Positions 1 to 64,000 of a stretch of DNA of 64,000 bases are shown one piece after another (position 1 is the stretch's first letter; each line of letters starts with the position of its first letter). This DNA comes from Clostridia bacterium. Lineage in GTDB: Bacteria > Bacillota > Clostridia > Lutisporales > Lutisporaceae. Below the pieces are notes generated by a model that was not told the DNA's origin, did not search any database, and saw nothing but the letters and a program-made list of their open reading frames with translations. Made by a program: the position numbers and the translations under genes. The stretch lies in NCBI GenBank assembly GCA_035628995.1, contig DASPIR010000010.1, positions 186,001 to 250,000 on the forward strand, written 5' to 3'.

Positions 1-1424
1 CCGGCACATAAGACCATGATCCTGTCGCATAGCTCCAGTAAAACGTCCAGGTCTTCCCCGATATACAAAACCGCGACACCCTTTTGTTTTTCCTCATTTA
101 AAAGATCATAAATCGTATGACATGAATTCACATCAAGGCCTCTTACAGGGTATGCGGTTATCAAAACCTGAGGTTTTGAATCCAGCTCCCTTCCCAATAA
201 TACTTTTTGAATATTGCCGCCTGACAGCATGCGCACCGGATGCTTAATTCCGGGAGTTTGAATGTCAAGCCGTTTGATAATCTCCAGGGACTTTTGTTCT
301 GCTGGTTTTCTGTTTATAAAGATACCCTTCTGTCTTTGATACATCTTAAGCACTATATTATTAACTATATCCATTGAGGCTACCAGTCCCATCCCCAATC
401 TGTCTTCGGGAATAAAGCTCAGGCTGACCCCCTTTGTGATAATATCTAAAGGAGACTTCCCAACCAGGTTTTCTCCTTCAAAAAGAATCTTTCCCTGCTT
501 CACCGGATATAAACCTGCAATAGCTTCACATAACTCCTTCTGTCCACTGCCGGCAACTCCGGCAATACCCAGTATTTCTCCTGAATATATATCGAAATTC
601 ATTTCTTTAAGTACTTTAACACCTTCCGCATTTATAGCACTTAAATCTCTAACTTCCATCGCTGCTTTACTTTTTTCCGTCTCAACCCTCTTAATGGATA
701 GATCTGCTGGACATCCCATCATCAACTCTGTTAAAAGCTTGGGGTTAGTGGATACCTTGTCTACGGTCTTTACGGTCTCACCCTTGCGCAGGACAGTGAT
801 GCGATCTGCAACTTCCATAACCTCGTTCATTTTGTGTGTGATAAAAACTACCGCACAGCCTTCTTCCTTCATACGGTTCATGATTTTAAAAAGCTTTTCG
901 GTTTCCTGAGGTGTCAATACTGCCGTCGGTTCATCCAATATCAATATCTCAGCACCTCTATAGAGCACCTTTAATATTTCCAGAGTCTGTTTTTCGCCCA
1001 CCGACATGTTATAGACCTTTTTATCCGGATCGATATCCAGTCTGAACCGCACCGACATCTCTCTGATTTTTTCCGAAAGTGCCTTCTGATTTAAGAAGAA
1101 ACTGTTCTTCTGACCAAGAATGATGTTTTCTTTAGCGGTTAGAACCTCTATCAGCTTGAAATGCTGATAAATCATACCTATCCCTGCTTTTATCGCATCC
1201 TTTGGCGCTGCAAACTTTACATCCTTGCCTTTTACAAAAATAGAACCGCTGTCGGGGGTATAGACCCCAGACAGCATGTTCATTAATGTACTCTTCCCTG
1301 CACCATTCTCACCCAGCAGAGCATGTATTTCACCCTTCCGGACGGCAAGGTTAATATCTTTGTTTGCAACTACTTTTCCGAAGGACTTATTAATATTCTT
1401 CATTGAAATATAGTTGTTTTCCAT
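1..1424 (-). CDS. BMP-type nucleoside/purine ABC transporter, ATP-binding protein (partial)
   Basis: This is the ATPase of a nucleoside/purine importer of the BMP family (NupO/YufO type). It sits on the inner face of the membrane and drives the permeases with ATP. I translated 474 codons before the window edge; the C-terminal end is missing, and the family is usually about 510 residues. Two ABC domains are visible. The first has Walker A GENGAGKST and signature MSVGEKQT. The second has a degenerate Walker A (GVAGSGQKE) and signature LSGGNIQK, as is normal for this sugar/nucleoside-type duplicated ATPase. The start ATG at 1424 lies 18 bases after the stop of the binding-protein gene, so the two are co-transcribed. 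The permease genes presumably lie beyond the left edge. It is a paralogue of the complete ATPase gene at 21807-23312. Confidence 0.92.
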   Translation of the reverse strand, partial: MENNYISMKNINKSFGKVVANKDINLAVRKGEIHALLGENGAGKSTLMNMLSGVYTPDSGSIFVKGKDVKFAAPKDAIKAGIGMIYQHFKLIEVLTAKENIILGQKNSFFLNQKALSEKIREMSVRFRLDIDPDKKVYNMSVGEKQTLEILKVLYRGAEILILDEPTAVLTPQETEKLFKIMNRMKEEGCAVVFITHKMNEVMEVADRITVLRKGETVKTVDKVSTNPKLLTELMMGCPADLSIKRVETEKSKAAMEVRDLSAINAEGVKVLKEMNFDIYSGEILGIAGVAGSGQKELCEAIAGLYPVKQGKILFEGENLVGKSPLDIITKGVSLSFIPEDRLGMGLVASMDIVNNIVLKMYQRQKGIFINRKPAEQKSLEIIKRLDIQTPGIKHPVRMLSGGNIQKVLLGRELDSKPQVLITAYPVRGLDVNSCHTIYDLLNEEKQKGVAVLYIGEDLDVLLELCDRIMVLCA

Positions 1425-1442
1425 CTTTTTTACCTATCCCAA

Positions 1443-2570
1443 TTATTTTATCTTGCCTTCAACACCTTGTACAAACCAATCAACGCTCATCATCTGTTCA
1501 AAAGTCATAGCAGAACCTTCTGGTATCTTCACAGCACCAGTTTGATCTTTTAATGGGCCTGCAAATACATTAAGTGAACCGTCAATTATAGCAGCCTTAG
1601 CTTTATCAACAGCTGCCTGTGAGCCTTCTGCTGCGTTTTCTGTAAGCGGTGCAAGGTCGATCATACCATCTTTCATATCACCGTAATAGTTTTCTTGCTT
1701 CCAGTTGCCATCCAATATTCTCTGTACTTCTGCTGCATAGTATTTACCCCAATGCCATACCGGTGCTGTCAGGTATGCTTTTGGCGCTGATGCTCTTGTG
1801 TCCAAATCATATCCAATTGCCCAAACACCTTTTTCTTCAGCAGCTTGCTGTGTTGCTGTTGTATCCTGATGCTGTGCCAATACGTCGCAGCCTGCATCCA
1901 ATAAAGCCTTTGCTGCTTCTTTTTCTTTCGCCGGATCATACCAAGTATGTGTCCAATTCACCTTTACAGTAATATCTTTATTAACTGACTGAGCTCCCAG
2001 TGTATATGCATTGATGCCTCTTACAACCTCGGGAATCTCAAACGCTGCTACATAACCAAGCTTGTTGTTCTCGGTCCTCAAGCCTGCAACTATACCGGCA
2101 AGGTATCTGGCCTGTTCCATAGCGCCGAAATAATTGGTGAAATTCGGACCGCTCTTGTAGCCGGAAGCGTGATAAAATTTAATGTCTGGATGTGCTTTTG
2201 CAGCTTTTTCTACAAAGTCCATATGTCCGAAGGAGTTTGCGAATATGACGGTACAACCCTGATCGATCAAGTCATTCATTACTTTTTCGGCTTCGCTGGA
2301 CTCAGGAACTCCTTCCTTGAACATCGTTACAATTTTATCTCCAAGCTGCTGTTCAAGATATAGTCTGCCTTCATCATGTGCCTGAGTATAGCCGCCATCA
2401 TTGGCAGAGCCTATGTAGACAAAACCGACCTTAAGCGGTTCAGCCTTTGGTGCTTCTGTGGGCGCTGCTGCTGGTGCAGCTGCTGCCGGTTCTGTCTTTG
2501 GTGCACAACCTGTGAGCATGATCGCAAACACCATAACAAGTACTAAGAGTAAACTAATGGTTTTTTTCAT
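1443..2570 (-). CDS. BMP family ABC transporter substrate-binding lipoprotein
   Basis: This is the extracytoplasmic binding protein of the left-edge importer, a BmpA/Med family lipoprotein; relatives bind purine nucleosides or xanthine. The signal peptide ends in lipobox LTGC, giving lipidated Cys22, followed by an Ala/Pro-rich linker to about residue 45 and then the periplasmic-binding fold. The ATG at 2570 was chosen over an ATG 13 codons upstream because GGGGAGG lies about 9 bases before it, and because the signal peptide then starts directly with MKKTISLLLV. The product is 375 residues. It is the first gene of a unit that continues into the ATPase. Upstream lie a promoter with a large palindrome, a terminator and a purine riboswitch. 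The exact ligand cannot be read from the sequence; the riboswitch and the neighbouring catabolic genes argue for purines. Confidence 0.9.
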   Translation of the reverse strand: MKKTISLLLVLVMVFAIMLTGCAPKTEPAAAAPAAAPTEAPKAEPLKVGFVYIGSANDGGYTQAHDEGRLYLEQQLGDKIVTMFKEGVPESSEAEKVMNDLIDQGCTVIFANSFGHMDFVEKAAKAHPDIKFYHASGYKSGPNFTNYFGAMEQARYLAGIVAGLRTENNKLGYVAAFEIPEVVRGINAYTLGAQSVNKDITVKVNWTHTWYDPAKEKEAAKALLDAGCDVLAQHQDTTATQQAAEEKGVWAIGYDLDTRASAPKAYLTAPVWHWGKYYAAEVQRILDGNWKQENYYGDMKDGMIDLAPLTENAAEGSQAAVDKAKAAIIDGSLNVFAGPLKDQTGAVKIPEGSAMTFEQMMSVDWFVQGVEGKIK

Positions 2571-2773
2571 ACTGATTATTCCTCCCCAAATTTGATTATA
2601 GTAGTTCATTGCAAAATCATTATATTATTAAATAACACGATTTTGCGGGCGTATCTTGAAGGAATCCCCCTCATTTCTCGTAGGATATCGTACGTGCATC
2701 ATACAAAACCATACTAAAAAGAGGAAATTTCCTTGCAATCTAACTATTCTTACAGCCTACTAATAATTCCATA

Positions 2774-2813
2774 ATTGATATTAAATTGACTAATCAATCT
2801 AATATCAATTATA
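2774..2813 (-). promoter_or_regulatory. -10 box and 36-bp palindromic operator upstream of the BMP gene
   Basis: Reading the minus strand, a perfect TATAAT (2808-2813) is followed directly by a 36-bp near-perfect inverted repeat (2774-2809). Its core, ATTGATTAGTCAAT (2785-2798), is flanked by the arms ATTGATATTA (2774-2783) and its complement (2800-2809). Only two base pairs break the symmetry. No good -35 box is seen 16-18 bases upstream, so the promoter may need an activator. The core matches palindromes after the ygeW promoter (21703-21716) and the second BMP promoter (26731-26744). It is inferred to be a repressor site. Confidence 0.6.
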
Positions 2814-2881
2814 AATCCATACGATTTAATATCCGTCTATGCTTGTCCTAATTAAGAAAACTTTCTTTCAAGGCAAAAATA

Positions 2882-2914
2882 AAACTCCCAGAATTTATTC
2901 TCATCTGGGAGTTT
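2882..2914 (-). terminator. Intrinsic terminator between riboswitch and BMP gene
   Basis: Perfect 11-bp stem (2882-2892 with 2904-2914) with an 11-base loop, followed on the minus strand by a T-rich tract (TTTTATTTTTG). It lies about 130 bases after the purine riboswitch and about 360 bases after the stop of xdhC. It may end the xanthine dehydrogenase operon, serve as the riboswitch expression platform, or do both. Confidence 0.75.
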
Positions 2915-3046
2915 ATATGCAGGTTTGAATCTTTGTGCTCTATTATGGACTATTGATATGAAACATTCCTTCATGTGTCTTATGTATTCCGGAATATCCT
3001 TAGCCCGTAATTTAACACAAAAATGTCATAACATCTAATATATAAA

Positions 3047-3119
3047 CAACCCGTAGTCCGGTAATTCAAGGTCACCTGGTAGAAACACTTAGACCACATT
3101 TCTAAGCATATACAAGCCG
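3047..3119 (-). promoter_or_regulatory. Purine riboswitch aptamer (guanine/hypoxanthine type)
   Basis: The minus strand folds as a purine riboswitch. P1 pairs CGGCTTGTA (3111-3119) with TACGGGTTG (3047-3055). P2 is CTTAGA/TCTAAG around a 7-base loop, J2/3 reads GTTTCTACC, and P3 is CAGGTGA/TTACCGG with loop CCTTGAA. J3/1 is GACTAC, with C at the specificity position (U in adenine types), so guanine or hypoxanthine is the expected ligand. It lies in the 704-base gap 2571-3274, upstream of the BMP transporter and downstream of xdhC. That gap holds nothing else I can support apart from the terminator, the palindrome and a small hairpin at 3123-3137. A promoter just upstream of the aptamer could not be identified with confidence. 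Confidence 0.9.
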
Positions 3120-3274
3120 CTAGTTTCTTTCAGAAACTGTTTATTAGATTATTTTCTCCATATTCATTACTCAATTGTTATTAATCTTACAATATTATGT
3201 TAGTATCTACACCATATTTTACTATAAAAGTGCACGGAATACAAGCATCTAATTGCACAAAGTGCTTTGTATAT

Positions 3275-3745
3275 TTACTTATCATTCAGCACTTTCTTCA
3301 CTGCATTAAAAATCTTGTTGTATCCTGTGCAGCGGCACAAATGTCCGGAAATCTCACGTTTTATCTCTTCGTCAGAGTATTTCTTGCCACTTTCTACAAT
3401 AGCAGTTGTTGTAAGTACAAGTCCGGGTGTGCAGAAACCGCATTGTATAGCCCCTTCTTCTATAAAGGCCTGCTGTACTTTAGATAATTCACCGTCTTTG
3501 GAAACCCCTTCAATGGTTGTTATCCTTTTTCCGTCAGCCCATACTGCCAGAAAGATACATGAATTAATCGCAGTTCCATTTATCAGCACCGTACATGCAC
3601 CACATTCACCAACGGAGCAACCCTGCTTGACTCCTGTAAAATGAAGTCTGTTTCTCAGTACCTCAAGCAGGGATTCTTTTATATCAACCTCAAGTGAATA
3701 CGCCTTATCATTTACTATCATGCTAATTTTTTTCATTTCATTCAA
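3275..3745 (-). CDS. xdhC: Xanthine dehydrogenase, 2Fe-2S small subunit
   Basis: This is the iron-sulfur subunit of a molybdenum hydroxylase of the xanthine dehydrogenase family; it passes electrons from the Mo centre to FAD. Two cluster-binding regions are seen: the plant-ferredoxin-like CSVGECGAC with a later Cys, and the helical-domain pair CGFCTPG and LCRCTGY. The length, about 156 residues, is typical. I chose a TTG start at 3745 because GGAGG lies exactly 8 bases before it; the GTG at 3754 overlaps that site and the ATG at 3736 is too far from it. The gene overlaps the stop of the FAD-subunit gene by 8 bases, suggesting translational coupling. It is the last gene of the long catabolic run. 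The symbol follows E. coli XdhABC naming; other species use different letters. Confidence 0.88.
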   Translation of the reverse strand: MNEMKKISMIVNDKAYSLEVDIKESLLEVLRNRLHFTGVKQGCSVGECGACTVLINGTAINSCIFLAVWADGKRITTIEGVSKDGELSKVQQAFIEEGAIQCGFCTPGLVLTTTAIVESGKKYSDEEIKREISGHLCRCTGYNKIFNAVKKVLNDK

Positions 3746-4619
3746 TATCAGCACCTCCGCTTCTGCGAACAGCTTCCTTAAGCGCCCTGATTGTCAGTAT
3801 TTCAATCAAATGCTCTCTATAAGATTTTGAAGCACGCCAGGAATCTCTGGCTTTTGAGGATTTTATGGCATACTTACCTATCTCTTTCAAGGTTTCCTCA
3901 GTAATATCCTTACCTCTGGCATAAGTCTCAGCTTCAGTGCATCTTATTGGCGTTGGAGCTGCGACTCCTAAGGCAATTCTTACATCTGTGAATTTTCCGG
4001 CCTCTGCCTTGCAAACTACCGAGACCCCAAGTATTGCGATATCCATTGCTTTTCTGTTGCTGTATTTTATATAGCAGCCACTGGTTTTCCGGTAGTTATC
4101 TTCTGAAATTAAAATGTTAGTCAATATTTCTCCAGGTAATAGATGTACTTTCCCAGGTCCTGCATAAAATTCCCGGACTTGAATTATTCTGGTTCCTGCA
4201 GGGCTAACCAATTTCAAAGCTGCATCATATGCAAGCATTGTGGTTGCACTGTCAGCCGATACAGCACCATTACATATATTACCCCCAATTGTACCCATGT
4301 TTCTGACCTGGGGTCCACCAACGGACACTGCTGCCTCTGACAGGACCGGTAAGTACTTATTTATGATGTCATTCCGGAATAATTGAGCAAAGGTAGCCAT
4401 TGCACCTATAGAAATTGTACCATCTTCTAAAATGCTGATTTCATCCATCCCAGCGATATCTCTTAAGCTTAAAAGCTCAACTTCGGAGAGTGTGCCATTA
4501 TGCATACGGACCAACACATCTGTGCCTCCTGCAATAATTTTCAAATTCGGATTGCCAGAAAGCATTTTCAAAGCGACCTCAAGAGTTTCAGGTTTCTCTA
4601 TATTTATAATATCAAACAT
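3738..4619 (-). CDS. xdhB: Xanthine dehydrogenase, FAD-binding subunit
   Basis: This is the flavin subunit (CO dehydrogenase medium-chain type), which takes electrons from the 2Fe-2S subunit and reduces NAD+ or another acceptor. The FAD pyrophosphate-binding motifs IAGGTDVLV (about residues 30-38) and NMGTIGGNIC (about 107-116) are both present, followed by the C-terminal CO dehydrogenase flavoprotein domain. At 293 residues the length is normal. The ATG at 4619 has AAGGAG 9 bases upstream. It lies 15 bases after the catalytic subunit gene and overlaps the small-subunit gene, so the order catalytic-FAD-FeS forms one unit. The fused hydroxylase at 17126-19699 has no FAD domain of its own, so this subunit might also serve it; that is inference. 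Confidence 0.9.
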   Translation of the reverse strand: MFDIINIEKPETLEVALKMLSGNPNLKIIAGGTDVLVRMHNGTLSEVELLSLRDIAGMDEISILEDGTISIGAMATFAQLFRNDIINKYLPVLSEAAVSVGGPQVRNMGTIGGNICNGAVSADSATTMLAYDAALKLVSPAGTRIIQVREFYAGPGKVHLLPGEILTNILISEDNYRKTSGCYIKYSNRKAMDIAILGVSVVCKAEAGKFTDVRIALGVAAPTPIRCTEAETYARGKDITEETLKEIGKYAIKSSKARDSWRASKSYREHLIEILTIRALKEAVRRSGGADIE

Positions 4620-4634
4620 TCTCTAGTCTCCTTT

Positions 4635-6926
4635 CTAAAGCAATCCGCTTTCTTTCATTTTTTCAAAAACCGCCTGAGGGGTCATAGGTATTTTGTTAAT
4701 TGCTATTCCTGTTGCATTCAGAACAGCGTTTCTCACTGCCGGTGCAGGAGAAATCGTTGTATTCTCACCCAGGGATTTTTGTCCTACGGAGCCTGCAGGA
4801 TCAGGTATCTGAACAAATTCAGCCCCTATATCCGGTGTATCCATTATAGTCTGAAGCTTGTAGTCCAGGAAATTGTTGTTTAAAGGAGCACCTGTCCTTT
4901 GGTCAAAGAGCATTTGCTCCGACAAGGCATACCCGAGGCTCATGCTGACGCCTCCATGCACTTGCCCTTCTGCAAGCAGCGGATTGATTATCACGCCTGA
5001 GTCATGTACGTTATATATCTCGATTACCTCTATCCTTCCGGTCTCAATATCCACCTCAACCTCTGTAAAGGTAACTCCGTACGCCATGGCATTTATTCTG
5101 CAGTTTGCAGTAACATCGCTTGTTATTGGTGCGGCGTTTACCAAGTCATAATAGGACTCCATTGCAATATCTTCCAGAGTGCAAATCTCTCTGCCTAGCT
5201 TTTTTTCTATAATCCTTGCATTCCTTATATCCAATTCATCAATACTTAAACCGACTTTTGGGGCCGCCAGCTCAAGAACCTTCTGTCTGGCTTCCTCTGC
5301 AGCCTTTTTAACAGCCGCGCCTGAGACAAAGGTCTGTCTTGAAGCATAAGACCCTAAGTCAAAGGGCGTCACATCGGTATCCTGCTGTGACACGATATGA
5401 ACCATATCGAAAGGTAAGCCAAGTACTTCAGCAGCTATTTGCGACAGAACGGTATCGCTTCCCTGTCCTATCTCTGTGGCACCGACCTGAAGCTGTATTG
5501 AGCCATCCTGATTCATCACAATCCTTGCTCCTGCTATCTCAAACCCATGGGGACTGGTTCCTGTCGCATAACTGAAGCAAGCCATACCCAGCCCTCTTCT
5601 CTTTATACCTCTTTGATCCTGGTATTTTTTCAACTTCTCATCCCATTTAATCAGTTGTTTTCCCTTTTCAATGCATTCAGGAAGCCCGAAGGATCGTACT
5701 ACAATTTCAGAATGGGGGTCCACCTTTCCAAGACTGATAAGGTTTTGCTTCCTGAATTCTATCGGGTCCATATTCATTGCCCTGGCTATATCTTCTACAT
5801 GGCTCTCCAATGCATAGAATATCTGAGGACAACCATATCCCCTCATGGCCCCTGCTGCAGGTAGGTTTGTATAAACTGTTTTGGGCTCATACTTCATGGA
5901 ATTGAAATCATAAAGCAGCCTGAACTTTCCACCTGCGCTAAGCACAATAGTATGCCCATGAGAAGCATAGGCTCCGTTATTGCTTACAGGCTTCATACAT
6001 AGGCTGAGAAGCTTCCCTTCTTTTGTTACTGCTGTCCTTATATAGAACTTCATGGCATGGCGGGTTCTTGTATCTATGAAGCACTCTTCTCTCGTCAAGG
6101 CATAGCGCACGGGCTTTCCATTGACCGCCAGGGACATGGCTGCAGTAAGAGGTTCTATTATTACATCCTGCTTGTTTCCGAACCCTCCTCCGATATATGG
6201 CTTGATGACTCTGATTTTCCCCCAAGAGATGCCAAGAGCTTGGCCAACTATCCTTCTTACTATTTGCGGAATCTGTGTTGAGCTTACAATTACTATACGT
6301 CCGTCTGCATCCACATAAGCATATGCGCTTTGTATCTCCAGATGGCAGTGTTGAACTATACTGGTTTCATAGACGCCTTCAAAAATACGGTCAGCTTTCT
6401 TAAAATCCGCTTCAGTGTCTCCTATCTCCTCACTTGTTGCGCCCAGGATATTGTCCGGTCTTTCTTCATGAATTGTAGGAGCACCTGGCAAAATTGCCTT
6501 CTCCGGATCTAATACAAAGGGAAGAATCTCATACTCCACCTCAATCAGCTTAAGAGCTTTCTCTGCAGTTAGTGCATCTACAGCTACTACTGCTGCAATA
6601 CCATCACCGACAAACCGTGCCTTATCCGTAAGAATCAACCGATCATCCACATCTCTATGCTTCGGATTTAAAGACCATGGATGACCCGCAGTTGCATACT
6701 TTATCCCAGGTAAATCCTCATGGGTAATTACAGCCTCAACACCAGGCAAGGCTCTTGCTTTGCTCACATCAATACACTTTATAATCGCATGGGCGTAAGG
6801 ACTTCTCAAAACCTTCCCTACAAGCATATCCCGTTCGAAGAAGTCATCAGCATACTTTGCTTTACCTGTTACTTTGGCGACTGCATCTAACCTAGTCACT
6901 CTTTTCCCCACTACATCAAATGACAT
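4635..6926 (-). CDS. xdhA: Xanthine dehydrogenase family, molybdenum-binding catalytic subunit
   Basis: This is the large catalytic subunit, which binds the molybdopterin cytosine dinucleotide cofactor and hydroxylates purines or related N-heterocycles. Features seen are the N-terminal hammerhead domain from residue 1, then GGGFGNKQD, GAMRGYGCPQ, GATEIGQGSDT and the C-terminal SLGENTTISPAPAVRNAV, which carries the active-site glutamate. The ATG at 6926 was chosen (763 residues) because GAAGGTG precedes it; an ATG 10 codons earlier gives only an unrelated extension. XdhB and XdhC follow immediately, and SsnA precedes it by 33 bases. Given SsnA and YgfK, the enzyme may carry the labile non-selenocysteine selenium cofactor of the selenium-dependent hydroxylases. 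Which purine it acts on cannot be told from the sequence. Confidence 0.9.
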   Translation of the reverse strand: MSFDVVGKRVTRLDAVAKVTGKAKYADDFFERDMLVGKVLRSPYAHAIIKCIDVSKARALPGVEAVITHEDLPGIKYATAGHPWSLNPKHRDVDDRLILTDKARFVGDGIAAVVAVDALTAEKALKLIEVEYEILPFVLDPEKAILPGAPTIHEERPDNILGATSEEIGDTEADFKKADRIFEGVYETSIVQHCHLEIQSAYAYVDADGRIVIVSSTQIPQIVRRIVGQALGISWGKIRVIKPYIGGGFGNKQDVIIEPLTAAMSLAVNGKPVRYALTREECFIDTRTRHAMKFYIRTAVTKEGKLLSLCMKPVSNNGAYASHGHTIVLSAGGKFRLLYDFNSMKYEPKTVYTNLPAAGAMRGYGCPQIFYALESHVEDIARAMNMDPIEFRKQNLISLGKVDPHSEIVVRSFGLPECIEKGKQLIKWDEKLKKYQDQRGIKRRGLGMACFSYATGTSPHGFEIAGARIVMNQDGSIQLQVGATEIGQGSDTVLSQIAAEVLGLPFDMVHIVSQQDTDVTPFDLGSYASRQTFVSGAAVKKAAEEARQKVLELAAPKVGLSIDELDIRNARIIEKKLGREICTLEDIAMESYYDLVNAAPITSDVTANCRINAMAYGVTFTEVEVDIETGRIEVIEIYNVHDSGVIINPLLAEGQVHGGVSMSLGYALSEQMLFDQRTGAPLNNNFLDYKLQTIMDTPDIGAEFVQIPDPAGSVGQKSLGENTTISPAPAVRNAVLNATGIAINKIPMTPQAVFEKMKESGLL

Positions 6927-6959
6927 ATTTTCACCTTCAATCAAGCAAATTTTCACATT

Positions 6960-8288
6960 TTAGAATCGTTTCCAAACAGCGCTGGCCAATTCACGGCTTC
7001 TCGCCATCATTTTTTCTTCATCGATATTAACCAATTTTCTGTCTTCCATTACAACCTTGCCGTTAACAATTGTTGTATCAACGAAACGCCCATTGATGCC
7101 GAACAGCAGATGACCGTTTATATTACCTGCATTTATTGGCGTCGGAGGATTGTAATCAACAATGATTACATCAGCCAAGGCGCCTTCTTTCAAAATTCCC
7201 ACTTCTCCATCAATAAATCTCTCAGTTATTTTCTTGTTATTGACAAACAGCATTTCAGGAATTTCACCCCAGGCAACCTTTGAATCTCCTTTAACGTGTT
7301 TATGAATGATATTCCCAACCTTGTAGGATTCCATCATGTCTGCTGTATACCCATCAGTGCCCAAGCCCAAAAGAATGCCTTTATTGAACATTTCAAGCAC
7401 CGGTGAAGCGCCTACTGCATTTCCCATATTAGACTCCGGGTTATGGACAACGATTGTGTCCTTTTCTTTCAGCATATCCATTTCCTTCTCTGAAATGTGA
7501 ATGCAATGAACTGCTATGGTCTTATCAGAGAGGACTCCTGTATCGTACCACCTTTCTATAACACCTTTGCCATACTTTGCCTTTGAATCTTCCAAGTCTT
7601 CAATGCCTTCCGCAGAGTGCACATGAAAGCCCGCATTCAAGCTATTGACAGCATCTAAACACTTATCCAAAGTCTTTTCTGAAATGGTCATGGACGCATG
7701 AAGTCCAAACATGCCTTTGAGCATATCATCCTTCTTGCTGTTGCAATATTTTATGAAGTCCGCATTTTCAGCAATACCTTCTTCTGCGATTTTCTCACCA
7801 TCACGGTCTGAGGTTTCATAGCACAGATTGCTTCGAACTCCAATATGTTCCGCTGCCTCAGCGATTTTAAACAAGCTGCCTGTAATTGCATAAGGACTTG
7901 CATGATGATCAAAAACTGTTGTCACACCATTTTTCACCTGGTCAATCATTGGACCAACCGCACTATAGTACACATCCTCAAGGGTCAATACCTTGTCCAG
8001 TCTCCACCATAAGCCCTTCAAGATGTCAGAGAACTTTTCTGCCGGTGGGCTGTCGTTGGACATACCTCTGGCAAAAGTACTGTAATAATGCATATGTGTG
8101 TTAATAAATCCTGGCATTATAAGCTTTCCTTTTGCATCTATGAACCTTGCTGTACTATATTTCTCTTTAAGGCCTTGGGTCAAGCCCACTTCTATTATTT
8201 TGTTGCCATCAATCGCGACACATCCGTTTTCAATTATAGGTTTATCATTATCACGAGTAATGACTTTGCCGTTTCCTACTAAAATCAT
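6960..8288 (-). CDS. ssnA: Putative aminohydrolase SsnA
   Basis: SsnA is an amidohydrolase-superfamily protein that travels with selenium-dependent molybdenum hydroxylase genes; its substrate is not firmly established, though relatives are purine or triazine deaminases. The metal site can be traced: HMH at residues 65-67 after GFINT, a later HVHSAEG motif, the histidine in VHCIHIS and the aspartate in LGTDGY. At 442 residues the length agrees with the family. The start ATG at 8288 has GGGAGG 9 bases upstream. It lies between another amidohydrolase gene (8344-9708) and xdhA in the same direction, which supports a role in purine breakdown or in maturing the hydroxylases. Confidence 0.88.
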   Translation of the reverse strand: MILVGNGKVITRDNDKPIIENGCVAIDGNKIIEVGLTQGLKEKYSTARFIDAKGKLIMPGFINTHMHYYSTFARGMSNDSPPAEKFSDILKGLWWRLDKVLTLEDVYYSAVGPMIDQVKNGVTTVFDHHASPYAITGSLFKIAEAAEHIGVRSNLCYETSDRDGEKIAEEGIAENADFIKYCNSKKDDMLKGMFGLHASMTISEKTLDKCLDAVNSLNAGFHVHSAEGIEDLEDSKAKYGKGVIERWYDTGVLSDKTIAVHCIHISEKEMDMLKEKDTIVVHNPESNMGNAVGASPVLEMFNKGILLGLGTDGYTADMMESYKVGNIIHKHVKGDSKVAWGEIPEMLFVNNKKITERFIDGEVGILKEGALADVIIVDYNPPTPINAGNINGHLLFGINGRFVDTTIVNGKVVMEDRKLVNIDEEKMMARSRELASAVWKRF

Positions 8289-8343
8289 TCTTTTGTCCTC
8301 CCTGCTTTTATTAGTCGTATTCTATCTAATGCTATATATATTT

Positions 8344-9708
8344 TTAACTGTTTCTTTGTTTGTTTACAATTTTCACAGCTGTATTATGAGCATCCACTGC
8401 CACTTTATCTGAATCAATCGTTGTAAGTTTTCCATCTTTAACTACAACTTTACCGTTAACGATAGTCATGTCAACCAAGCTTGAATTCCCCAAACAAACT
8501 AATGATACCAAGGGATCGTGACATCCGGAGTATTCAATACCTTTAAGGTCGAAAAGAACGATATCGGCAGCTTTACCAACATCAAGCCTTCCGGTGTCAT
8601 TTCGTCCTAAAACATCTGCGCCGCCTCTGGTAGCTACTTTGAGGATTTCATAGGCTGTTAGCCCTTCAGTTCCATATTTCAGGTGGTTTAACAAGTATGC
8701 TCGTCGTACTTCTTCCCACATATTGGACCCATCATTGCTTGCACTGCCGTCTACCGCTATGGAGAGCTTCCCTCCTGCTCTTACGATTTCTGTTGTCCTG
8801 CAGATACCGCTGGAAAGCTTCATATTAGAGGAAGGACAATGGGCAATTCCTGAGCCTTGCAGTCTGTCTATTTCCCCATCGCTCAAAAATATACCATGTG
8901 CAAACCATACATCATTTCCAACCCACTCCAGATCCTCCATGAGCTCGAAAGGCCTCCTGCCGTAACGCTCCAAACAGAACTTTTCTTCATCAAGGGTTTC
9001 GGCCAGATGTGTATGAAGCATGACCCCTTTCTTTCTCGCCAGATCCTTTGCCTGCAGCATGAGCTGACGGCTTACGGAAAATGGGGAGCAGGGTGCTAGA
9101 GCGATTCTCTGCATTGAAAAGGGGCTATTGTCATGATACTGATTTATCAATCTTTCACTATCCAGAAGGATAGCTTCTTCGGTTTGTACAACCTCCATCG
9201 GAGGCAGGCCTCCCATATCTCTGCCAAGAGACATGGATCCTCTTGTTGCGTGGAACCTTATACCGATCTCCCTTGCAGCCCTTATTTGATCATCTATAAG
9301 TGTTGAAGGCTGATCCTTGGGGAACACGTAATGATGATCCGAGGTCAAAGTGCAGCCTGTACGAAGAAGTTCTGAAAAGCCCACCAAGGCACCGTAGTAA
9401 ACTGCTTCCGGTGTGATATTTTTCCAAAATTCATATAAGCCGATCAACCATGGAAAAAGAGGCTGCTCCTGCACTTCTTTAATCCCTCTGAACAAGGTCT
9501 GATAGAGATGATGGTGTGTATTTACAAAACCCGGCAGTGCAGTTAATCCACTGCAGTCAATTATTTCAACATCTCCCACAACACTTAACTTACTGCCTAT
9601 CTCCTTGATGGCTGCTCCCTCAATCAATATATCGCAGTGTTCAAAGGATTCCTCTCGATCATTGAAAGTGACTATAAGGTCAATATTCTTTAACAGCTTT
9701 TGATTCAT
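8344..9708 (-). CDS. Amidohydrolase, 8-oxoguanine deaminase-like
   Basis: This is a cytosolic metal-dependent deaminase of the TrzN/guanine-deaminase branch, most like 8-oxoguanine deaminase or hydroxydechloroatrazine ethylaminohydrolase. Supporting motifs are NTHHHLYQTLFRG (histidines 65-67), the SDHHYVFP motif typical of that branch, HTHLAET, and the metal-site VDGSASND near residue 330. It is 454 residues long, as expected. GGAGG lies 9 bases before the ATG at 9708. The gene lies between ygfK and ssnA. The 182-base spacer upstream holds a long hairpin (9747-9834). A role in deaminating guanine or an oxidised purine before dehydrogenation fits the context; the precise substrate is inferred. 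Confidence 0.82.
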   Translation of the reverse strand: MNQKLLKNIDLIVTFNDREESFEHCDILIEGAAIKEIGSKLSVVGDVEIIDCSGLTALPGFVNTHHHLYQTLFRGIKEVQEQPLFPWLIGLYEFWKNITPEAVYYGALVGFSELLRTGCTLTSDHHYVFPKDQPSTLIDDQIRAAREIGIRFHATRGSMSLGRDMGGLPPMEVVQTEEAILLDSERLINQYHDNSPFSMQRIALAPCSPFSVSRQLMLQAKDLARKKGVMLHTHLAETLDEEKFCLERYGRRPFELMEDLEWVGNDVWFAHGIFLSDGEIDRLQGSGIAHCPSSNMKLSSGICRTTEIVRAGGKLSIAVDGSASNDGSNMWEEVRRAYLLNHLKYGTEGLTAYEILKVATRGGADVLGRNDTGRLDVGKAADIVLFDLKGIEYSGCHDPLVSLVCLGNSSLVDMTIVNGKVVVKDGKLTTIDSDKVAVDAHNTAVKIVNKQRNS

Positions 9709-9746
9709 AAGTCCATGCCTCCAAATTGCTTACTGATTAATTTTTT

Positions 9747-9834
9747 AAAGCGAACTGCACCTCAAAGCAGTTATCATCATGCTTTTTGCATTTTATCGAT
9801 AAACATTGCAGTATTGTGAGGTACAGTTCGCTTT
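9747..9834 (-). repeat. 88-bp inverted-repeat element between ygfK and the amidohydrolase gene
   Basis: The 18-base arms AAAGCGAACTGCACCTCA (9747-9764) and 9817-9834 pair with a single mismatch, which becomes a G-U pair in minus-strand RNA. The loop contains a second dyad with the perfect palindrome TTTATCGATAAA. There is no T tract after it on the transcribed strand, so it does not look like a terminator. It could be a tiny non-autonomous mobile element, or an RNA structure that processes or stabilises the operon transcript. Confidence 0.7.
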
Positions 9835-9890
9835 TTAGGGTCATATTTTACCTTATTTCTTCAATTTTGTTCTTGATTATTCTGGTTCCA

Positions 9891-12800
9891 TTATAACATA
9901 TAGGAATATTTGTTAATACAGTTCTCAATGATGCCCGCCATCTCTTTTGAAACAACATTTTCCTGTCCAACTGTATAGTTGACTGTCTCTCCTTCTTCAG
10001 TTCGAACCATACAAATCCCCTTTGACATATCGGTTACCAGGAAGCCTTTATTAGTGCTGTCCTTGAAATCTGCTTCATTCCAAAAAACAGTAACCTTATC
10101 TTTATACGGATTCCCTTCATGCGGACAGAAAATGCCACAGTTTCCGCACTCATTGCACATACCATCCAAATGGATAATCTGATGTGCAGAACCGAACCCT
10201 CCATCTATATATATTACCGCATTCGCTCTGTTAGGACATACATCAACACATAATTCGCAAATGCTTCCACAATTGAGGCATCTGACCGATTCCTCTTCTC
10301 CGCATATGGGATTTTTCAAAATACCTTTCTTTTCATATAGTGCTTTTTCATTTATAGGAAGAACTTTTTTCTCAAAATCAGCACTCAAGCCTTCTCTTGC
10401 CAAAATATCCTTTGCTACCGCTTTTCCATCTGCAATGGCTTTAACAATAGACGCAGGTCCTTTCTTTACATCGCCGGCAACATATACGCCTGATACGTTC
10501 GTCTCGCAAACAGCGCTGACTTTGGGGAAGCCTTTCGAATCCAACTCTATCCCGTTTTCCCTTAGCAAGTCTCCATCAACCTGTTCACCGACTGCAACGA
10601 TGACAATATCTGCATCTAATGCTGCTGTATTTCCTGTAGGAACAGGACTCCTTCTTCCGGTCGCATCACTGTTTCCTAAAATCATTTCCTCACATATAAG
10701 CTTACCGCCTGCATATGTTGAGGGTGAAAGCAGTTCCTTGAATAAGATTCCTTCATCCAAAGCCATTTTGATTTCTTCATGGTCCGCCGGCATAAATTGT
10801 CTTGTTCTTCTGTATACGATAGAAACTGATTCTACCCCAGGCACTCTCTTGGCAGCTCTGGCCGCATCCATTGCAACATTTCCGCCGCCTATGACACAAA
10901 CATGCTTCCCTAAGCTGATATTTCCATTTTGAGCTTTGTAGTTTTCAAGGAAAGCAATCGCATTGACAGTCTTTTCAGCCCCTTCTTTCAGAGAGATTTG
11001 CCCCGGCTTCCAAGCACCAATTGCTACTACAATATAATCATAGTCTTTCTTCAATGCATTAACATTGAAGTTTTCATCAATGCCAAGCTTAAACTCTACT
11101 CCTTGACTTTTAACAAGCTCCAAATCCTTCTTGACCATATCCTTCGATATTCTGAATTCAGGAATTACATACTCAACTATACCGTAAGGCCTGTCTTTCT
11201 TATCCATTACAGTAACTTCGACGCCATTCCTTCTTAAGAATAGTGCTGTTGCTAAACCTGCAGCACCTGCACCGACTACCGCTACTTTTTTATTGCTTTT
11301 TATATCTGCCGGTTTGATTCCAGCAATGTATTTATCCTGTGCATTAACAGCTGCTATTTTTTTCATATCCCTGATCAGAACAGACTCATCATAATCCAAA
11401 CGGGTACATTTGTACTGGCACTGGTGATCACAAATTGATCCTGTAATAGACGGTGAAGCATTGTCGTTGACAATGACCGAAAAAGCCTCATCATACTTTT
11501 CTTCACCCACTAATGCAACATATTGGGGAATCTGCTGGTTGATTGGACACCCAATTGTACAGGGAGCTATGGCACAGTCATAAAGCGGCAGCTTGGAAGT
11601 AAGCTTTCTGCTATTAACCGGTCTCAGTTCTTTTCGGTGGTGCTTGTCCGTTAATGCATTCTTTGCAAGGCTGTCTATTTTAGCAATGTCAATGCCTGCA
11701 AAAGCACCCTTGAGCTGCCCTTCTACCTTTTCTGCCATCTGTGTGATTCTTTCATAGCCTCCGGGCTTTAAAATGGTTGTTGCAAATGTAACGGGCTGAA
11801 TTCCAACAGCTAAAACCTTGTCAATATTAAAGAAGTCAACGCCTCCTGAATATGAAATCTGCAAATCTCCATCAAATTCTTTAGCCAATCTAGCTGCCAA
11901 AGAAATAGAAAGGGCGTACAGCGATCTGCCTGACATGTACATTTCTTCCCCTGCTAATTCCTGATTAAGAATCTTGGCAGGTAATGTATTTGTCAATTTG
12001 ACCCCAACTGCAAGGTTCAACTCCTTGCCGACAGCTTTTAGTCGTTTCAGCATTGCAACGCCGTCTCCAAACTGCAAATCATTTACAAAATGGTGTCCAT
12101 TAAGTGCAATATAATCGTAACCCATTGTATCCAAAGTTTCTCTGACGAACTTTTCACCTAGTAGCGTCGGGTTCATTTTTACAAAGGTATGCAAATTTTT
12201 CTCTGTAAGAAAATAATTGGATATCCGCTCAATCTCTTGGGGAGGGCATCCGTGGAGTGTAGAAAGTGTAATAGAAGGACAAACCACAGGAGAAACCTTA
12301 TCAAGGTCTTCCCTTGTGAAATGGGAAAACAAATGCATATTTGAAAGTAACGCTTCTCTGCATTCATTCCATATTTCTGTTTTTGATGCATTACGCATTC
12401 CTTCTATATAGGCATCCATTTTGGGAGATTTTATACCTTCCAGGTCATAGCCTACGCTCATATTGAACATAAAGTCTCTTTTGTCGCTTAAACCAAGTTC
12501 AATCATCAAGACATGCAGCAAAAACCATGCCTTAATGTACTCATTATAAGCATCCGGCACTCTTAACTCTGTCGACCACTCTACATTGTAGCCTTCATCC
12601 TGAGCAAAAATACACGGTTTGGATACAGGCAAATCTTCTCCGTCAAGCTTTTGTACTGTTTTCAGCTCTATAAAACGGCACCCGGTCAAATAAGCTGCTG
12701 CAATATTCTGTGTTAATTGCGAGTTTGGACCAGCTGCAGGACCGATTGGCGAAGCTAACTTCTCCCCAAACAGCTCAATGTAATTTCCGCTTTTATTGTT

Positions 12801-12908
12801 GTAAAACTTACTTCTGTGAATACCAAAAATTGAATCTTTTTCTTTTAATTCCTTAGTCACCCAAAGAATCATTTTTTCAAAAGATATTGGTCTCATTTTA
12901 TCGCTCAT
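9891..12908 (-). CDS. ygfK: Putative selenate reductase subunit YgfK
   Basis: This is a large iron-sulfur flavoprotein of the YgfK family, a marker of selenium-dependent molybdenum hydroxylase clusters; its exact reaction is unknown. The N-terminal third (about 1-430) resembles a dihydroorotate dehydrogenase-like TIM barrel (PIGPAAGPNSQ, SYSGGVDF). The middle is a GltD-like NAD(P)H/FAD module: a Cys-rich cluster site CTIGCPINQ, the FAD motif VVGAGAAGLA, the NAD(P)H motif VIGGGNVAMDAA and VYVAGDVKKG. The C-terminal part has CLNCGSICELCVDVCPN and CNECGNCGIFCPHEG, likely binding two 4Fe-4S clusters. At 1005 residues it is full length. The ATG at 12908 follows GGAGGGG. It probably moves electrons from NAD(P)H in the purine hydroxylase pathway; that is inference from context. 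Confidence 0.92.
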   Translation of the reverse strand: MSDKMRPISFEKMILWVTKELKEKDSIFGIHRSKFYNNKSGNYIELFGEKLASPIGPAAGPNSQLTQNIAAAYLTGCRFIELKTVQKLDGEDLPVSKPCIFAQDEGYNVEWSTELRVPDAYNEYIKAWFLLHVLMIELGLSDKRDFMFNMSVGYDLEGIKSPKMDAYIEGMRNASKTEIWNECREALLSNMHLFSHFTREDLDKVSPVVCPSITLSTLHGCPPQEIERISNYFLTEKNLHTFVKMNPTLLGEKFVRETLDTMGYDYIALNGHHFVNDLQFGDGVAMLKRLKAVGKELNLAVGVKLTNTLPAKILNQELAGEEMYMSGRSLYALSISLAARLAKEFDGDLQISYSGGVDFFNIDKVLAVGIQPVTFATTILKPGGYERITQMAEKVEGQLKGAFAGIDIAKIDSLAKNALTDKHHRKELRPVNSRKLTSKLPLYDCAIAPCTIGCPINQQIPQYVALVGEEKYDEAFSVIVNDNASPSITGSICDHQCQYKCTRLDYDESVLIRDMKKIAAVNAQDKYIAGIKPADIKSNKKVAVVGAGAAGLATALFLRRNGVEVTVMDKKDRPYGIVEYVIPEFRISKDMVKKDLELVKSQGVEFKLGIDENFNVNALKKDYDYIVVAIGAWKPGQISLKEGAEKTVNAIAFLENYKAQNGNISLGKHVCVIGGGNVAMDAARAAKRVPGVESVSIVYRRTRQFMPADHEEIKMALDEGILFKELLSPSTYAGGKLICEEMILGNSDATGRRSPVPTGNTAALDADIVIVAVGEQVDGDLLRENGIELDSKGFPKVSAVCETNVSGVYVAGDVKKGPASIVKAIADGKAVAKDILAREGLSADFEKKVLPINEKALYEKKGILKNPICGEEESVRCLNCGSICELCVDVCPNRANAVIYIDGGFGSAHQIIHLDGMCNECGNCGIFCPHEGNPYKDKVTVFWNEADFKDSTNKGFLVTDMSKGICMVRTEEGETVNYTVGQENVVSKEMAGIIENCINKYSYML

Positions 12909-12941
12909 TTTTTACCCCTCCGTATATATTTAAAGGCATTA

Positions 12942-12962
12942 GGAACGCATGCAATGCGTTCC
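12942..12962. repeat. Short hairpin repeat, GGAACGCAT arms
   Basis: A 9-bp perfect stem (12942-12950 with 12954-12962) around a 3-base centre, followed by CCTACA, lies in the 85-base spacer between ygeY and ygfK. The hairpin at 32320-32338 has the same layout (arm ending in CC followed by CTAC), so both may belong to one dispersed repeat family. It is not followed by a T tract on the minus strand. Confidence 0.5.
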
Positions 12963-12993
12963 CTACAATGCTTTCCGGATGACATATGCGTTA

Positions 12994-14238
12994 TCACTCT
13001 GCTAGGTTTTCTGTTGTTTTAGGCATTTTATCAGCATACTTTTCTACGAATAGTGATGGAATTGCTGCATACATTGCAGCCGCTTTTACCAGTTCATTTT
13101 TCCATGTCTTTTCGTTTGGAGCATGAGCCTGGTCTTCATGACCCGGGCCAAAGCCTATGCATGGTATGCCATATTTGCCCATAATAGAAACACCGTTTGT
13201 TGAGAACGTCCATTTATCCAATGTCGGCTCATCCTCAAAAAGTCCTTCATAAACTTCTAATAATGTACTGCAAACAGGATGATCCTCTTCAATGAACCAG
13301 GTTGGGAAATATGCTTCAGTCGGGTATACCAAGCCTGTGTATGCGGGTCTGCTGTATGGATACATTGTTACTTCAGCCTTTGCTGCTTTAACGGATGGCA
13401 ATTCTCTGATCTGGTTCAATGCATACTCTCCATTTTCTCCAGCAGTAAGCCTTCTGTCTATTGAAATCCAGCAGCTGTCTGCAACTGCGCATCTTGATGG
13501 GGATGTATGGAATATCTCCGATACAGTCAAAGTACCCTTTCCAAGGAATGGATGATCTATAAGTCTTTCATTAAGCTCTTTCAATTCCATGAGAATCGGC
13601 GCCATTTTGTAGATGGCATTGTCACCTCTCTCCGGGGCGGAGCCGTGGCAGCTGATACCCGGAGTCATTACCTTTATTTCCATTCTGCCTCTGTGTCCTC
13701 TGTATATACGGCAGGAGGTCGGTTCTGTAATAACAACAAATTCCGGCCTGATATTCAATTCCTTTATAATATACTGCCAGCACAAGCCATCACAGTCTTC
13801 TTCCTGTACGGACCCTACTATCAATAATGTAAAATCATCTTCCAACTTCAAATCTTTAATTATTTTTCCTGCATAAACCATTGAGGCCATACCGCCTTCC
13901 TGGTCGCTTGCGCCTCTGCCGAGGATGATCTCATCATCCTCATAGCCCTTGTATGGGTCATATTCCCAATTCTTTATATTTCCAACACCTACTGTATCAA
14001 TATGTGCATCCATGGCAATCAGATGTTTGCCATGTCCTATATAACCGAACACGTTGCCCATTGGATCTGTTTCAACCTTGTCAAAACCGACATCTTTCAT
14101 TTCCTTCATTATTCTCTGGATTACTTCTTTCTCTCCACAGCTTTCACTTGGAATTGCAATCATGTCTCTCAAGAATTTTGACATTTGAGGTTTATATTTC
14201 TCAGCCAGTTCAAGTATTTTATTAAAATCATATGCCAT
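12994..14238 (-). CDS. ygeY: YgeY family selenium metabolism-linked hydrolase (M20 family)
   Basis: This is a zinc-dependent M20/ArgE/DapE-type hydrolase of the YgeY group that accompanies selenium-dependent hydroxylase genes. The metal and catalytic residues are visible in [20 protein letters not shown] and QEEDCDG, with a late [13 protein letters not shown] carrying the last ligand histidine. The real start is the ATG at 14238 (414 residues): AGGAGGG lies 6 bases before it, whereas the ATG 11 codons upstream has no such site. It follows the PLP-enzyme genes in the same direction. A role in hydrolysing an N-carbamoyl or amide intermediate is plausible because YgeW and a hydantoinase are nearby, but the substrate is unknown. 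Confidence 0.88.
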
Positions 14239-14385
14239 TTTATACCCTCCTAAATATTTCGTGAAATACATTTTAAATTCTTAATTCAAATTTCACGTAA
14301 ATGTTTCCTTGATTGTTATTGAATTCGCACTATACCCAATAGGAATACTTTTGTGCGTTCAATATTATATTTCGCGAAAAATATT

Positions 14386-15867
14386 TTATTTTGTCAGTCC
14401 AGTTCTTTCATTAAACTGCTCAATCATCCTATCAAGCTCAGGTCCCATTTTGTGTAATCTTCCCCAATAGTTGTCATAATCGTACCACTGCTCATTAAGC
14501 TCATCCAGATCATACATCTGCTGTTCGATCCATGTGTAGTATTTGAGATTATGGATACGTTTCTTGCCCTGGTAAGTCAATTCTTCCATGCTGTCTGTTC
14601 TGAGACCCTGAACGCATCTATTGTAATCGATGGCTGCATCAAGCTGCTGATATCCCTTGCCTCTTTCTTCTTCCATCTCTTTCAATCTCGACTGGTACAT
14701 TTCTGCTGAATCTGTAAGTATTGTGATTACCATATCATTCTCTGTAAGCTCGTAGTATTTTGCGAACTTTATGCAGGATATGATATTTGCAGCGCCTGAA
14801 ATTCCAACCCAGGAAAGCTTCTCTATAACATCTTCTGAGACACCCTGTCCTCTCAAGTATTCCTGTCCTGCAGGTTCATTGAGGAGACGGAACATACCCA
14901 AGCTGTCATTATCATCTATTGCGATAACCATATCTGTATTCTTTACATTATGAATCCACGGCACGTGCTTGTCGCCTATACCTTCAATTCTGTGATCCCC
15001 AAAACCATTATTGAGTAATGTTGGACATTGCAATGCTTCTCCAACAGCAATTTTGGCATTTGGATACTGATCCTTCAAATAGTCCCCAGAGCCCAGTGTT
15101 CCTGCTGAACCGGAAGTCAGGCATACACCTGCAAGTTTTCCCTTTGAGCCTGCTTCTGCCTTGATGACCTCTTCCATAGCATGGCCTGTAACTTCATAGT
15201 GCCATAAATGGTTGCCAAGCTCCCCAAACTGGTTGAATATAACAACATTTTCTCTGGTTCTTCTCAGTTCCCATGTTTTGTCATATATTTCTTTTACATT
15301 ACTCTCACAGCCAGGTGTAGCTATAACTTCTCCAGCTACCGTCTTAAGCCATTCAAAACGCTCTTTGCTCATATTCTCAGGTAATATTGCAATGGAGCTG
15401 CAGCCAAGAAGTGTAGAATTGTAAGCTCCACCACGGCAGTAGTTGCCTGTAGAAGGCCAAACCGCTTGATGATAGGTTGGATCAAACTGTCCGGTAACTA
15501 AGCGTGGAACCAAACAAGCAAAGCTTGCACCTACCTTATGTGCTCCGGTAGGAAAGAACTTTCCTGTCATTGCGAAAATCCTTGCTTTAACGCCGGAAAT
15601 CGCAGAAGGAATCTCAACATAGTTAGGTAATTCATTGTATAATCCGCCATTTTTAACAGGCTCATTTTTCCAGGAAATTCTGAAAAGGTTGATTGGATTA
15701 ACATCCCACAAACCGGTATTTTTTAGTTTTTCCTTTACTTTTGCCGGTATCTTGTTAGGATCCTTCATTTGAGCTAGGGTTGGGATAGCAATCTTCCTTT
15801 CCTTAGCATTCTGTATGGTTTTTTGAAGTCGTTCTTCATTGACTGTTAAATCAATAAGTTTTCTCAT
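14386..15867 (-). CDS. PLP-dependent fold-type II enzyme (TrpB-like lyase)
   Basis: This is a pyridoxal-phosphate enzyme of the tryptophan synthase beta/threonine synthase fold. The PLP lysine lies in TGAHKVGAS, a motif very close to the TGAHK of TrpB, and the phosphate-binding loop is LTSGSAGTLGSGDYLK. At 493 residues it is longer than TrpB or diaminopropionate ammonia-lyase. GGAGGGTGAAGA precedes the ATG at 15867. It sits between ygeY and a threonine-synthase-like gene, the place taken by ygeX (diaminopropionate ammonia-lyase) in the E. coli cluster, so it may do a related ammonia-lyase step on an amino acid released from purine or hydantoin breakdown. I do not recognise a specific substrate. 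Confidence 0.8.
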   Translation of the reverse strand: MRKLIDLTVNEERLQKTIQNAKERKIAIPTLAQMKDPNKIPAKVKEKLKNTGLWDVNPINLFRISWKNEPVKNGGLYNELPNYVEIPSAISGVKARIFAMTGKFFPTGAHKVGASFACLVPRLVTGQFDPTYHQAVWPSTGNYCRGGAYNSTLLGCSSIAILPENMSKERFEWLKTVAGEVIATPGCESNVKEIYDKTWELRRTRENVVIFNQFGELGNHLWHYEVTGHAMEEVIKAEAGSKGKLAGVCLTSGSAGTLGSGDYLKDQYPNAKIAVGEALQCPTLLNNGFGDHRIEGIGDKHVPWIHNVKNTDMVIAIDDNDSLGMFRLLNEPAGQEYLRGQGVSEDVIEKLSWVGISGAANIISCIKFAKYYELTENDMVITILTDSAEMYQSRLKEMEEERGKGYQQLDAAIDYNRCVQGLRTDSMEELTYQGKKRIHNLKYYTWIEQQMYDLDELNEQWYDYDNYWGRLHKMGPELDRMIEQFNERTGLTK

Positions 15868-15893
15868 TCTTCACCCTCCATTGATAATCTAAT

Positions 15894-17129
15894 TTATTTA
15901 TTAATAATTTTTTTAACATCCTCCAAATTTGGTTCTACAACGTTTGCCTTTCCAGCAGCTTGCACAGCGCTCTTTATATCCTTGAGACCGCTTCCGCTGA
16001 CTATACTGACAACTCTTTCATCACCCTTAATCAATCCAAGTTCATTCATTTTCATAATTCCTGCAAAACTTGTAACTCCAGCAGGTTCCCCGAAAACGCC
16101 TGTTTTTTGAGCCAATATCTTCATTGCTGAAAGTATTTCTTCATCGGATACATCTACCATATAACCTTTGGATTCATGTATAGCATTTAAAGCTTTGATG
16201 CCATTGCGTGGTATTCCTACAGAAATACTATCTGCTATAGTCTGAGGTGCTCTATAATCAAATTCGTAAGTATTATTTTTAAAGGCTCTTGTCACAGGAT
16301 TGGAATTTGCGGCTTGAACGCCAACGATCTTGGGAAGCTTGTCAATTAAACCAAGTGTGTAGCATTCCTTGAAGCCTTTCCATACCCCGCCTATAGAACA
16401 ACCGTCTCCGACAGCTACGACTGCGATGTCTAGCGCCTTCCAGCCAAGCTGCTCACAAATCTCATAAGAAATTGTTTTCTTGCCTTCCACCAAATATGGA
16501 TTTATTGCACAGCTTCTGTTATACCAGCCGAATTCATCAGCTGCCTTGAAGCAAAGCTCTACTGCTTCATCATATGTGCCTTTTACAAGAAATACATTTG
16601 AACCGTATATGAGAAGCTGTGTTACCTTGGCCTCCGGAGCTGTCTCCGGTACAAATATATAAGTTTTTATACCTGCACTGGCAGCAAATCCTGACAGTGA
16701 GGAGGCTGCATTTCCTGTTGATGCCGCACACATTACATATCTATCAAGCTCAATAGCCTTTGCAACTCCGACTGCACTTGCTCTGTCTTTGAGGGATGCA
16801 GTAGGGTTCCTTGAGTCATCCTTTAAGAAAAAGCTATTTAGTCCTGTTTCCTTTGAGAGCTTTTTTATATCATAGAGTGGTGTCCATCCCACCTGGAGCG
16901 GCTGTATACCCTTGGTATCCTCCAAAGGTATTGCAGGAAGATAACGCCATAAAGAGTAATCTGTGTTTCTTTTCAGATAATCGTGTGTCAATTCCTTTTT
17001 AATCTGATCATAATCCAGAACAACATCCAAAATTCCATCAATACCACAATCCAAGCATGTATAAAGTATCTCAGCCGGATCATATTCTCTTCCGCATTTA
17101 ACACATTTTAGCTTTAATACCTTGCTCAT
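15894..17129 (-). CDS. Threonine synthase-like PLP-dependent enzyme
   Basis: This is a fold-type II PLP enzyme of the threonine synthase family. It starts with a zinc-ribbon-like stretch (LKCVKCGREYDP then YTCLDCGID) found in many ThrC proteins. The PLP lysine is in PTASLKDRAS, with phosphate-loop residues in STGNAASSL. The length of 411 residues is normal for the short ThrC type. Its ATG overlaps the stop of the upstream hydroxylase gene by 4 bases (ATGA), so it is translationally coupled to a catabolic enzyme. That argues against a purely biosynthetic job; a lyase or ligase step in the degradation of purine-derived amino compounds is more likely, but unproven. The next gene, another PLP enzyme, starts 26 bases downstream. 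Confidence 0.83.
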   Translation of the reverse strand: MSKVLKLKCVKCGREYDPAEILYTCLDCGIDGILDVVLDYDQIKKELTHDYLKRNTDYSLWRYLPAIPLEDTKGIQPLQVGWTPLYDIKKLSKETGLNSFFLKDDSRNPTASLKDRASAVGVAKAIELDRYVMCAASTGNAASSLSGFAASAGIKTYIFVPETAPEAKVTQLLIYGSNVFLVKGTYDEAVELCFKAADEFGWYNRSCAINPYLVEGKKTISYEICEQLGWKALDIAVVAVGDGCSIGGVWKGFKECYTLGLIDKLPKIVGVQAANSNPVTRAFKNNTYEFDYRAPQTIADSISVGIPRNGIKALNAIHESKGYMVDVSDEEILSAMKILAQKTGVFGEPAGVTSFAGIMKMNELGLIKGDERVVSIVSGSGLKDIKSAVQAAGKANVVEPNLEDVKKIINK

Positions 17130-19699
17130 TCCTTCACCTTCTTTCTATTATAAGGAGTCTCCTCCAAAGGCAGTTCAAGCCTTCTTATACCGTCAAATCT
17201 TTCATAAGCCGAAGCCACTGCTGCAGCTACCGGGATTAAAGCTATCTCACCAATCCCTTTTGCTCCGAATGCCAGCTCCGATAGATTCTTTTCTATAATT
17301 TTTACATCAATTTCCGGTATTTCAGTAGCTCTTAACAAGCCAAGAGTCCCAAACTTCGATTTTACAAGTCCTTTTTCATAGACCAGCTTCTCTCTCAACG
17401 CTGAGCCCAAGCCCATTATTACACCGCCCTCCACCTGTCCTTCTACGTTCAGAGGGTTTATTGCTTTTCCTATATCATGAGCAGCAACTATCTTTGCAAC
17501 CTTGCCATCATCATTGAGTATCACTACATGGGTAGCATAGCCGTATGCAACGTGGCTTATCGGATTCTCTTTTCCGGATTTAATAGGATCTGTAATCCCA
17601 TTGAATTCACCCTCAAAATCCTGTCCTTCCAGCTCTTCTAAAGTTTTTATTTCCAATTCTGTCTTTAGTTTGAGTGCGGCCTGACGACAAGCTTCACCAG
17701 TAAACAAAGTCTGTCTTGATGCTGTTGTTGCTCCTGAGTCAGGACATAAGGATGAGTCCGGTTGATTAAAGATAATATTGGTCCCATCGATCCCGACTGT
17801 TTCAGATACTATTTGTATCATTACAGTAGCCAAGCCCTGCCCTATGCAAGATGCAGCCGAGTAGATGACCACCTTGCCGTCTTTTACCCTGATGCGGCAG
17901 CGGCCGATATCCGGCAAGCCGACGCCTATACCGGTGTTTTTAAATGCACACGCAATTCCGGCGTATTTGTTGTTATAATAGTCATCCTTAACTGCAAGAA
18001 GGGTTTCCTTAATAGCGACATCATCACCGCAAATCTGACCATTGGCAAGAACCATTCCGGGCTCAACCGCGTTTCTGTATCGAATTTCCCATCTATCCAA
18101 TCCTGCCAAGTCTGCCAGTTGATCCATATTAGCTTCTGCGCCAAAATTTGACTGTGGCACACCAAAGCCCCTGAATGCTCCCGCTGGAGGATTGTTCGTA
18201 TATACACAGTATCCATCCAATTCGATATTTGGAATACTGTATGGGCCACAAGCGTGAGTACATGCCCTCTCGAGAACTGCAGTCCCCAAGGATGCATAAG
18301 CACCGGTATCAGCAATAATTCTTGCAGTCATTGCAGTAAGTATTCCCTGATCATCGCAGCCTGTTGTAATCTCTAATTCCATACCGTGTCGTTTCGGATG
18401 GCATAACAGGCTTTCTTCTCTGGTAAAAGTATATTTGCAAGGTTTCTTTGTATAAAAAGTTCCTAAAGCCGCATAATGCTGAACGCTCAAGTCCTCTTTG
18501 CCTCCGAAGCCTCCGCCTACATTTTGTAGAATTACTCTTACCTTATCATGAGGCAGACCAAGTATACGACATATTTCATGATGGTCATGAGTAACACTCT
18601 GAGTAGCAACATATAAAGTCAAGACATCTCCATCATAGAAAGCAACTGTACTTTCAGGTTCGATAAAGGCATGCTCCAGAGGAGGTGTCTTATAGGTGTT
18701 TTTCACTGTATATTTGGATGCAGCCAGTGCTTCCTCAGGATTTCCTCTTTTTACATAGGTCCTGCTCAACAGATTACCCTTTTCATGAATCTTTGGAGCA
18801 TCCTCCTCCAAAGCTCTTTTAGGATCTGTAACAGGCTCCATTTCTTCATACTTTACTTCAATGAGCTGTAAAGCCTCATCTGCAATTTCTTTCGTTCTGG
18901 CAACAACTGCCGCTACTGCATCTCCAGCACAGCGTGTCATTTCTCCAACCGGTACAAAGGTCGGCCAGTCTTTGAAAATATATCCCTGGTAATTTTCTCC
19001 CGGCACTTCAGCTGCTGTCAAAACTGCTTCCACACCTTCTAAGGATCCGGCTTTGACCGTATCGATCGACAATACTCTAGCACGGGGCTTCATTGCTCTA
19101 AGAACAGAAACATAAAGCATATCATCCATGAAAACATCATCGCAATAAGTTGCTTCGCCCAATGCCTTTTGTATAGCGTCAATCCTGCGCCAATTTTGTC
19201 CGATATTGGATTTGCATGTGTTCAATCTGATATGCTTCAATTCCCTTAAGGCTTCTGCGGCAAGCATAATTGCATTAATAATCTTTACATAGCCGGTGCA
19301 TCTGCAAATATTATTCCTGATAGCTTTTTTTATGTCTTCTTCCGCAGGATTCAGATTCTGATCCAGTAATGCTTTGGCGCTCAGCACCATGCCGGGTGTA
19401 CAAAAACCGCATTGTACTGCTCCTGCTTCAGCGAATGCATTTGAATATATTTCCCTTTCCAATTCACTGAGCCCTTCAACAGTAAGTACCTCTTTATCCT
19501 GCAGCTTATCAACCTTCATAGTGCAGCACCTTACTGCTTTACCGTCTATCAAAATAGTGCAGGCACCGCATACCCCTTCGTCGCAGCCATTTTTAACAGA
19601 TGTCAGCTTTTCCACTTCTCTAAGGTATTTCAAAAGAATTGTTCCGTTTTGTACAGAAGTTGCTCTTCCGTTTAGCCTGAAACTAACCAAAGACACCAC
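17126..19699 (-). CDS. Selenium-dependent xanthine dehydrogenase (2Fe-2S/molybdenum fusion)
   Basis: This is a molybdenum hydroxylase with the iron-sulfur and catalytic parts in one chain, as in the selenium-dependent xanthine dehydrogenase family and E. coli XdhD. Residues about 1-160 hold both cluster sites (CDEGVCGACT, CGFCTPGM, NICRCTGY). From about 165 on comes the Mo-cofactor domain with GGGFGGKEDLS, GAFRGFGVPQ, SCIGQGLATV and, near the end, AKGIGEIAL with the active-site glutamate. The length of 857 residues is typical. No in-frame UGA is present; in this family selenium is a labile cofactor, not selenocysteine. A GTG start at 19699 is kept, but GTG 19696 or TTG 19690 are possible because AAGGTAGGTGG overlaps the region. 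It follows the TetR gene by 25 bases. Confidence 0.9.
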   Translation of the reverse strand: MVSLVSFRLNGRATSVQNGTILLKYLREVEKLTSVKNGCDEGVCGACTILIDGKAVRCCTMKVDKLQDKEVLTVEGLSELEREIYSNAFAEAGAVQCGFCTPGMVLSAKALLDQNLNPAEEDIKKAIRNNICRCTGYVKIINAIMLAAEALRELKHIRLNTCKSNIGQNWRRIDAIQKALGEATYCDDVFMDDMLYVSVLRAMKPRARVLSIDTVKAGSLEGVEAVLTAAEVPGENYQGYIFKDWPTFVPVGEMTRCAGDAVAAVVARTKEIADEALQLIEVKYEEMEPVTDPKRALEEDAPKIHEKGNLLSRTYVKRGNPEEALAASKYTVKNTYKTPPLEHAFIEPESTVAFYDGDVLTLYVATQSVTHDHHEICRILGLPHDKVRVILQNVGGGFGGKEDLSVQHYAALGTFYTKKPCKYTFTREESLLCHPKRHGMELEITTGCDDQGILTAMTARIIADTGAYASLGTAVLERACTHACGPYSIPNIELDGYCVYTNNPPAGAFRGFGVPQSNFGAEANMDQLADLAGLDRWEIRYRNAVEPGMVLANGQICGDDVAIKETLLAVKDDYYNNKYAGIACAFKNTGIGVGLPDIGRCRIRVKDGKVVIYSAASCIGQGLATVMIQIVSETVGIDGTNIIFNQPDSSLCPDSGATTASRQTLFTGEACRQAALKLKTELEIKTLEELEGQDFEGEFNGITDPIKSGKENPISHVAYGYATHVVILNDDGKVAKIVAAHDIGKAINPLNVEGQVEGGVIMGLGSALREKLVYEKGLVKSKFGTLGLLRATEIPEIDVKIIEKNLSELAFGAKGIGEIALIPVAAAVASAYERFDGIRRLELPLEETPYNRKKVKE

Positions 19700-19724
19700 C
19701 TACCTTAGCAACATATATAAACTT

Positions 19725-20303
19725 TTATTTTAGGAAATTCAGTATCATTTTTTCTGCTGCTGTAAAATAGTCATCCAGATCGAATTTCTCTTCATCTATG
19801 AGATATTGCATTGATGCACCCATCATAATGGAAACTATCAAATATGGAAGCATCCTGTAATCTGCGGATTTATTCTCTTCAAAATCTGGATCTTTCTTTA
19901 GAACCTCAATTATGTTTTTTATCCAAATGTCAAAAGCATCTTTAAACTTTTCCCTTATTTCGGAGTTCACAGTTCCCTGCACCCAGAAGTCAAACTGCAC
20001 ATAGTCAATTTTCTTATGGTTGCGTATGTCATCTTTTTTTTCATAAAAAAGCCCTTGAAGATTTTCGACAAATGACTTTTCCTCCAAATCTACCGAGCTC
20101 ATCCTTTTCTGAGTAAACCTCTCTTGGATGCTGTCCAGCAGAGCAATCATAAGATCATGTTTAGTTGGGTAATAGTAATGTAGGTTGGATTGTACCATAC
20201 CTGCCTCTTTAGCTATAAGATGCATTCTTGTACCACTTATCTTATTTTGAGCTACTATTTCAAACGCTGCTTCCAAGATTTTATTTGTAGTATCATTAGC
20301 CAT
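19725..20303 (-). CDS. TetR/AcrR family transcriptional regulator of the purine cluster
   Basis: This is a DNA-binding repressor-type protein of 192 residues. The N-terminal TetR helix-turn-helix is clear (about residues 8-55; GTRMHLIAKEAGMVQSNLHYYYPTKHDLM), and the C-terminal ligand domain is divergent, as usual. The ATG at 20303 has GAGG 7 bases upstream. It is the first gene of the eleven-gene minus-strand run that continues with the xanthine dehydrogenase fusion. Its own promoter carries an inverted repeat exactly in the spacer (20328-20347), which suggests autoregulation. It is also the best candidate to bind the shared palindrome upstream of ygeW and both transporters; that link is inference. 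A purine or a pathway intermediate is the likely effector. Confidence 0.85.
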   Translation of the reverse strand: MANDTTNKILEAAFEIVAQNKISGTRMHLIAKEAGMVQSNLHYYYPTKHDLMIALLDSIQERFTQKRMSSVDLEEKSFVENLQGLFYEKKDDIRNHKKIDYVQFDFWVQGTVNSEIREKFKDAFDIWIKNIIEVLKKDPDFEENKSADYRMLPYLIVSIMMGASMQYLIDEEKFDLDDYFTAAEKMILNFLK

Positions 20304-20324
20304 TCAAAAGCCTCATTTCACTAA

Positions 20325-20352
20325 TTTATATCAACATTTATTGATATGCCAA
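20325..20352 (-). promoter_or_regulatory. Promoter of the tetR-xdh run with operator in the spacer
   Basis: On the minus strand TTGGCA (20347-20352), a 16-base spacer and TATAAA (20325-20330) form a good sigma-A promoter 22 bases before the tetR start. The dyad ATATCAA-N6-TTGATAT (20328-20347) lies exactly across the spacer, as expected for autorepression by a TetR protein. Its half-sites face the other way from those of the palindrome shared by ygeW and the transporters, so the two motifs may not be read by the same protein. Confidence 0.6.
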
Positions 20353-20369
20353 AAAGTTTAAATAAGAAG

Positions 20370-20421
20370 GTGGCTTGCAGATAATCTTCACACGTAGGTG
20401 ATCGGACATGAAGCAAGCCAC
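20370..20421 (-). terminator. Terminator after ygeW
   Basis: A 9-bp stem (GTGGCTTGC 20370-20378 with GCAAGCCAC 20413-20421) with an inner CTTCA/TGAAG pairing, followed on the minus strand by a T-rich stretch. It ends the single-gene ygeW transcript before the tetR promoter. Confidence 0.6.
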
Positions 20422-20437
20422 TCAATTGTAAATTAAG

Positions 20438-21634
20438 TTATTTTCCAAAGAACCTTGATGCACTCGAATTTAATAACTGATTAAAAGTTTCCGGTGTGTT
20501 TTTAACTTTGCTCAGGAATATCATTGCTGCTATGATATATGGCTTATAGCTGGCCTCTTTATACAAAGGTGTACGGTATCTATCAAATACCGATGCAGCA
20601 ACTTCACCTTCCTTGCAGCTTACCCCTGATATGTCAGCAGGTAGACAATGCATATACAAAGCTTTGCCGCCTTTTGTGAGTTTCATCATATCTTCTGTGC
20701 ATTCCCAATCCTTATGATTTGCATTCTGAATCAGAAGTTCTTTTTCAAGTGCTTTGATTTCGTCAAACTTGCCGTCGCCATATAGTGCAGTCCTTTTCTC
20801 CATGGCAGCATAAGGAGCCCAGCTCTTCGGATAAACAATATCAGCATTTTCAAAGGCTTCCTTCATCGAATTGGTTTTTACAAACTTTCCGCCGCATTTT
20901 GCTGCATTTGCTCTTGCTACATCTTCTACATCAGACAGAAGTTCATAGCCGGCCGGATGAGCTAAAGTCACATCCATTCCCAGTCTTGTCATCAGCCCGA
21001 TTATTCCCTGTGGTACTGACAAAGGCTTGCCATAAGAAGGTGAATAAGCCCAAGTCATAGCAACTTTCTTGCCTTTAAGTTTTTCCACGCCTCCAAAATG
21101 GTTGATCAGATGAAGCGTATCAGCCATGCTCTGTGTAGGATGATCTATATCACACTGCAGATTAACCAAGGTTGGTCTCTGCTCAAGGACCCCATCTTCA
21201 TGCCCGGTCTTTACAGCTTTAGAAACCTCTCTCATGTATGTATTGCCTTTGCCGATATACATGTCATCACGGATACCGATTATATCAGCCATAAAGGAAA
21301 TCATATTTGCAGTTTCACGCACTGTTTCACCGTGGGCTACCTGAGATTTTCCTTCATCCAGGTCCTGTACTGTCAGACCTAATAGATTGCAGGCACTGCT
21401 AAAGCTGAACCTTGTTCTTGTTGAATTGTCTCTGAACAACGATACTGCAAGCCCGCTGTCGAATATTTTGGAAGATATGTTGTTCTCTCTCATTTTTCGG
21501 AGTATATCTGCTGCTTGAAATACTGCATGAATCTCATCATCAGTTTTTTCCCATGTCAATAAAAAATCATTGTTGTACATATCCTTGCTGTCGAGCTTCT
21601 CAAATTGTCTAATAAGCTTTCTTATTTCTTCCAT
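20438..21634 (-). CDS. ygeW: Knotted carbamoyltransferase YgeW
   Basis: This is a carbamoyltransferase of the YgeW family, related to ornithine and aspartate carbamoyltransferases but with unknown acceptor. Its trefoil-knotted fold is known from the family. The carbamoyl-phosphate site FRDNSTRTRFSF and the HCLP motif (MHCLPADISG) are both present. The ATG at 21634 was chosen (398 residues) because AGGAG lies 7 bases before it; the GTG two codons earlier is too close. The gene has its own near-perfect promoter with an operator-like palindrome (21703-21748) and its own terminator, so it is a monocistronic unit next to the tetR-xdh operon. In purine fermentation it may release carbamoyl phosphate for ATP from a ureido intermediate; this is inference. 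Confidence 0.9.
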   Translation of the reverse strand: MEEIRKLIRQFEKLDSKDMYNNDFLLTWEKTDDEIHAVFQAADILRKMRENNISSKIFDSGLAVSLFRDNSTRTRFSFSSACNLLGLTVQDLDEGKSQVAHGETVRETANMISFMADIIGIRDDMYIGKGNTYMREVSKAVKTGHEDGVLEQRPTLVNLQCDIDHPTQSMADTLHLINHFGGVEKLKGKKVAMTWAYSPSYGKPLSVPQGIIGLMTRLGMDVTLAHPAGYELLSDVEDVARANAAKCGGKFVKTNSMKEAFENADIVYPKSWAPYAAMEKRTALYGDGKFDEIKALEKELLIQNANHKDWECTEDMMKLTKGGKALYMHCLPADISGVSCKEGEVAASVFDRYRTPLYKEASYKPYIIAAMIFLSKVKNTPETFNQLLNSSASRFFGK

Positions 21635-21702
21635 ACGCACACTCCTATTAATTATTAATAATTTTCATTTTTTACCTTGGCACTTACGAAGAATAAAATT
21701 AG

Positions 21703-21748
21703 ATTGTCTAGTCAATTCAATTATAAAATTACATGGAAATTTTGTCAA
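21703..21748 (-). promoter_or_regulatory. ygeW promoter with palindromic operator at the start site
   Basis: On the minus strand there is a perfect sigma-A promoter: TTGACA (21743-21748), 17 bases, TATAAT (21720-21725). Three bases after the -10 box comes the dyad ATTGACTAGACAAT (21703-21716), which would cover the transcription start. The same dyad, written ATTGAYTARWCAAT, follows the promoters of both BMP transporters. Such a strong promoter with an operator on +1 fits repression. Confidence 0.8.
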
Positions 21749-21806
21749 TAAGGCTATTATATTTATTTGAATTCTTTTTCAACATCCTAATGCATGCATT
21801 CTACAG

Positions 21807-23312
21807 TTATTCAGTAATCCCGGCCATCAGCTTGCCCAGATATTCTCTGGTAGCGACCTTCTGGTCAACGATTCCCATAACCTTTCCTCCATACATAACC
21901 AAAATTCTGTCAGAAAGCTCCAGTAATTCGTCCAGTTCAGTGGAAACCAACAGAACTGCTGTACCCTTGTCCCTTTCTTCTACAATACGTGATTGGACAT
22001 ACTTGGTGGCTCCTATATCCAGACCTCTGGATGGGTGAACTGCAATCAGCAGGTCGGGGTCTCGGTCAAGCTCTCTGCCAACTACGAACTTTTGCTGGTT
22101 GCCTCCAGACAGGTTTCCCGCCATCTCTTTGATGCTCGGAGTCTTTATATTGTAAGTTTTGCATAGTTCTTCCGAATGCTTGTCAATCCATTTCCAGTTG
22201 AGAATTCCATGCTTGGAATATGGCGGCTGGTCATAGCACATAAGAATGAGATTTTCTTCGATGTTCATACTCTTAATCATGCCCATCCTGTGCCTATCCT
22301 CAGGAATATGTGCAATCTTGTGCTTTAGCACCTGTTTAGGGGTTTCATTAGTACAGTCAGTTGATTTGATAAAGTATTTGCCGCTTTTAACCTTATGCAG
22401 ACCTGTTATACATTTTACCATTTCGGACTGGCCGTTGCCGTCTACACCGCATATGCCCAGAATTTCACCTGCAAGAAGCGAGAAACTGACATCTATAAGA
22501 ACAGGACGCTTATCCTGATTAACTGCACAGAGATTCTCCACTCTGAGAATTTCCTCTCCTACGGTTGCCTCTTTCTTCCGGGTAACAAGTTCCACATTCT
22601 TTCCAACCATCAGTATGGCAAGGTCTTCTTTGTTTTTAACATCCTTTATAGCTACTGTGGTAGCCACTTTGCCCTGACGGAGCACCGTGCAGCGGTCACA
22701 AATTTCCATAATCTCAGCCAACTTATGGCTTATAAAGATAACAGTTTTTCCTTCGGAGGTGAGCTTGCGCACCATATCGAACAGACCAACAACCTCCTGG
22801 GGAGTTAGCACCGCGGTGGGTTCATCCAGAATCAGCAAGTCTGCATTTCGATACAGAGCTTTAAGAATTTCAAGCCTCTGCTGCTGTCCTACTGAAAGGT
22901 TTTCCACCCTTGTCCATGGGTCGATTTCCATGTTATATTTTTTGGCCATTTCCTTGAATTTTTCTGCGGCACTATTAAGGTCAAGTACCATGTTATTTTC
23001 CTTTAAACCGAGAATGACATTTTCAATTACTGTCAGTGCAGGAATAAGCATAAAATGTTGGTGTACCATACCTATGCCGAGTTCAATCGCTTGCTTGGTG
23101 TCTTTAATGTGTACCTTTTCGCCATGGAAGTAGATTTCGCCCTCTGACTGGTCGTACATGCCATACAGAATATTCATAAGTGTAGATTTGCCAGCTCCAT
23201 TTTCGCCCAGCAAAGCGTGAACCTCACCCTTTTCAACACTAAGAGAAACATCATCGTTTGCAACTACAGACTTAAAACGCTTGGTAACATGCTTCATTTC
23301 CAAAAAAGCCAT
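21807..23312 (-). CDS. BMP-type nucleoside/purine ABC transporter, ATP-binding protein
   Basis: This is the cytoplasmic ATPase of the complete BMP-type importer, 501 residues with two ABC domains. Domain 1 has Walker A GENGAGKST, signature LSVGQQQR and Walker B LLILDEPTA. Domain 2 has the degenerate GVDGNGQSE, signature LSGGNQQK and the switch region around VAVHPSRGLD. The degenerate second Walker A is normal for NupO/RbsA-like ATPases. GGGAGG lies 11 bases before the ATG at 23312, and 15 bases separate it from the upstream permease stop. It is the last gene of the binding protein-permease-permease-ATPase operon (26507 to 21807). It is a paralogue of the partial gene at the left edge. Confidence 0.93.
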   Translation of the reverse strand: MAFLEMKHVTKRFKSVVANDDVSLSVEKGEVHALLGENGAGKSTLMNILYGMYDQSEGEIYFHGEKVHIKDTKQAIELGIGMVHQHFMLIPALTVIENVILGLKENNMVLDLNSAAEKFKEMAKKYNMEIDPWTRVENLSVGQQQRLEILKALYRNADLLILDEPTAVLTPQEVVGLFDMVRKLTSEGKTVIFISHKLAEIMEICDRCTVLRQGKVATTVAIKDVKNKEDLAILMVGKNVELVTRKKEATVGEEILRVENLCAVNQDKRPVLIDVSFSLLAGEILGICGVDGNGQSEMVKCITGLHKVKSGKYFIKSTDCTNETPKQVLKHKIAHIPEDRHRMGMIKSMNIEENLILMCYDQPPYSKHGILNWKWIDKHSEELCKTYNIKTPSIKEMAGNLSGGNQQKFVVGRELDRDPDLLIAVHPSRGLDIGATKYVQSRIVEERDKGTAVLLVSTELDELLELSDRILVMYGGKVMGIVDQKVATREYLGKLMAGITE

Positions 23313-23327
23313 AATACATCATCCTCC

Positions 23328-24248
23328 CTATTCTTTAGAATATGGTACCGCACTGGCTGCCGGCTTGTTGCTTCTGCGGGACATCATACAAATCGCCACT
23401 ACGGTAATGAGGTAGGGAAGCATAACCAGGAACTGATAGGGTATTCCGGTGTTAGCCGCTTGCAAGCGATATTGCATGGCTTCACCTGCTCCAAATATCA
23501 AAGCTGCAAACATTACTCCCACTGGAGTGTAGTTCCCGAATACAACTGCTGCCAAAGCCATAAAGCCACGTCCAGCAATCATTCCTTCAGTAAAAAAGCT
23601 AAGCTGGCCCATTGAAACAAAGGCCCCAGCCAAACCTGCCATAAATCCACTGAATAAAACAGCCTGATAACGTGTTTTTAGTACATTAATACCAACAGTA
23701 TCACAGGCCTTTGGATGTTCTCCAACCGCACGCAGCTTCAGGCCAATGTTCGTCTTCTGAAGCACAAACCATGCAGCAGGTACTGCGAGGAAGGCAAGGT
23801 ATACAGGGATTGACTGATTGAAGAAGGCTTCGCCTATAACAGGGATTTTAGAAAGTACAGGAATAGCAACCCTGTCAAATACATCGATTTTAGGTACGCT
23901 TGTACTAACCCCAAATACCACACGGTTAAGGGTTATGGTAAGACCACTTGCAAAGATATTGATTGCAGTACCCACAACCGTCTGGTCTGCACGGACAGTG
24001 ATGGTAAAGAAGCCAAATATCAGAGAAAAAAACATGGTCACAGCAATTGCTACAATGGCACCCACCAATACTGAACCGGTTGTAAGGGAGCCTATAACGC
24101 CCATCAGGGCACCAATCAGCATGAGACCCTCTGTTCCTATGTTGACAATACCTGCACGTTCGCTGAATACAAGACCTAGAGCTGCTATCATAATAGGTGT
24201 AGCAGTACGGATATCAGAAGCTAAAAAGCTGGTAATACCATCTATCAT
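23328..24248 (-). CDS. BMP-type ABC transporter permease (NupQ-like)
   Basis: This is one of two inner-membrane permeases of the nucleoside/purine importer, 306 residues, with about eight hydrophobic segments and the conserved loop GEHPKACDTVGINVLKTRYQ that contacts the ATPase. It belongs to the BPD_transp_2 family (NupQ/YufQ type). Its ATG overlaps the stop of the other permease gene by 4 bases (ATGA), and GGAGG lies about 10 bases upstream, so the two permeases are made together. The next gene is the ATPase. Confidence 0.92.
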   Translation of the reverse strand: MIDGITSFLASDIRTATPIMIAALGLVFSERAGIVNIGTEGLMLIGALMGVIGSLTTGSVLVGAIVAIAVTMFFSLIFGFFTITVRADQTVVGTAINIFASGLTITLNRVVFGVSTSVPKIDVFDRVAIPVLSKIPVIGEAFFNQSIPVYLAFLAVPAAWFVLQKTNIGLKLRAVGEHPKACDTVGINVLKTRYQAVLFSGFMAGLAGAFVSMGQLSFFTEGMIAGRGFMALAAVVFGNYTPVGVMFAALIFGAGEAMQYRLQAANTGIPYQFLVMLPYLITVVAICMMSRRSNKPAASAVPYSKE

Positions 24249-25357
24249 TTTGATTCAGCCTCCTTTACAGTTTCGTCATTGCATGGGTTGAGTATCTGCT
24301 TTTTATTTTTAATCAGTTTAGAAAGGTTGAACATTTCTCGTCCTATTACAAATAGAATGATAAAGCCCTGAATCATGTATATAACCGCACTTGGAACCTG
24401 TGCCAGCATCTGCATTTTTCCGGAACCGCTGCGCAGGGCTCCAAAAAGGATACCTGAGAGTGCAATACCAATGGGGCTGTTATTACCAAGTAAGGCCACA
24501 GCAATTCCGTCAAAGCCGTAATTGCTGGAGAAGTCCTGAAGCAGACGGAATTGAACAGCCATGATTTCCATGGAGCCACCAATACCTGCCATACCTCCTG
24601 CCAGGAACATTGATAAAATACTGTTGGTTTTCAGGTTCATACCTGCGTAATGTCCGGCAGTGGAATTCAGTCCAATAACTCTCATCTGATATCCCCTGGT
24701 TGTACGCCACATAAAGAAATAATAAAAAAGGAGTGCAAGTATTACTACAAAGATTCCTGCGTGAAGGCGGCTTCCCTCCATTAGGTGGGGGAATCTTGCA
24801 CTTGCAAGAATTTGTTTGGATTGTGGGAAAGAACCTGCTGCTGTGTCCTTCATAGGTCCTGTTACACAGAAGCTGATGAAGCTGACTGCAATGTAGTTAA
24901 GCATAATTGTAGTAATCAATTCACTGGCACCAAATCGCGTTTTCAGTACGCCTACAAGCATGCCGAAGATTGCACCTCCCAGAAAACCTGCAGCTATGGC
25001 AAGAGGAAGATGAATGGCCATGGGAAGGCCTGTAAGTGCAGTTCCAACCAGTGTGCCGGTAAGTGCGCCTGCATAGAGTTGACCCTCAGCCCCAAGGTTT
25101 ATAATTCCGCAGCGTTTTGCAATAGCATAGCTGAGGCCTGTAAATATTAGAGGGCTGGCCTTGACTAGTGTTTCACCGATAGCATTGGCATTGCCGAAGG
25201 AACCTTTTATCAATGCCCGATAAGCATCAATTGGGCTGAAGCCCAGTGCTGAGATAATAATTCCACCGCCTAGCAGTGCCATTAAGATAGAGATTAGTGG
25301 ATAGTAACTGCTTTTAAAGAGTGACTCTGCTTTTTTTTGTATACTATTTGCCGCCAT
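24245..25357 (-). CDS. BMP-type ABC transporter permease (NupP-like)
   Basis: This is the larger permease of the importer, 370 residues, BPD_transp_2 family (NupP/YufP type). A short cytoplasmic N-terminus is followed by about eight to nine transmembrane stretches; the motif INLGAEGQLY and the coupling loop GLNSTAGHYAGMNLKTN are characteristic. GGAGGGG precedes the ATG at 25357. It is separated from the binding-protein gene by 118 bases holding a strong stem-loop (25398-25443), a common way to make more binding protein than permease. It overlaps the second permease gene by 4 bases. Confidence 0.92.
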   Translation of the reverse strand: MAANSIQKKAESLFKSSYYPLISILMALLGGGIIISALGFSPIDAYRALIKGSFGNANAIGETLVKASPLIFTGLSYAIAKRCGIINLGAEGQLYAGALTGTLVGTALTGLPMAIHLPLAIAAGFLGGAIFGMLVGVLKTRFGASELITTIMLNYIAVSFISFCVTGPMKDTAAGSFPQSKQILASARFPHLMEGSRLHAGIFVVILALLFYYFFMWRTTRGYQMRVIGLNSTAGHYAGMNLKTNSILSMFLAGGMAGIGGSMEIMAVQFRLLQDFSSNYGFDGIAVALLGNNSPIGIALSGILFGALRSGSGKMQMLAQVPSAVIYMIQGFIILFVIGREMFNLSKLIKNKKQILNPCNDETVKEAESK

Positions 25358-25397
25358 AACTCCCCTCCTTAAGAATTCATTGTTAAAAGTTTTCCAT

Positions 25398-25443
25398 AAT
25401 AAAACTTTATCGGAACCACTAAAAGTCCCGACAAAGTTTTATT
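25398..25443 (-). terminator. Intercistronic stem-loop after the binding-protein gene
   Basis: A 16-bp stem (25398-25413 with 25428-25443, one G-U pair in the minus-strand RNA) with a 14-base loop. The stem itself ends in an A/T-rich part and is followed by a weak T stretch. It lies between the binding protein and permease genes and probably lowers downstream expression or protects the 3' end of the binding-protein mRNA. Confidence 0.65.
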
Positions 25444-25475
25444 ATTATATTTTAGGTTATTAATTTTAGCAAATA

Positions 25476-26507
25476 TTACTTAAGATCGATTGTGATTTTA
25501 CCTGCGGCTAAATCACTATATATAGCCTTAAGCTTTTCACGTGCATCATTTGGAACATCCTTACCTGCTTCGAACCAGTCTGTCAGGAATACAACACCTT
25601 CAGCTGCTCCCATTTTTACAACTTCCTTGCCAAGTTTACCTGCTACAAAATTCTTGTATGCAGTTTCATAAGCAATCGAGGTATCTTTGCCAATATTGAT
25701 AGCCATTGACTTCGGAGCATTTTTCTCCTGGCCTACACTGGAACCAACAGTCTTGGCTGAAGTGCTTTCTTCAGCAGCCTGTAATACTCCAAGGCTGGCC
25801 GCATTACACATAGGAGAAACAACGTCAGCACCTGATTCTATTATTGCTTTTGCAGTTTCCTTTGCCTGGTTTACATTGTCCATGTTACCGATTAGAGTAG
25901 CGTTTACCTTAACATTTGCATCAATGTATTTTGCGCCCTGCTCAAAGCCTTTCCTTCCGTTGATAATTGGTGGTATTTCTGAACCTCCAACAAAGCCAAC
26001 ACTCTTGGTTTTACTTATAAGTGCTGCAGCAGCACCCATTAAAAAGCCTTGCTGTTCATCTGCAATCTTCAGTGCTACCAGGTTATCCCCATGAGATGTT
26101 TTTCCGTTAATTAGGATAAACTGTGTTTTAGGATACTGTGGAGCATACTGTGCTCCAATATCTTCGTAACTGTTAGTGCTCAGGAATACCACATCAAAGC
26201 CTTCTGAGCCGTATGTATTGATACTGTCTGCAAGAGAGGAAACAGGAACATTTTCTTGATAGGAGATCTCAGCGCCAAGTGCTTCGATTTTTTTAAGTCC
26301 GTTGTATGCTGTTGCATTCCAGGACATGTCGCTGATAGGACCTGAAAGAATTACAGCAACCTTCATTTTCTTGGTTTCTTGGGTAGTAGGTTCTTTAGAA
26401 GTGTTATCACTTGAAACAGGTTCTTTAGGGCTACATCCTACAATGAGAGTCATTACCATTATTAGAGCTAATACTAGTAAGGAAACTTTCTTTAATCCTT
26501 CTTTCAT
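25476..26507 (-). CDS. BMP family ABC transporter substrate-binding lipoprotein
   Basis: This is the ligand-binding lipoprotein of the complete importer, 343 residues. The signal peptide ends in lipobox IVGC with lipidated Cys25, then a Ser/Thr/Glu-rich linker, then the BMP/Med periplasmic-binding fold (MKVAVILSGPISDMSW). GGAGGG lies 7 bases before the ATG at 26507. It is the first gene of the four-gene operon and is driven by a good promoter with an operator (26731-26794). It is distantly related to the binding protein at 1443-2570 but clearly different in sequence, so the two importers may prefer different purines or nucleosides. Confidence 0.92.
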   Translation of the reverse strand: MKEGLKKVSLLVLALIMVMTLIVGCSPKEPVSSDNTSKEPTTQETKKMKVAVILSGPISDMSWNATAYNGLKKIEALGAEISYQENVPVSSLADSINTYGSEGFDVVFLSTNSYEDIGAQYAPQYPKTQFILINGKTSHGDNLVALKIADEQQGFLMGAAAALISKTKSVGFVGGSEIPPIINGRKGFEQGAKYIDANVKVNATLIGNMDNVNQAKETAKAIIESGADVVSPMCNAASLGVLQAAEESTSAKTVGSSVGQEKNAPKSMAINIGKDTSIAYETAYKNFVAGKLGKEVVKMGAAEGVVFLTDWFEAGKDVPNDAREKLKAIYSDLAAGKITIDLK

Positions 26508-26730
26508 AACAATCCCTCCACTTTATAATTTTTATTTATTACTGCGGTCATCAACTTCTTTTTAGGAATTGTTTTGACCGCTTGTAAACACAATTGTAGC
26601 AGGAAGATTTAGCAAATGCTCAAATATAGCAGCTTATCTAAAGAAAGCCTGTCCTTTTTTTATTTAATTTCGTTACATATTACCCATTCATTAGAAATAA
26701 TTGCAGCTAAGATGATGTAATATTTTGTTG

Positions 26731-26794
26731 ATTGATTAATCAATATATTCTGACTAATATATATATTATATCAGTAGCTTTTACTAAGCGTCAA
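26731..26794 (-). promoter_or_regulatory. Promoter and palindromic operator of the second BMP transporter operon
   Basis: On the minus strand TTGACG (26789-26794), an 18-base spacer and TATAAT (26765-26770) form a strong promoter. Downstream, about 20 bases after the expected start, is the perfect 14-bp palindrome ATTGATTAATCAAT (26731-26744), matching the motif at ygeW and the first BMP gene. An A/T dyad with TGACTAAT at one end overlaps the -10 box. The leader to the ATG at 26507 is about 250 bases. I found no purine riboswitch in this 414-base gap (26508-26921). Confidence 0.75.
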
Positions 26795-26882
26795 CAACTA
26801 TTGGTTCATGTCCATAATATTCATTTATTAGCGAATATACAAAATTTCATATAAAATTCAAAAGCAAAAAAAGCAAAAATAA

Positions 26883-26906
26883 AAAAGACTTCGATTGAAG
26901 TCTTTT
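26883..26906 (-). terminator. Terminator after the dihydropyrimidinase gene
   Basis: Perfect 10-bp stem AAAAGACTTC/GAAGTCTTTT with a 4-base loop, followed on the minus strand by TTATTTTTGC. It lies 16 bases after the stop of the gene at 26922. Confidence 0.85.
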
Positions 26907-26921
26907 GATTTCAATATGCAC

Positions 26922-28292
26922 TTATTCTCTATAGCACTTCACAAACTTGCCCCAGCCAGGTTCACCTATGAACCTGCCCTCTTCAAACACCAGTTTTCCA
27001 CGAGAAAAAGTCATAACAGGATACCCAGTCATTTCGTAATTCTCCCATATGGTGTAATCAACATCGGAATGCATATTTTCTTTAGAAACAACAAATTTCT
27101 TTTCCGGGTCATAAATTACTATATCTGCATCACTGCCAACTGCTATGGTCCCCTTTTGAGGTGCGCATCCGAAAACTTTTGCTACATTTGTTGAACAGAC
27201 CTCTACTGCTTTGTTGAAAGATATATGTCCTTTGTTGGCCTCACTTAACATGTACGGATATAAGTTCTCTACACCCATGCAGCCGTTAGGAATTTTTGTA
27301 AAGTCATCCTTGCCCCAATCCTTTTCATAGGATTGGAATGGACAATGATCTGTTGCGACTGTAGAAATATCCCCACTTTTTAAACCTTCCCATAACGCAT
27401 TCCGGCTTTCCTCCCCCTTAATAGCAGGCGAGCATACAAAATATCTTCCATCTTCTCTTTTATACACTTCATTAGTAAAGTTTAGATAATGAGGGCAGGT
27501 CTCTGCATATATTTCAAAGCCATCATCTCTGGCTTTTGTTACTTCATCCAAGCCTTCCTTGCTTGCCAAATGCACAATGTACAAGGGAGCATTGAAGGTT
27601 TTGGCAAGATAAACGATTCTCCTTACCGCATCAACCTCCACAAATTCAGGGCGGCTTACATAATGATACCATGCAGAAGTCTTGCCTTCAGAAAGCAGCT
27701 TTTTGATCCTGCTGTCAATTAGATAGGGGTTTTCTGCATGTATTGCAATCAAAGCTCCGGTTTCTTTTGACCTTTCCAGTGTAGCTGCAATTACTCCGTC
27801 ATCAACCATCATACCCTTATAAACCATATAAAGCTTAAAACTGGGAACGCCAAACTCAACAGATGCTTTGAATTCATCAAGAATTTTCTCAGTCAGGTCG
27901 GTAATTGCAACATGGAAGGCATAATCTATACAAGCCTGTGGTTCAACATATTTGAATCTGTCCTGAACTGCTTCCACAAGTCCCATGCCTTTTTCCTGAG
28001 TAGCAAAATCAAAAACCATCGTAGTACCTCCGCAGGCTGCAGCCCGGGTTCCAGCCTCGTAACTGTCTGCTGAAACAGTTGCCCCGACAGGCAACTCAAG
28101 ATGTACATGGGCATCAATGGCACCCGGCAATACTAATTTGCCTGCCGCATCAATAACCAAATCACCTTCCAATTCCACGTCCTTAGAAATCATCACGATT
28201 TTTCCGTTTTTCACAGCAACATCGGCCTTATATGTCTCCGATGCAGTAACGATTGTCCCGTTTTTTATTATTAGATCCATACCTTCGCTCAC
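26922..28292 (-). CDS. Dihydropyrimidinase / D-hydantoinase family hydrolase (YgeZ-like)
   Basis: This is a cytosolic binuclear-metal cyclic amidohydrolase that opens hydantoin- or dihydropyrimidine-type rings. Seen are the metal pair in GAIDAHVHLELPVG, the lysine in SFKLYMVYKG that becomes carboxylated to bridge the metals, HAEN, VHLASKEG and the aspartate in STDHCPFQ. A GTG start at 28292 is preferred (456 residues) since AAGGA lies about 9 bases before it; the ATG four codons later (28280) is the alternative. The E. coli homologue HyuA/YgeZ is in the ygeWXYZ cluster, so a role in the same purine or hydantoin route is likely. It is transcribed away from an AraC-type gene, is on its own and has its own terminator. 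Confidence 0.88.
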   Translation of the reverse strand: MSEGMDLIIKNGTIVTASETYKADVAVKNGKIVMISKDVELEGDLVIDAAGKLVLPGAIDAHVHLELPVGATVSADSYEAGTRAAACGGTTMVFDFATQEKGMGLVEAVQDRFKYVEPQACIDYAFHVAITDLTEKILDEFKASVEFGVPSFKLYMVYKGMMVDDGVIAATLERSKETGALIAIHAENPYLIDSRIKKLLSEGKTSAWYHYVSRPEFVEVDAVRRIVYLAKTFNAPLYIVHLASKEGLDEVTKARDDGFEIYAETCPHYLNFTNEVYKREDGRYFVCSPAIKGEESRNALWEGLKSGDISTVATDHCPFQSYEKDWGKDDFTKIPNGCMGVENLYPYMLSEANKGHISFNKAVEVCSTNVAKVFGCAPQKGTIAVGSDADIVIYDPEKKFVVSKENMHSDVDYTIWENYEMTGYPVMTFSRGKLVFEEGRFIGEPGWGKFVKCYRE

Positions 28293-28492
28293 AAAAATCA
28301 CTTCCTTTTATCCGATTCTCTTCACAGCTACAATAATACACCAACAAAAACACGAGGTAAATATAGTAATAGAAAAATCTAAAGTACAGACTATTTATAT
28401 AACCCTCCGTTTATTTAGCAAAATAGGAACAGTTTCTTTTCTAAGATGTTGCTATAATAAAATTACCGTACGGAGAAAGGTGAGGTGGTACA

Positions 28493-29383
28493 TTGAATTA
28501 TAGCAAAGATATCGAAAAGTGCATTCAATACATTGAAAGACATATTAAGGAAAATATAACTATCGGAGAACTTGCCGACGAGATTGGATATTCCATTTAC
28601 CATTTTTGCAGGATATTCAGTTTGTGCACAGGAATGTCCATAATGGAATATATCCGCAGCAGAAGATTATCATTAGCGGCAACTGAACTATTCAATGGTA
28701 GAAAAATTATTGATATTGCTTTAGATTATGGATTTGAAACTCAAAGTGGTTTTACCAAAGCCTTTCGTCAAGTATTTAATTATAGCCCGACACAATATTC
28801 AGCAAGAATGGCTGGATATTGCGAGGCAAAAACAACATTTGAAATCGGAGGTTATATTATGAATCCTGTTATAGTAAAAAAACCTGCATTTAAGGTTGCA
28901 GGATATGGCATACAAACAAATATTGCTGGAAGCAATTATACCAAGGATATTGCATCTTTTTGGAGTAATTACGATGGTGAGAATTTAGAAACCAAAATGT
29001 ACGAAGCTCTCAACCCTCCCAAACACGGAGAGGTTGGTTTATGTATTCCATCTTCTACCTATGGGAATGTCACTTATCTTCTTGGTGTAATTGTAGATGA
29101 TTTCTCAAAGGTGAAAGGTGATATGCTGACAGTGGAAGTTCCCGAAGCAGAATACGCTGTTTTTACAACTCCACCAGTAGATTCTACAAACGACCTAGAG
29201 CAAAATGAGTTTGCCAAGGTTATCAAAAACACTTGGAAGTATATATTTGAAGATTGGTTTAAGGATAGTGGCTATGTTTATGATGAAAGTAAACTTGATT
29301 TCGAGTTTTACGATGAGCGTTGCCACCATAGAGCTGATACAGTTATGGAGATATATGTTCCTGTGAAAAAATCAATCGAATGA
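28493..29383 (+). CDS. AraC family regulator with GyrI-like effector domain
   Basis: This is a transcription factor of 296 residues. The N-terminal AraC/XylS pair of helix-turn-helix units is clear (about residues 8-105: ITIGELADEIGYSIYHFCRIF and IIDIALDYGFETQSGFTKAFR). A GyrI-like effector-binding domain (about 125-295) follows, as in SoxS/Rob-type and BmrR-like multidrug-sensing proteins. The start is a TTG at 28493 after GGTGAGGTGG. A TATAAT at 28453-28458 may be its -10 box, but no convincing -35 is seen. It is divergent from the dihydropyrimidinase gene, so it could regulate that gene, but its domain type more often senses small cationic or hydrophobic compounds. Confidence 0.87.
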   Translation: MNYSKDIEKCIQYIERHIKENITIGELADEIGYSIYHFCRIFSLCTGMSIMEYIRSRRLSLAATELFNGRKIIDIALDYGFETQSGFTKAFRQVFNYSPTQYSARMAGYCEAKTTFEIGGYIMNPVIVKKPAFKVAGYGIQTNIAGSNYTKDIASFWSNYDGENLETKMYEALNPPKHGEVGLCIPSSTYGNVTYLLGVIVDDFSKVKGDMLTVEVPEAEYAVFTTPPVDSTNDLEQNEFAKVIKNTWKYIFEDWFKDSGYVYDESKLDFEFYDERCHHRADTVMEIYVPVKKSIE

Positions 29384-29436
29384 TTGTTTCGAAAAATGTA
29401 GTAGGCAGCTTTTATATAACTTGAGATAAAAAATAG

Positions 29437-29475
29437 AAACAGATACTTACTATTCAAAAAAGTAAGTATCTGTTT
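29437..29475. terminator. Bidirectional terminator between araC-type gene and CBO0543 gene
   Basis: Perfect 14-bp stem (29437-29450 with 29462-29475) with an 11-base loop between two convergent genes. T-rich tracts follow on both strands, stronger on the minus side. Confidence 0.8.
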
Positions 29476-29508
29476 TGTGTATCTAAATCATAATTATTTA
29501 ACAACGCA

Positions 29509-29955
29509 TTATATTTGTTTTATTCTGATTTCATTAATCCAATTCCATATCCAGATAACAATAATGAAACCGAATAAATCCAAAAATAAAGAATTTATTG
29601 GAGACCAATTATGATATTTAATATATCGGAAAAAGTGCATAATGAGTTCTAAGAGTAAAAACAAAAAACTTGAAAGCAGTATATAAGGAAATTGCAGCAA
29701 CTTTCTTTGTGGATAATAATATGCCAAAACTACACCTCCAAAAAATGAACTTAGCCAATACAGCGTTGGCAACTCCCCAATTAAAGGGTTGGGATATTGA
29801 TATGAAAATGCACCTACTGCTATTAGAGTAGAGTCAATTGCATATAGAACTGCCATAGTAATTAACCCTGCATACCAAAGCTGGCTCCATTTTTTATAAG
29901 GTTTTATCAAAAGGATCATTAATATTGAGCTTATGAAAAAAATAATCCAACCCAT
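29509..29955 (-). CDS. CBO0543 family small membrane protein
   Basis: This is an integral membrane protein of 148 residues with about five hydrophobic segments, resembling the uncharacterised CBO0543 family of Clostridia and Bacilli (aromatic-rich helices, conserved ELIMH in the fourth helix). No function is known. The ATG at 29955 (MGWIIFF) is preferred; the GTG four codons upstream overlaps the AGGGGG ribosome-binding site. It is a single-gene unit, convergent with the AraC-type gene and followed by a shared terminator. Some relatives are linked to sporulation loci; nothing here confirms that. Confidence 0.72.
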   Translation of the reverse strand: MGWIIFFISSILMILLIKPYKKWSQLWYAGLITMAVLYAIDSTLIAVGAFSYQYPNPLIGELPTLYWLSSFFGGVVLAYYYPQRKLLQFPYILLSSFLFLLLELIMHFFRYIKYHNWSPINSLFLDLFGFIIVIWIWNWINEIRIKQI

Positions 29956-30079
29956 TTTATAATACACCCCCTAAAATAAGTTAACTTTGATAATAGTATA
30001 ACCTTAATCCAGAAAGCATATTAAATTGAATTAAATTATTAAACCCGTAACATTAGCAGACAGTTAATCAAAAAGAAAA

Positions 30080-30097
30080 ACTGCCCCGAAGGACAGT
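30080..30097 (-). terminator. Terminator with TTCG loop
   Basis: On the minus strand ACTGTCC-TTCG-GGGCAGT followed by TTTTCTTTTT. It lies just past the partial tRNA copy at 30109-30133 and may be the original terminator of the tRNA-Ala gene. Confidence 0.8.
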
Positions 30098-30108
30098 ATA
30101 TTTCAATA

Positions 30109-30133
30109 TTTGGAGGAGATAAGGGGGATCGTC
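30109..30133 (-). repeat. Duplicated 3' end of tRNA-Ala
   Basis: These 25 bases match 30300-30324, the 3' end of the intact tRNA-Ala, with one mismatch. The upstream side of the copy does not resemble a tRNA. The copies flank about 165 bases (30134-30299) that hold a terminator at 30273-30292 and a nested inverted repeat at 30183-30230. The layout resembles the att duplication left by an element integrated into a tRNA gene, or a decayed tandem tRNA. Confidence 0.65.
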
Positions 30134-30182
30134 GTCTGCTGCGCTTTGCTTGCATACTGCTACGTCGTCTGACGGCTCCGTA

Positions 30183-30230
30183 CAATTTGCTAAAAACGCT
30201 CGCACAGGAGCATTTTCTTAACGCAAATTG
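30183..30230. repeat. Nested inverted repeat inside the tRNA-flanked segment
   Basis: The outer arms CAATTTGC (30183-30190) and GCAAATTG (30223-30230) enclose GCTC/GAGC with a 6-base loop. On the minus strand the inner stem is followed by GTTTTTAGC, so it may work as a weak terminator. Confidence 0.5.
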
Positions 30231-30272
30231 CCCAATCGGGTTCGATCCCTATATGCAAATATACAAATAAAA

Positions 30273-30292
30273 ACTCGCCATTTCTGACGAGT
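30273..30292 (-). terminator. Terminator of tRNA-Ala
   Basis: On the minus strand ACTCG...CGAGT is followed by TTTTTATTTG, 12 bases after the tRNA 3' end. Confidence 0.7.
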
Positions 30293-30304
30293 ATCATACT
30301 TATT

Positions 30305-30380
<76 letters not shown>

Positions 30381-30451
30381 ACTTAAATTGTTTAGATAAC
30401 ATATATTCTATATCAATTGCAAGAAAAATACAACTCCAAATACTAGTATTT

Positions 30452-32263
30452 TTATTTCTCCAACAGCTCTTCCATTTGGTCTAGAAGGCTTCCAAAAAGC
30501 TTTAGGGCATTATTCACCGGCACTGTTGTTGACATATCCACATTAGCAATTTTCAAGAGCTCTATCGGATAGTCTGAGCCGCCGCTTTTCAGGAACTCCA
30601 GGTATCGATCCACTGCAGGCTGCCCTTCCTTGAGTATCTGCTGAGATATGGACACAGCTGCCGAGAAGCCTGTCGCATATTTATATACATAGAAGCTGCT
30701 GTAGAAGTGTGGTATTCTTGCCCACTCCATATCTATATAGTCATCAACTACAATATCCGGTCCATAGTACTTGATGTTCAAATCTCTATATATCGAGCAC
30801 AGCAGTTCAGAAGTCAAGGCTTCTCCTGCTTCGGCTTTTTCATGAATCAGCTTCTCAAACTCTGCAAACATAGTCTGCCTGTATACTGTAGTTCTGAACT
30901 GCTCCATGAAGTAATTGAGCAGATACATCTTTTTTGTCTTATCCTTTGTGGTCTCAAGAAGATGATTCATTACCAGTGCTTCATTGAGCGTTGAAGCCAC
31001 CTCGGCTACGAATATTTTGTACTGTGCATATATATATGGCTGATTGCTGTCGGAATAGTGACTGTGCAGTGCATGGCCCATTTCGTGAGCTAAGGTAAAC
31101 ATATGATTCAAGGTGTCCGTATGGTTCAAAAGCACATAGGGATGTGAATCATAGCAGCCCCATGAATAAGCGCCGCTTCTTTTCCCCTCGTTTTCATATA
31201 CGTCAATCCAGCCTGAATCAAAGCCCTTTTCCAAATCCTTTATATAATCCCTGCCAAGAACCTCCAGTCCTTCCTTTACCATATTCTTTGCTTCCTCAAA
31301 GGTAATGTCCATTTTAACTTCCTTTACCATTGGAACGTAAAGGTCATACATATGCAGTTCGTCTAGTCCCATCATTTTCTTTCTGAGTCTTACATACCTG
31401 TACATCAGCTCAAAATTGTCATGTATCGCACTTATCAGATTGTCATATACCGTAACAGGCACATTATCTGCAAAAAGTGACTCTTCCCTTGCGGAAGCAT
31501 ATTTTCTTGCCCTTGAGCTGAATATATTGGTCTTCACATTTGCATTAAGCAGTGCTGCAAGGGTGTTCTTCTGCTTGAAATAAGTACTGTACATCCCATC
31601 GAAGGCATCCTTCCTTACTCTTCTGTCGCTGTTTTCCATGAACTGAATATATCTGCCCTTTGTGAGCTCCACTTCATTGCCTTTTTCATCCTTGATATAA
31701 GGGAATTTAATATCCGCATTATTAAGCATTGCAAATATCGTTTCAGGAGCTTGAGCCATCTCCCCAGTCATAGCCAAAAGCTGCTCTTCGCCTGCACTTA
31801 ATATATGAGGCTTTATTCTTCTGATTTCGTCTAGGTATCTCCCGTATAACCTTAAGTCCTCACTTTCTTTCAAAAACTCTTTGAGCTTCTCATCCGGAAT
31901 AGCAAGAATGCCCGGTACTATGAAAGAGCTGGCGCTGTTCACTGCCACCCCGAGTGAGTCTACACGGTCTGCCAGACCCTGATAGAATGAATTGGTGCTG
32001 TCCTCATGGCTTCTCATATGAGCATATACATATGCTTTCTCAAAAAGTCTCGTCATTTCCGTACTCAGATTGAGGCACTCAAGCAGCTTTGCAGCATTTG
32101 CCGCCATAGCCTCCTTATAGGGAGACAGCCTATCCGCCATTTCTTTCACTTTTTGATAATCCTTCTCCCACAACTCGTTTGAAGCATATATAGCTTCAAG
32201 CTCCCATTTGTACTCCTGCGGTATCTCATTTCTTTTGGGAAGACTGGATCCTTTTTGCATCAT
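30452..32263 (-). CDS. pepF: Oligoendopeptidase F
   Basis: This is a cytoplasmic zinc metallopeptidase of family M3 that cuts peptides of roughly 7-17 residues, for example after peptide uptake. The zinc motif HEMGH is near residue 391 (LAHEMGHALHSHYSD), and the third ligand glutamate is in the following helix (VAEVASTLNEAL). The length of 603 residues is typical of PepF. Two adjacent ATGs begin the frame at 32263, after AGGGG; either may be used. It lies alone between the tRNA gene and a 148-base spacer containing dispersed repeats. Confidence 0.93.
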   Translation of the reverse strand: MMQKGSSLPKRNEIPQEYKWELEAIYASNELWEKDYQKVKEMADRLSPYKEAMAANAAKLLECLNLSTEMTRLFEKAYVYAHMRSHEDSTNSFYQGLADRVDSLGVAVNSASSFIVPGILAIPDEKLKEFLKESEDLRLYGRYLDEIRRIKPHILSAGEEQLLAMTGEMAQAPETIFAMLNNADIKFPYIKDEKGNEVELTKGRYIQFMENSDRRVRKDAFDGMYSTYFKQKNTLAALLNANVKTNIFSSRARKYASAREESLFADNVPVTVYDNLISAIHDNFELMYRYVRLRKKMMGLDELHMYDLYVPMVKEVKMDITFEEAKNMVKEGLEVLGRDYIKDLEKGFDSGWIDVYENEGKRSGAYSWGCYDSHPYVLLNHTDTLNHMFTLAHEMGHALHSHYSDSNQPYIYAQYKIFVAEVASTLNEALVMNHLLETTKDKTKKMYLLNYFMEQFRTTVYRQTMFAEFEKLIHEKAEAGEALTSELLCSIYRDLNIKYYGPDIVVDDYIDMEWARIPHFYSSFYVYKYATGFSAAVSISQQILKEGQPAVDRYLEFLKSGGSDYPIELLKIANVDMSTTVPVNNALKLFGSLLDQMEELLEK

Positions 32264-32319
32264 ATTAACCCCTCACCTTATTTAAAATTATTATTTCTTC
32301 ATGCCGTCACACATCATCC

Positions 32320-32338
32320 GGGCGAACACTGTTCGCCC
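32320..32338. repeat. Hairpin repeat, GGGCGAACA arms
   Basis: A 9-bp perfect dyad GGGCGAACA-C-TGTTCGCCC followed by CTACC, in the spacer between pepF and the MATE gene. The layout matches the hairpin at 12942-12962. It resembles a LexA box, but the CGAAC/GTTCG spacing is 3 bases instead of 4. Confidence 0.55.
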
Positions 32339-32384
32339 CTACCATGCTCCAGCGTCCCACTCAATCTGGAACCTCAAAGCCTTT

Positions 32385-32404
32385 CCCTAACCTATTGCCC
32401 ATTG
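32385..32404 (+). repeat. Dispersed repeat, copy 1 (CCTAACCTATTGCCC type)
   Basis: The sequence CCCTAACCTATTGCCCATTG recurs with small changes at 35133-35156 and, on the other strand, at 39292-39320. All three copies lie just outside gene ends. Confidence 0.7.
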
Positions 32405-32411
32405 TCCGTCA

Positions 32412-33776
32412 CTAAATCACGCATTTGTCCTTCCACTTGCCCTTTTTCACAAAGTACAATATGTTAAGGAACTGCACAAAGTAGGCAAAGATGTAGGTTA
32501 TCCACACCCACTCAACTCCCAGGTGCATCAACTGTACAAACACAAATAGCAGTGGTATTTGCACAAGCCAGACTGAAATCAGTGCTCCAAGCATTGAAGG
32601 AGTGTTGTCTCCGGCTCCAAATAATATTGAAGCCAATGATCCGGCCGGCCCCATAAACAGAGCCGCAATGGAAAAGTACCTTAAAAACAATATGCCGATT
32701 CTAATAATTTCTTCACTATCCGTAAAAATATTCATTAGGAAAGTCGGAAATATCACAAGTATAATACCAGTAGCCACCATAAGTCCAAAGGAGATTTCAG
32801 CTGTAAGATAGCCTGCCTTCTCTGCGCTTTTACAGTCTGCTGCGCCCAGCCTCTGACCGACAATTACACTGGTGCCCATTTCCAAGCCGAAGACAGGCAT
32901 TGCGACAAGGCTGACTATTCTTATACATATTCCGAAGGCTGCTACGACGGCCACTCCGTAGGAGGCTATGAATCTCATTATTAAGAAGCTGCCAATATTT
33001 CTGAGAAGACCCTCCAAACCGGTAGGAAGACCTATTGACAAAAGCTTCATATCGATTGACTTAACGAAGTAGATTCCTCTCTTAAAACCTATTCTGATAA
33101 AGGTTCTGCCTGACATGAGTATATACAGACCTATAACAAATGCTATTGCTTGAGATATCACTGTAGCATAGGCTGCGCCGGCTATTCCAAGCCCCATCCC
33201 CTTAATTCCGATATAGGGTATAACATCAAAAATCATAATGGGGTCAAGCACCATATTCAAAACTCCTGAGAAAGCCATAATATAAAGCGGCTTCTTTGCA
33301 TCTCCTATGCACCTTAATGCGGTATTCACAGTATAAGAGGAGAATGCCAGCGGGAGTGTTATAAGCCTTATCCTTCCATATATCGTTGCCTGGTCAAGTA
33401 CCTCACGATTCCCAGCCAGCGGGCCTAAAATGTATGGGATAAGAAAGCTCATTCCAATACCTACAATAAGAGCAAGAAGAAACTTGAAAATTATCGTCTG
33501 TTCTATGGCTTCTATAGTTCTTTCCTTGTCCCCAGAACCGTAGTATCTTGATATTATTGATACGGAGCTGGTACCTACGATATCATTGACAATATTCAAT
33601 ATCCACCATACTGTTGCAAATATCGTTACTGCGGCTACCGAATTGATTGATAGCTTCGCCACCCATGCCATATCAACAATTTCATATAGTGTTTCGAACA
33701 TCATACCCAGCATTGTAGGTATTGAAAGGGTAAGTATTCCTTTTAATAGGCTTTTTTGCTCTATCGTTTGTGTCAT
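32412..33776 (-). CDS. MATE family efflux transporter
   Basis: This is an integral membrane exporter of the multi-antimicrobial extrusion family, which swaps Na+ or H+ for drugs or metabolites. The 454 residues form 12 hydrophobic segments in two similar halves; the first helix region TIPTMLGMMFETLYEIVDMAWVAK and the inter-half GLPTGLEGLLRNIGSFL are characteristic. GGGGGG lies a few bases before the ATG at 33776. It is divergent from the M20 peptidase gene and has no neighbour in its own direction. The substrate cannot be predicted. Confidence 0.92.
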   Translation of the reverse strand: MTQTIEQKSLLKGILTLSIPTMLGMMFETLYEIVDMAWVAKLSINSVAAVTIFATVWWILNIVNDIVGTSSVSIISRYYGSGDKERTIEAIEQTIIFKFLLALIVGIGMSFLIPYILGPLAGNREVLDQATIYGRIRLITLPLAFSSYTVNTALRCIGDAKKPLYIMAFSGVLNMVLDPIMIFDVIPYIGIKGMGLGIAGAAYATVISQAIAFVIGLYILMSGRTFIRIGFKRGIYFVKSIDMKLLSIGLPTGLEGLLRNIGSFLIMRFIASYGVAVVAAFGICIRIVSLVAMPVFGLEMGTSVIVGQRLGAADCKSAEKAGYLTAEISFGLMVATGIILVIFPTFLMNIFTDSEEIIRIGILFLRYFSIAALFMGPAGSLASILFGAGDNTPSMLGALISVWLVQIPLLFVFVQLMHLGVEWVWITYIFAYFVQFLNILYFVKKGKWKDKCVI

Positions 33777-33871
33777 ATTAACCCCCCAAAATAAAATGTA
33801 TATTAACTATTTTAACCTTAATGCGCATTATTTTCTATATCGAATTTTATATTGGTCAAAGCTTATAGTCA

Positions 33872-33900
33872 TGTACAGTAAAAGTATTTAAAGTTATAAT
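33872..33900 (+). promoter_or_regulatory. Possible promoter of the M20 peptidase gene
   Basis: TGTACA (33872-33877), 17 bases, and TATAAT (33895-33900), located 48 bases before the ATG. The -10 box is perfect and the -35 box is weak. Confidence 0.45.
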
Positions 33901-33948
33901 TAAACAAATAATATATGCCAGTGAACATTTAAATTACAGGAGGATATT

Positions 33949-35127
33949 ATGAAGGATTTAATAATTAAGGAGATTCAAGGACTTGGAGAACAGCTATCTG
34001 AGATAAGTGACTATATATGCAGCAACCCTGAAATGGGAAACAACGAATTCAAGGCAATGGAGAAGTTGACTTCCTTTCTTAAGGTGTGCGGGTTCTCTGT
34101 GGAAACAAACATCATAAACAAGCCCACAGCCTTCAAAGCTGTATATGACAGCTTAAAGCCAGGCCCCTCCGTATCCTTCCTTTGCGAGTATGACGCCCTG
34201 CCCGGCATAGGTCATGGCTGTGGTCACAATATGATTGGAACCATGGGGTGCGGAGCTGCAGTCGGCCTCAGCAAGGTGCTGGATAAAACAGGAGGACGTT
34301 TAATAGTGCTTGGCACCCCCGCGGAAGAAACAGATGGAGCAAAGGTAGCAATGGCAGAAAACGGAGTCTTCAGCGATATTGATGCAGCTATGATACTGCA
34401 TCCTGAAGATACGACCTATGAGAGCGGCAGTTCTCTTGCAATGGATGCATTGCAATTCGACTTCAAGGGCAAGTCCAGCCATGCCGCAGCCTCTCCTCAT
34501 GAAGGCATCAATGCACTGGATGCTGTTATACTCACCTTCAATGGAATAAATGCTTTAAGACAGCATGTTACCTCCGATGTCAGAATACACGGCATCGTTA
34601 AGGAGGGCGGAAAAGCCGCCAATATTGTACCGGACAGAGCTATTGCACAGTTTTATGTAAGAGCGGGCAAAAAGAAATATCTCAAGAAAGTGGCCGAGAA
34701 GGTTAAGAATATAGCCAGAGGAGCAGCAATGATGACTGGTGCCTCCCTGGAAATAAGCAACTATGAGATCTCCTATGATGACATGAATACTAATCAGAAT
34801 CTATCCAAAGCCTTCGTTGAAAACCTTAAGCAGGTTGGAGTCAATGATATACATCCTCAAAGATCCAGTTCCGGCTCAATTGATATGGGCAATGTAAGCA
34901 ATGTGGTTCCAGCCATTCACCCTTACATCTCCATATCAGACACAAAGCTTGTAGGACACACCTCAGAATTCAGGGATGCAACTATGACTGACAAAGCCCA
35001 TGACGCGCTGATCAAGGGTTCATGCGCTCTAGCACTTACAGGCTATGACGTATTGACAGACAAAGAGCTCTTAAAAAGAATAAAAGAAGAATTCGCTTCT
35101 ATCGGAAGTACGCCCTCTACCCCGTAG
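33949..35127 (+). CDS. M20 family metallopeptidase / amidohydrolase
   Basis: This is a cytosolic zinc hydrolase of the M20D group (AbgB, IlvR/ThlA-type aminoacylases). The metal motifs FLCEYDALPGIGHGCGHN and PAEETDGAK are present, and a dimerisation domain sits between about residues 175 and 290. The length of 392 residues fits. Relatives release amino acids from N-acyl or p-aminobenzoyl-glutamate substrates, or cut indole-acetyl-amino acids; the true substrate here is unknown. AGGAGG lies 8 bases before the ATG at 33949. It stands alone, divergent from the MATE gene, and is followed by a dispersed repeat (35133-35156) and two hairpins. Confidence 0.87.
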   Translation: MKDLIIKEIQGLGEQLSEISDYICSNPEMGNNEFKAMEKLTSFLKVCGFSVETNIINKPTAFKAVYDSLKPGPSVSFLCEYDALPGIGHGCGHNMIGTMGCGAAVGLSKVLDKTGGRLIVLGTPAEETDGAKVAMAENGVFSDIDAAMILHPEDTTYESGSSLAMDALQFDFKGKSSHAAASPHEGINALDAVILTFNGINALRQHVTSDVRIHGIVKEGGKAANIVPDRAIAQFYVRAGKKKYLKKVAEKVKNIARGAAMMTGASLEISNYEISYDDMNTNQNLSKAFVENLKQVGVNDIHPQRSSSGSIDMGNVSNVVPAIHPYISISDTKLVGHTSEFRDATMTDKAHDALIKGSCALALTGYDVLTDKELLKRIKEEFASIGSTPSTP

Positions 35128-35132
35128 ACCTG

Positions 35133-35156
35133 CCTAACCTATTGCCCATCGCCTGT
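35133..35156 (+). repeat. Dispersed repeat, copy 2
   Basis: This copy reads CCTAACCTATTGCCCATCGC and goes on into CTGT. It starts six bases after the stop of the M20 gene. It matches the copies at 32385-32404 and 39292-39320. Confidence 0.7.
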
Positions 35157-35228
35157 ACATTATGTTACAAAATATATACAACACCACGACAATTTTATGT
35201 TAAAATAATTATAAACATGACTAAAAAG

Positions 35229-35311
35229 TCGCGGAAAAACTTTTAATAGGAATTATTTAGATTTCCGCGAAATACACTAAGGAAACAGAAATGCGAAATA
35301 CTATTTCGCAT
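35229..35311 (+). repeat. Two consecutive hairpins before the two-component genes
   Basis: Hairpin 1 pairs TCGCGGAAA (35229-35237) with 35262-35270. Hairpin 2 is a 21-base palindrome, ATGCGAAATA-C-TATTTCGCAT (35291-35311), followed by TTTTG, and may be the terminator of the M20 gene. Both share a GCGAAA core. They could also be binding sites of the response regulator that follows. Confidence 0.55.
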
Positions 35312-35341
35312 TTTGTATAATCCATTAGGCGGGTGATTGTA

Positions 35342-36013
35342 TTGAGGGTACTAATAGTTGATGACGAACCGGCGATAGTTGACCTAATTAAGATAAATCT
35401 TGAGTTGGAAGGCTTCGACACCTGCGTTTGCTATACAGGACAGCAAGCAATCAAGGCTGCGCCTATATTCACTCCGGATCTAATAATCCTGGATATAATG
35501 CTTCCTGATCTCAGTGGCTTTGAGGTATGCAAGCAACTTCAGAGTCTAAGCATACCTATAATAATGCTCACTGCTAAGAATGACATCAAGGACAAGCTGT
35601 ACGGCCTTGAGCTGGGTGCAGATGACTATATAACCAAGCCCTTCGACAGCAGGGAACTGACTGCAAGGATAAAAACCGTACTCAGAAGAATTGATAAATT
35701 CAGTGCAAAGGAAGATACCAATATACAATTAGGACCGATAATGATTAATACAGCGGAACGGCAGGTCTATCTTGATGGAGAGGAGATGCTTCTGACCCCA
35801 AAGGAATATGACCTTCTTATGCTTCTATGTGAGAACCAAAGAAAGGTCTTTTCCCGTGAAAACCTCCTTGAGCTGGTATGGAAGTTCGAATACATAGGAG
35901 ACAGCAGGACCGTAGACATGCATGTCCAGAGACTGAGGAAAAAGCTTGGCAAATATAACTTCTTTATAAAAACCGTATTTGGAATCGGTTATAAATTTGA
36001 GGTACATATATGA
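35342..36013 (+). CDS. OmpR/PhoB family response regulator
   Basis: This is a DNA-binding response regulator of 223 residues. The receiver domain (1-115) shows the acidic pair D7/D8, the phosphoryl-accepting D51 (LIILDIMLPD) and the lysine in MLTAKND. A winged-helix domain follows (about 125-222; LTPKEYDLLMLLCEN, SRTVDMHVQRLRKKLG). A TTG start at 35342 is chosen because AGGCGGG precedes it by 8 bases and the protein then starts MRVLIVDDEP as usual; a GTG at 35333 would overlap that site. Its stop overlaps the kinase start by 4 bases, so the pair is coupled. The downstream lipoprotein gene is probably in the same operon. Confidence 0.93.
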   Translation: MRVLIVDDEPAIVDLIKINLELEGFDTCVCYTGQQAIKAAPIFTPDLIILDIMLPDLSGFEVCKQLQSLSIPIIMLTAKNDIKDKLYGLELGADDYITKPFDSRELTARIKTVLRRIDKFSAKEDTNIQLGPIMINTAERQVYLDGEEMLLTPKEYDLLMLLCENQRKVFSRENLLELVWKFEYIGDSRTVDMHVQRLRKKLGKYNFFIKTVFGIGYKFEVHI

Positions 36014-37416
36014 AACTAAAACATAAAATTATTGCACTTAATATGGGTGCTCTTTTTTTCATGCTCATTATTTTAGGAACCATACTTACACAAATAACAG
36101 ACAACTATAACCTGAGGACCACACTTCAATATCTTGAAAACCAAAGCAATTACTCGGCCATATATATTGAACAATATGCACTAAGTAAAGCCCCCAATGA
36201 TTTTGAGGTTCCTGCTGTTATGAACACTAGTGCCAATTATCTCGCAGAAGTGTTGAAGGAATCTGTCAAATGCAGAGTGCAGATATTCTATGGCACTGAA
36301 TTGCTCGGGGATTCAGAAGAGTCAACAAGCTCTGATGAAGTCGTAAGACCTGAAATTGCAGAAACCTTCCAGAAAAACAAGGCATATTTTGTTTCGCCAG
36401 GTAAGAACAGGGTGTTCTATTATGCAGTGCCTGTAAGCATCAGCAACAGGTACACCTACTCCCTGGGCTTCATATACGACCTTGATGAAGCTGATAACAT
36501 GAAGAGTAATACAATAAAAATGTTCGTACTCACCGGGGTGTTCCTTTCAGTCTTTATGATGTTTGGCAGCACCTTGATTTCCAATAGGATAACGAATCCA
36601 ATAAAAATACTGAATGAAGCCACCAAGCAGTTTTCTGAAGGCAATTTTGAAAGCCGTGCAGTCGCAGCCACCCATGATGAGATTGGAGATCTCTCCACCA
36701 CCTTCAATTCTATGGCGGACAGCATTAAAGATATGATAACAAAGCTTAGCAGCGAAAAGGAAAAGCAAAAATACTTTTTTGATAATTTTACCCATGAGAT
36801 TCGTACCCCCCTTACCACTATTCTGGGCTATACCGAGCTTTTATGGAAAACCAACGATGAAGAGGTAAGGGATAAAAGCCTTTTTTATATAACCTCCGAA
36901 GGAAAAAGAATGCTTAAAATGATGGAAAGGCTTCTTGAGCTCTCAAAGCTGAAGAACTACAGCTTCGAAATAAACAAATCAGAATCAAACCTAAAGAAGC
37001 TTATAGAGGACGCCTGCGATTCAATGCAGTATAAAATGAAAAGATACAGCACCAGCTGCAGGCTTAATTTGGAAAATATCACCCTGAAAGTGGACCCTGA
37101 CCTCTTTAAGCAGGTAGTAATAAACATTATTGACAACTGCATCAAATACAGTAAATCCCCCGTCATTGATATAAATTTGAGTCGCCATGAGGTTATAAAG
37201 CTTGAAATTATAGACTATGGCTGTGGAATAGATCAAAAGAACCTTGAGAGTGTATTCGACCCCTATTACAAGGTGGATCAATCCAGGAACAGCAAGACCG
37301 AGGGCTGGGGCTTGGGCCTGTCTATCGTTAAGGAAATAGTTGACAAGCATGGTGGAAATATAGAGATTATCAGTATTCCCCAGAAAGGTACCAGTATAAT
37401 AATAACTTTAGTCTAG
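36010..37416 (+). CDS. Sensor histidine kinase
   Basis: This is a membrane sensor kinase of 468 residues, partner of the preceding regulator. The order is: transmembrane segment 1 (about 10-28), extracellular sensing loop (about 30-160), transmembrane segment 2 (about 165-188), HAMP linker (about 188-242), HisKA with phospho-acceptor His262 in FTHEIRTPLT, and HATPase with the N box IIDNCIKYSK, DYGCGID, and GWGLGLSIV. All catalytic motifs look intact. The extracellular loop has no recognisable domain. It overlaps the regulator gene and is followed 20 bases later by a large lipoprotein gene, which may supply or modulate the signal. Confidence 0.93.
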   Translation: MKLKHKIIALNMGALFFMLIILGTILTQITDNYNLRTTLQYLENQSNYSAIYIEQYALSKAPNDFEVPAVMNTSANYLAEVLKESVKCRVQIFYGTELLGDSEESTSSDEVVRPEIAETFQKNKAYFVSPGKNRVFYYAVPVSISNRYTYSLGFIYDLDEADNMKSNTIKMFVLTGVFLSVFMMFGSTLISNRITNPIKILNEATKQFSEGNFESRAVAATHDEIGDLSTTFNSMADSIKDMITKLSSEKEKQKYFFDNFTHEIRTPLTTILGYTELLWKTNDEEVRDKSLFYITSEGKRMLKMMERLLELSKLKNYSFEINKSESNLKKLIEDACDSMQYKMKRYSTSCRLNLENITLKVDPDLFKQVVINIIDNCIKYSKSPVIDINLSRHEVIKLEIIDYGCGIDQKNLESVFDPYYKVDQSRNSKTEGWGLGLSIVKEIVDKHGGNIEIISIPQKGTSIIITLV

Positions 37417-37436
37417 CCTTTATATGGAGGATAATA

Positions 37437-39290
37437 ATGAAAAGATTAGCTTTTATATTGTCGGTTTCAATTATTTTGCTGTCAGGCTGTGCCATAAAGC
37501 AAGGACATTTGGTTGTCATTAATGATAAGAGTCAAAGCGAGACACAGCAGGACAAAAGTCTATATGAACATCTGAATGTTGAATTTCAAAAGTTTCCCAT
37601 AGAAAAATACGCAGAAGCAGCCGGTAAAGTTGGTGCAGATTTGAAGCCCCTTGCAGTATCTCCGGACTATAGTATGGTTCTTGCCTATCAGACCACCGGA
37701 AGCTCTATCGCAGATATCGCAAACAATAGAGTAGTAATTGGGAATCTGGTGCAGGAAATTAGCCTTTACATGGTCTTCACTGAAAGCGGAGAGTGCAAAA
37801 GCCTCGGGAAGTATCTGTCACTCAAGGATTTCCGTTTTGATGAAACAGGAAAATCCTTGGCCTTCATTGATGGAAGCAGCAATATATTTATGTATAACAG
37901 CATAACAGGACAGCTGCAAAAGCTGGTTTCCGCCGAGAAATGGAATTCTTACTACAATTTAAGCTGGTCAAAGGATTCAAAAAGTCTGATTATAAACACT
38001 CGTATGGAATTCGATATAGCTTCCAGGGAGTTCATATCAATTGCAGTGGACAGCTATACCCCTTTTATAAAAAGGAAATTCAGCGACGACAGTTACATAG
38101 TTCAGATGAAAAATGACGATTATAACGACATGATTGCTTTTTACGACTTCAGCAAAAAAAGCTTTACCAGCATCGCAAACGGTATTTTCATTGATTCCGA
38201 CAATTCAAACGTGATATATACCAAAGACTTTATGAGCGGGCTCAATGTTGTCAACCTGAAAACCTTAGAGAGCAAATCCATTGAAAACGCACCGATATAC
38301 TGCTCTTATATAATGAAATCAACCGGTGATATCCTGTACACAACTCTAAACAATGACCTTGACAGCCGCTTCAGATATTTGCTGGTAAAAATCAACCCGA
38401 CTTCCATGACAAGAACTACAGCCAAGCTTTCAACGCCGACCTTTTATATGAGTCCGGCTGAGGATAAGCTGTACTTTATAAGCGGCTACAGTGAAAACAG
38501 CATTGACGTAAATGCCAAGGACCTCAGAGTATATCAAAACAATTTAAGAAATGATGATACAGATATGTATGGAATAAAGACAACCTTGCTTAAGATGTTT
38601 CAACTAGACTATAAGTTCAATGATACCTATGAAAAATACGAGAATAAAGCCAAGGAAATATACACTAATTCCTATGACCCACTCCCTCAGGAAGCCCTGG
38701 AAAATAAACTGGTGGACTTTAAAAGATATAATTTGCCTATACCGACTCATCAACGGGAGGACCATATACCTCCGACTATTTATTTCGATCAGCTTAGCGT
38801 CAGCAGCACTAAGGCTTCGGTAAACTTGGGCCTGTACTATATCAACTCAGTTGAAATGATAAAAACCGGAGAGAAATGGTATATCACTGGCTTCTCAACC
38901 CATTCAGCTTCTGCTGAAGTAAATGCTATTAACGCAATTGTAAGAAAGCATCTTAACGATATTAAGTTCAAGAATAGGGATGAAGCCGTAAAGTATTGGA
39001 TAGCAGCGGAAGATAATGAGTACCGGGCAGCCCAGAGAAAAATTGTCGAAGATCTTATAAAGAACGCTGATAAGCTCACCTTTGAAGTCGGAGAGATTGA
39101 GCTCTGGTCCTTGAGCGATCCCCATAGAGCTGAAAGCGCCGAAAGGTCCACCAACGCAAAAGTAAAAGTAATTATCCAGGATGGTACCAACACTATGAAA
39201 TATAAGCTTGTACTTTCCAGACAATATAAGCAGCAGTTTGAAATAGAAAGCTGGAATACTGACCCTTTGAGCATTTCGCAGTTGTTTTAG
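37437..39290 (+). CDS. Uncharacterised lipoprotein linked to the two-component system
   Basis: I do not recognise a family. The 617-residue product starts with a lipoprotein signal ending in LSGC (Cys18), so it should be anchored outside the membrane. Residues about 60-370 contain repeated stretches such as SPDYSMVLAYQ, DETGKSLAFIDG and SKDSKSLIINT that look like blades of a TolB/WD40-type beta-propeller. The C-terminal 200 residues contain two alpha/beta segments of the kind found in small lumazine-like or NTF2-like extracellular domains. TATGGAGG precedes the ATG, 20 bases after the kinase stop. Co-transcription with a sensor kinase suggests an accessory sensor or a target acting at the envelope; this is inference. 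Confidence 0.75.
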   Translation: MKRLAFILSVSIILLSGCAIKQGHLVVINDKSQSETQQDKSLYEHLNVEFQKFPIEKYAEAAGKVGADLKPLAVSPDYSMVLAYQTTGSSIADIANNRVVIGNLVQEISLYMVFTESGECKSLGKYLSLKDFRFDETGKSLAFIDGSSNIFMYNSITGQLQKLVSAEKWNSYYNLSWSKDSKSLIINTRMEFDIASREFISIAVDSYTPFIKRKFSDDSYIVQMKNDDYNDMIAFYDFSKKSFTSIANGIFIDSDNSNVIYTKDFMSGLNVVNLKTLESKSIENAPIYCSYIMKSTGDILYTTLNNDLDSRFRYLLVKINPTSMTRTTAKLSTPTFYMSPAEDKLYFISGYSENSIDVNAKDLRVYQNNLRNDDTDMYGIKTTLLKMFQLDYKFNDTYEKYENKAKEIYTNSYDPLPQEALENKLVDFKRYNLPIPTHQREDHIPPTIYFDQLSVSSTKASVNLGLYYINSVEMIKTGEKWYITGFSTHSASAEVNAINAIVRKHLNDIKFKNRDEAVKYWIAAEDNEYRAAQRKIVEDLIKNADKLTFEVGEIELWSLSDPHRAESAERSTNAKVKVIIQDGTNTMKYKLVLSRQYKQQFEIESWNTDPLSISQLF

Positions 39291-39291
39291 C

Positions 39292-39320
39292 ACAGGCAAT
39301 GGGCAATGGGTTAGGGATGG
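39292..39320 (-). repeat. Dispersed repeat, copy 3
   Basis: On the minus strand it contains CCCTAACCCATTGCCCATTG followed by CCTGT. It starts immediately after the lipoprotein stop codon and matches the copies at 32385-32404 and 35133-35156. Confidence 0.7.
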
Positions 39321-39343
39321 TCTTTGGAGATTTAGGAAAATTG

Positions 39344-39374
39344 ATGCGCGTTACTCATTTCGAGTTTCGCGCAT
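39344..39374 (+). terminator. Terminator of the two-component/lipoprotein operon
   Basis: The stem ATGCGCG/CGCGCAT (39344-39350, 39368-39374) and the inner ACTC/GAGT are followed by TTTAATTTTAATT on the plus strand. Confidence 0.75.
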
Positions 39375-39422
39375 TTTAATTTTAATTATAAAAAAGGGCA
39401 TTCTATAACCGAGGTGAAGAAA

Positions 39423-39590
39423 ATGTATCGTGATAGTGATGGTAAAAAAACCAGCGCTGCTATTATTCCAATACAAAATATGATAAACGGCGGCGGTGTG
39501 ATATTTTTTGGCGAAGATCCAGGAGTCATTGGTGATATAGACGATGATGACAACATCCGAGAAAAGAACATTGAAAAACTATCCAGGTAG
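39423..39590 (+). CDS. Small acidic protein, 55 residues, unknown
   Basis: This short ORF, below usual size limits, has a good ribosome-binding site: GAGGTG lies 6 bases before the ATG at 39423. The product begins MYRDSDGKKTSAAIIP, has a Gly-rich centre (NGGGVIFFGEDPG) and an acidic stretch DIDDDD, with a charged C-terminus. It has no signal peptide and no long hydrophobic segment. It lies between the terminator of the two-component operon and a hairpin at 39609-39647, so it could be its own small transcript. No family is recognised, and chance cannot be excluded; the strand-specific site and reasonable composition favour a real gene. Confidence 0.5.
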   Translation: MYRDSDGKKTSAAIIPIQNMINGGGVIFFGEDPGVIGDIDDDDNIREKNIEKLSR

Positions 39591-39608
39591 CATTTACGAC
39601 CTCATACA

Positions 39609-39647
39609 CCTGCGGCATAATAAAAGGGCGTTTTCCCTTGCCGCAGG
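39609..39647. terminator. Hairpin between convergent small ORF and efflux permease
   Basis: The 9-bp stem CCTGCGGCA/TGCCGCAGG encloses a second GGG/CCC stem. It lies at the meeting point of convergent genes, so it is probably a two-way terminator, although the T tract is weak on both sides. Confidence 0.5.
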
Positions 39648-39672
39648 AAAATACCCTCTCTTATGGGCATTG

Positions 39673-40806
39673 CTAATCTAAAGTTTTCTTGAACTTTTTC
39701 ATTGTCACAATTATTATTACAGCAATCTGAAGCATTAGTATTGTTGTAACCTCCGCAAGATAATTCAGTCCAACCCCTTTTACTATTATCCCTCTCAATA
39801 TTTCTAAAAAATACGTTATTGGGAATGCACAGCTTATAGCATAAATAAGCTTTGGCATGGCTTCCCTGGGAAACATGAAGCCTGAAAGCAGCACACTGGG
39901 CAGTATAAAGAGCATTGCTGCCTGCATTGCCTGAAGCTGAGACTTGGCCACCGTCGAAATCAGCATTCCCATCGCAAGTGCTCCGATGAGAAATACTGAG
40001 CCTAGCAAAATCAACAGCGGAAGACTTCCCTTTATAGCTACTCCAAACATAATATAACTTAATCCCAATATAATTATAAAATCATAAAAGCCAATTATTA
40101 TATATGGTATCAGCTTGCCTACAATCAGCTCCAAAGGAGTGACCGGGGTCATTATAAGCTGTTCTATAGTCCCTCTTTCCCTCTCCCTTACCATTGCAAA
40201 GGCCGTCAGAATGATGGTTATATTCTGCAGTATCAGTCCCACCACTCCCGGCACATTGAACTTGCTGCTCTCCAGAGTGGGATTATACATAACCAGCGGC
40301 TTTGCACTTACAGCCGGTGCAGTACCAGCCGCAAGCAAGGCTTTTTTTGCTTGAAGCTCCCGAAGCTTGATTGTGTGGTTATTTGCCAATATAACTGAGT
40401 ATGACATGGCAGTCCTTGCGATTGTCGGATCAGAGCCATCAACCAGTATCTGTATTTGTGCAGTCTGGTTCCTTTTTATTTCTCTGGCATAATCTGTTGG
40501 AATCACAAGCCCTACCTTGACTATGCCTTTATCAATGTATTCTTCCACCTTGTCCATTGATTCTACCATTTCAAAGGCTTTGAAGTAGTATGAGTTGTTG
40601 AACTTATCTATAAGTTCTCTGCTCTCAGGTGTTCTGCTCTCATCACATACCACCAGGTCCACATGGTTTACATCTGTATTTACCGCATAACCGAATATGA
40701 GCAGCATCATGACGGGTGCGACAAGAGCCATAATAAGGCTTGCCCTGTCCCGCTTTATATGTATGAACTCTTTCTTGGTTATTGTCAAAAGCCTTTTGAA
40801 CTTCAT
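39673..40806 (-). CDS. ABC-2 type efflux permease
   Basis: This is an integral membrane subunit of an ABC exporter, 377 residues. It has the usual ABC-2 layout: a hydrophobic segment near residues 22-42, a long extracytoplasmic loop (about 45-180) and then five transmembrane segments. It resembles YbhS/YbhR and YhhJ proteins that work with a HlyD-type fusion protein. Its start overlaps the ATPase stop by 4 bases (ATGA), so the two are coupled. A single permease gene suggests a homodimer, unlike the YbhSR heterodimer. Substrates are likely drugs or other amphipathic compounds. Confidence 0.9.
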   Translation of the reverse strand: MKFKRLLTITKKEFIHIKRDRASLIMALVAPVMMLLIFGYAVNTDVNHVDLVVCDESRTPESRELIDKFNNSYYFKAFEMVESMDKVEEYIDKGIVKVGLVIPTDYAREIKRNQTAQIQILVDGSDPTIARTAMSYSVILANNHTIKLRELQAKKALLAAGTAPAVSAKPLVMYNPTLESSKFNVPGVVGLILQNITIILTAFAMVRERERGTIEQLIMTPVTPLELIVGKLIPYIIIGFYDFIIILGLSYIMFGVAIKGSLPLLILLGSVFLIGALAMGMLISTVAKSQLQAMQAAMLFILPSVLLSGFMFPREAMPKLIYAISCAFPITYFLEILRGIIVKGVGLNYLAEVTTILMLQIAVIIIVTMKKFKKTLD

Positions 40807-41606
40807 TCCTGCACCCCGCCTTCCGACCTTTTGGCCTTGAGGTCCTTGAATGAGGATATCACTTCTTTATTTGTCAATTGCTTTACATAGTGTATGAAGA
40901 TATCCTCCAAGTTCTGAGTATTATGCTTTTTGTATAGTTCCTGCGGAGTATCAATTGTAATAAGATCGCCATTGTATATAAAGCCAATTATATCGCATAT
41001 CGAAGCCTCATCCATGTAGTGGGTCGTCACAAGCACTGTTATTCCGCCACCGACCAGCTGTGTTATTGAATTCCAGAATTCTCTCCTGGAAACAGGGTCC
41101 ACTCCTGCTGTCGGCTCATCAAGTATAAGAAGACTTGGGTTGTGTATAAGGGAACAGCCTAAGGCCAGCCTCTGCTTCCAGCCCCCCGAAAGTGTACCTG
41201 CCAGGCTTTTCTCCTTGCCTTTCAGGTTAGCCATCTCTATAAGCTGCTTCTTCCTTTCTTGCAGCTGCTCTCTGGGCATCATATATATATTTCCATAGAA
41301 GTCCAGGTTTTCTTCCACCGTCAGATCCTCGTAAAGGCTGAACTTCTGCGACATATACCCTATATTATGCTTTATCATTTCTGTATCCTTTATAAGGTCG
41401 TAACCCAGGACCTTCCCTTCACCGGAGGTAGGACGTATCACTCCGCATATCATCCTTATAGTTGTTGACTTGCCAGAGCCGTTAGGTCCCAGGAAACCAA
41501 ATATCTTTCCTTTTGGTATATCAAAAGATATACCATTTACGGCTGTGAAGCTGCCGAATTTCTTTGTAAGATTTTTTATTGAAATTGCGTAATCCATATC
41601 CCTCAC
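40803..41606 (-). CDS. ABC transporter ATP-binding protein (efflux)
   Basis: This is the cytoplasmic ATPase of the exporter, 267 residues. It has Walker A GPNGSGKST, signature LSGGWKQR, Walker B LLILDEPTAGVD and the switch histidine in LVTTHYMDEA. It is of the YbhF/CcmA drug-export type and is single-domain, where YbhF is a tandem. It lies 3 bases after the fusion protein stop and overlaps the permease gene, placing it in the middle of the regulator-fusion protein-ATPase-permease operon. Confidence 0.93.
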   Translation of the reverse strand: MRDMDYAISIKNLTKKFGSFTAVNGISFDIPKGKIFGFLGPNGSGKSTTIRMICGVIRPTSGEGKVLGYDLIKDTEMIKHNIGYMSQKFSLYEDLTVEENLDFYGNIYMMPREQLQERKKQLIEMANLKGKEKSLAGTLSGGWKQRLALGCSLIHNPSLLILDEPTAGVDPVSRREFWNSITQLVGGGITVLVTTHYMDEASICDIIGFIYNGDLITIDTPQELYKKHNTQNLEDIFIHYVKQLTNKEVISSFKDLKAKRSEGGVQE

Positions 41607-41609
41607 CCG

Positions 41610-42770
41610 CTACTTTACATTGACATCCAGCAGCATACCGGGCTTTATGCTGTCCAGATTGTCCATTATCTTTACTTTCACTGCAAATACCAGCTTCATT
41701 CTGTCTTCTTTTGTAACTATGTTAATCGGGGTGAACTCGGCTTCAGGGGAAATGTATATTATCTGTCCTTTTATTTCCCTGCCCTTGATGTAATCGCTTT
41801 TTATGCTCACCTGCTTACCCAGCTTCAGGCTTGGCAGGGCCTTCTCCGGTACATATATCTTCACCCAAAGGTTAGACTGATCCGTTATTGTCATTAATGG
41901 GCTTCCCAAACCTACATACTCACCTTCGCTAAAGTTCACCGTCTCAATGATTCCGTCCTTTGCTGCCGACACCTTGCTCTTATCCAGCACGAGTTTCGTA
42001 AGCTCCAACCCTTTTTCCGCCTGTGCTACACCGTACTCTGAAGCACTTATGCTTCTCTCTGTTGCGCCATTTATCAGAAGCCTGAGCTTTTCCTGTGATG
42101 CAGCAAGCTGCGCGTTTGCACCGTCCAACTGTGCCTTTGACCCTGAAAGCTGTGCTTTTGCACTTTCAACTGAATGCTTGGCGCTTTCCAGAGCATTTAG
42201 TGCTGTATTCATTGCATACTCTGCATTCTTCAGGTCCTGCTCAGTAGCAGCACCTGTATCAAAAAGCACCTTTATATCATCATATTGATCTTTCTTTAAG
42301 GTAAAGGTTTCCTGTGACGACTTGAGATTTTGCTCTGCTTGCCCAACGGTCGCATCAACTTGTTTTACAGCGTTTTGGACTTGTCTCGCTGCAGCTTCCC
42401 CCTGTTGAACTAGCGCCCGCTGAATGTTTATCTCTTCTTCCCTGTTTCCCTCTGCTGTCCTTGCGAGCTCATTCTCTGCACTTTCCACAGAAATCTCTGA
42501 TTGTTCTGCTTTTACCTGGTTCTCAGGAGTATCAATAACTGCCAAAAGGCTTCCTGCCCTAACCATCTGTCCCTCCTGAACCTTTATCTCCTTAATCCGT
42601 CCACTGACCTCAGCACTGACATCTATCTGTTCAGCTTCAGCAGTACCGTAAAATACAAAGCTGTCCCCCGTTCCTGAAGTGATTGACCTAACATATGTAA
42701 AGCCAATGTAAGCAACAACCGCGATTAATACAATAGCTACAGGAATAACAATCTTCTTCTTAGATTTCAT
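41610..42770 (-). CDS. HlyD family membrane-fusion/adaptor protein
   Basis: This is a membrane-anchored adaptor of 386 residues. It has one N-terminal transmembrane segment (about 5-25), a biotinyl-lipoyl-like half (VSGRIKEIKVQEGQMVRAG), a long coiled coil rich in Ala/Gln/Glu (about 75-235), then the second lipoyl half and a beta-barrel domain (VKIYVPEKALPSLKLGKQV). It resembles YbhG. In a Gram-positive cell it would work with the ABC exporter across the cell wall space rather than reach an outer membrane. It starts 3 bases after the regulator stop. Confidence 0.9.
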   Translation of the reverse strand: MKSKKKIVIPVAIVLIAVVAYIGFTYVRSITSGTGDSFVFYGTAEAEQIDVSAEVSGRIKEIKVQEGQMVRAGSLLAVIDTPENQVKAEQSEISVESAENELARTAEGNREEEINIQRALVQQGEAAARQVQNAVKQVDATVGQAEQNLKSSQETFTLKKDQYDDIKVLFDTGAATEQDLKNAEYAMNTALNALESAKHSVESAKAQLSGSKAQLDGANAQLAASQEKLRLLINGATERSISASEYGVAQAEKGLELTKLVLDKSKVSAAKDGIIETVNFSEGEYVGLGSPLMTITDQSNLWVKIYVPEKALPSLKLGKQVSIKSDYIKGREIKGQIIYISPEAEFTPINIVTKEDRMKLVFAVKVKIMDNLDSIKPGMLLDVNVK

Positions 42771-42773
42771 GCC

Positions 42774-43385
42774 TTACCCCTCTTTCTTAACACATATTCC
42801 ATTCATAAAAATATCCAGTACCACATCCAATTCCTTATCAACATCGAGTGACTTTTTCAATACGTTGCCTTCCAACACAACTGTAGCAAGCATACCAATG
42901 AAGCTCCTTACTGCTGTATGAGGATTAATATCCCTGAATATTCCTTTTGCAACGCCCAAACCATAGAAGCCTTCAGCCATTTTGATTACTTTAGGTATGA
43001 ACTGGCCTACATACTCATTCATAATATCCTCATGAAACGGGAGTTCGTTCACAAGTATTTTAAATGCGCTTATATTCTCATTCACTTTTACAACTTTGCT
43101 TTTTATAAAACCTTTGATTTCCTGTTTAGCATCCGCTGAAGATGCTAAGTTTTGAAAATCCTCAGTTGATTCGAACATTATACCTGGTATGATTTCATGG
43201 ACTATTTTGTTCAAAACACTCCTTAATATATCTTTCTTCGTACTATAATACTTAAAAACGGTCCCCTCGGAGACTCCCGAATCCTTTGCGATATCAGCAG
43301 TTTTGGTGCCATGATACCCTTTTTTTGCAAAGTGCCGTATAGCTGTATCTAAAATTCTATCCTGCGTTTCACTGCTATTTCCCAT
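42774..43385 (-). CDS. TetR family repressor of the efflux operon
   Basis: This is a TetR-family regulator of 203 residues. The N-terminal helix-turn-helix is typical (KTADIAKDSGVSEGTVFKYYSTKKDIL), and a C-terminal TetR_C-type ligand domain follows. The ATG at 43385 is preferred to a TTG four codons earlier because the latter runs straight on from GGAGG. It is the first gene of the operon with a HlyD protein and an ABC exporter, and its promoter carries a perfect palindrome across the start site, so it most likely represses its own operon until an efflux substrate binds. Confidence 0.88.
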   Translation of the reverse strand: MGNSSETQDRILDTAIRHFAKKGYHGTKTADIAKDSGVSEGTVFKYYSTKKDILRSVLNKIVHEIIPGIMFESTEDFQNLASSADAKQEIKGFIKSKVVKVNENISAFKILVNELPFHEDIMNEYVGQFIPKVIKMAEGFYGLGVAKGIFRDINPHTAVRSFIGMLATVVLEGNVLKKSLDVDKELDVVLDIFMNGICVKKEG

Positions 43386-43407
43386 GTAACTTAACAACCT
43401 CCCCCAT

Positions 43408-43459
43408 AAGTGAGTGACTACTCACTTATTATTATAGTAATATTATCCTTTTCTGTCAA
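43408..43459 (-). promoter_or_regulatory. Consensus promoter and TetR operator of the efflux operon
   Basis: On the minus strand TTGACA (43454-43459), 17 bases and TATAAT (43431-43436) make a perfect sigma-A promoter. The palindrome AAGTGAGT-N4-ACTCACTT (43408-43427) starts 3 bases after the -10 box and covers the start site. It is the obvious binding site for the TetR protein encoded next. Confidence 0.85.
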
Positions 43460-43490
43460 GATGGTAGAAAGATAAATGTCCACACTAAAA

Positions 43491-43517
43491 AAGTCACGAC
43501 CACATGAGGCGTGACTT
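43491..43517 (-). terminator. Terminator after the DUF4143 ATPase gene
   Basis: 8-bp stem AAGTCACG/CGTGACTT, followed on the minus strand by TTTTAGTG. It lies about 80 bases past the stop at 43595. Confidence 0.75.
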
Positions 43518-43594
43518 ATGCCGGATTTGATCAGGCAATGAGATATGCATTTCAATGCACCCTCCCATGTATCAACTATATTACCGCGTATATC

Positions 43595-44914
43595 TTACTC
43601 CACATCACCCTGTTCCAAAAGCCCCATCAATACATTGATCGCATATAGCGGAATATTTGTTAGCCAAGACTCCTGTCTATAATCAGACATGGAGCTGCGA
43701 AAAGCCAGTTTTGGCTGGTATTTTAAACAATAATTTTTAAGGCTTTTTGCCTGTAAGTTTTCTGATGCTTTAACTTCAAGAGGAATAATATCTCCGCCAC
43801 TCTGAAAAATAAAATCAATTTCACCAGTAGATTTTTCAGCTGACCAATAATACGGTGTTACTTTACCGCTTGATTTAAGTTGCTGGAGTACATATTGCTC
43901 AGTTAAAGCTCCTTTGAACTCCTCAAACATTTTGTTACCTTCAAGTATTGATTTCAAATCAAGGTCACTCATTGCAGCAAGTAATCCCACATCAACTATA
44001 AACAGCTTAAAAGCATTAAAATCTTGATATGCAATTAGCGGCATATCAGGTTTTGATATACGACCCACTTTATATATCAAGCCGCAATCAATAAGCCATG
44101 TCATAGCAAGCTCATATTCTCTTGCTCGCGCCCCTTGTCTAATTAGTCCATATATAAATTTTCGGCTTTCCTTAGCAAGTTGTGATGGGATAGACGCCCA
44201 CAGCATTCTAATTCGTGGCACAGCTTCATTTGGCGCATGCTTTGAAAAGTCTTGCTCATAAGCCTTGAGAATTTTCTTTTGTATATCGCGTGCCATAGAA
44301 TAATCAGATGAAGCCACAAAGCTTGCCACCACCTCCGGCATCCCACCGATATAATAGTATTGCTTTAGTAGATCAATATATTTGCCTTTAAAGGTTGTAA
44401 TCATCTCAAAATCATGAGTCTGTAAAAGGTCCACAAGATTATTATTACCAGTCGCACTCAAAAACTCCAAAAAATCCAAAGGATACAAATCCAGAAAGTC
44501 TACCTTGCCTACTGGGAATGAAGTACCCGGATGGAGTGCTACCCCGAGCAGGCTTCCAGCGGCAATTATTTGATATTCTGGTGCATTTTCGCAGAAATAT
44601 TTGAGTGATGTAAGTGCTCGAGGCACCTCCTGTATCTCATCAAAAATAATCAATGTAGTTTCTGCATCAATTGTAACATCTGTCTCAATCTGCAGAGCAG
44701 TAATAATTCTTTTTATATCCAGGTTGCCACTAAATAGGCTTTCCATACGTTCATTATTGTCGAAATTTATATATGCACAGCTTTTATACTGCGTATGAGC
44801 AAACTCATTCATAAGCCATGTTTTACCGACCTGCCTTGCTCCTCTTACGATTAATGGCTTTCGGTATTTGCTATTCTTCCATTTGATTAAATCGTTCATA
44901 GTTTGCCTAAACAT
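43595..44914 (-). CDS. AAA-type ATPase with DUF4143 domain
   Basis: This is a P-loop ATPase of 439 residues in the AAA_14/DUF4143 group. It has Walker A GARQVGKTW, Walker B LIIFDEIQE, and a C-terminal half with the DUF4143 region and a PD-(D/E)XK-like stretch (GEIDFIFQSGGDIIPLEVKA). The ATG at 44914 is chosen since GGAGG lies 8 bases before it. Proteins of this group are widespread in anaerobes as single genes, often in many copies, and their function is unclear. It stands alone with its own terminator. The PD-(D/E)XK-like motif suggests nuclease ancestry, but activity cannot be claimed. Confidence 0.88.
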   Translation of the reverse strand: MFRQTMNDLIKWKNSKYRKPLIVRGARQVGKTWLMNEFAHTQYKSCAYINFDNNERMESLFSGNLDIKRIITALQIETDVTIDAETTLIIFDEIQEVPRALTSLKYFCENAPEYQIIAAGSLLGVALHPGTSFPVGKVDFLDLYPLDFLEFLSATGNNNLVDLLQTHDFEMITTFKGKYIDLLKQYYYIGGMPEVVASFVASSDYSMARDIQKKILKAYEQDFSKHAPNEAVPRIRMLWASIPSQLAKESRKFIYGLIRQGARAREYELAMTWLIDCGLIYKVGRISKPDMPLIAYQDFNAFKLFIVDVGLLAAMSDLDLKSILEGNKMFEEFKGALTEQYVLQQLKSSGKVTPYYWSAEKSTGEIDFIFQSGGDIIPLEVKASENLQAKSLKNYCLKYQPKLAFRSSMSDYRQESWLTNIPLYAINVLMGLLEQGDVE

Positions 44915-45030
44915 ATGCAACACCTCCATATTACTTTTGCAGTAAGCATAGCATGAAGTTTTACATAAGTCAAACGACTTTTTGGAATTAACTCCATTTT
45001 TATCAACGACTTTATGTGTATAAAAAAATA

Positions 45031-45052
45031 AGAAGGCGATTTCTCGCCTTCT
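45031..45052 (-). terminator. Terminator of the actin-like/PRC-barrel operon
   Basis: 9-bp stem AGAAGGCGA/TCGCCTTCT with a 4-base loop, then TATTTTTTTATAC on the minus strand. It directly follows the stop of the gene at 45054. Confidence 0.9.
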
Positions 45053-45053
45053 A

Positions 45054-45851
45054 TTAATCCTCTGCGTTCACTATTACTTTCACAATCACATTATTGCTGA
45101 TTGCATGCTTTATCAGTTCTGCGCTGATTATTGTTCCCTTCTCGTAGAAAATATCCTCTATGTCTATACCTTCCAAAAGCTGCTTGCCGCATAGATACGC
45201 ATATTTTGCATCTACTCCGGGAATAACATCCTTCTCATCATTATGATGTATGGATCTTACTACACTGAGTTCAGAGCTCTCAAGGCTCTTCTCCTTCTGC
45301 TTGTGGCTTTCATCATTCCATTTGATTTCCGGCCCTATTTCCATGGATACTGCAGCTTCCTCTTCTGAAGAATCATCTTCCTCAGAAGCTTCTTCTTCAG
45401 TCAAGATCTCTGACCCCGTCTCCTGAATCGCAGCTTCTGTCTTTTCAAACTCAGCTTCTTCTAAATCCGCAACAATCACGCTTCCATAGTTCACTATCTT
45501 TGACATTTCAATTTTGTAATACTCTGTGTATATGTATTGGACAACAAGCTGGTCGTCCACCTCAATCTCACGTAAGCACCCTAAATGCTTTCCGCTGATG
45601 TTGTAAACATCGAGCATGGATTTAAGGGATTTTACATCCTGGGTCGCCATTGTCATGGCTTTCACATCCTGAATCATGACAGCATCACTGCCTATGATTG
45701 CACTTTCTACAGGAATGGTAAAGTGGTTCTCCATATTCCTATGATAGATGCCGCTGACCTTATTGTCTTTGATTATAACTCCGTCCACCGTTCCTGCGAT
45801 TTCTGCTTCATGCATTGCTATAATTGGCTGCTCCAACAGCTTAATAATCAA
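45054..45851 (-). CDS. PRC-barrel domain protein with acidic linker, partner of actin-like protein
   Basis: This is a protein of 265 residues with no close family that I recognise. Two PRC-barrel-like modules are seen (about 1-70: IAMHEAEIAGTVDGVIIK; about 78-130: DVYNISGKHLGCLREI). Then comes a very acidic linker (about 133-175, many Glu/Asp/Ser) and a C-terminal segment of about 50 residues (YAYLCGKQLLEGIDIEDIF through VIVNAED). The start is a TTG at 45851; AGGTG lies 7 bases before it and overlaps the stop of the actin-like gene, 10 bases upstream. PRC barrels bind partner proteins, as in RimM and photosynthetic H subunits. It may cap, anchor or adapt the filament; this is inference. Confidence 0.7.
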   Translation of the reverse strand: MIIKLLEQPIIAMHEAEIAGTVDGVIIKDNKVSGIYHRNMENHFTIPVESAIIGSDAVMIQDVKAMTMATQDVKSLKSMLDVYNISGKHLGCLREIEVDDQLVVQYIYTEYYKIEMSKIVNYGSVIVADLEEAEFEKTEAAIQETGSEILTEEEASEEDDSSEEEAAVSMEIGPEIKWNDESHKQKEKSLESSELSVVRSIHHNDEKDVIPGVDAKYAYLCGKQLLEGIDIEDIFYEKGTIISAELIKHAISNNVIVKVIVNAED

Positions 45852-45861
45852 AAGCTAGCAC

Positions 45862-47001
45862 CTACCCTTCAAGGCTTGTTTTAACATCCCTGTACATTCT
45901 ATAGTACATGCTTCCTACTACATTGTCATATTCTCCAATATTACTCTTTATGCAAATAAAGTCATTGCTCAGATACTTGCTGAGATATTCAAAGAGTATC
46001 TTGCTTCCGCCGCCGGCAAATATTATGCTGTCGCAGCTGCCCATGAACTTTATTTTTGCAAATTCTCTGATATCCTTGCTCAGGTCATATGCAAAGACAT
46101 CAAATACGTTTTTAACTATGCCGCTTGCATCTATGTCCTCACCCTTTTTGCCCTTGAGCACCGACTCATGGAATCTTATCATATTGTCAACTTCGAAGCT
46201 GTATGGTTTTCTGTCGAGCTTGTCCCTGAAGTTGTTATAAAGTATCAATGAAATCTTCTCATAACAGTCGAACATACCCTTTTCGAAGGTGTTTACCCCT
46301 GCTACCTTGAAGCCATCGAATGCAGCTACATTTATCTGTCCTGAGCCTACATCCCAAACTACTGTTTTCATATCATCCTTGAATTCTTCCTTAACGCTTC
46401 CATCTTCATTGACCGCATACTGGAAGAATGCAGCTATACCTTCAGGACATAAAACTACTTTTTCAATATCAAATACTACCTCGTATATTACCTGTGAAGG
46501 GTTGTATATGTTAAAGAACATAACCTTCATATTTCCCATGAGGCTCTCAGTATATTTGTTAGCGGACTCTTCTTTATTCCTTGCATACTCTATAAGGGGC
46601 TGGTTAACTGTAAGGTCAATTTTCTGATAGTTTTTGTTGTACTTGGCCAGATTGTAAGCTATGCCTGCTATTATGCAGAACATTATTACTTCATCTGCTG
46701 CTTTCTCCTGATATCTGTTCCTGTCTCTTATCAGAAGACCTTTTTCTTCAGCGGCCTTTCCTACCAGCATCTTGCCCCTAGATTCACCATCCTTAATGAT
46801 TTCAACAAACATATTGTTAATATCGAGCTTTGCAGCATCGTTATTCCAGTCTGAAAGGTCGAAGTCAAAGTTCAAACCATAGTTCAAATCCTTCTCCGGC
46901 TCAGATATGATTGTTGGAAAATCAAAAGGCTTTCTGGATTCCTCCATTACTTTCGTCAATCTGTTTCCACCATCTGCGTAAATTTTAACCCGAGACTCCA
47001 T
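45862..47001 (-). CDS. ParM/StbA-like bacterial actin homologue
   Basis: This is a 379-residue member of the actin/Hsp70 ATPase fold. The phosphate-1 loop is ADGGNRLTKV (residues 9-18), phosphate-2 is WDVGSGQINVAAFDG (about 216-230) and the adenosine motif is IIFAGGGSKIL (about 330-340). It resembles the ParM/StbA/Alp group that forms filaments to move plasmids, but no plasmid genes are near. AAGGAGG precedes the ATG at 47001. It is followed by the PRC-barrel gene and faces away from an atypical ParA-like gene, so a chromosomal positioning or cytoskeletal role is possible. A phage or plasmid origin is the alternative. Confidence 0.82.
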   Translation of the reverse strand: MESRVKIYADGGNRLTKVMEESRKPFDFPTIISEPEKDLNYGLNFDFDLSDWNNDAAKLDINNMFVEIIKDGESRGKMLVGKAAEEKGLLIRDRNRYQEKAADEVIMFCIIAGIAYNLAKYNKNYQKIDLTVNQPLIEYARNKEESANKYTESLMGNMKVMFFNIYNPSQVIYEVVFDIEKVVLCPEGIAAFFQYAVNEDGSVKEEFKDDMKTVVWDVGSGQINVAAFDGFKVAGVNTFEKGMFDCYEKISLILYNNFRDKLDRKPYSFEVDNMIRFHESVLKGKKGEDIDASGIVKNVFDVFAYDLSKDIREFAKIKFMGSCDSIIFAGGGSKILFEYLSKYLSNDFICIKSNIGEYDNVVGSMYYRMYRDVKTSLEG

Positions 47002-47087
47002 TAAAAGACCTCCTTATAATATTATAAAAGTAAATGAATACAACTATTCTATAGTATACGATACTCCATATCTTCCCAGCAGCATAT

Positions 47088-47130
47088 AGGACTTTAGTCC
47101 TAATTTGTCTCAATTTGTTGAAAAATCAAC
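47088..47130. promoter_or_regulatory. Dyads in the divergent promoter region
   Basis: The 181-base gap between the actin-like and ParA-like genes holds AGGACT-TT-AGTCCT (47088-47101) and GTTGA-AAAA-TCAAC (47117-47130). A weak plus-strand promoter can be drawn with TTGAAA near 47119, 17 bases, then TAATTT. The dyads could be binding sites for one of the two encoded proteins; this is inference. Confidence 0.4.
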
Positions 47131-47182
47131 CATTTTGTGTTAATTTCAAGATGTATGTTGCTTTACTAAGGGAGGGTATAAG

Positions 47183-48619
47183 TTGGAAAATGTAAATAAT
47201 AAAAGTGCTTCTAAGGTGCACCGTTGCATTATCTCCACAGGTTCATCCTCTTCTTCTTATCTTCACAGCTATACTTCAAGCAATGTCGAAGAGAACACAT
47301 CCATCTGCAATTGCTCGAATAAGGAAGATATTTGCAAGGTAGATTCTGCTAATCATTATGATATTATTATAAATTATTCTGACGAATCAGTAAATGACAT
47401 TATATATGATTTGTTCAATTTTCTTATACCACATGATGTTCCTATCAGAGTTGTCTTCATTATGGACAAAAACATGTCAAGCAGCAGTACGCCGAAACAT
47501 GTCGCATTTTTAGAAAGACTGGAGAAACATAAATTTATCACTCTCGAATTTATAGATGACAGTCCGGTAGAACCAGTTACGCAGGAAGAAAATATAATAT
47601 ACTTCGTAGGTCCCGGGAACACTGGCAAGACTTCAATAATTGCCTCCTTAAGCGAGACTTTCAGGGAAAATAATCAAAAGCTTGCACTAATTGATATCAC
47701 CAGGAAGAATAAGCTCATCAATTATTTCCCCAAGCACAGCTTTCTAAACACGGGCAATTTGAAGGATTTTTCTATATCCAGTGATTTCTTCAGGTCTGTG
47801 AACATTTACACTGATGGCCTGGTAGACCTTTATGTATATGACTATGAGTATGATAAAAAAGGTCCTGAGGTCATATATTTCTGTGAGATACTTAGAAAAC
47901 TAAGCGATCTGTATGATTTTATAATTGTAAATGCTGATGAAAGCTCGTTAATAGGTACTCCCTACATATATAAAACAGCCAGCAAGGTTTTCATAGTGCA
48001 CGACTTCATGCCCACCAAGATAAGGGCTACAAAAAAGCTTCTTCTTAAGCTGATATCTGCAGGCATTGATACCCAGAAAACAGTATCACTTATATATAAC
48101 AAGACCCTCAGTGACACAATAGATATCGGCAAGATAGAGGAGAAGCTGCTTTTTATAAGGCTGCCCAACAAGAATATCATGCCTGCTGTGGATCTTAATT
48201 GCAGTACGTTTGAAATACCATACGAGCAGAAAACAATGGCTGCACTGATAAAAAATCTTGCAACAGACACAACCGGCATCGAAAATACCTCAAAGAAATA
48301 TAGGAATAATATCCGGAATATTTATAAGTACATAAACGACATCTCATATACAGATAATGATGACATGGAAATATCGCAATACATTAAGGAGAAATTTCAT
48401 AAGCTTACCGACCGAAAATATATAACGGAAGGCTTAAATAATATAAAAATAGACGTTGTCAACTTGAAGGACAGCAAGATTGCAGTAAAGCTTAGAACAA
48501 AGCTCCCCACTTCAGACATCAAGAATTTGAAGCTGAAGCTTCTAAAACATTACGACTCAGTTAGAAGTGCGATAGCAAAAAGCAAATATTTTAAGATAAA
48601 TAATAAGAAGCCGCATTAA
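47183..48619 (+). CDS. Atypical ParA/MinD-like P-loop protein
   Basis: This is a 478-residue protein. The N-terminal ~130 residues are unusual, with a Ser-rich stretch (STGSSSSSYLHSYTSS) and a small Cys cluster (CNCSNKEDIC), then a Rossmann-like segment. A P-loop follows near residue 145 (FVGPGNTGKTSI), with a ParA/CpaE-like fold after it (LALIDITRKNKL; DFIIVNADESS; KVFIVHDFMPTKIRATKKLL). The second lysine of the deviant ParA Walker motif is not evident. The basic C-terminal 130 residues may bind DNA or membrane. The start is a TTG after GGGAGGG. It is divergent from the actin-like gene and has its own terminator, suggesting one functional locus. The family assignment is only approximate. Confidence 0.68.
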   Translation: MENVNNKSASKVHRCIISTGSSSSSYLHSYTSSNVEENTSICNCSNKEDICKVDSANHYDIIINYSDESVNDIIYDLFNFLIPHDVPIRVVFIMDKNMSSSSTPKHVAFLERLEKHKFITLEFIDDSPVEPVTQEENIIYFVGPGNTGKTSIIASLSETFRENNQKLALIDITRKNKLINYFPKHSFLNTGNLKDFSISSDFFRSVNIYTDGLVDLYVYDYEYDKKGPEVIYFCEILRKLSDLYDFIIVNADESSLIGTPYIYKTASKVFIVHDFMPTKIRATKKLLLKLISAGIDTQKTVSLIYNKTLSDTIDIGKIEEKLLFIRLPNKNIMPAVDLNCSTFEIPYEQKTMAALIKNLATDTTGIENTSKKYRNNIRNIYKYINDISYTDNDDMEISQYIKEKFHKLTDRKYITEGLNNIKIDVVNLKDSKIAVKLRTKLPTSDIKNLKLKLLKHYDSVRSAIAKSKYFKINNKKPH

Positions 48620-48633
48620 TCAATGCGGCTTCT
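48606..48633. terminator. Terminator between convergent ParA-like and dehydrogenase genes
   Basis: Perfect 12-bp stem AGAAGCCGCATT/AATGCGGCTTCT with a 4-base loop and CTTTTTCC on the plus strand. It also lies at the end of the minus-strand dehydrogenase gene and overlaps the end of the ParA-like gene. Confidence 0.85.
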
Positions 48634-48641
48634 CTTTTTCC

Positions 48642-49865
48642 TTAAAAACCGAACAATACCTTTATACTCCTATATTTACTTTTGCCCGAAGCAACCTGCA
48701 GAGCTTGCTTATAGTCCTTTATATCAAACACATGGGTAACAAGCGGCTTGATATTGATCTTCCCGCCTTGAATCAGGTCAAGGGTATGCCTGTACGTGGA
48801 GGCCGTCTTCCCTTGAATGCTTTCAGTGCTGCACCAATAAGCCCCATGCAGTTTGACCTCCTTAAGCCATATCGGAGTCCAATCTACGCCCTTTGGAGCA
48901 GAAGCCAGGCCAATAAGCACCATGGTTCCTCCCTGCTTTGTAAATCTCAAAGACTCATCAATACTCAAATCCGAGCCGACACATTCAAAAACCCTGTCGA
49001 AGCCCCCTGCCATAACTCTCTTGCCTATAATGGGCTTATACAGCGTGCCTCCTGTTATATTTGCGAAGGTTGAGAAATAATCATTATCTCGGGTATATAC
49101 AACATTATCTGCACCATATAGTTCAGCCAGGTCACCCTGGAATTTATGTCTTGCAAGAATAGTAATGCTGCATTTGGACCCCAGCGCCCTAAGGCATGCC
49201 ACTACCATGAGTCCAATAATTCCGCTTCCCACCACCAGTACCTTTTCATTATCATCCGGAAAATTCCTTGCAACAGGGTGAAGAGCCGAGGCTATTGCAT
49301 CAACCAGCACAGCATCCTCGCTCTTGGTATCTTCATTAAGCTTAATGAGCTGTGACTTGTGAGCAATATAATATTCTCCCCAGCTTCCTCCCGTATCCCT
49401 GCAGGAGCCGATGGACATTCCCGGTGCCAATAAACCTCTGGTAAAGTTGCTGCACAAAGCCGCATTGCCGCTCTTACAGCTTGGACATTCCTCTTCAATG
49501 CCCCTCACCCTGCAGGAAAGTATAGGATCTGCAATTATCCTGTCTCCTACCTCGAAGCCCTCTACATTATTTCCTTTTTCTGCTATCACACCAGCATTCT
49601 CATGTCCTATTACAAAAGGGAAGGATACAAAAGGTGATGCAGAAGGACTATCATGCAGATACACCAGGTTGAGGTCACTCCCGCAGACTCCTCCATAGCT
49701 GGTCTTGATTTTCACCCAATCCTGCCCTGGGAGCTCAGGCTCTTTAAGATTATCTTTATAGCTGGTACAGGTGATTCCCCCATAACTGAGCTTTTTATTG
49801 ACCTTTCCCAGCATCAGCGTGCCCACGTATTTCTTTACATCCCCGTCAAATACTATCCCTTTCAA
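48642..49865 (-). CDS. Zinc-dependent medium-chain alcohol dehydrogenase
   Basis: This is a cytosolic NAD(P)-dependent dehydrogenase of the MDR zinc family, 407 residues. The catalytic zinc ligands are in YGGVCGSDLN and FVIGHENAG. A structural-zinc-like Cys group is present (CRVRGIEEECPSC and later Cys), and the nucleotide-binding loop is VVGSGIIGLMVV. The start is TTG at 49865 after GAGGGGG. It lies 27 bases after an alpha-oxoamine synthase gene. That pairing recalls threonine dehydrogenase plus 2-amino-3-ketobutyrate CoA ligase, but this protein is longer than Tdh (about 340) and has a different N-terminus, so another secondary-alcohol substrate is possible. Confidence 0.82.
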   Translation of the reverse strand: MKGIVFDGDVKKYVGTLMLGKVNKKLSYGGITCTSYKDNLKEPELPGQDWVKIKTSYGGVCGSDLNLVYLHDSPSASPFVSFPFVIGHENAGVIAEKGNNVEGFEVGDRIIADPILSCRVRGIEEECPSCKSGNAALCSNFTRGLLAPGMSIGSCRDTGGSWGEYYIAHKSQLIKLNEDTKSEDAVLVDAIASALHPVARNFPDDNEKVLVVGSGIIGLMVVACLRALGSKCSITILARHKFQGDLAELYGADNVVYTRDNDYFSTFANITGGTLYKPIIGKRVMAGGFDRVFECVGSDLSIDESLRFTKQGGTMVLIGLASAPKGVDWTPIWLKEVKLHGAYWCSTESIQGKTASTYRHTLDLIQGGKINIKPLVTHVFDIKDYKQALQVASGKSKYRSIKVLFGF

Positions 49866-49892
49866 TTCTATTCCCCCTCGTATAAAAAAGTT

Positions 49893-51140
49893 TTATATAA
49901 CATTATATTCTCTGCCCACAGTCTCTAAGGCTTCCAGCGCTTTATCCAGATGTTCTCTGGTATGCGTAGACATAAGACTCATTCTGATTCTCGCCATTCT
50001 CTTTGGAACTGCAGGATACATTACCGGATTAACATATATGTCCAGCTCATGCAGTCTTCTGCACATCTCCCTTATCTTAAGGTCATTCCCTATGATAATC
50101 GGGAATATAGCCGTTTCCGAGTTTCCCAGATCGAACCCCATTTCAGTGAGGTTAGACTTGAAATAATTGATATTGTCCCAAAGCCTTTCCCTATGCTCCG
50201 GCTCATCCTCAATGACATCCAGCGCAGCAAGCAGCGAGCCTGTAACTTGAGGAGTCATTGCAGTAGAGAATATGTATGGTCTTGAGTAGTAGCGAAGCAG
50301 CTCAACAAGCTCCCCGCTTGCAGCAATAAAGCCGCCTACTCCGCCCAAGGCTTTTGATAGGGTGCCTGCAACAATATCTACCCTGCCTTCAATACTATGA
50401 TGCTGTGGGGTGCCTCTTCCTGTCTCTCCTATGACTCCGGTAGCATGGGCTTCATCTACCATAACATAAGCTCCATGCGCCTTTGCCAGCTCCACGATCT
50501 TGTCAAGCGGAGCAATATCTCCATCCATTGAATAAACTCCGTCAACTACAATTAGTTTTGTCCTGTATTTATCCTTTACTCTTATAAGTACCTTCTCCAG
50601 AGAATCCATATCACTGTGCCTAAAAAACTTTGTGTTTGTATTTTTACAGCCATCTATTATGCTGGCGTGAACAAGCATATCAAGTATTGCAATATCCTCC
50701 TCCTGCAGGATGGAAAGCAGCGTGCCGCAGTTGGAGCCAAAACCCGAGGTATAAATTATAGAATCCTCGCAGCCTTTAAATTTAGCAATCTTCTTCTCCA
50801 GTTCAATATGTATATCCAGAGTCCCACCCAGCAGAGGAACGCTGCCTGCCCCGGAACCATATTTCTCCAGAGCTTCTCTGCCTGCTGCAATAGTCCTCGG
50901 ATGCTTCGTCAGGTTCAAGTAGTCATTAGAAGCGAGATAAACCATCTCCTTTATCTTCCCAGTATAATGATCTCTCACCTTCATTACCGGACTTGACCCA
51001 TCTGTTGATACCCTCCTGTACTGCAGATGCCTTTTGTCTTCGATATCCTTTCTGTATTCCCCAAAGGCCTTTGCTCTGCCCATTATATCGGTATCGGGCA
51101 CTTTAAAAAAATCTGCAAGACTGTAGTTTCTTGAATCCAT
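49893..51140 (-). CDS. Alpha-oxoamine synthase family PLP enzyme (Kbl/BioF-like)
   Basis: This is a fold-type I PLP enzyme that condenses an amino acid with an acyl-CoA, or does the reverse: glycine C-acetyltransferase (Kbl), 8-amino-7-oxononanoate synthase (BioF) or serine palmitoyltransferase-like. The PLP lysine is in GTLSKALGGVGG; the cofactor aspartate is in VDEAHATGV; SGFGSNCG is the usual glycine-rich part. It is 415 residues, with a slightly longer N-terminus than Kbl. GGAGG precedes the ATG at 51140. It is the first gene of a unit with the dehydrogenase. An extended -10 promoter and a dyad lie upstream (51210-51253). Glycine/threonine metabolism is a reasonable guess, not proven. Confidence 0.85.
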   Translation of the reverse strand: MDSRNYSLADFFKVPDTDIMGRAKAFGEYRKDIEDKRHLQYRRVSTDGSSPVMKVRDHYTGKIKEMVYLASNDYLNLTKHPRTIAAGREALEKYGSGAGSVPLLGGTLDIHIELEKKIAKFKGCEDSIIYTSGFGSNCGTLLSILQEEDIAILDMLVHASIIDGCKNTNTKFFRHSDMDSLEKVLIRVKDKYRTKLIVVDGVYSMDGDIAPLDKIVELAKAHGAYVMVDEAHATGVIGETGRGTPQHHSIEGRVDIVAGTLSKALGGVGGFIAASGELVELLRYYSRPYIFSTAMTPQVTGSLLAALDVIEDEPEHRERLWDNINYFKSNLTEMGFDLGNSETAIFPIIIGNDLKIREMCRRLHELDIYVNPVMYPAVPKRMARIRMSLMSTHTREHLDKALEALETVGREYNVI

Positions 51141-51209
51141 TACTGTAACCTCCTGATAAAATTCTTATAACGTTTCTGGAAACCAATATTCACAACCCCT
51201 ACAACCCTA

Positions 51210-51253
51210 TGTGTACAATTTTGTGCACACGAGATTTGTTATATATTATACCA
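51210..51253 (-). promoter_or_regulatory. Promoter and operator-like dyad of the oxoamine synthase unit
   Basis: On the minus strand there is an extended -10 box TGGTATAAT (51245-51253) without a clear -35. Just after the expected start lies the dyad TGTGYACAA-N2-TTGTRCACA (51210-51229). This looks like a repressor site on the leader. Confidence 0.5.
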
Positions 51254-51327
51254 CTTTTTCAAATATTTAGAAGTACGATTCATATGTTGTAGACAACTTT
51301 TTATAAGTCATAATGCGACACCACTTC

Positions 51328-51356
51328 TTGACATTAACTACCCTGCCATAGATAAT
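51328..51356 (+). promoter_or_regulatory. Promoter of the NagZ-like gene
   Basis: TTGACA (51328-51333), 17 bases and GATAAT (51351-51356) form a good sigma-A promoter. The upstream in-frame ATG at 51355 overlaps the -10 box and cannot be the start; the TTG at 51406 fits a leader of about 43 bases. Confidence 0.7.
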
Positions 51357-51405
51357 GAAAAGTAGAACATACTATAAAAAATCACAAGCATCGGAGGTTA
51401 TTAAT

Positions 51406-52689
51406 TTGAAGAAGCTTGTTTTGATTACTCTTTTAATACTTACCTTCTTAATAGCAACAAATTGCTCTATCCCTCCGGTTTCCGAAAGCAAACCTGATTC
51501 CGGAACGCCGCCTCAGGATAGTGAAGTGATTGACGATAAGCGGGATGAGTTGGAAGAAAACGCCGCCGCTATACTCAATAAAATGAATCTTGATGAAAAG
51601 GTCGGTCAGCTCTTGGTTGTAGGGTTCCCGCAGGATGTCACCGAGGAAGACCTCCAGGATTACATCGATAGATACAAGGTTTCGGGATTTATCCTTTTTA
51701 AAAGGAATTATGAGGATTTTGATTCCCAGTATAACTTGGTCAATAGCTTAAAGGAGAGGAACGACCTGAAAAACCCCTTGCCTCTATTTATTTCGGTGGA
51801 TGAGGAAGGCGGCACAGTATCAAGACTCCCAGCGGGCGGGACGCATTTTCCGGATGCAAAGCTTGTGGGCAAAGCAGGAGATCCGGAGCTCACTTATAAG
51901 ACAGGGGAAGTCATAGGTCAGGAGCTTGGGGCTTCAGGCATAAATCTTGATTTCGCTCCTGTGCTGGATATAGTCAGCAGCAGTGAAAACAAGCTGCTTA
52001 TAAGACGTTCCTACGGAGCTACTGCAGACATAGTATCAGCTCATGGAACAGCCTTTATCAACGGTTTACAGGCGACAGGCGTCATAGCCGTTCCAAAGCA
52101 TTTCCCCGGCCACGGAGCCACTACTGTGGATTCCCACGGCAAGCTGCCAATAATAAACATTGATAGTGAAACATTCCAGGGCAGGGAGCTGGTTCCTTTC
52201 AGAACTGCGATTAATGAAGGCCTGGAGGCTGTAATGGTAGGGCATCTTGCATATCCAAAGCTGGACCCCTCAGGTTTGCCTGCTACGATGTCCAGCTATT
52301 TCCTTACCGATATTCTCCGGAAGGAATTAGGCTTCAAGGGCATTTCCATTTCAGATGAAATAGAGATGTATGGGTATATGAGCGGCAAAGCCACACTTGA
52401 GGAGTGTGTTATTACCTCCTTCAACGCCGGACTTGATATATTTGTTATAGGGCATACCAAAACAATACAGGATAGGGTATTGAAAGCTCTGAAAGACGCA
52501 TGCGGGAACGGCAGGATAACAGAGCAGAGGCTCAACGAATCAGTGCTTAGGATTATCAAGGTAAAACTTAAGCACAAGCTTTCAGATACAATGGAGTACA
52601 GCCTTGAAGAAGCCAGAAATAACTTCACCAGCAAGGAGCACAAGGCGGTGCTGGAGGAATTGAATAGTAAAATAAAAGCTGCAAGGTAA
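51406..52689 (+). CDS. Glycoside hydrolase family 3 lipoprotein (NagZ-like beta-N-acetylhexosaminidase)
   Basis: This is a secreted, lipid-anchored glycosidase of family GH3, 427 residues, probably removing N-acetylglucosamine from muropeptides or other sugars. The signal peptide ends in ATNC (Cys20). The family features FISVDEEGGTVSR, KHFPGHGATTVDSHGKLP (with the histidine of the catalytic dyad) and the nucleophile aspartate in ISDEIEMYG are all present. The TTG at 51406 was chosen because GGAGG lies 8 bases before it, and the upstream ATG is inside the promoter. It is monocistronic, with its own promoter and terminator (52738-52766). A cell-wall recycling or scavenging role is inferred from the family. 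Confidence 0.88.
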   Translation: MKKLVLITLLILTFLIATNCSIPPVSESKPDSGTPPQDSEVIDDKRDELEENAAAILNKMNLDEKVGQLLVVGFPQDVTEEDLQDYIDRYKVSGFILFKRNYEDFDSQYNLVNSLKERNDLKNPLPLFISVDEEGGTVSRLPAGGTHFPDAKLVGKAGDPELTYKTGEVIGQELGASGINLDFAPVLDIVSSSENKLLIRRSYGATADIVSAHGTAFINGLQATGVIAVPKHFPGHGATTVDSHGKLPIINIDSETFQGRELVPFRTAINEGLEAVMVGHLAYPKLDPSGLPATMSSYFLTDILRKELGFKGISISDEIEMYGYMSGKATLEECVITSFNAGLDIFVIGHTKTIQDRVLKALKDACGNGRITEQRLNESVLRIIKVKLKHKLSDTMEYSLEEARNNFTSKEHKAVLEELNSKIKAAR

Positions 52690-52737
52690 GAGTTTTGGTT
52701 CGAGGTTCGGGGTTTAGGCAGGGCTTGCGCAGCAATT

Positions 52738-52766
52738 AAAGGGCAGATGATTTTCATCTGTCCTTT
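52738..52766 (+). terminator. Terminator after the NagZ-like gene
   Basis: 13-bp stem AAAGGGCAGATGA/TCATCTGTCCTTT (one G-U pair) with a 3-base loop, followed by TTAAAATT. Confidence 0.75.
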
Positions 52767-52797
52767 TAAAATTGCCCAAATATGTACATAATATATA

Positions 52798-52837
52798 CGA
52801 ACATATGTTTGCATATTCGACTTAAATATGCTATGAT
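52798..52837 (+). promoter_or_regulatory. LexA (SOS) box overlapping the promoter of the radical-SAM gene
   Basis: CGAACATATGTTTG (52798-52811) fits the Gram-positive LexA consensus CGAAC-N4-GTTYG. It overlaps the -35 box TTGCAT (52809-52814), which with a 17-base spacer and TATGAT (52832-52837) forms the promoter of the radical-SAM and DUF4130 genes. This places the pair under DNA-damage control. Confidence 0.8.
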
Positions 52838-52870
52838 TTGTATATAAAACCAACACTTGGAGATGATGCT

Positions 52871-54055
52871 ATGGACATAAAAAAGCTGGCGATATTAGGG
52901 GAGGCAGCCAAGTACGACATTTGTTCCTCCAGTGCCTCCTCAGGCCGCAAAATCGCAAAAGCGGACATGGGCAATACTGTCCCCTCCGGAGTCTGCCACT
53001 CCTTTACTCCCGATGGAAGATGCGTTTCTCTTCTTAAGGTTCTTATGACCAATGAATGCGAGAAAGACTGCAGCTACTGCCCAAACAGGGCACAACGGGA
53101 TGTGCCGAGAATAGCCTTTGCTCCCGAAGAATTATCCAGGCTGTTTATAGATATGTACGAGAGGAACTATGTAGAAGGGCTTTTTCTTAGCTCAGGCGTT
53201 CGACACGGTATGTCAGACTCAATTGAAAACATGCTGAAGACCATTGAGATACTGAGAATGAGGTATCGATTCGGAGGTTACATCCACCTTAAGATGCTGC
53301 CGGGTACCTCGGAACAGTATATTAATCAAGCAGTCAGGCTTGCGGACAGAATCTCACTCAACCTTGAAGCGCCTAACAGCGAAAGACTCAAAGCACTAAG
53401 CAGCAGCAAGGATTACGAGAAGGACTTGCTGCTTCCTATTGAGAATATTGCCAGGGTAATAGGGCAGAATCCCGGCACGACACATACCACTCAGTTCATT
53501 GTAGGTGCCGCCCAGGAAAGTGATAAGGAGATACTGACGACTGTTAATGACCTTTACTCTTCCTACAATCTGAAAAGGGCTTATTTCAGCGCGTTTAGTC
53601 CTGTATATGACACTCCGCTGGAGAATGTGGCTCCCGCCCCTCGGATTAGGGAAAGCAGACTTTATCAATCAGACTTCTTGATGAGATTTTATGACTTCAA
53701 ATTCAAGGACTTTTATTTTAATGGAACGGGTAATCTTGACCTGGAGCTTGACCCCAAGCTCATGTATGCCGTCAGAAATCCTCAATTTTTCCCTGTAGAG
53801 GTAAACAGGGCATCCCTGGAGCAGCTTCTCAGAGTGCCTGGAATAGGCCCCAAATCAGCTCGCAAAATACTTGAGATCCGCCGGCAGTATCGGATAAAAA
53901 GTCCTTTGGAGCTAAAGAATATGGGGATAAGCTTAAAACGCAGCCAGAAATTCATTACTATTTCGGGGAAATGCTATGACAGCAGCAGATGGCTTATGGA
54001 CCCGCCCAAATATGAATTTGAGCAGTTAAGTATATTTAAGGAGATCAGCTTATGA
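52871..54055 (+). CDS. Radical SAM protein linked to DNA repair, with helix-hairpin-helix end
   Basis: This is a radical-SAM enzyme of about 394 residues in the putative DNA modification/repair group that occurs beside DUF4130 or uracil-DNA-glycosylase-like genes. The 4Fe-4S motif is CEKDCSYCPN (CxxxCxxC), and a C-terminal helix-hairpin-helix (LEQLLRVPGIGPKSARKILEIRR) suggests DNA binding. The ATG at 52871 is chosen, 8 bases after GGAG, instead of an ATG 11 codons earlier with no such site. It overlaps the next gene by 4 bases. The reaction is unknown; the LexA box upstream supports a DNA-damage role. Confidence 0.9.
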   Translation: MDIKKLAILGEAAKYDICSSSASSGRKIAKADMGNTVPSGVCHSFTPDGRCVSLLKVLMTNECEKDCSYCPNRAQRDVPRIAFAPEELSRLFIDMYERNYVEGLFLSSGVRHGMSDSIENMLKTIEILRMRYRFGGYIHLKMLPGTSEQYINQAVRLADRISLNLEAPNSERLKALSSSKDYEKDLLLPIENIARVIGQNPGTTHTTQFIVGAAQESDKEILTTVNDLYSSYNLKRAYFSAFSPVYDTPLENVAPAPRIRESRLYQSDFLMRFYDFKFKDFYFNGTGNLDLELDPKLMYAVRNPQFFPVEVNRASLEQLLRVPGIGPKSARKILEIRRQYRIKSPLELKNMGISLKRSQKFITISGKCYDSSRWLMDPPKYEFEQLSIFKEISL

Positions 54056-54810
54056 TAATGTTCTCAGACAATCCTCAATCAATATTAAAAGCTTTCATGC
54101 TCACCAAGCTTACAGGAGATACGGTAATAACAGCGGGCAGCAGCAGTCTTCTTCTTTTTAGCGGGGATGCAGTAATCAATACAGACAGCTATGACCTTGA
54201 AGCGTTGGCGCAGCAATACAAGGAGCAATTTCACAGGAATGCTGATTGGCTTCATACTCACAAGGGCAATGAACTGATGCATGTGATATATAAAGCCCTT
54301 AAACATAGCTCCGAGAGCAAATACTCTGTTATATTCAAAGCAGTTGAAGATGCTTTTACAAAAGGCATTGACTACTGTCTGCAAGGGGCTTCTCAGTACA
54401 GTAAAAAGCTCAACTCCCTTTGCAGCGATGTCAACCACGAGGTCTACAGAATGATGGGTTTTATAAGATTCAAGCCGGCTGGAGAGAAGTGCCTTGTCGC
54501 CAAGCCTCTTCTCTATCACGATACCGTCGATCTTATACTCAAGGAATTTCAGGGCAGATACCCCAATCATCGTGTTGTCATCCTTGCCGATCAACATTCA
54601 AGAGCAATAGAAAACGGCCTCCTATTCGATGTGGACTTTGAAGCTTACGAAAAATATTCAAAAGAAGATATTTATGACTCTGTCTGGGAAGAATACTATA
54701 AGTCCCAGTATATAGAACCGAAGAAAAATATGCAGCTCGCCGCAGCAAAGATACCGAAAAAATACTGGGATTGGATGCCGGAGGGAAAGATACTGAAAAG
54801 TGAAGAGTAA
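54052..54810 (+). CDS. TIGR03915-type putative DNA repair protein (DUF4130)
   Basis: This is a 252-residue protein of the DUF4130 family that is almost always found with the preceding radical-SAM gene. The conserved region is the KxxHEVYRMMGFIRFK stretch (here SDVNHEVYRMMGFIRFK) and the later RYPNHRVVILADQHS; elsewhere this domain can be fused to uracil-DNA glycosylase. The ATG overlaps the radical-SAM stop (ATGA), with GGAG 8 bases before it, so translation is coupled. It is likely a repair factor working with the radical-SAM enzyme under SOS control; the activity is not known. Confidence 0.88.
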   Translation: MIMFSDNPQSILKAFMLTKLTGDTVITAGSSSLLLFSGDAVINTDSYDLEALAQQYKEQFHRNADWLHTHKGNELMHVIYKALKHSSESKYSVIFKAVEDAFTKGIDYCLQGASQYSKKLNSLCSDVNHEVYRMMGFIRFKPAGEKCLVAKPLLYHDTVDLILKEFQGRYPNHRVVILADQHSRAIENGLLFDVDFEAYEKYSKEDIYDSVWEEYYKSQYIEPKKNMQLAAAKIPKKYWDWMPEGKILKSEE

Positions 54811-54839
54811 CATAAAACTACTTAATTAAGAGGTGATTT

Positions 54840-56012
54840 ATGTTTAAGCTTATAAGGAATGTGGACGTATATGAACCAAAATATGAGGGCAAGAAGGATA
54901 TTCTTATCTGCAATGATAAAATCATTAAAATTGCTGACTCTATCGATTTCCCTGCTGGTTTTAATACAGAAACAATTGATGGGAGCGGCTTTAAGGCCGT
55001 TCCGGGCTTTGTTGACCAACATGTTCACTTATCTGGGGGTGGCGGTGAAGGTGGGCCTAGCACCAGAACCCCCGACATTAGAATAACCGAACTTACTACC
55101 GCTGGTATTACTACTGCCGTGGGTCTTCTTGGTACCGATGGGGTCACTAGAAGTATGGAAGCACTGCTATCAAAAGCAAAGGCTCTTGAAGATGAAGGTA
55201 TAACCACTTACATTTATAGCGGCTGCTACGCATTACCATTCAAAACCATTACTGGTTCTGTAGAATCTGACCTTATCCTAATAGATAAAGTCATTGGAGT
55301 GGGTGAAGTAGCAATATCCGATCACCGCTCCTCTCAACCCAGCTTGGATGATCTCAAAAAATTGGCAGCACATACTAGAGTGGGTGGATTACTTTCTAAA
55401 AAGGCAGGGATTGTTCATCTTCATTTAGGGGAAGGTCCCGATGGTATAAAGCCCCTTATGGAAATTGCTAAGACCACAGAGATTCCAGCCAAGCAATTCA
55501 TGCCAACGCATATGAACAGAGCCAGACATCTTGTAGAACAGAGTATGGAATTTATCAAGATGGGAGGTTTCGTAGATTTGACCTCTGATTTCTATAAGAG
55601 CGAAAAGCTGCCGGACTGTATGAGCATAGGCGATGCACTAAAGCTTTATTTAAAAAATGGTATACCCCTGGATCATGTATGTGCCAGCTCTGATGCCAAT
55701 GGAAGCATTCCCATTTTTGATGAAAATGAAACCCTCATAAGCATTGATATAGGACGTGCAGCAGTCTTGCATAAGGACATAAGAAGTGCAATACAGGATG
55801 GCATAGTTACGTTGGAACAGGGTTTGAGCCTTATTACACAGAACCCTGCAAAGGCACTTAAATTGTATCCTCGCAAGGGTACAGTCAGGGAGAATTCTGA
55901 CGCTGACATAGTACTGCTTGACAGCGATCTTAACATTCATACTGTTATTGCAAAAGGGCAAATAATGGTTAAGAATCATGAAGCAATCGTCAAAGGTTTC
56001 TTTGAAAAGTAA
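54840..56012 (+). CDS. iadA: Isoaspartyl dipeptidase (beta-aspartyl-peptidase)
   Basis: This is a cytosolic binuclear-zinc peptidase of the amidohydrolase superfamily, 390 residues, which cleaves isoaspartyl dipeptides from damaged proteins. Family motifs are FVDQHVHLSGGGGEGG with its metal-binding HVH, GEVAISDHRSSQ, HLHLGEGPDG and SSDANGSIP with the catalytic aspartate. Some clostridial members accept other substrates. AGAGGTG lies 6 bases before the ATG. It is 29 bases from the DUF4130 gene and may be transcribed from the same SOS promoter, although the function gives no obvious reason. A bidirectional terminator follows. Confidence 0.9.
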   Translation: MFKLIRNVDVYEPKYEGKKDILICNDKIIKIADSIDFPAGFNTETIDGSGFKAVPGFVDQHVHLSGGGGEGGPSTRTPDIRITELTTAGITTAVGLLGTDGVTRSMEALLSKAKALEDEGITTYIYSGCYALPFKTITGSVESDLILIDKVIGVGEVAISDHRSSQPSLDDLKKLAAHTRVGGLLSKKAGIVHLHLGEGPDGIKPLMEIAKTTEIPAKQFMPTHMNRARHLVEQSMEFIKMGGFVDLTSDFYKSEKLPDCMSIGDALKLYLKNGIPLDHVCASSDANGSIPIFDENETLISIDIGRAAVLHKDIRSAIQDGIVTLEQGLSLITQNPAKALKLYPRKGTVRENSDADIVLLDSDLNIHTVIAKGQIMVKNHEAIVKGFFEK

Positions 56013-56036
56013 AGGCAGGTATGCACCTGCCTTTAC
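56009..56036. terminator. Bidirectional terminator between iadA and ltaS-like genes
   Basis: Perfect 12-bp stem GTAAAGGCAGGT/ACCTGCCTTTAC with a 4-base loop, overlapping the ends of both convergent genes. Confidence 0.8.
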
Positions 56037-57934
56037 TTTCTTAAATATTCTATTAGCTCATTCACTAAATTATTTTCTATTATCAAATCTGAATACTCAA
56101 GGCTCTTTCTTGCAAGCTCCTTTTCTTTCTCCAGTTTTTCTATTGGATATTTTTCACCGGTTTTAACATCATATGCTACTCCATCTGCTGTAAGGCAAAT
56201 GTATTTGTCAGTTATGAAATAACCATGCCTTAAAATTGCAATCCCCTCAGAAGAATTCAGCAAATCCCGGCCCAGCATTGGCATGCTGCTGCTGTCAACA
56301 CCCATTACATTCAATATAGTCGGCATGAAATCCACGCCTCCGCCAGCTATATGTTTAGTCCCCTTATAGGTATTTCCCGGTATATGTATAATGAGCGGTA
56401 CCTTCTGCTGTTTCACCCAGTTGAAATCATCCATAACACCCAATCCCAAGAATTCTCCCAGATACTCTTTTTTATCCTTCGGTATGGCAAAATGATCCCC
56501 ATATATAGCCAGTACCGAGCGTTCCATAATTCCGCTTGCTTCCAGCCCCTCAATGAATTCTCCCAAGGCTTCGTCAGCATAGTGGATAGACTCAAGATAA
56601 TTCCCTAAGAAAGTATCCTTGTACTCCCCTACATCAAACTTGCTGTAGTACTTTTCATCATTGTCAAAGGGATAATGGCTGGTAAGGGTTATTAAGAGCG
56701 AGTAGTATGGCTCCTTATATTTCTCCAGTTGCTCAAGTGATTGTCTGAAGAAGGATTTATCACTGAGTCCCATGCCAACTATCTCATCCTGCACTAAACT
56801 GTTCTTATTCACAAACTCATCAAATCCGAGTGTCTTGTACATTACGCTTCTATTCCAAAAGCCAGGCTTATACGCATGCATTGCCGAGGCATAATAGCCT
56901 TCCTGCTTCAGCCTTTTGGCAAGGGAATAGTACTCGTTTCCTGAAAACCTTATGTATGCTGAGCCTTCCTTTGCCGGAAACATAGATGCATTGGACAGGA
57001 GCTCGGCATCCGAGGTCCCCCCTCCCGCTGTCTCGGTATAGTAATTGTCGAAATATAGGCTGTTCTTTATCAGTTTGTTCAGATTTGGAGTAATCTCCTG
57101 TCCACTGATGCTTCTGTTTATAACAAACTCCTGAAGAGCTTCCACCTGAATCACTATTAAATTCTTATCCTTGCCTACGCCAAATAGCTTGGGGTTCTGC
57201 GGCTTATCAGCCTTTTTGCTATCTAAAAATTCACGTATGTTTATCTTATTGTCCTCGGTTACCGGCATTGCCTCTTTGTCCTTCGACTTTACAAACTTAA
57301 AGGCATCAATACTGTGGAAGCTCAACAGTCCAATATTCTGCACGATATATACCCTGTCATAAAATGAGCTCAGTATAAAGGGTTGTGTTTTCAACAAGCT
57401 AAATATGCCGTAGCTGCAAAGTCCAAAGCCTATTACAAATGCAAAAACGAAACGTATAATTCTTTTTCTATAGGCTATATTGCTGCGTCTGCTCACACTT
57501 TTGCTAACATTAAGTATTAAAGGTATTATAAAAAGGTCTAGTGCAAATATCAGATCGGATATATGCAGCAGACTGACTACACTGCTTTTCACTGAGGTTA
57601 CACTGGAGGCTTGAGTTAAAACATTCATTGAGAGCACATCAGTAAAATACCTGTAAAACAGCATATCTGCTATTATGATAAGCGTGACTGCGATATCAAT
57701 CAAATACAGAAAAGTCAACCGAGCTGTCTTAGGTATAAGACCAGTCCAGCATACAAGTACAAGTACTGTACCCACAACAGAGGCGAACAATGCAATATTC
57801 TTAATGCTGCTGCTTTCCATTATCCCATTGAAAACCAGAAGCTTCAACGCAATAAATATAAAGAATAAGTGGATTTCATTACTCATACTGTTTTTTATTA
57901 ACTCAATAACTCTATTCCTATTAATGTGCTTCAT
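56033..57934 (-). CDS. LTA synthase family sulfatase-like transferase
   Basis: This is a membrane enzyme that polymerises glycerol-phosphate from phosphatidylglycerol on the outer face, as LtaS/YfnI/YqgS. The 633 residues show about five transmembrane segments in the first 200 residues, then the extracellular sulfatase-fold domain with the metal-binding VIQVEALQEFV, the catalytic threonine in ETAGGGTSDAEL and LAIYGDHFAIP. The length agrees with the family. It is a single-gene unit on the minus strand. It may make lipoteichoic acid, or its primer, for the Gram-positive envelope. Confidence 0.92.
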   Translation of the reverse strand: MKHINRNRVIELIKNSMSNEIHLFFIFIALKLLVFNGIMESSSIKNIALFASVVGTVLVLVCWTGLIPKTARLTFLYLIDIAVTLIIIADMLFYRYFTDVLSMNVLTQASSVTSVKSSVVSLLHISDLIFALDLFIIPLILNVSKSVSRRSNIAYRKRIIRFVFAFVIGFGLCSYGIFSLLKTQPFILSSFYDRVYIVQNIGLLSFHSIDAFKFVKSKDKEAMPVTEDNKINIREFLDSKKADKPQNPKLFGVGKDKNLIVIQVEALQEFVINRSISGQEITPNLNKLIKNSLYFDNYYTETAGGGTSDAELLSNASMFPAKEGSAYIRFSGNEYYSLAKRLKQEGYYASAMHAYKPGFWNRSVMYKTLGFDEFVNKNSLVQDEIVGMGLSDKSFFRQSLEQLEKYKEPYYSLLITLTSHYPFDNDEKYYSKFDVGEYKDTFLGNYLESIHYADEALGEFIEGLEASGIMERSVLAIYGDHFAIPKDKKEYLGEFLGLGVMDDFNWVKQQKVPLIIHIPGNTYKGTKHIAGGGVDFMPTILNVMGVDSSSMPMLGRDLLNSSEGIAILRHGYFITDKYICLTADGVAYDVKTGEKYPIEKLEKEKELARKSLEYSDLIIENNLVNELIEYLRK

Positions 57935-58036
57935 TGTATCATCCTCGAATCAATGTGTATTTTATGTATTTATACGATTGCAACAAAGTATATTCTACAT
58001 CAATCAAAAAAATTATACAAGCTCTGATAAAATGAA

Positions 58037-58060
58037 AAAAGCGCTCAAATGAGCGCTTTT
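58037..58060 (-). terminator. Terminator of the serA-like/DUF1015 operon
   Basis: Perfect 10-bp stem AAAAGCGCTC/GAGCGCTTTT with a 4-base loop, followed on the minus strand by TTCATTTT. It directly follows the DUF1015 stop. Confidence 0.9.
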
Positions 58061-58062
58061 CA

Positions 58063-59307
58063 TTAAAGTTCGTGGATGAACAACCCGCTTCTCAGCTTTG
58101 GTTCAAACCAAGTTGACTTAGGCGGCATTACCTGGCCTGCGTCAGCTATGGACATAAGGTCATCAATTGTAGTAGGACACATGGAGAAAGCGACCTTCAT
58201 TCCGACGCTGACTCTTCTCTCAAGCTCCTTGAGACCCCTGATGCCTCCGACAAAGTCTATCCTCTTGTCAGTCCTTGGGTCCTGTATCCCCAGTATTGGG
58301 CTAAGCAGGTTATTTTGCATAATAGATACGTCAAGCCTGTCGACAGGGTCATTTTCATTGAAGGTTCCTGCTTTGGCTGTCAGCTTATACCATTTACCAT
58401 CCAAATACATCCCGAAGGTATGCTTAGTGGAAGGCTTGTAAGGTTCGTTACCATTATATGCTTCTACGACGAATTTTTCGCCGACCTTTTTTGCAAACTC
58501 CTCAGAGCTATTGCTGTTCAAATCCTTCACTACCCTGTTGTAGTCCATTATATACAGCTGCTCGTCTGGGAAAAGCACTGAAAGGAAGAAATTGAATTCT
58601 TCATCGCCCTTAAAATTAGGAAACTCTTCTCTTCTTTTAAGACCTACCTTTACAGCAGAAGCCGAACGATGATGTCCGTCAGCTATATATAAATAATCAA
58701 TAGCAGCAAATTCCGCTTCCAGCTTTTTAATAACAGCTTCATCATCAATTACCCACACTGTATGGCCTATCTTGTCTTCGGATACGAAGTCATATACGGC
58801 CTTGTGCTTTGTCATCCAGCTGTCCACCATGTCGTTGATTGCCTTCTTAGCCCTGTATGTAAGGAATATAGGACCTGTGTTGGCGTTGCAGTAATCAACA
58901 TGGTTTATCCTGTCCTGCTCTTTGTCTGCTCTGGTAAATTCATGCTTCTTAATTATATTGTTGATATAATCATCTATTGAGTTGCAGCCAACAAGACCAA
59001 TCTGAGCACGACCATTCATCATCTGCTTGTATATGTACAGATAGTTGTTCTTGTCCTGCTGTAGAATTCCGTCCTTTATCATGCCTCTCATGTTGTCTCT
59101 GGCTTTTTCATATACGCTCTTGTCATAGTGATCTATTGATGGGTCAAGGTCTATCTCTGCTTTGTCGACATGCAGAAATGAATACGGGTTGCCCTTAACC
59201 ATTTCTCTTGCTTCATCACTGTCCATTACATCGTAAGGAAGAGCCGCTACCTTATCCGCCAGCTCCGTTGTAGGCCTAATTGCCTTAAATGCTTTTAATA
59301 TCGCCAT
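58063..59307 (-). CDS. DUF1015 family protein
   Basis: This is a 414-residue protein of the DUF1015 family, of unknown function and widespread in anaerobes. Family features seen are ALPYDVMDSDEA near the N-terminus, VWVIDDE, and YIADGHHRSASA near the middle, the last looking like a metal or phosphate site. GGGGAG precedes the ATG at 59307. It lies 11 bases after a phosphoglycerate-dehydrogenase-like gene, a pairing I recall as common in Clostridia. A link to serine metabolism is therefore inferred, not shown. Confidence 0.88.
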   Translation of the reverse strand: MAILKAFKAIRPTTELADKVAALPYDVMDSDEAREMVKGNPYSFLHVDKAEIDLDPSIDHYDKSVYEKARDNMRGMIKDGILQQDKNNYLYIYKQMMNGRAQIGLVGCNSIDDYINNIIKKHEFTRADKEQDRINHVDYCNANTGPIFLTYRAKKAINDMVDSWMTKHKAVYDFVSEDKIGHTVWVIDDEAVIKKLEAEFAAIDYLYIADGHHRSASAVKVGLKRREEFPNFKGDEEFNFFLSVLFPDEQLYIMDYNRVVKDLNSNSSEEFAKKVGEKFVVEAYNGNEPYKPSTKHTFGMYLDGKWYKLTAKAGTFNENDPVDRLDVSIMQNNLLSPILGIQDPRTDKRIDFVGGIRGLKELERRVSVGMKVAFSMCPTTIDDLMSIADAGQVMPPKSTWFEPKLRSGLFIHEL

Positions 59308-59318
59308 TATTTTCTCCC

Positions 59319-60230
59319 CTATTCAAAGTGTTTTTGAATAATCTGTACGATTTCCTCACCTATTCGTTCCTGAGCTTCCATAGTTGAAGCTCCTATATGA
59401 GGTGTAAGAGAAATCTTTTCATGTGTATATATTCTTTCATTCTTTGTTGGTTCCTCTTCAAATACGTCAAGAGCAGCAGCAGCAACCTTTCCTGAATCAA
59501 GAGCATTTAACAGTGCGTTTTCGCATACAACTCCGCCCCTTGCTGCATTTACAATATAAACTCCGTCTTTCATCTTAGCAAACTGTGCTTCACCAATAAC
59601 AGCCAGCTTATCCTTTGAACCCGGTATATGTATTGATATGAAGTCTGAAATTTCCAAAAGATCATCCAATGTCATGAACTTGAAGTGGTCAAAGCCCTCC
59701 ATAACACCCATGATATCTGTATAAACAACCTTCATTCCCAAAGCATATGCTCTTTTTGCAACTTCTCTTGCAATTCTTCCAAAGCCGATAAGCCCTAAAG
59801 TCTTTCCTGCAAGCTCGATTCCTTCATACTTCTTTTTATTCCACTGTCCTAATCTCATTGTATGATTTGCAATATGAAGATATCTTGCCATGCAGAACAT
59901 ATGTCCAATTGCTAACTCCGCTACAGATGCGCTGCTTGCATTTGGCGTATTGGTTACAGTTATTCCGTTCAGCTTTGCATAGTCTACGTCAATATTGTCA
60001 ACTCCAACACCGCCGCGTATAACCAGCTTCAATCTTCCAGTTTCCAAAGCTGCATCTATTATTGGCTGCCTTATTTTTGTAGCTGAACGTACTACGACTG
60101 CATCAAATTCTTTTATCTGGCTTTTCAATTCTTCCGGCTCATAGAACTGCTCCACTACCTCAAAGCCGCTGCTTTTCAGCTTGTCTATACCGGATTTCTC
60201 CATGCCGTCAGTTACTAATATTCTTTTCAT
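59319..60230 (-). CDS. serA: D-3-phosphoglycerate dehydrogenase-like 2-hydroxyacid dehydrogenase
   Basis: This is a D-isomer-specific 2-hydroxyacid dehydrogenase of 303 residues, the first step of serine synthesis if it acts as SerA. The NAD site is GLIGFGRIAREVA (about 147-159), the arginine is in VIRGGVGVDNID and later NAARGGVV, and the glutamate and histidine lie in FEEEP and TPHIGAST. It lacks the C-terminal ACT domain of long SerA forms, so feedback by serine through ACT is not expected. AGGGG precedes the ATG. It is followed after 11 bases by DUF1015. No serC is present in the window. Confidence 0.87.
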   Translation of the reverse strand: MKRILVTDGMEKSGIDKLKSSGFEVVEQFYEPEELKSQIKEFDAVVVRSATKIRQPIIDAALETGRLKLVIRGGVGVDNIDVDYAKLNGITVTNTPNASSASVAELAIGHMFCMARYLHIANHTMRLGQWNKKKYEGIELAGKTLGLIGFGRIAREVAKRAYALGMKVVYTDIMGVMEGFDHFKFMTLDDLLEISDFISIHIPGSKDKLAVIGEAQFAKMKDGVYIVNAARGGVVCENALLNALDSGKVAAAALDVFEEEPTKNERIYTHEKISLTPHIGASTMEAQERIGEEIVQIIQKHFE

Positions 60231-60438
60231 ACTTCCCCTACCTTTCCTCTCAAGTATTCTTGCTCACCTTTATTATATGTAATTGTGTAGCATTATTCAA
60301 ACATTTTATATCTATTTTTTGTACAGCTTTGGATATAATAGCAACTCATTGTACGTTTAATATGGACTTTATTCCGATTTTGTATTCGTCCAAGAGCTTT
60401 TGTATAGCACAATTGATAACTAGTATATCTAATAAAGA

Positions 60439-60482
60439 AAAGATAGAGGAAGCCAAACTAACTATTGACTTCTTCTATCTTT
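60439..60482 (-). terminator. Terminator of the opp operon
   Basis: An 18-bp stem (60439-60456 with 60465-60482, one mismatch and one G-U) followed on the minus strand by T-rich TCTTTATTAG. It lies 16 bases after the oppF-like stop. Nothing else is seen in the 267-base gap 60231-60497. Confidence 0.75.
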
Positions 60483-60497
60483 ACACTCTTGATATAT

Positions 60498-61445
60498 TTA
60501 ACAATAAAGATGGCACACAACACTGTGAACTCCATCAATAAGTATCGTAGGCGGAACCTCAGACTTGCAGATCTCCATTGCCTTACCACAGCGAGTATGG
60601 AAAGCACATCCGGAAGGTGGATTTGAAGGAGAAGGTAAATCTCCCTTCAGTATTATGGCCTTTTTTTTGTTTTCAAAATCCAAGGTAGGAATTGCCGATA
60701 GTAAAGCTTGGGTATAAGGATGCTTCTGATTTCTAAATATGTCATCCTTCGTTCCTATCTCTACTATTTTTCCCAAGTACATGACACCAATTGTGTTGCA
60801 CATGTATTCAATTACACTGAGGTCATGAGATATAAATAAATAGGTAAGCTTATACCTTTCTTGCAACTCCTGAAGCAGATTAATGATTTGTGATTGTATT
60901 GAAACATCCAAGGCCGATACAGCTTCATCCAAAATAATGAACTTAGGATTTAGCGCCAGCGCCCGTGCGATACCTATTCTCTGCCTTTGTCCCCCTGAAA
61001 ATTCATGAGGATACCTTTTTGCATATCTTTTGTCCAATCCTACAACTTCCAGCAACTCAAGGACCCTCTTTTTTCTTTCTTCAGGAGTTCCTATCCCGTG
61101 GATGTTCAGAGGATCAATAAGAGTTCTTTCAACAGTCATCCTAGGGTTTAGTGAGGCGTATGGGTCCTGAAAAACCATTTGGATGTCTCTCCTGAATTTT
61201 TTCATTTCACTTTTCTTCAGCTTGGTTATATCCGTACCATTGCATATTATCTCGCCGCTGGTTTCTTGGTATAGCCTGATAATAAGCCTTGCAACTGTGG
61301 TCTTTCCACAGCCTGATTCTCCAACCAGTCCAAAGGTCTCACCCTGTTCTATACTGAAATTAACACCATCCACTGCCTTAACGCGCATATCCTTTTTTCC
61401 TCTAATGGGAAAGTGCTTCTTTAAATCCTTAACTTCTAAAATCAT
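60498..61445 (-). CDS. oppF: Oligopeptide ABC transporter, ATP-binding protein (OppF-like)
   Basis: This is one of two ATPases of an oligopeptide/dipeptide importer, 315 residues. It has Walker A GESGCGKTT, signature FSGGQRQR, Walker B FIILDEAVSALD and the Opp C-terminal motif with conserved cysteines (CAFHTRCGKAMEIC). It lies 5 bases after the OppD-like gene and is the last gene of the run. The permease and binding-protein genes are not seen and must lie beyond the right edge or elsewhere. Confidence 0.9.
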   Translation of the reverse strand: MILEVKDLKKHFPIRGKKDMRVKAVDGVNFSIEQGETFGLVGESGCGKTTVARLIIRLYQETSGEIICNGTDITKLKKSEMKKFRRDIQMVFQDPYASLNPRMTVERTLIDPLNIHGIGTPEERKKRVLELLEVVGLDKRYAKRYPHEFSGGQRQRIGIARALALNPKFIILDEAVSALDVSIQSQIINLLQELQERYKLTYLFISHDLSVIEYMCNTIGVMYLGKIVEIGTKDDIFRNQKHPYTQALLSAIPTLDFENKKKAIILKGDLPSPSNPPSGCAFHTRCGKAMEICKSEVPPTILIDGVHSVVCHLYC

Positions 61446-61450
61446 ATTCC

Positions 61451-62422
61451 CTACTCCTTATCCTCACGAAAGCATCTACAGTAATGACCCTGTTCAACTT
61501 CAATCAGCTCAGGCTTTAATTGGGAGCATTTCTCTTTTGCCGCAAAACAACGGGGTTGGAATCTGCAGCCTAAAAGCTCATCAGCAGGGTGGGGAACTGT
61601 TCCCTCTATATACTTTAGTTTTTTATTGCTCATTCCTATACGTGGAATACAATCTAACAAATTTTTTGTATATGGATGCTGGGGATTCTTAAATATACTT
61701 GCTGTATCTGCCATCTCAACAAATTGCCCTGAATACATTACAATTACTTTTTGGCACAGTTCTGCAACCACTCCAAGATTGTGACTTATAAATACAACCG
61801 CCATATTGTCTTCCTCTGCCAAATTTTTTATCAAATCAAGAATCTGGGCTTGTATTGTAACATCCAGTGCAGTAGTAGGTTCGTCTGCTATAAGTATCTT
61901 CGGCTTTAAAGCTATTGCCATTGCAATCATGATTCTCTGACGCATTCCACCTGAAAGCTGGTGGGGATAATCGTGGATAATCTCGCTTGCTCTGGGTATT
62001 CCAACTCTGTCAAGAAGCTCTACTGTTTTGACATTTATTGTTTTCTTATCCAAGGAAGTATGGTTTCTGAATACTTCACCTATCTGATCTCCTATAGTAA
62101 ATACAGGGTTTAGAGAAGTCATGGGCTCTTGGAATATCATAGATATCTCTTTGCCTCGGATTTTAATCATTTCCTTTTCAGGAATGGCTAGCAAATCAGT
62201 ATCCCCAAACAATATTTTTCCTTGGTCTATTCTACTATTATGTTTTGGTAAAAGCCTCATTATGGAGAAAGAGGTTACGCTTTTACCGCTGCCGGATTCT
62301 CCTACTAAGCCAACAATTTCTCCCTTGTTTACACTGAAGGATACATCGTTTATTGCTTTAAGATATCCCAGCTCCGTTTTAAATGACGTTGTTAAATTCT
62401 GAATTTGCAATATTGGCGCCAT
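61451..62422 (-). CDS. oppD: Oligopeptide ABC transporter, ATP-binding protein (OppD-like)
   Basis: This is the second importer ATPase, 323 residues. It has Walker A GESGSGKSV, signature LSGGMRQR, Walker B ILIADEPTTALD and the C-terminal Opp motif CRFQPRCFAAKEKC that may bind a cluster or zinc. The ATG at 62422 is chosen (MAPILQIQNL); the ATG 22 codons upstream would extend into the aminotransferase gene. It lies 16 bases after the aminotransferase gene and 5 before OppF. The tight spacing suggests that peptide uptake is co-regulated with the aminotransferase and a peptidase. Confidence 0.9.
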   Translation of the reverse strand: MAPILQIQNLTTSFKTELGYLKAINDVSFSVNKGEIVGLVGESGSGKSVTSFSIMRLLPKHNSRIDQGKILFGDTDLLAIPEKEMIKIRGKEISMIFQEPMTSLNPVFTIGDQIGEVFRNHTSLDKKTINVKTVELLDRVGIPRASEIIHDYPHQLSGGMRQRIMIAMAIALKPKILIADEPTTALDVTIQAQILDLIKNLAEEDNMAVVFISHNLGVVAELCQKVIVMYSGQFVEMADTASIFKNPQHPYTKNLLDCIPRIGMSNKKLKYIEGTVPHPADELLGCRFQPRCFAAKEKCSQLKPELIEVEQGHYCRCFREDKE

Positions 62423-62438
62423 ATGAACACATCCTACA

Positions 62439-63746
62439 CTATTTGATTTTTTCAGCTGCTGCCTTAAGAGCATTATCCATTGCAACAACTAGCTTTTCAA
62501 TTACTTCATCATCGTGTCCCAGTGTGATCGCATGATGTGACAAGGGCTTTGGAACTACCAGTATTCCTTGCTCCAGCATAGCATTTGCAAAGTTTACGTA
62601 GTTACTTGTATTGCTTCCTGCCGCATCTCGATAATTCTGCACGCTATCAGTAAAATACCACTGCAAATGTCCGCCACGCCCGTTCATTATGGCTGTGATG
62701 CCATACTTTTTTGCGCTCTTTTCAAATTCGGACTTTAAGTAAAGGGTACGCTTATCCAGTGTCTCTCTGACAGTTCCGTCCAATAGCATTTCCATTGCAG
62801 CTAACCCTGCTGCCATGGAATAAACATGACCATTAAAGGTTCCTACATAGCCTGTCTTTCCACCAATCGGAGCAGCTATATTCATTACATCTTCTTTTCC
62901 TGCCACTGCAGCCAGTATATGACCATTCGCAATAGCCTTCCCGAATATTGACAAATCCGGTACTATTCCAAAATGCTTCTGACAACTTCCATCCGGCACT
63001 CTGAAGCCTGTAAGTAGCTCATCAAAGACCAGTAGGATACCAAGCTCATCACAAATAGTTCTCAAGCCCTGCAAATATCCCTTTTCTGATTCTACGAAAC
63101 CTATGTCTATCATAACAGGCTCAAGAATTAACGCAGCTATTCTGTCTTTATTCTCAGTAAGCAGTATTCTTGAAGCCTCCAGGTCATTAAAAGGAATTAC
63201 CAGCGATGAATCTATCGCTTTCTTGTCAAGTCCACCAGAACCAGGTACTGCATTAGGTCTCTTGGCATCTCCAACTTCACTTAAGCTTGGAAAATTGCTT
63301 ATATTTACATAATCAGACCATCCATTATACGCCCCTTCTACTAATGCAAAATCATTCTTGCCAGTATAGGCTCTTGCCATATGCATAACATGAGTTATTG
63401 CCTCAGTACCGGAATTCGTAAATCTGACCTTATCTACCGGGAATATTTTTCTAAATACTTCTGCTGCCTTTACTGCCAGTTCAGTTTCTGAACCGGTAGT
63501 CAAGCCACTGCAAGACTGAAGATTTTCATTAAACCTTCTGTTGAATTCTTCATTTCCATGACCAAGCATTACTGCACCATTGCCACAATTCAAATCAATA
63601 TATTCATTGCCATCGACGTCGTAAAGGTAAGCTCCCTTTCCGCTTTTGAAATAAATCGGATGGGGCACTCTGTATCTTGAATTTGAATGAACTCCGTAAG
63701 GTACGCTTTTTACGGCCCTATCGTACAGCTGTTTAGATTTTTCCAT
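62439..63746 (-). CDS. Class III aminotransferase (glutamate-1-semialdehyde aminomutase-like)
   Basis: This is a PLP-dependent aminotransferase of 435 residues, of the GSA aminomutase/acetylornithine group. The PLP lysine is in SIFGKAIANGH, the cofactor aspartate is in LVFDELLTGFRV, and VRFTNSGTEAITH is the usual glycine/serine part. GGGAGG precedes the ATG at 63746. It lies between an M24 peptidase gene and peptide-transporter ATPases, not among haem genes, so it probably does not make tetrapyrrole. A catabolic role on an amino acid or beta-amino acid released from imported peptides is more likely; the substrate is unknown. Confidence 0.87.
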   Translation of the reverse strand: MEKSKQLYDRAVKSVPYGVHSNSRYRVPHPIYFKSGKGAYLYDVDGNEYIDLNCGNGAVMLGHGNEEFNRRFNENLQSCSGLTTGSETELAVKAAEVFRKIFPVDKVRFTNSGTEAITHVMHMARAYTGKNDFALVEGAYNGWSDYVNISNFPSLSEVGDAKRPNAVPGSGGLDKKAIDSSLVIPFNDLEASRILLTENKDRIAALILEPVMIDIGFVESEKGYLQGLRTICDELGILLVFDELLTGFRVPDGSCQKHFGIVPDLSIFGKAIANGHILAAVAGKEDVMNIAAPIGGKTGYVGTFNGHVYSMAAGLAAMEMLLDGTVRETLDKRTLYLKSEFEKSAKKYGITAIMNGRGGHLQWYFTDSVQNYRDAAGSNTSNYVNFANAMLEQGILVVPKPLSHHAITLGHDDEVIEKLVVAMDNALKAAAEKIK

Positions 63747-63756
63747 ATTATCCTCC

Positions 63757-64000
63757 CTATACTATTATCATATTCCTGTTAGAATTATTGAAAATTCTTA
63801 TGCCTTCTCGATCCACCATGAGAATATCTTCAACTCTCATGCCGAACTTACCTGGGATATATATACCTGGCTCAATACTAAAGCACATGCCAGTTTTTAA
63901 TATTTGCTTATTACCGTTTTTTATAAACGGAGCTTCATGAAATGATAATCCTATTCCATGTCCTGTTCTGCATATAAAGTATTCACCATAGCCTTCTTCC
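63757..64000 (-). CDS. M24 family metallopeptidase (Xaa-Pro dipeptidase-like), C-terminal end
   Basis: Only the last 81 codons are in the window. They show the M24 pita-bread motifs RTGHGIGLSFHEAP (metal-binding histidine) and MCFSIEPGIYIPGKFGMRVEDI with the conserved metal-binding glutamates. The family includes Xaa-Pro dipeptidase, creatinase and ectoine hydrolase. The stop is 10 bases before the aminotransferase start, so the two are in one operon. The front part is outside the window, so the precise type cannot be named. Confidence 0.85.
   Translation of the reverse strand, partial: EEGYGEYFICRTGHGIGLSFHEAPFIKNGNKQILKTGMCFSIEPGIYIPGKFGMRVEDILMVDREGIRIFNNSNRNMIIV

Follow-up and report, generated by a model that had tools for sequence, protein, structure and literature searches.

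Within the analysed window—a 64,000-nucleotide stretch of contig DASPIR010000010.1 from a Clostridia bacterium—the genes for an actin-like protein, a PRC-barrel protein and a ParA/TadZ-like protein form one genetic unit, well documented by comparison of genomes, and the trio has the look of a scaffold or positioning system inside the cell, so far undescribed, that was derived from a former plasmid-partition actin. We see roughly even chances that it represents a chromosomal three-part cytoskeletal module, in which a ParM-type filament would be served by a PRC adaptor in place of ParR and by a TadZ-like protein that anchors or places the assembly. No description of such a trio was found in the papers that a literature search for PRC-barrel proteins with actin or ParM covered.

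Gene organization and co-inheritance of the trio

The actin gene (45862–47001, minus strand), the PRC gene (45054–45851, minus strand), starting 10 bases behind the actin stop, and the divergently oriented P-loop gene (47183–48619, plus strand) were located exactly where the initial annotation had placed them. A survey of 391 genomes of the class found the actin and the P-loop gene carried by the same genomes; in a single family of 20 genomes, the full trio is present in 9 and none of it in 11. The three genes are the only ones common to all four Clostridia families compared (15 flanked loci), and their order and divergence are identical in every locus. It should be noted that weak P-loop matches in G159, G358 and G391 (680-residue frames, 28–32 bits) were left out of the counts. 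Complete genomes place the trio on the chromosome, as had been proposed, and purifying selection acts on each of the three genes, dN/dS being well below 1. The initial annotation had also named co-occurrence without plasmid or phage genes as its test, the outcome of which could have spoken against it; the trio does co-occur across the four families, with no plasmid or phage features or mobile-element genes at its loci.

Presence of the trio is, at the same time, patchy even within genera, and broken copies occur occasionally: the P-loop gene is split into two frames in G395, the complete genome G326 encodes just the pseudo-receiver of that protein, lacking the ATPase domain, and a further broken copy is found in G002. 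Patchiness and breakage are what chance neighbours or decaying plasmid or phage remains might show, but the exact co-occurrence across four families, the absence of mobile-element genes from the loci and the dN/dS values all oppose such an origin. Since the co-occurrence and selection data contradict it, we regard it as extremely improbable, a chance neighbourhood as such being excluded by the conservation of the unit in four families. Species of one genus that differ in having or lacking the whole unit offer natural pairs for comparison.

Concerning the surroundings, no cargo gene is conserved beside the trio in the 15 loci from four families, and pilus genes adjoin it in no locus examined. 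A gene for an LtaS-kind membrane sulfatase lies near the trio in four genomes of family f1 and is absent in the other families.

The two transcription units share a 181-bp divergent intergenic region (47002–47182) with elements conserved in the families f1 and f70. It contains the palindrome TAGGACTTTAGTCCTA (47087–47102), whose TATAGG core is conserved between these two families, and a conserved promoter-like pair, TTGTTG and TGTTAA separated by 17 bp (47115–47143, plus strand), found as TTGTTG/TGATAT in relatives; this pair is the probable promoter of the P-loop gene.

Actin-like protein

The actin-like protein of 379 residues matches the Pfam family ALP_N (PF17989) above the cut-off (E = 1.7e-7; 32.0 bits versus 26.3), a family matched by 15/15 actin members, as well as the PHROG profile 'partition protein' (E = 1.3e-21). 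Its phosphate-1 (DGGNRLTK), phosphate-2 (DVGSGQINVA), catalytic (CPEG) and adenosine (GGGS) motifs are intact, the actin-fold ATPase motifs are retained in all members, and the gene is strongly conserved (dN/dS about 0.03). The original assignment as a ParM-like actin homologue is thus borne out. The protein nevertheless remains below the cut-offs of both the ParM plasmid-segregation equivalog NF010498 (34.8 versus 417 bits) and the FcmB model NF052678 (15.5 versus 300 bits). Judged by these profiles, it belongs to the ParM-type ALP group but makes up a clade of its own, covered neither by the curated ParM model nor by that of FcmB. Among solved structures, Cbc-ParM of C. botulinum (7x54) is its nearest relative. 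Its plasmid and phage relatives—five plasmid records and phage G—share only 21–25% identity with it.

An actin of ParM type, closest among solved structures to Cbc-ParM, could also belong to a chromosomal DNA-partition system of the cParMR type, in which the PRC or the ParA-like protein would bind DNA in place of ParR, helping to segregate or hold a region of the chromosome. ParA proteins are DNA binders, and the ATPase domain of the third protein is mostly basic (net charge +2 to +17 across members). Chromosomal ParMs accompanied by a DNA-binding ParR are, moreover, known (PMC12270681). Profile searches, however, assigned none of the three proteins to a DNA-binding family, ribbon-helix-helix or other, no extra ORF of 40 or more residues that might encode ParR is conserved across families, and no iterons, parC-like or other iterated repeats occur in 44930–48700, the palindrome being single and placed like an operator between both promoters. 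The claim that the locus has neither ParR nor a centromere therefore stands, and partition of DNA appears an unlikely, albeit not negligible, task for the trio.

PRC-barrel protein

The second protein, 265 residues long and read from a TTG start, consists of two PRC barrels (residues 1–132; 45456–45851, minus strand), an acidic linker (residues 139–208; 45228–45437, minus strand) predicted to be disordered (pLDDT < 50), and a conserved C-terminal domain (residues 209–265; 45057–45227, minus strand) with no Pfam match. The window protein alone matches PF05239 only marginally (E = 0.015; 15.8 bits versus a cut-off of 21.2), but 13/14 orthologues match this family (best E 1.9e-11) and the structure model displays two barrels, confirming the coupled two-PRC-barrel protein of the initial annotation. 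The very acidic linker reported there is equally a property of all 14 orthologues, with 24–36% Asp and Glu and a net charge of −5 to −29. For the C-terminal domain, a likeness to N-terminal repeats of RNA polymerase or HD-GYP proteins was not confirmed.

Structure matches of the two-barrel head include CdpB and the H chains of reaction centres; among solved folds, archaeal CdpB1/CdpB2 fits best (8qzo; Z 10.7, rmsd 4.1), aligned over 122 residues with 19% identity. In the plasmid and phage ParM relatives, a small gene follows downstream of the actin, and it is this slot, directly behind the actin, that the PRC gene occupies in the trio. The reading of the protein as a filament adaptor gains support from this ParR slot and from the fold match to CdpB1/CdpB2, which are division adaptors of archaea. 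To our knowledge, no acidic linker and C-terminal domain of this kind are present in CdpB1/CdpB2.

With the PRC protein as a membrane-side partner, the trio might alternatively be a shape cytoskeleton similar to FcmB/FcmC, its membrane-attached filaments guiding wall growth. The history would be the same—a ParM-type actin, chromosomal and conserved with a downstream partner (PMC12645912)—and the membrane sulfatase near the trio in the four f1 genomes would suit such a role. This link is, however, missing from the other families, no obvious membrane segment is seen in any of the three proteins, the actin falls far short of the FcmB cut-off, and a patchy presence within genera would be odd for a determinant of shape; we hold this interpretation to be improbable.

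Receiver-like and ParA/MinD-type P-loop protein

The third protein (478 residues), translated from a TTG start that follows the ribosome-binding site GGGAGGG, is according to its model composed of a receiver-like N-terminal domain (residues 10–130; 47210–47572, plus strand), a ParA/MinD-type ATPase domain (residues 135–389; 47585–48349, plus strand) and a helical tail, modelled with low confidence, that varies in length and charge (residues 390–478; 48350–48616, plus strand). Its Walker A motif GPGNTGKT (47609–47632, plus strand) is devoid of the ParA/MinD signature lysine, as had been noticed from the window alone; this lysine (KGGxGK[ST]) is missing in 15/15 members, which have Pro, Ala, Ser or Pro-Cys-Asp variants instead. 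Every member keeps the P-loop GK[TS] and the A' motif Asp, and nearly every one has Asn in place of the Walker B Asp. The predicted fold of residues 135–389 is related to the ParA/MinD family at Z 18–20 (3ea0, Z 20.3; MinD 4v02, Z 20.2), and 11/15 members match the CbiA profile. TadZ (3fkq) ranked third in the Foldseek search, aligned over both domains albeit with a high rmsd; in a Pfam scan reaching E 0.1, none of the 15 members matched TadZ_N. No plasmid match was found for this protein.

A resemblance to SRP/FtsY, with weak matches only (best E 0.0008), was set aside when ParA/MinD emerged from the fold search with Z about 20, and a match to mads_8 (E 1e-4) covers just the generic P-loop region. 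On the basis of the model, the protein is best described as a pseudo-receiver joined to an ATPase domain of ParA/MinD type, which would probably give it a TadZ-like architecture, and a positioning role is plausible by analogy with TadZ and MinD. Two features emphasized by the initial annotation hold for the window genus only: the N-terminus described as Ser/Cys-rich is Ser-rich there, but this is not conserved and the region is modelled as the folded receiver-like domain; the C-terminus is basic there, its net charge ranging from −3 to +14 across members.

Divergent transcription from a shared conserved control region is typical of regulators, which suggests that the actin and the PRC protein alone could be the machine and that the divergent gene, rather than positioning anything, might encode a regulator sensing a nucleotide or signal via its receiver-like domain. 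The eroded ATPase motifs—no signature lysine and Asn in Walker B—and the survival of the receiver-like domain alone in G326 would agree with this. On the other hand, no DNA-binding domain was detected in the P-loop protein, the P-loop GK[TS] and the A' Asp are invariant, and TadZ is reported to retain its ATPase activity despite the missing signature lysine (PMC10482377), so that a purely regulatory function is rather unlikely, too. The G326 protein does imply that ATPase-driven positioning is not needed everywhere.

Proposed function of the trio

Actin filaments and ParA-family systems are normally alternatives. In the three-part cytoskeletal module favoured here, the domesticated ParM-type actin would form ATP-driven filaments, and the PRC protein, encoded at the usual position of the ParR gene, would act as their adaptor, its head, flexible acidic linker and conserved C-terminal domain linking the filament with another partner. 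The receiver-TadZ/MinD-like protein may hold the assembly at a particular site—a cell pole, the membrane or the nucleoid—with the receiver-like domain as its main tether. The folds and motifs are predicted; that the actin polymerises, that the three proteins touch one another directly and that the assembly is anchored or binds a cargo, membrane or pole is what we infer. Polymerising chromosomal ParMs have been reported (PMC12270681), and FcmB/FcmC provide a precedent of a chromosomal ParM-derived actin acting with a membrane partner in the control of shape (PMC12645912). What counts against this module is that the ATPase part seems dispensable in places—it is absent in G326, and the gene is split in G395—that no membrane-targeting motif is evident and that no cargo gene is conserved beside it.

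As a whole, the initial interpretation is supported in part, namely as far as a chromosomal, co-inherited system with a probable PRC adaptor is concerned, the Ser/Cys richness and the basic tail being its unconserved parts. There is a fair chance, though one below even, that the trio defines a distinct class of bacterial actin systems, the ParR/centromere half of a plasmid-partition machine having been replaced by a CdpB-like PRC adaptor and a TadZ-like placement protein, so that an actin filament and a ParA-family protein would work together on a non-DNA task. The trio would also unite parts familiar from three separate systems: a ParM-type filament, a TadZ-like protein for placement and a PRC adaptor of the sort seen in the division of archaea. 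Chromosomal ParM-type actins are already known, their roles beyond plasmid segregation being an open question (PMC12270681) for which the trio gives a concrete hypothesis; its partners differ from the known ones and are strictly inherited with the actin, adding two new proteins.

Comparison with known systems

The ATPase domain (residues 135–389) shares its fold, the P-loop residues GK[TS] and the Asp of A' with the positioning ATPases ParA, MinD, FlhG and McdA, but the trio protein has no signature lysine, mostly Asn in Walker B and an extra N-terminal domain. TadZ/CpaE (3fkq, TadZ of E. rectale) has a receiver-like N-terminal domain and a ParA/MinD ATPase domain, an arrangement that the model suggests for the P-loop protein as well, and both have lost the signature lysine; TadZ belongs, however, to the tad/flp pilus locus, whereas the trio protein is encoded outside a pilus locus and paired with an actin. 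CdpB1/CdpB2 (8qzo; PMC12186497) share with the PRC head the tandem PRC fold and the association with a cytoskeletal filament system, but they are archaeal, work with FtsZ and show low sequence identity to the trio protein, the neighbour of which is an actin. In FcmB/FcmC of filamentous cyanobacteria (PMC12645912), a ParM-derived chromosomal actin is likewise conserved beside a downstream partner; FcmC has no recognised domain, in contrast to the PRC barrels of the trio partner, and no third gene has been described. Finally, the cParMR systems (Desulfitobacterium Dh-cParM1 and C. botulinum Cb-cParM; PMC12270681) also consist of a chromosomal ParM-type actin followed by a partner gene, but where their partner is a ribbon-helix-helix ParR, the trio has the two-PRC-barrel protein and always adds a third, divergent gene.

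Genomic setting and inheritance of the trio

The three open reading frames are arranged as described in the initial annotation: the actin gene (45862-47001, reverse strand), encoding a ParM-type actin-like protein; the PRC gene (45054-45851, reverse strand), starting 10 bases past the actin gene end; and the P-loop gene (47183-48619, forward strand), divergent from both and separated from the actin gene by 181 bp. The window covers positions 186001-250000 of a 268-kb contig within a clostridial assembly of 3.65 Mb, and the genes around the trio are ordinary chromosomal ones: those for an ABC exporter, TetR, AAA_14/DUF4143, a zinc dehydrogenase, an enzyme of aminotransferase type, a glycosyl hydrolase 3, a radical SAM protein and a sulfatase. 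Directly beside the trio lies the gene for the AAA_14/DUF4143 ATPase (43595-44929), a match to PDC-S01, which is a candidate defence model (E 5e-191); its place there is not conserved in the compared loci. The LtaS-like membrane sulfatase (56033-57934), found also in relatives' loci L035, L040, L041 and L042, lies within ~10 kb of the trio in genomes of family f1 (61-67% identity over two genera), none being near the trio outside f1.

The trio is chromosomal, being carried by two single-contig genomes (G326, 3.26 Mb; G395, 4.93 Mb) and, in the genome G407, by a 4.2-Mb contig. No plasmid or phage genes occur at the trio loci, in agreement with the setting first proposed, and the closest plasmid or phage relatives of the actin share only 21-25% identity with it.

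The actin, PRC and P-loop genes form one unit, as had been envisaged. Among 148 relatives, only eight possess the P-loop gene, all together with the actin gene, and the PRC gene is present wherever the contig extends to it; across the class (391 genomes), nine genomes encode a close actin, and the P-loop gene is found in exactly those nine. Of the 20 genomes of family f70, the same 9 carry each of the three genes and the remaining 11 lack every one, an agreement expected by chance once in 167,960 per pair (simple counting, ignoring kinship). Three genera (g142, g225 and g228) contain one species with all three genes and another without any; the trio has therefore been gained or lost whole. Across 15 loci (287 ORFs), its genes are the sole clusters common to the four families f1, f21, f70 and f87, with identical order and divergence throughout, no neighbour being conserved widely enough to name a cargo.

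Concerning the actin/P-loop gap, both a TATAGG core and a predicted P-loop gene promoter (TTGTTG - 17 - TGATAT-like) are kept across f1 and f70, which suggests joint control of the two transcription directions. In the window's genus this core belongs to a perfect 16-bp palindrome, TAGGACTTTAGTCCTA; no parC-like array was found in this region.

The trio is functional: within that genus, dN/dS (Nei-Gojobori) is ~0.03 for the actin gene, whereas the P-loop gene has 0.06-0.09 and the PRC gene 0.19, values that are approximate because synonymous sites are near saturation. Across families, the actin retains 60-68% identity versus 26-39% for its partners, a putative filament core being kept fixed while the partners evolve faster.

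The actin

The actin exceeds the ALP_N profile cut-off and falls far below those of the ParM (34.8 bits, cut-off 417) and FcmB (15.5 bits, cut-off 300) equivalogs. Its nearest solved chain is Cbc-ParM from C. botulinum (E 5e-6). The 15 trio actins form a single clade (support 100/99) versus nine other ParM-like proteins, in a tree leaving out FcmB, MreB and published cParMs. It should be noted that one actin gene (L043:1402-2775, from the MAG G002) is broken by one in-frame TAA, reflecting a pseudogene or an assembly error.

A separate group of ParM-like actins comprises the loci L037 and L038 (genomes G013 and G008), L060, L062 and L064; those of G008 and G013 are surrounded by metal-efflux-like or cytochrome-like small membrane genes, and the one in G008 precedes a gene for 93 aa that matches DUF3848 weakly. 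The genome G075 (L039:6230-7753) has a chromosomal gene for a ParM-like actin of 333 aa with one for a bactofilin immediately after it (PF04519, E 3e-13), possibly another pairing of an actin with a polymer-forming protein.

The partner proteins

The PRC gene occupies the slot in which ParM relatives of plasmids and phage G carry a small gene; there, 116-129 codons long, it overlaps the end of parM, where parR usually lies. In the AlphaFold2 model of the PRC protein, residues 1-132 fold into two barrels and residues 209-265 into a C-terminal domain, both modelled with confidence, and a disordered acidic linker (139-208) joins them. The C-terminal domain, without a Pfam match, is the most strictly conserved part (IDxRYxYLxGKxLLExI...NNxIVKxIMxxED). 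Among fold matches to the two-barrel head, the archaeal CdpB1-CdpB2 complex ranks first (Foldseek E 1e-6; in VIA, 122 residues aligned at Z 10.7 and rmsd 4.1, well ahead of the next rows at Z 7); this complex stabilises the archaeal divisome (PMC12186497).

In the model of the P-loop protein, its details uncertain at a mean pLDDT of 68.6, a receiver-like domain of beta-alpha-beta type (aa 14-125) precedes a domain of ParA/MinD type, and the helical tail behind them is modelled poorly. Structural matches of the ATPase domain are ParA 3ea0 (Z 20.3) and MinD 4v02 (Z 20.2); TadZ 3fkq, the third Foldseek row, is the sole early one aligned through both domains, with an rmsd of 15 because these are placed differently. 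GK[TS] and the A' Asp are kept in all 15 members and the Walker B Asp is replaced by Asn in 14. The lack of the ParA signature lysine, remarked in the initial annotation, extends to 15/15. E. rectale TadZ reportedly retains ATPase activity despite lacking the conserved lysines (PMC10482377).

The receiver-like domain is probably a pseudo-receiver, since the acidic pair past strand 1 is missing and strand 3, which ends in Asp in other genera, has Asn or Ser there in the genus of the window. The P-loop gene of G326 is a 148-codon ORF retaining this domain alone, which points to the domain as the essential link; that of G395 is split by a frame change, either a lesion or an error.

Proposed mechanism and comparison with known systems

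Judging from the parts of the trio, the actin would form ATP-driven filaments, the PRC protein would act as an end or side adaptor via its flexible acidic linker, and the TadZ-like P-loop protein would place the assembly. The earlier interpretation as a cytoskeletal or positioning system appears largely sound. Polymerisation has been shown for chromosomal ParMs (PMC12270681), and FcmB/FcmC exemplify a non-DNA task for a ParM-derived chromosomal actin, via a membrane-recruiting partner (PMC12645912). It is the two partners that set the trio apart from other chromosomal ParM-type actin systems.
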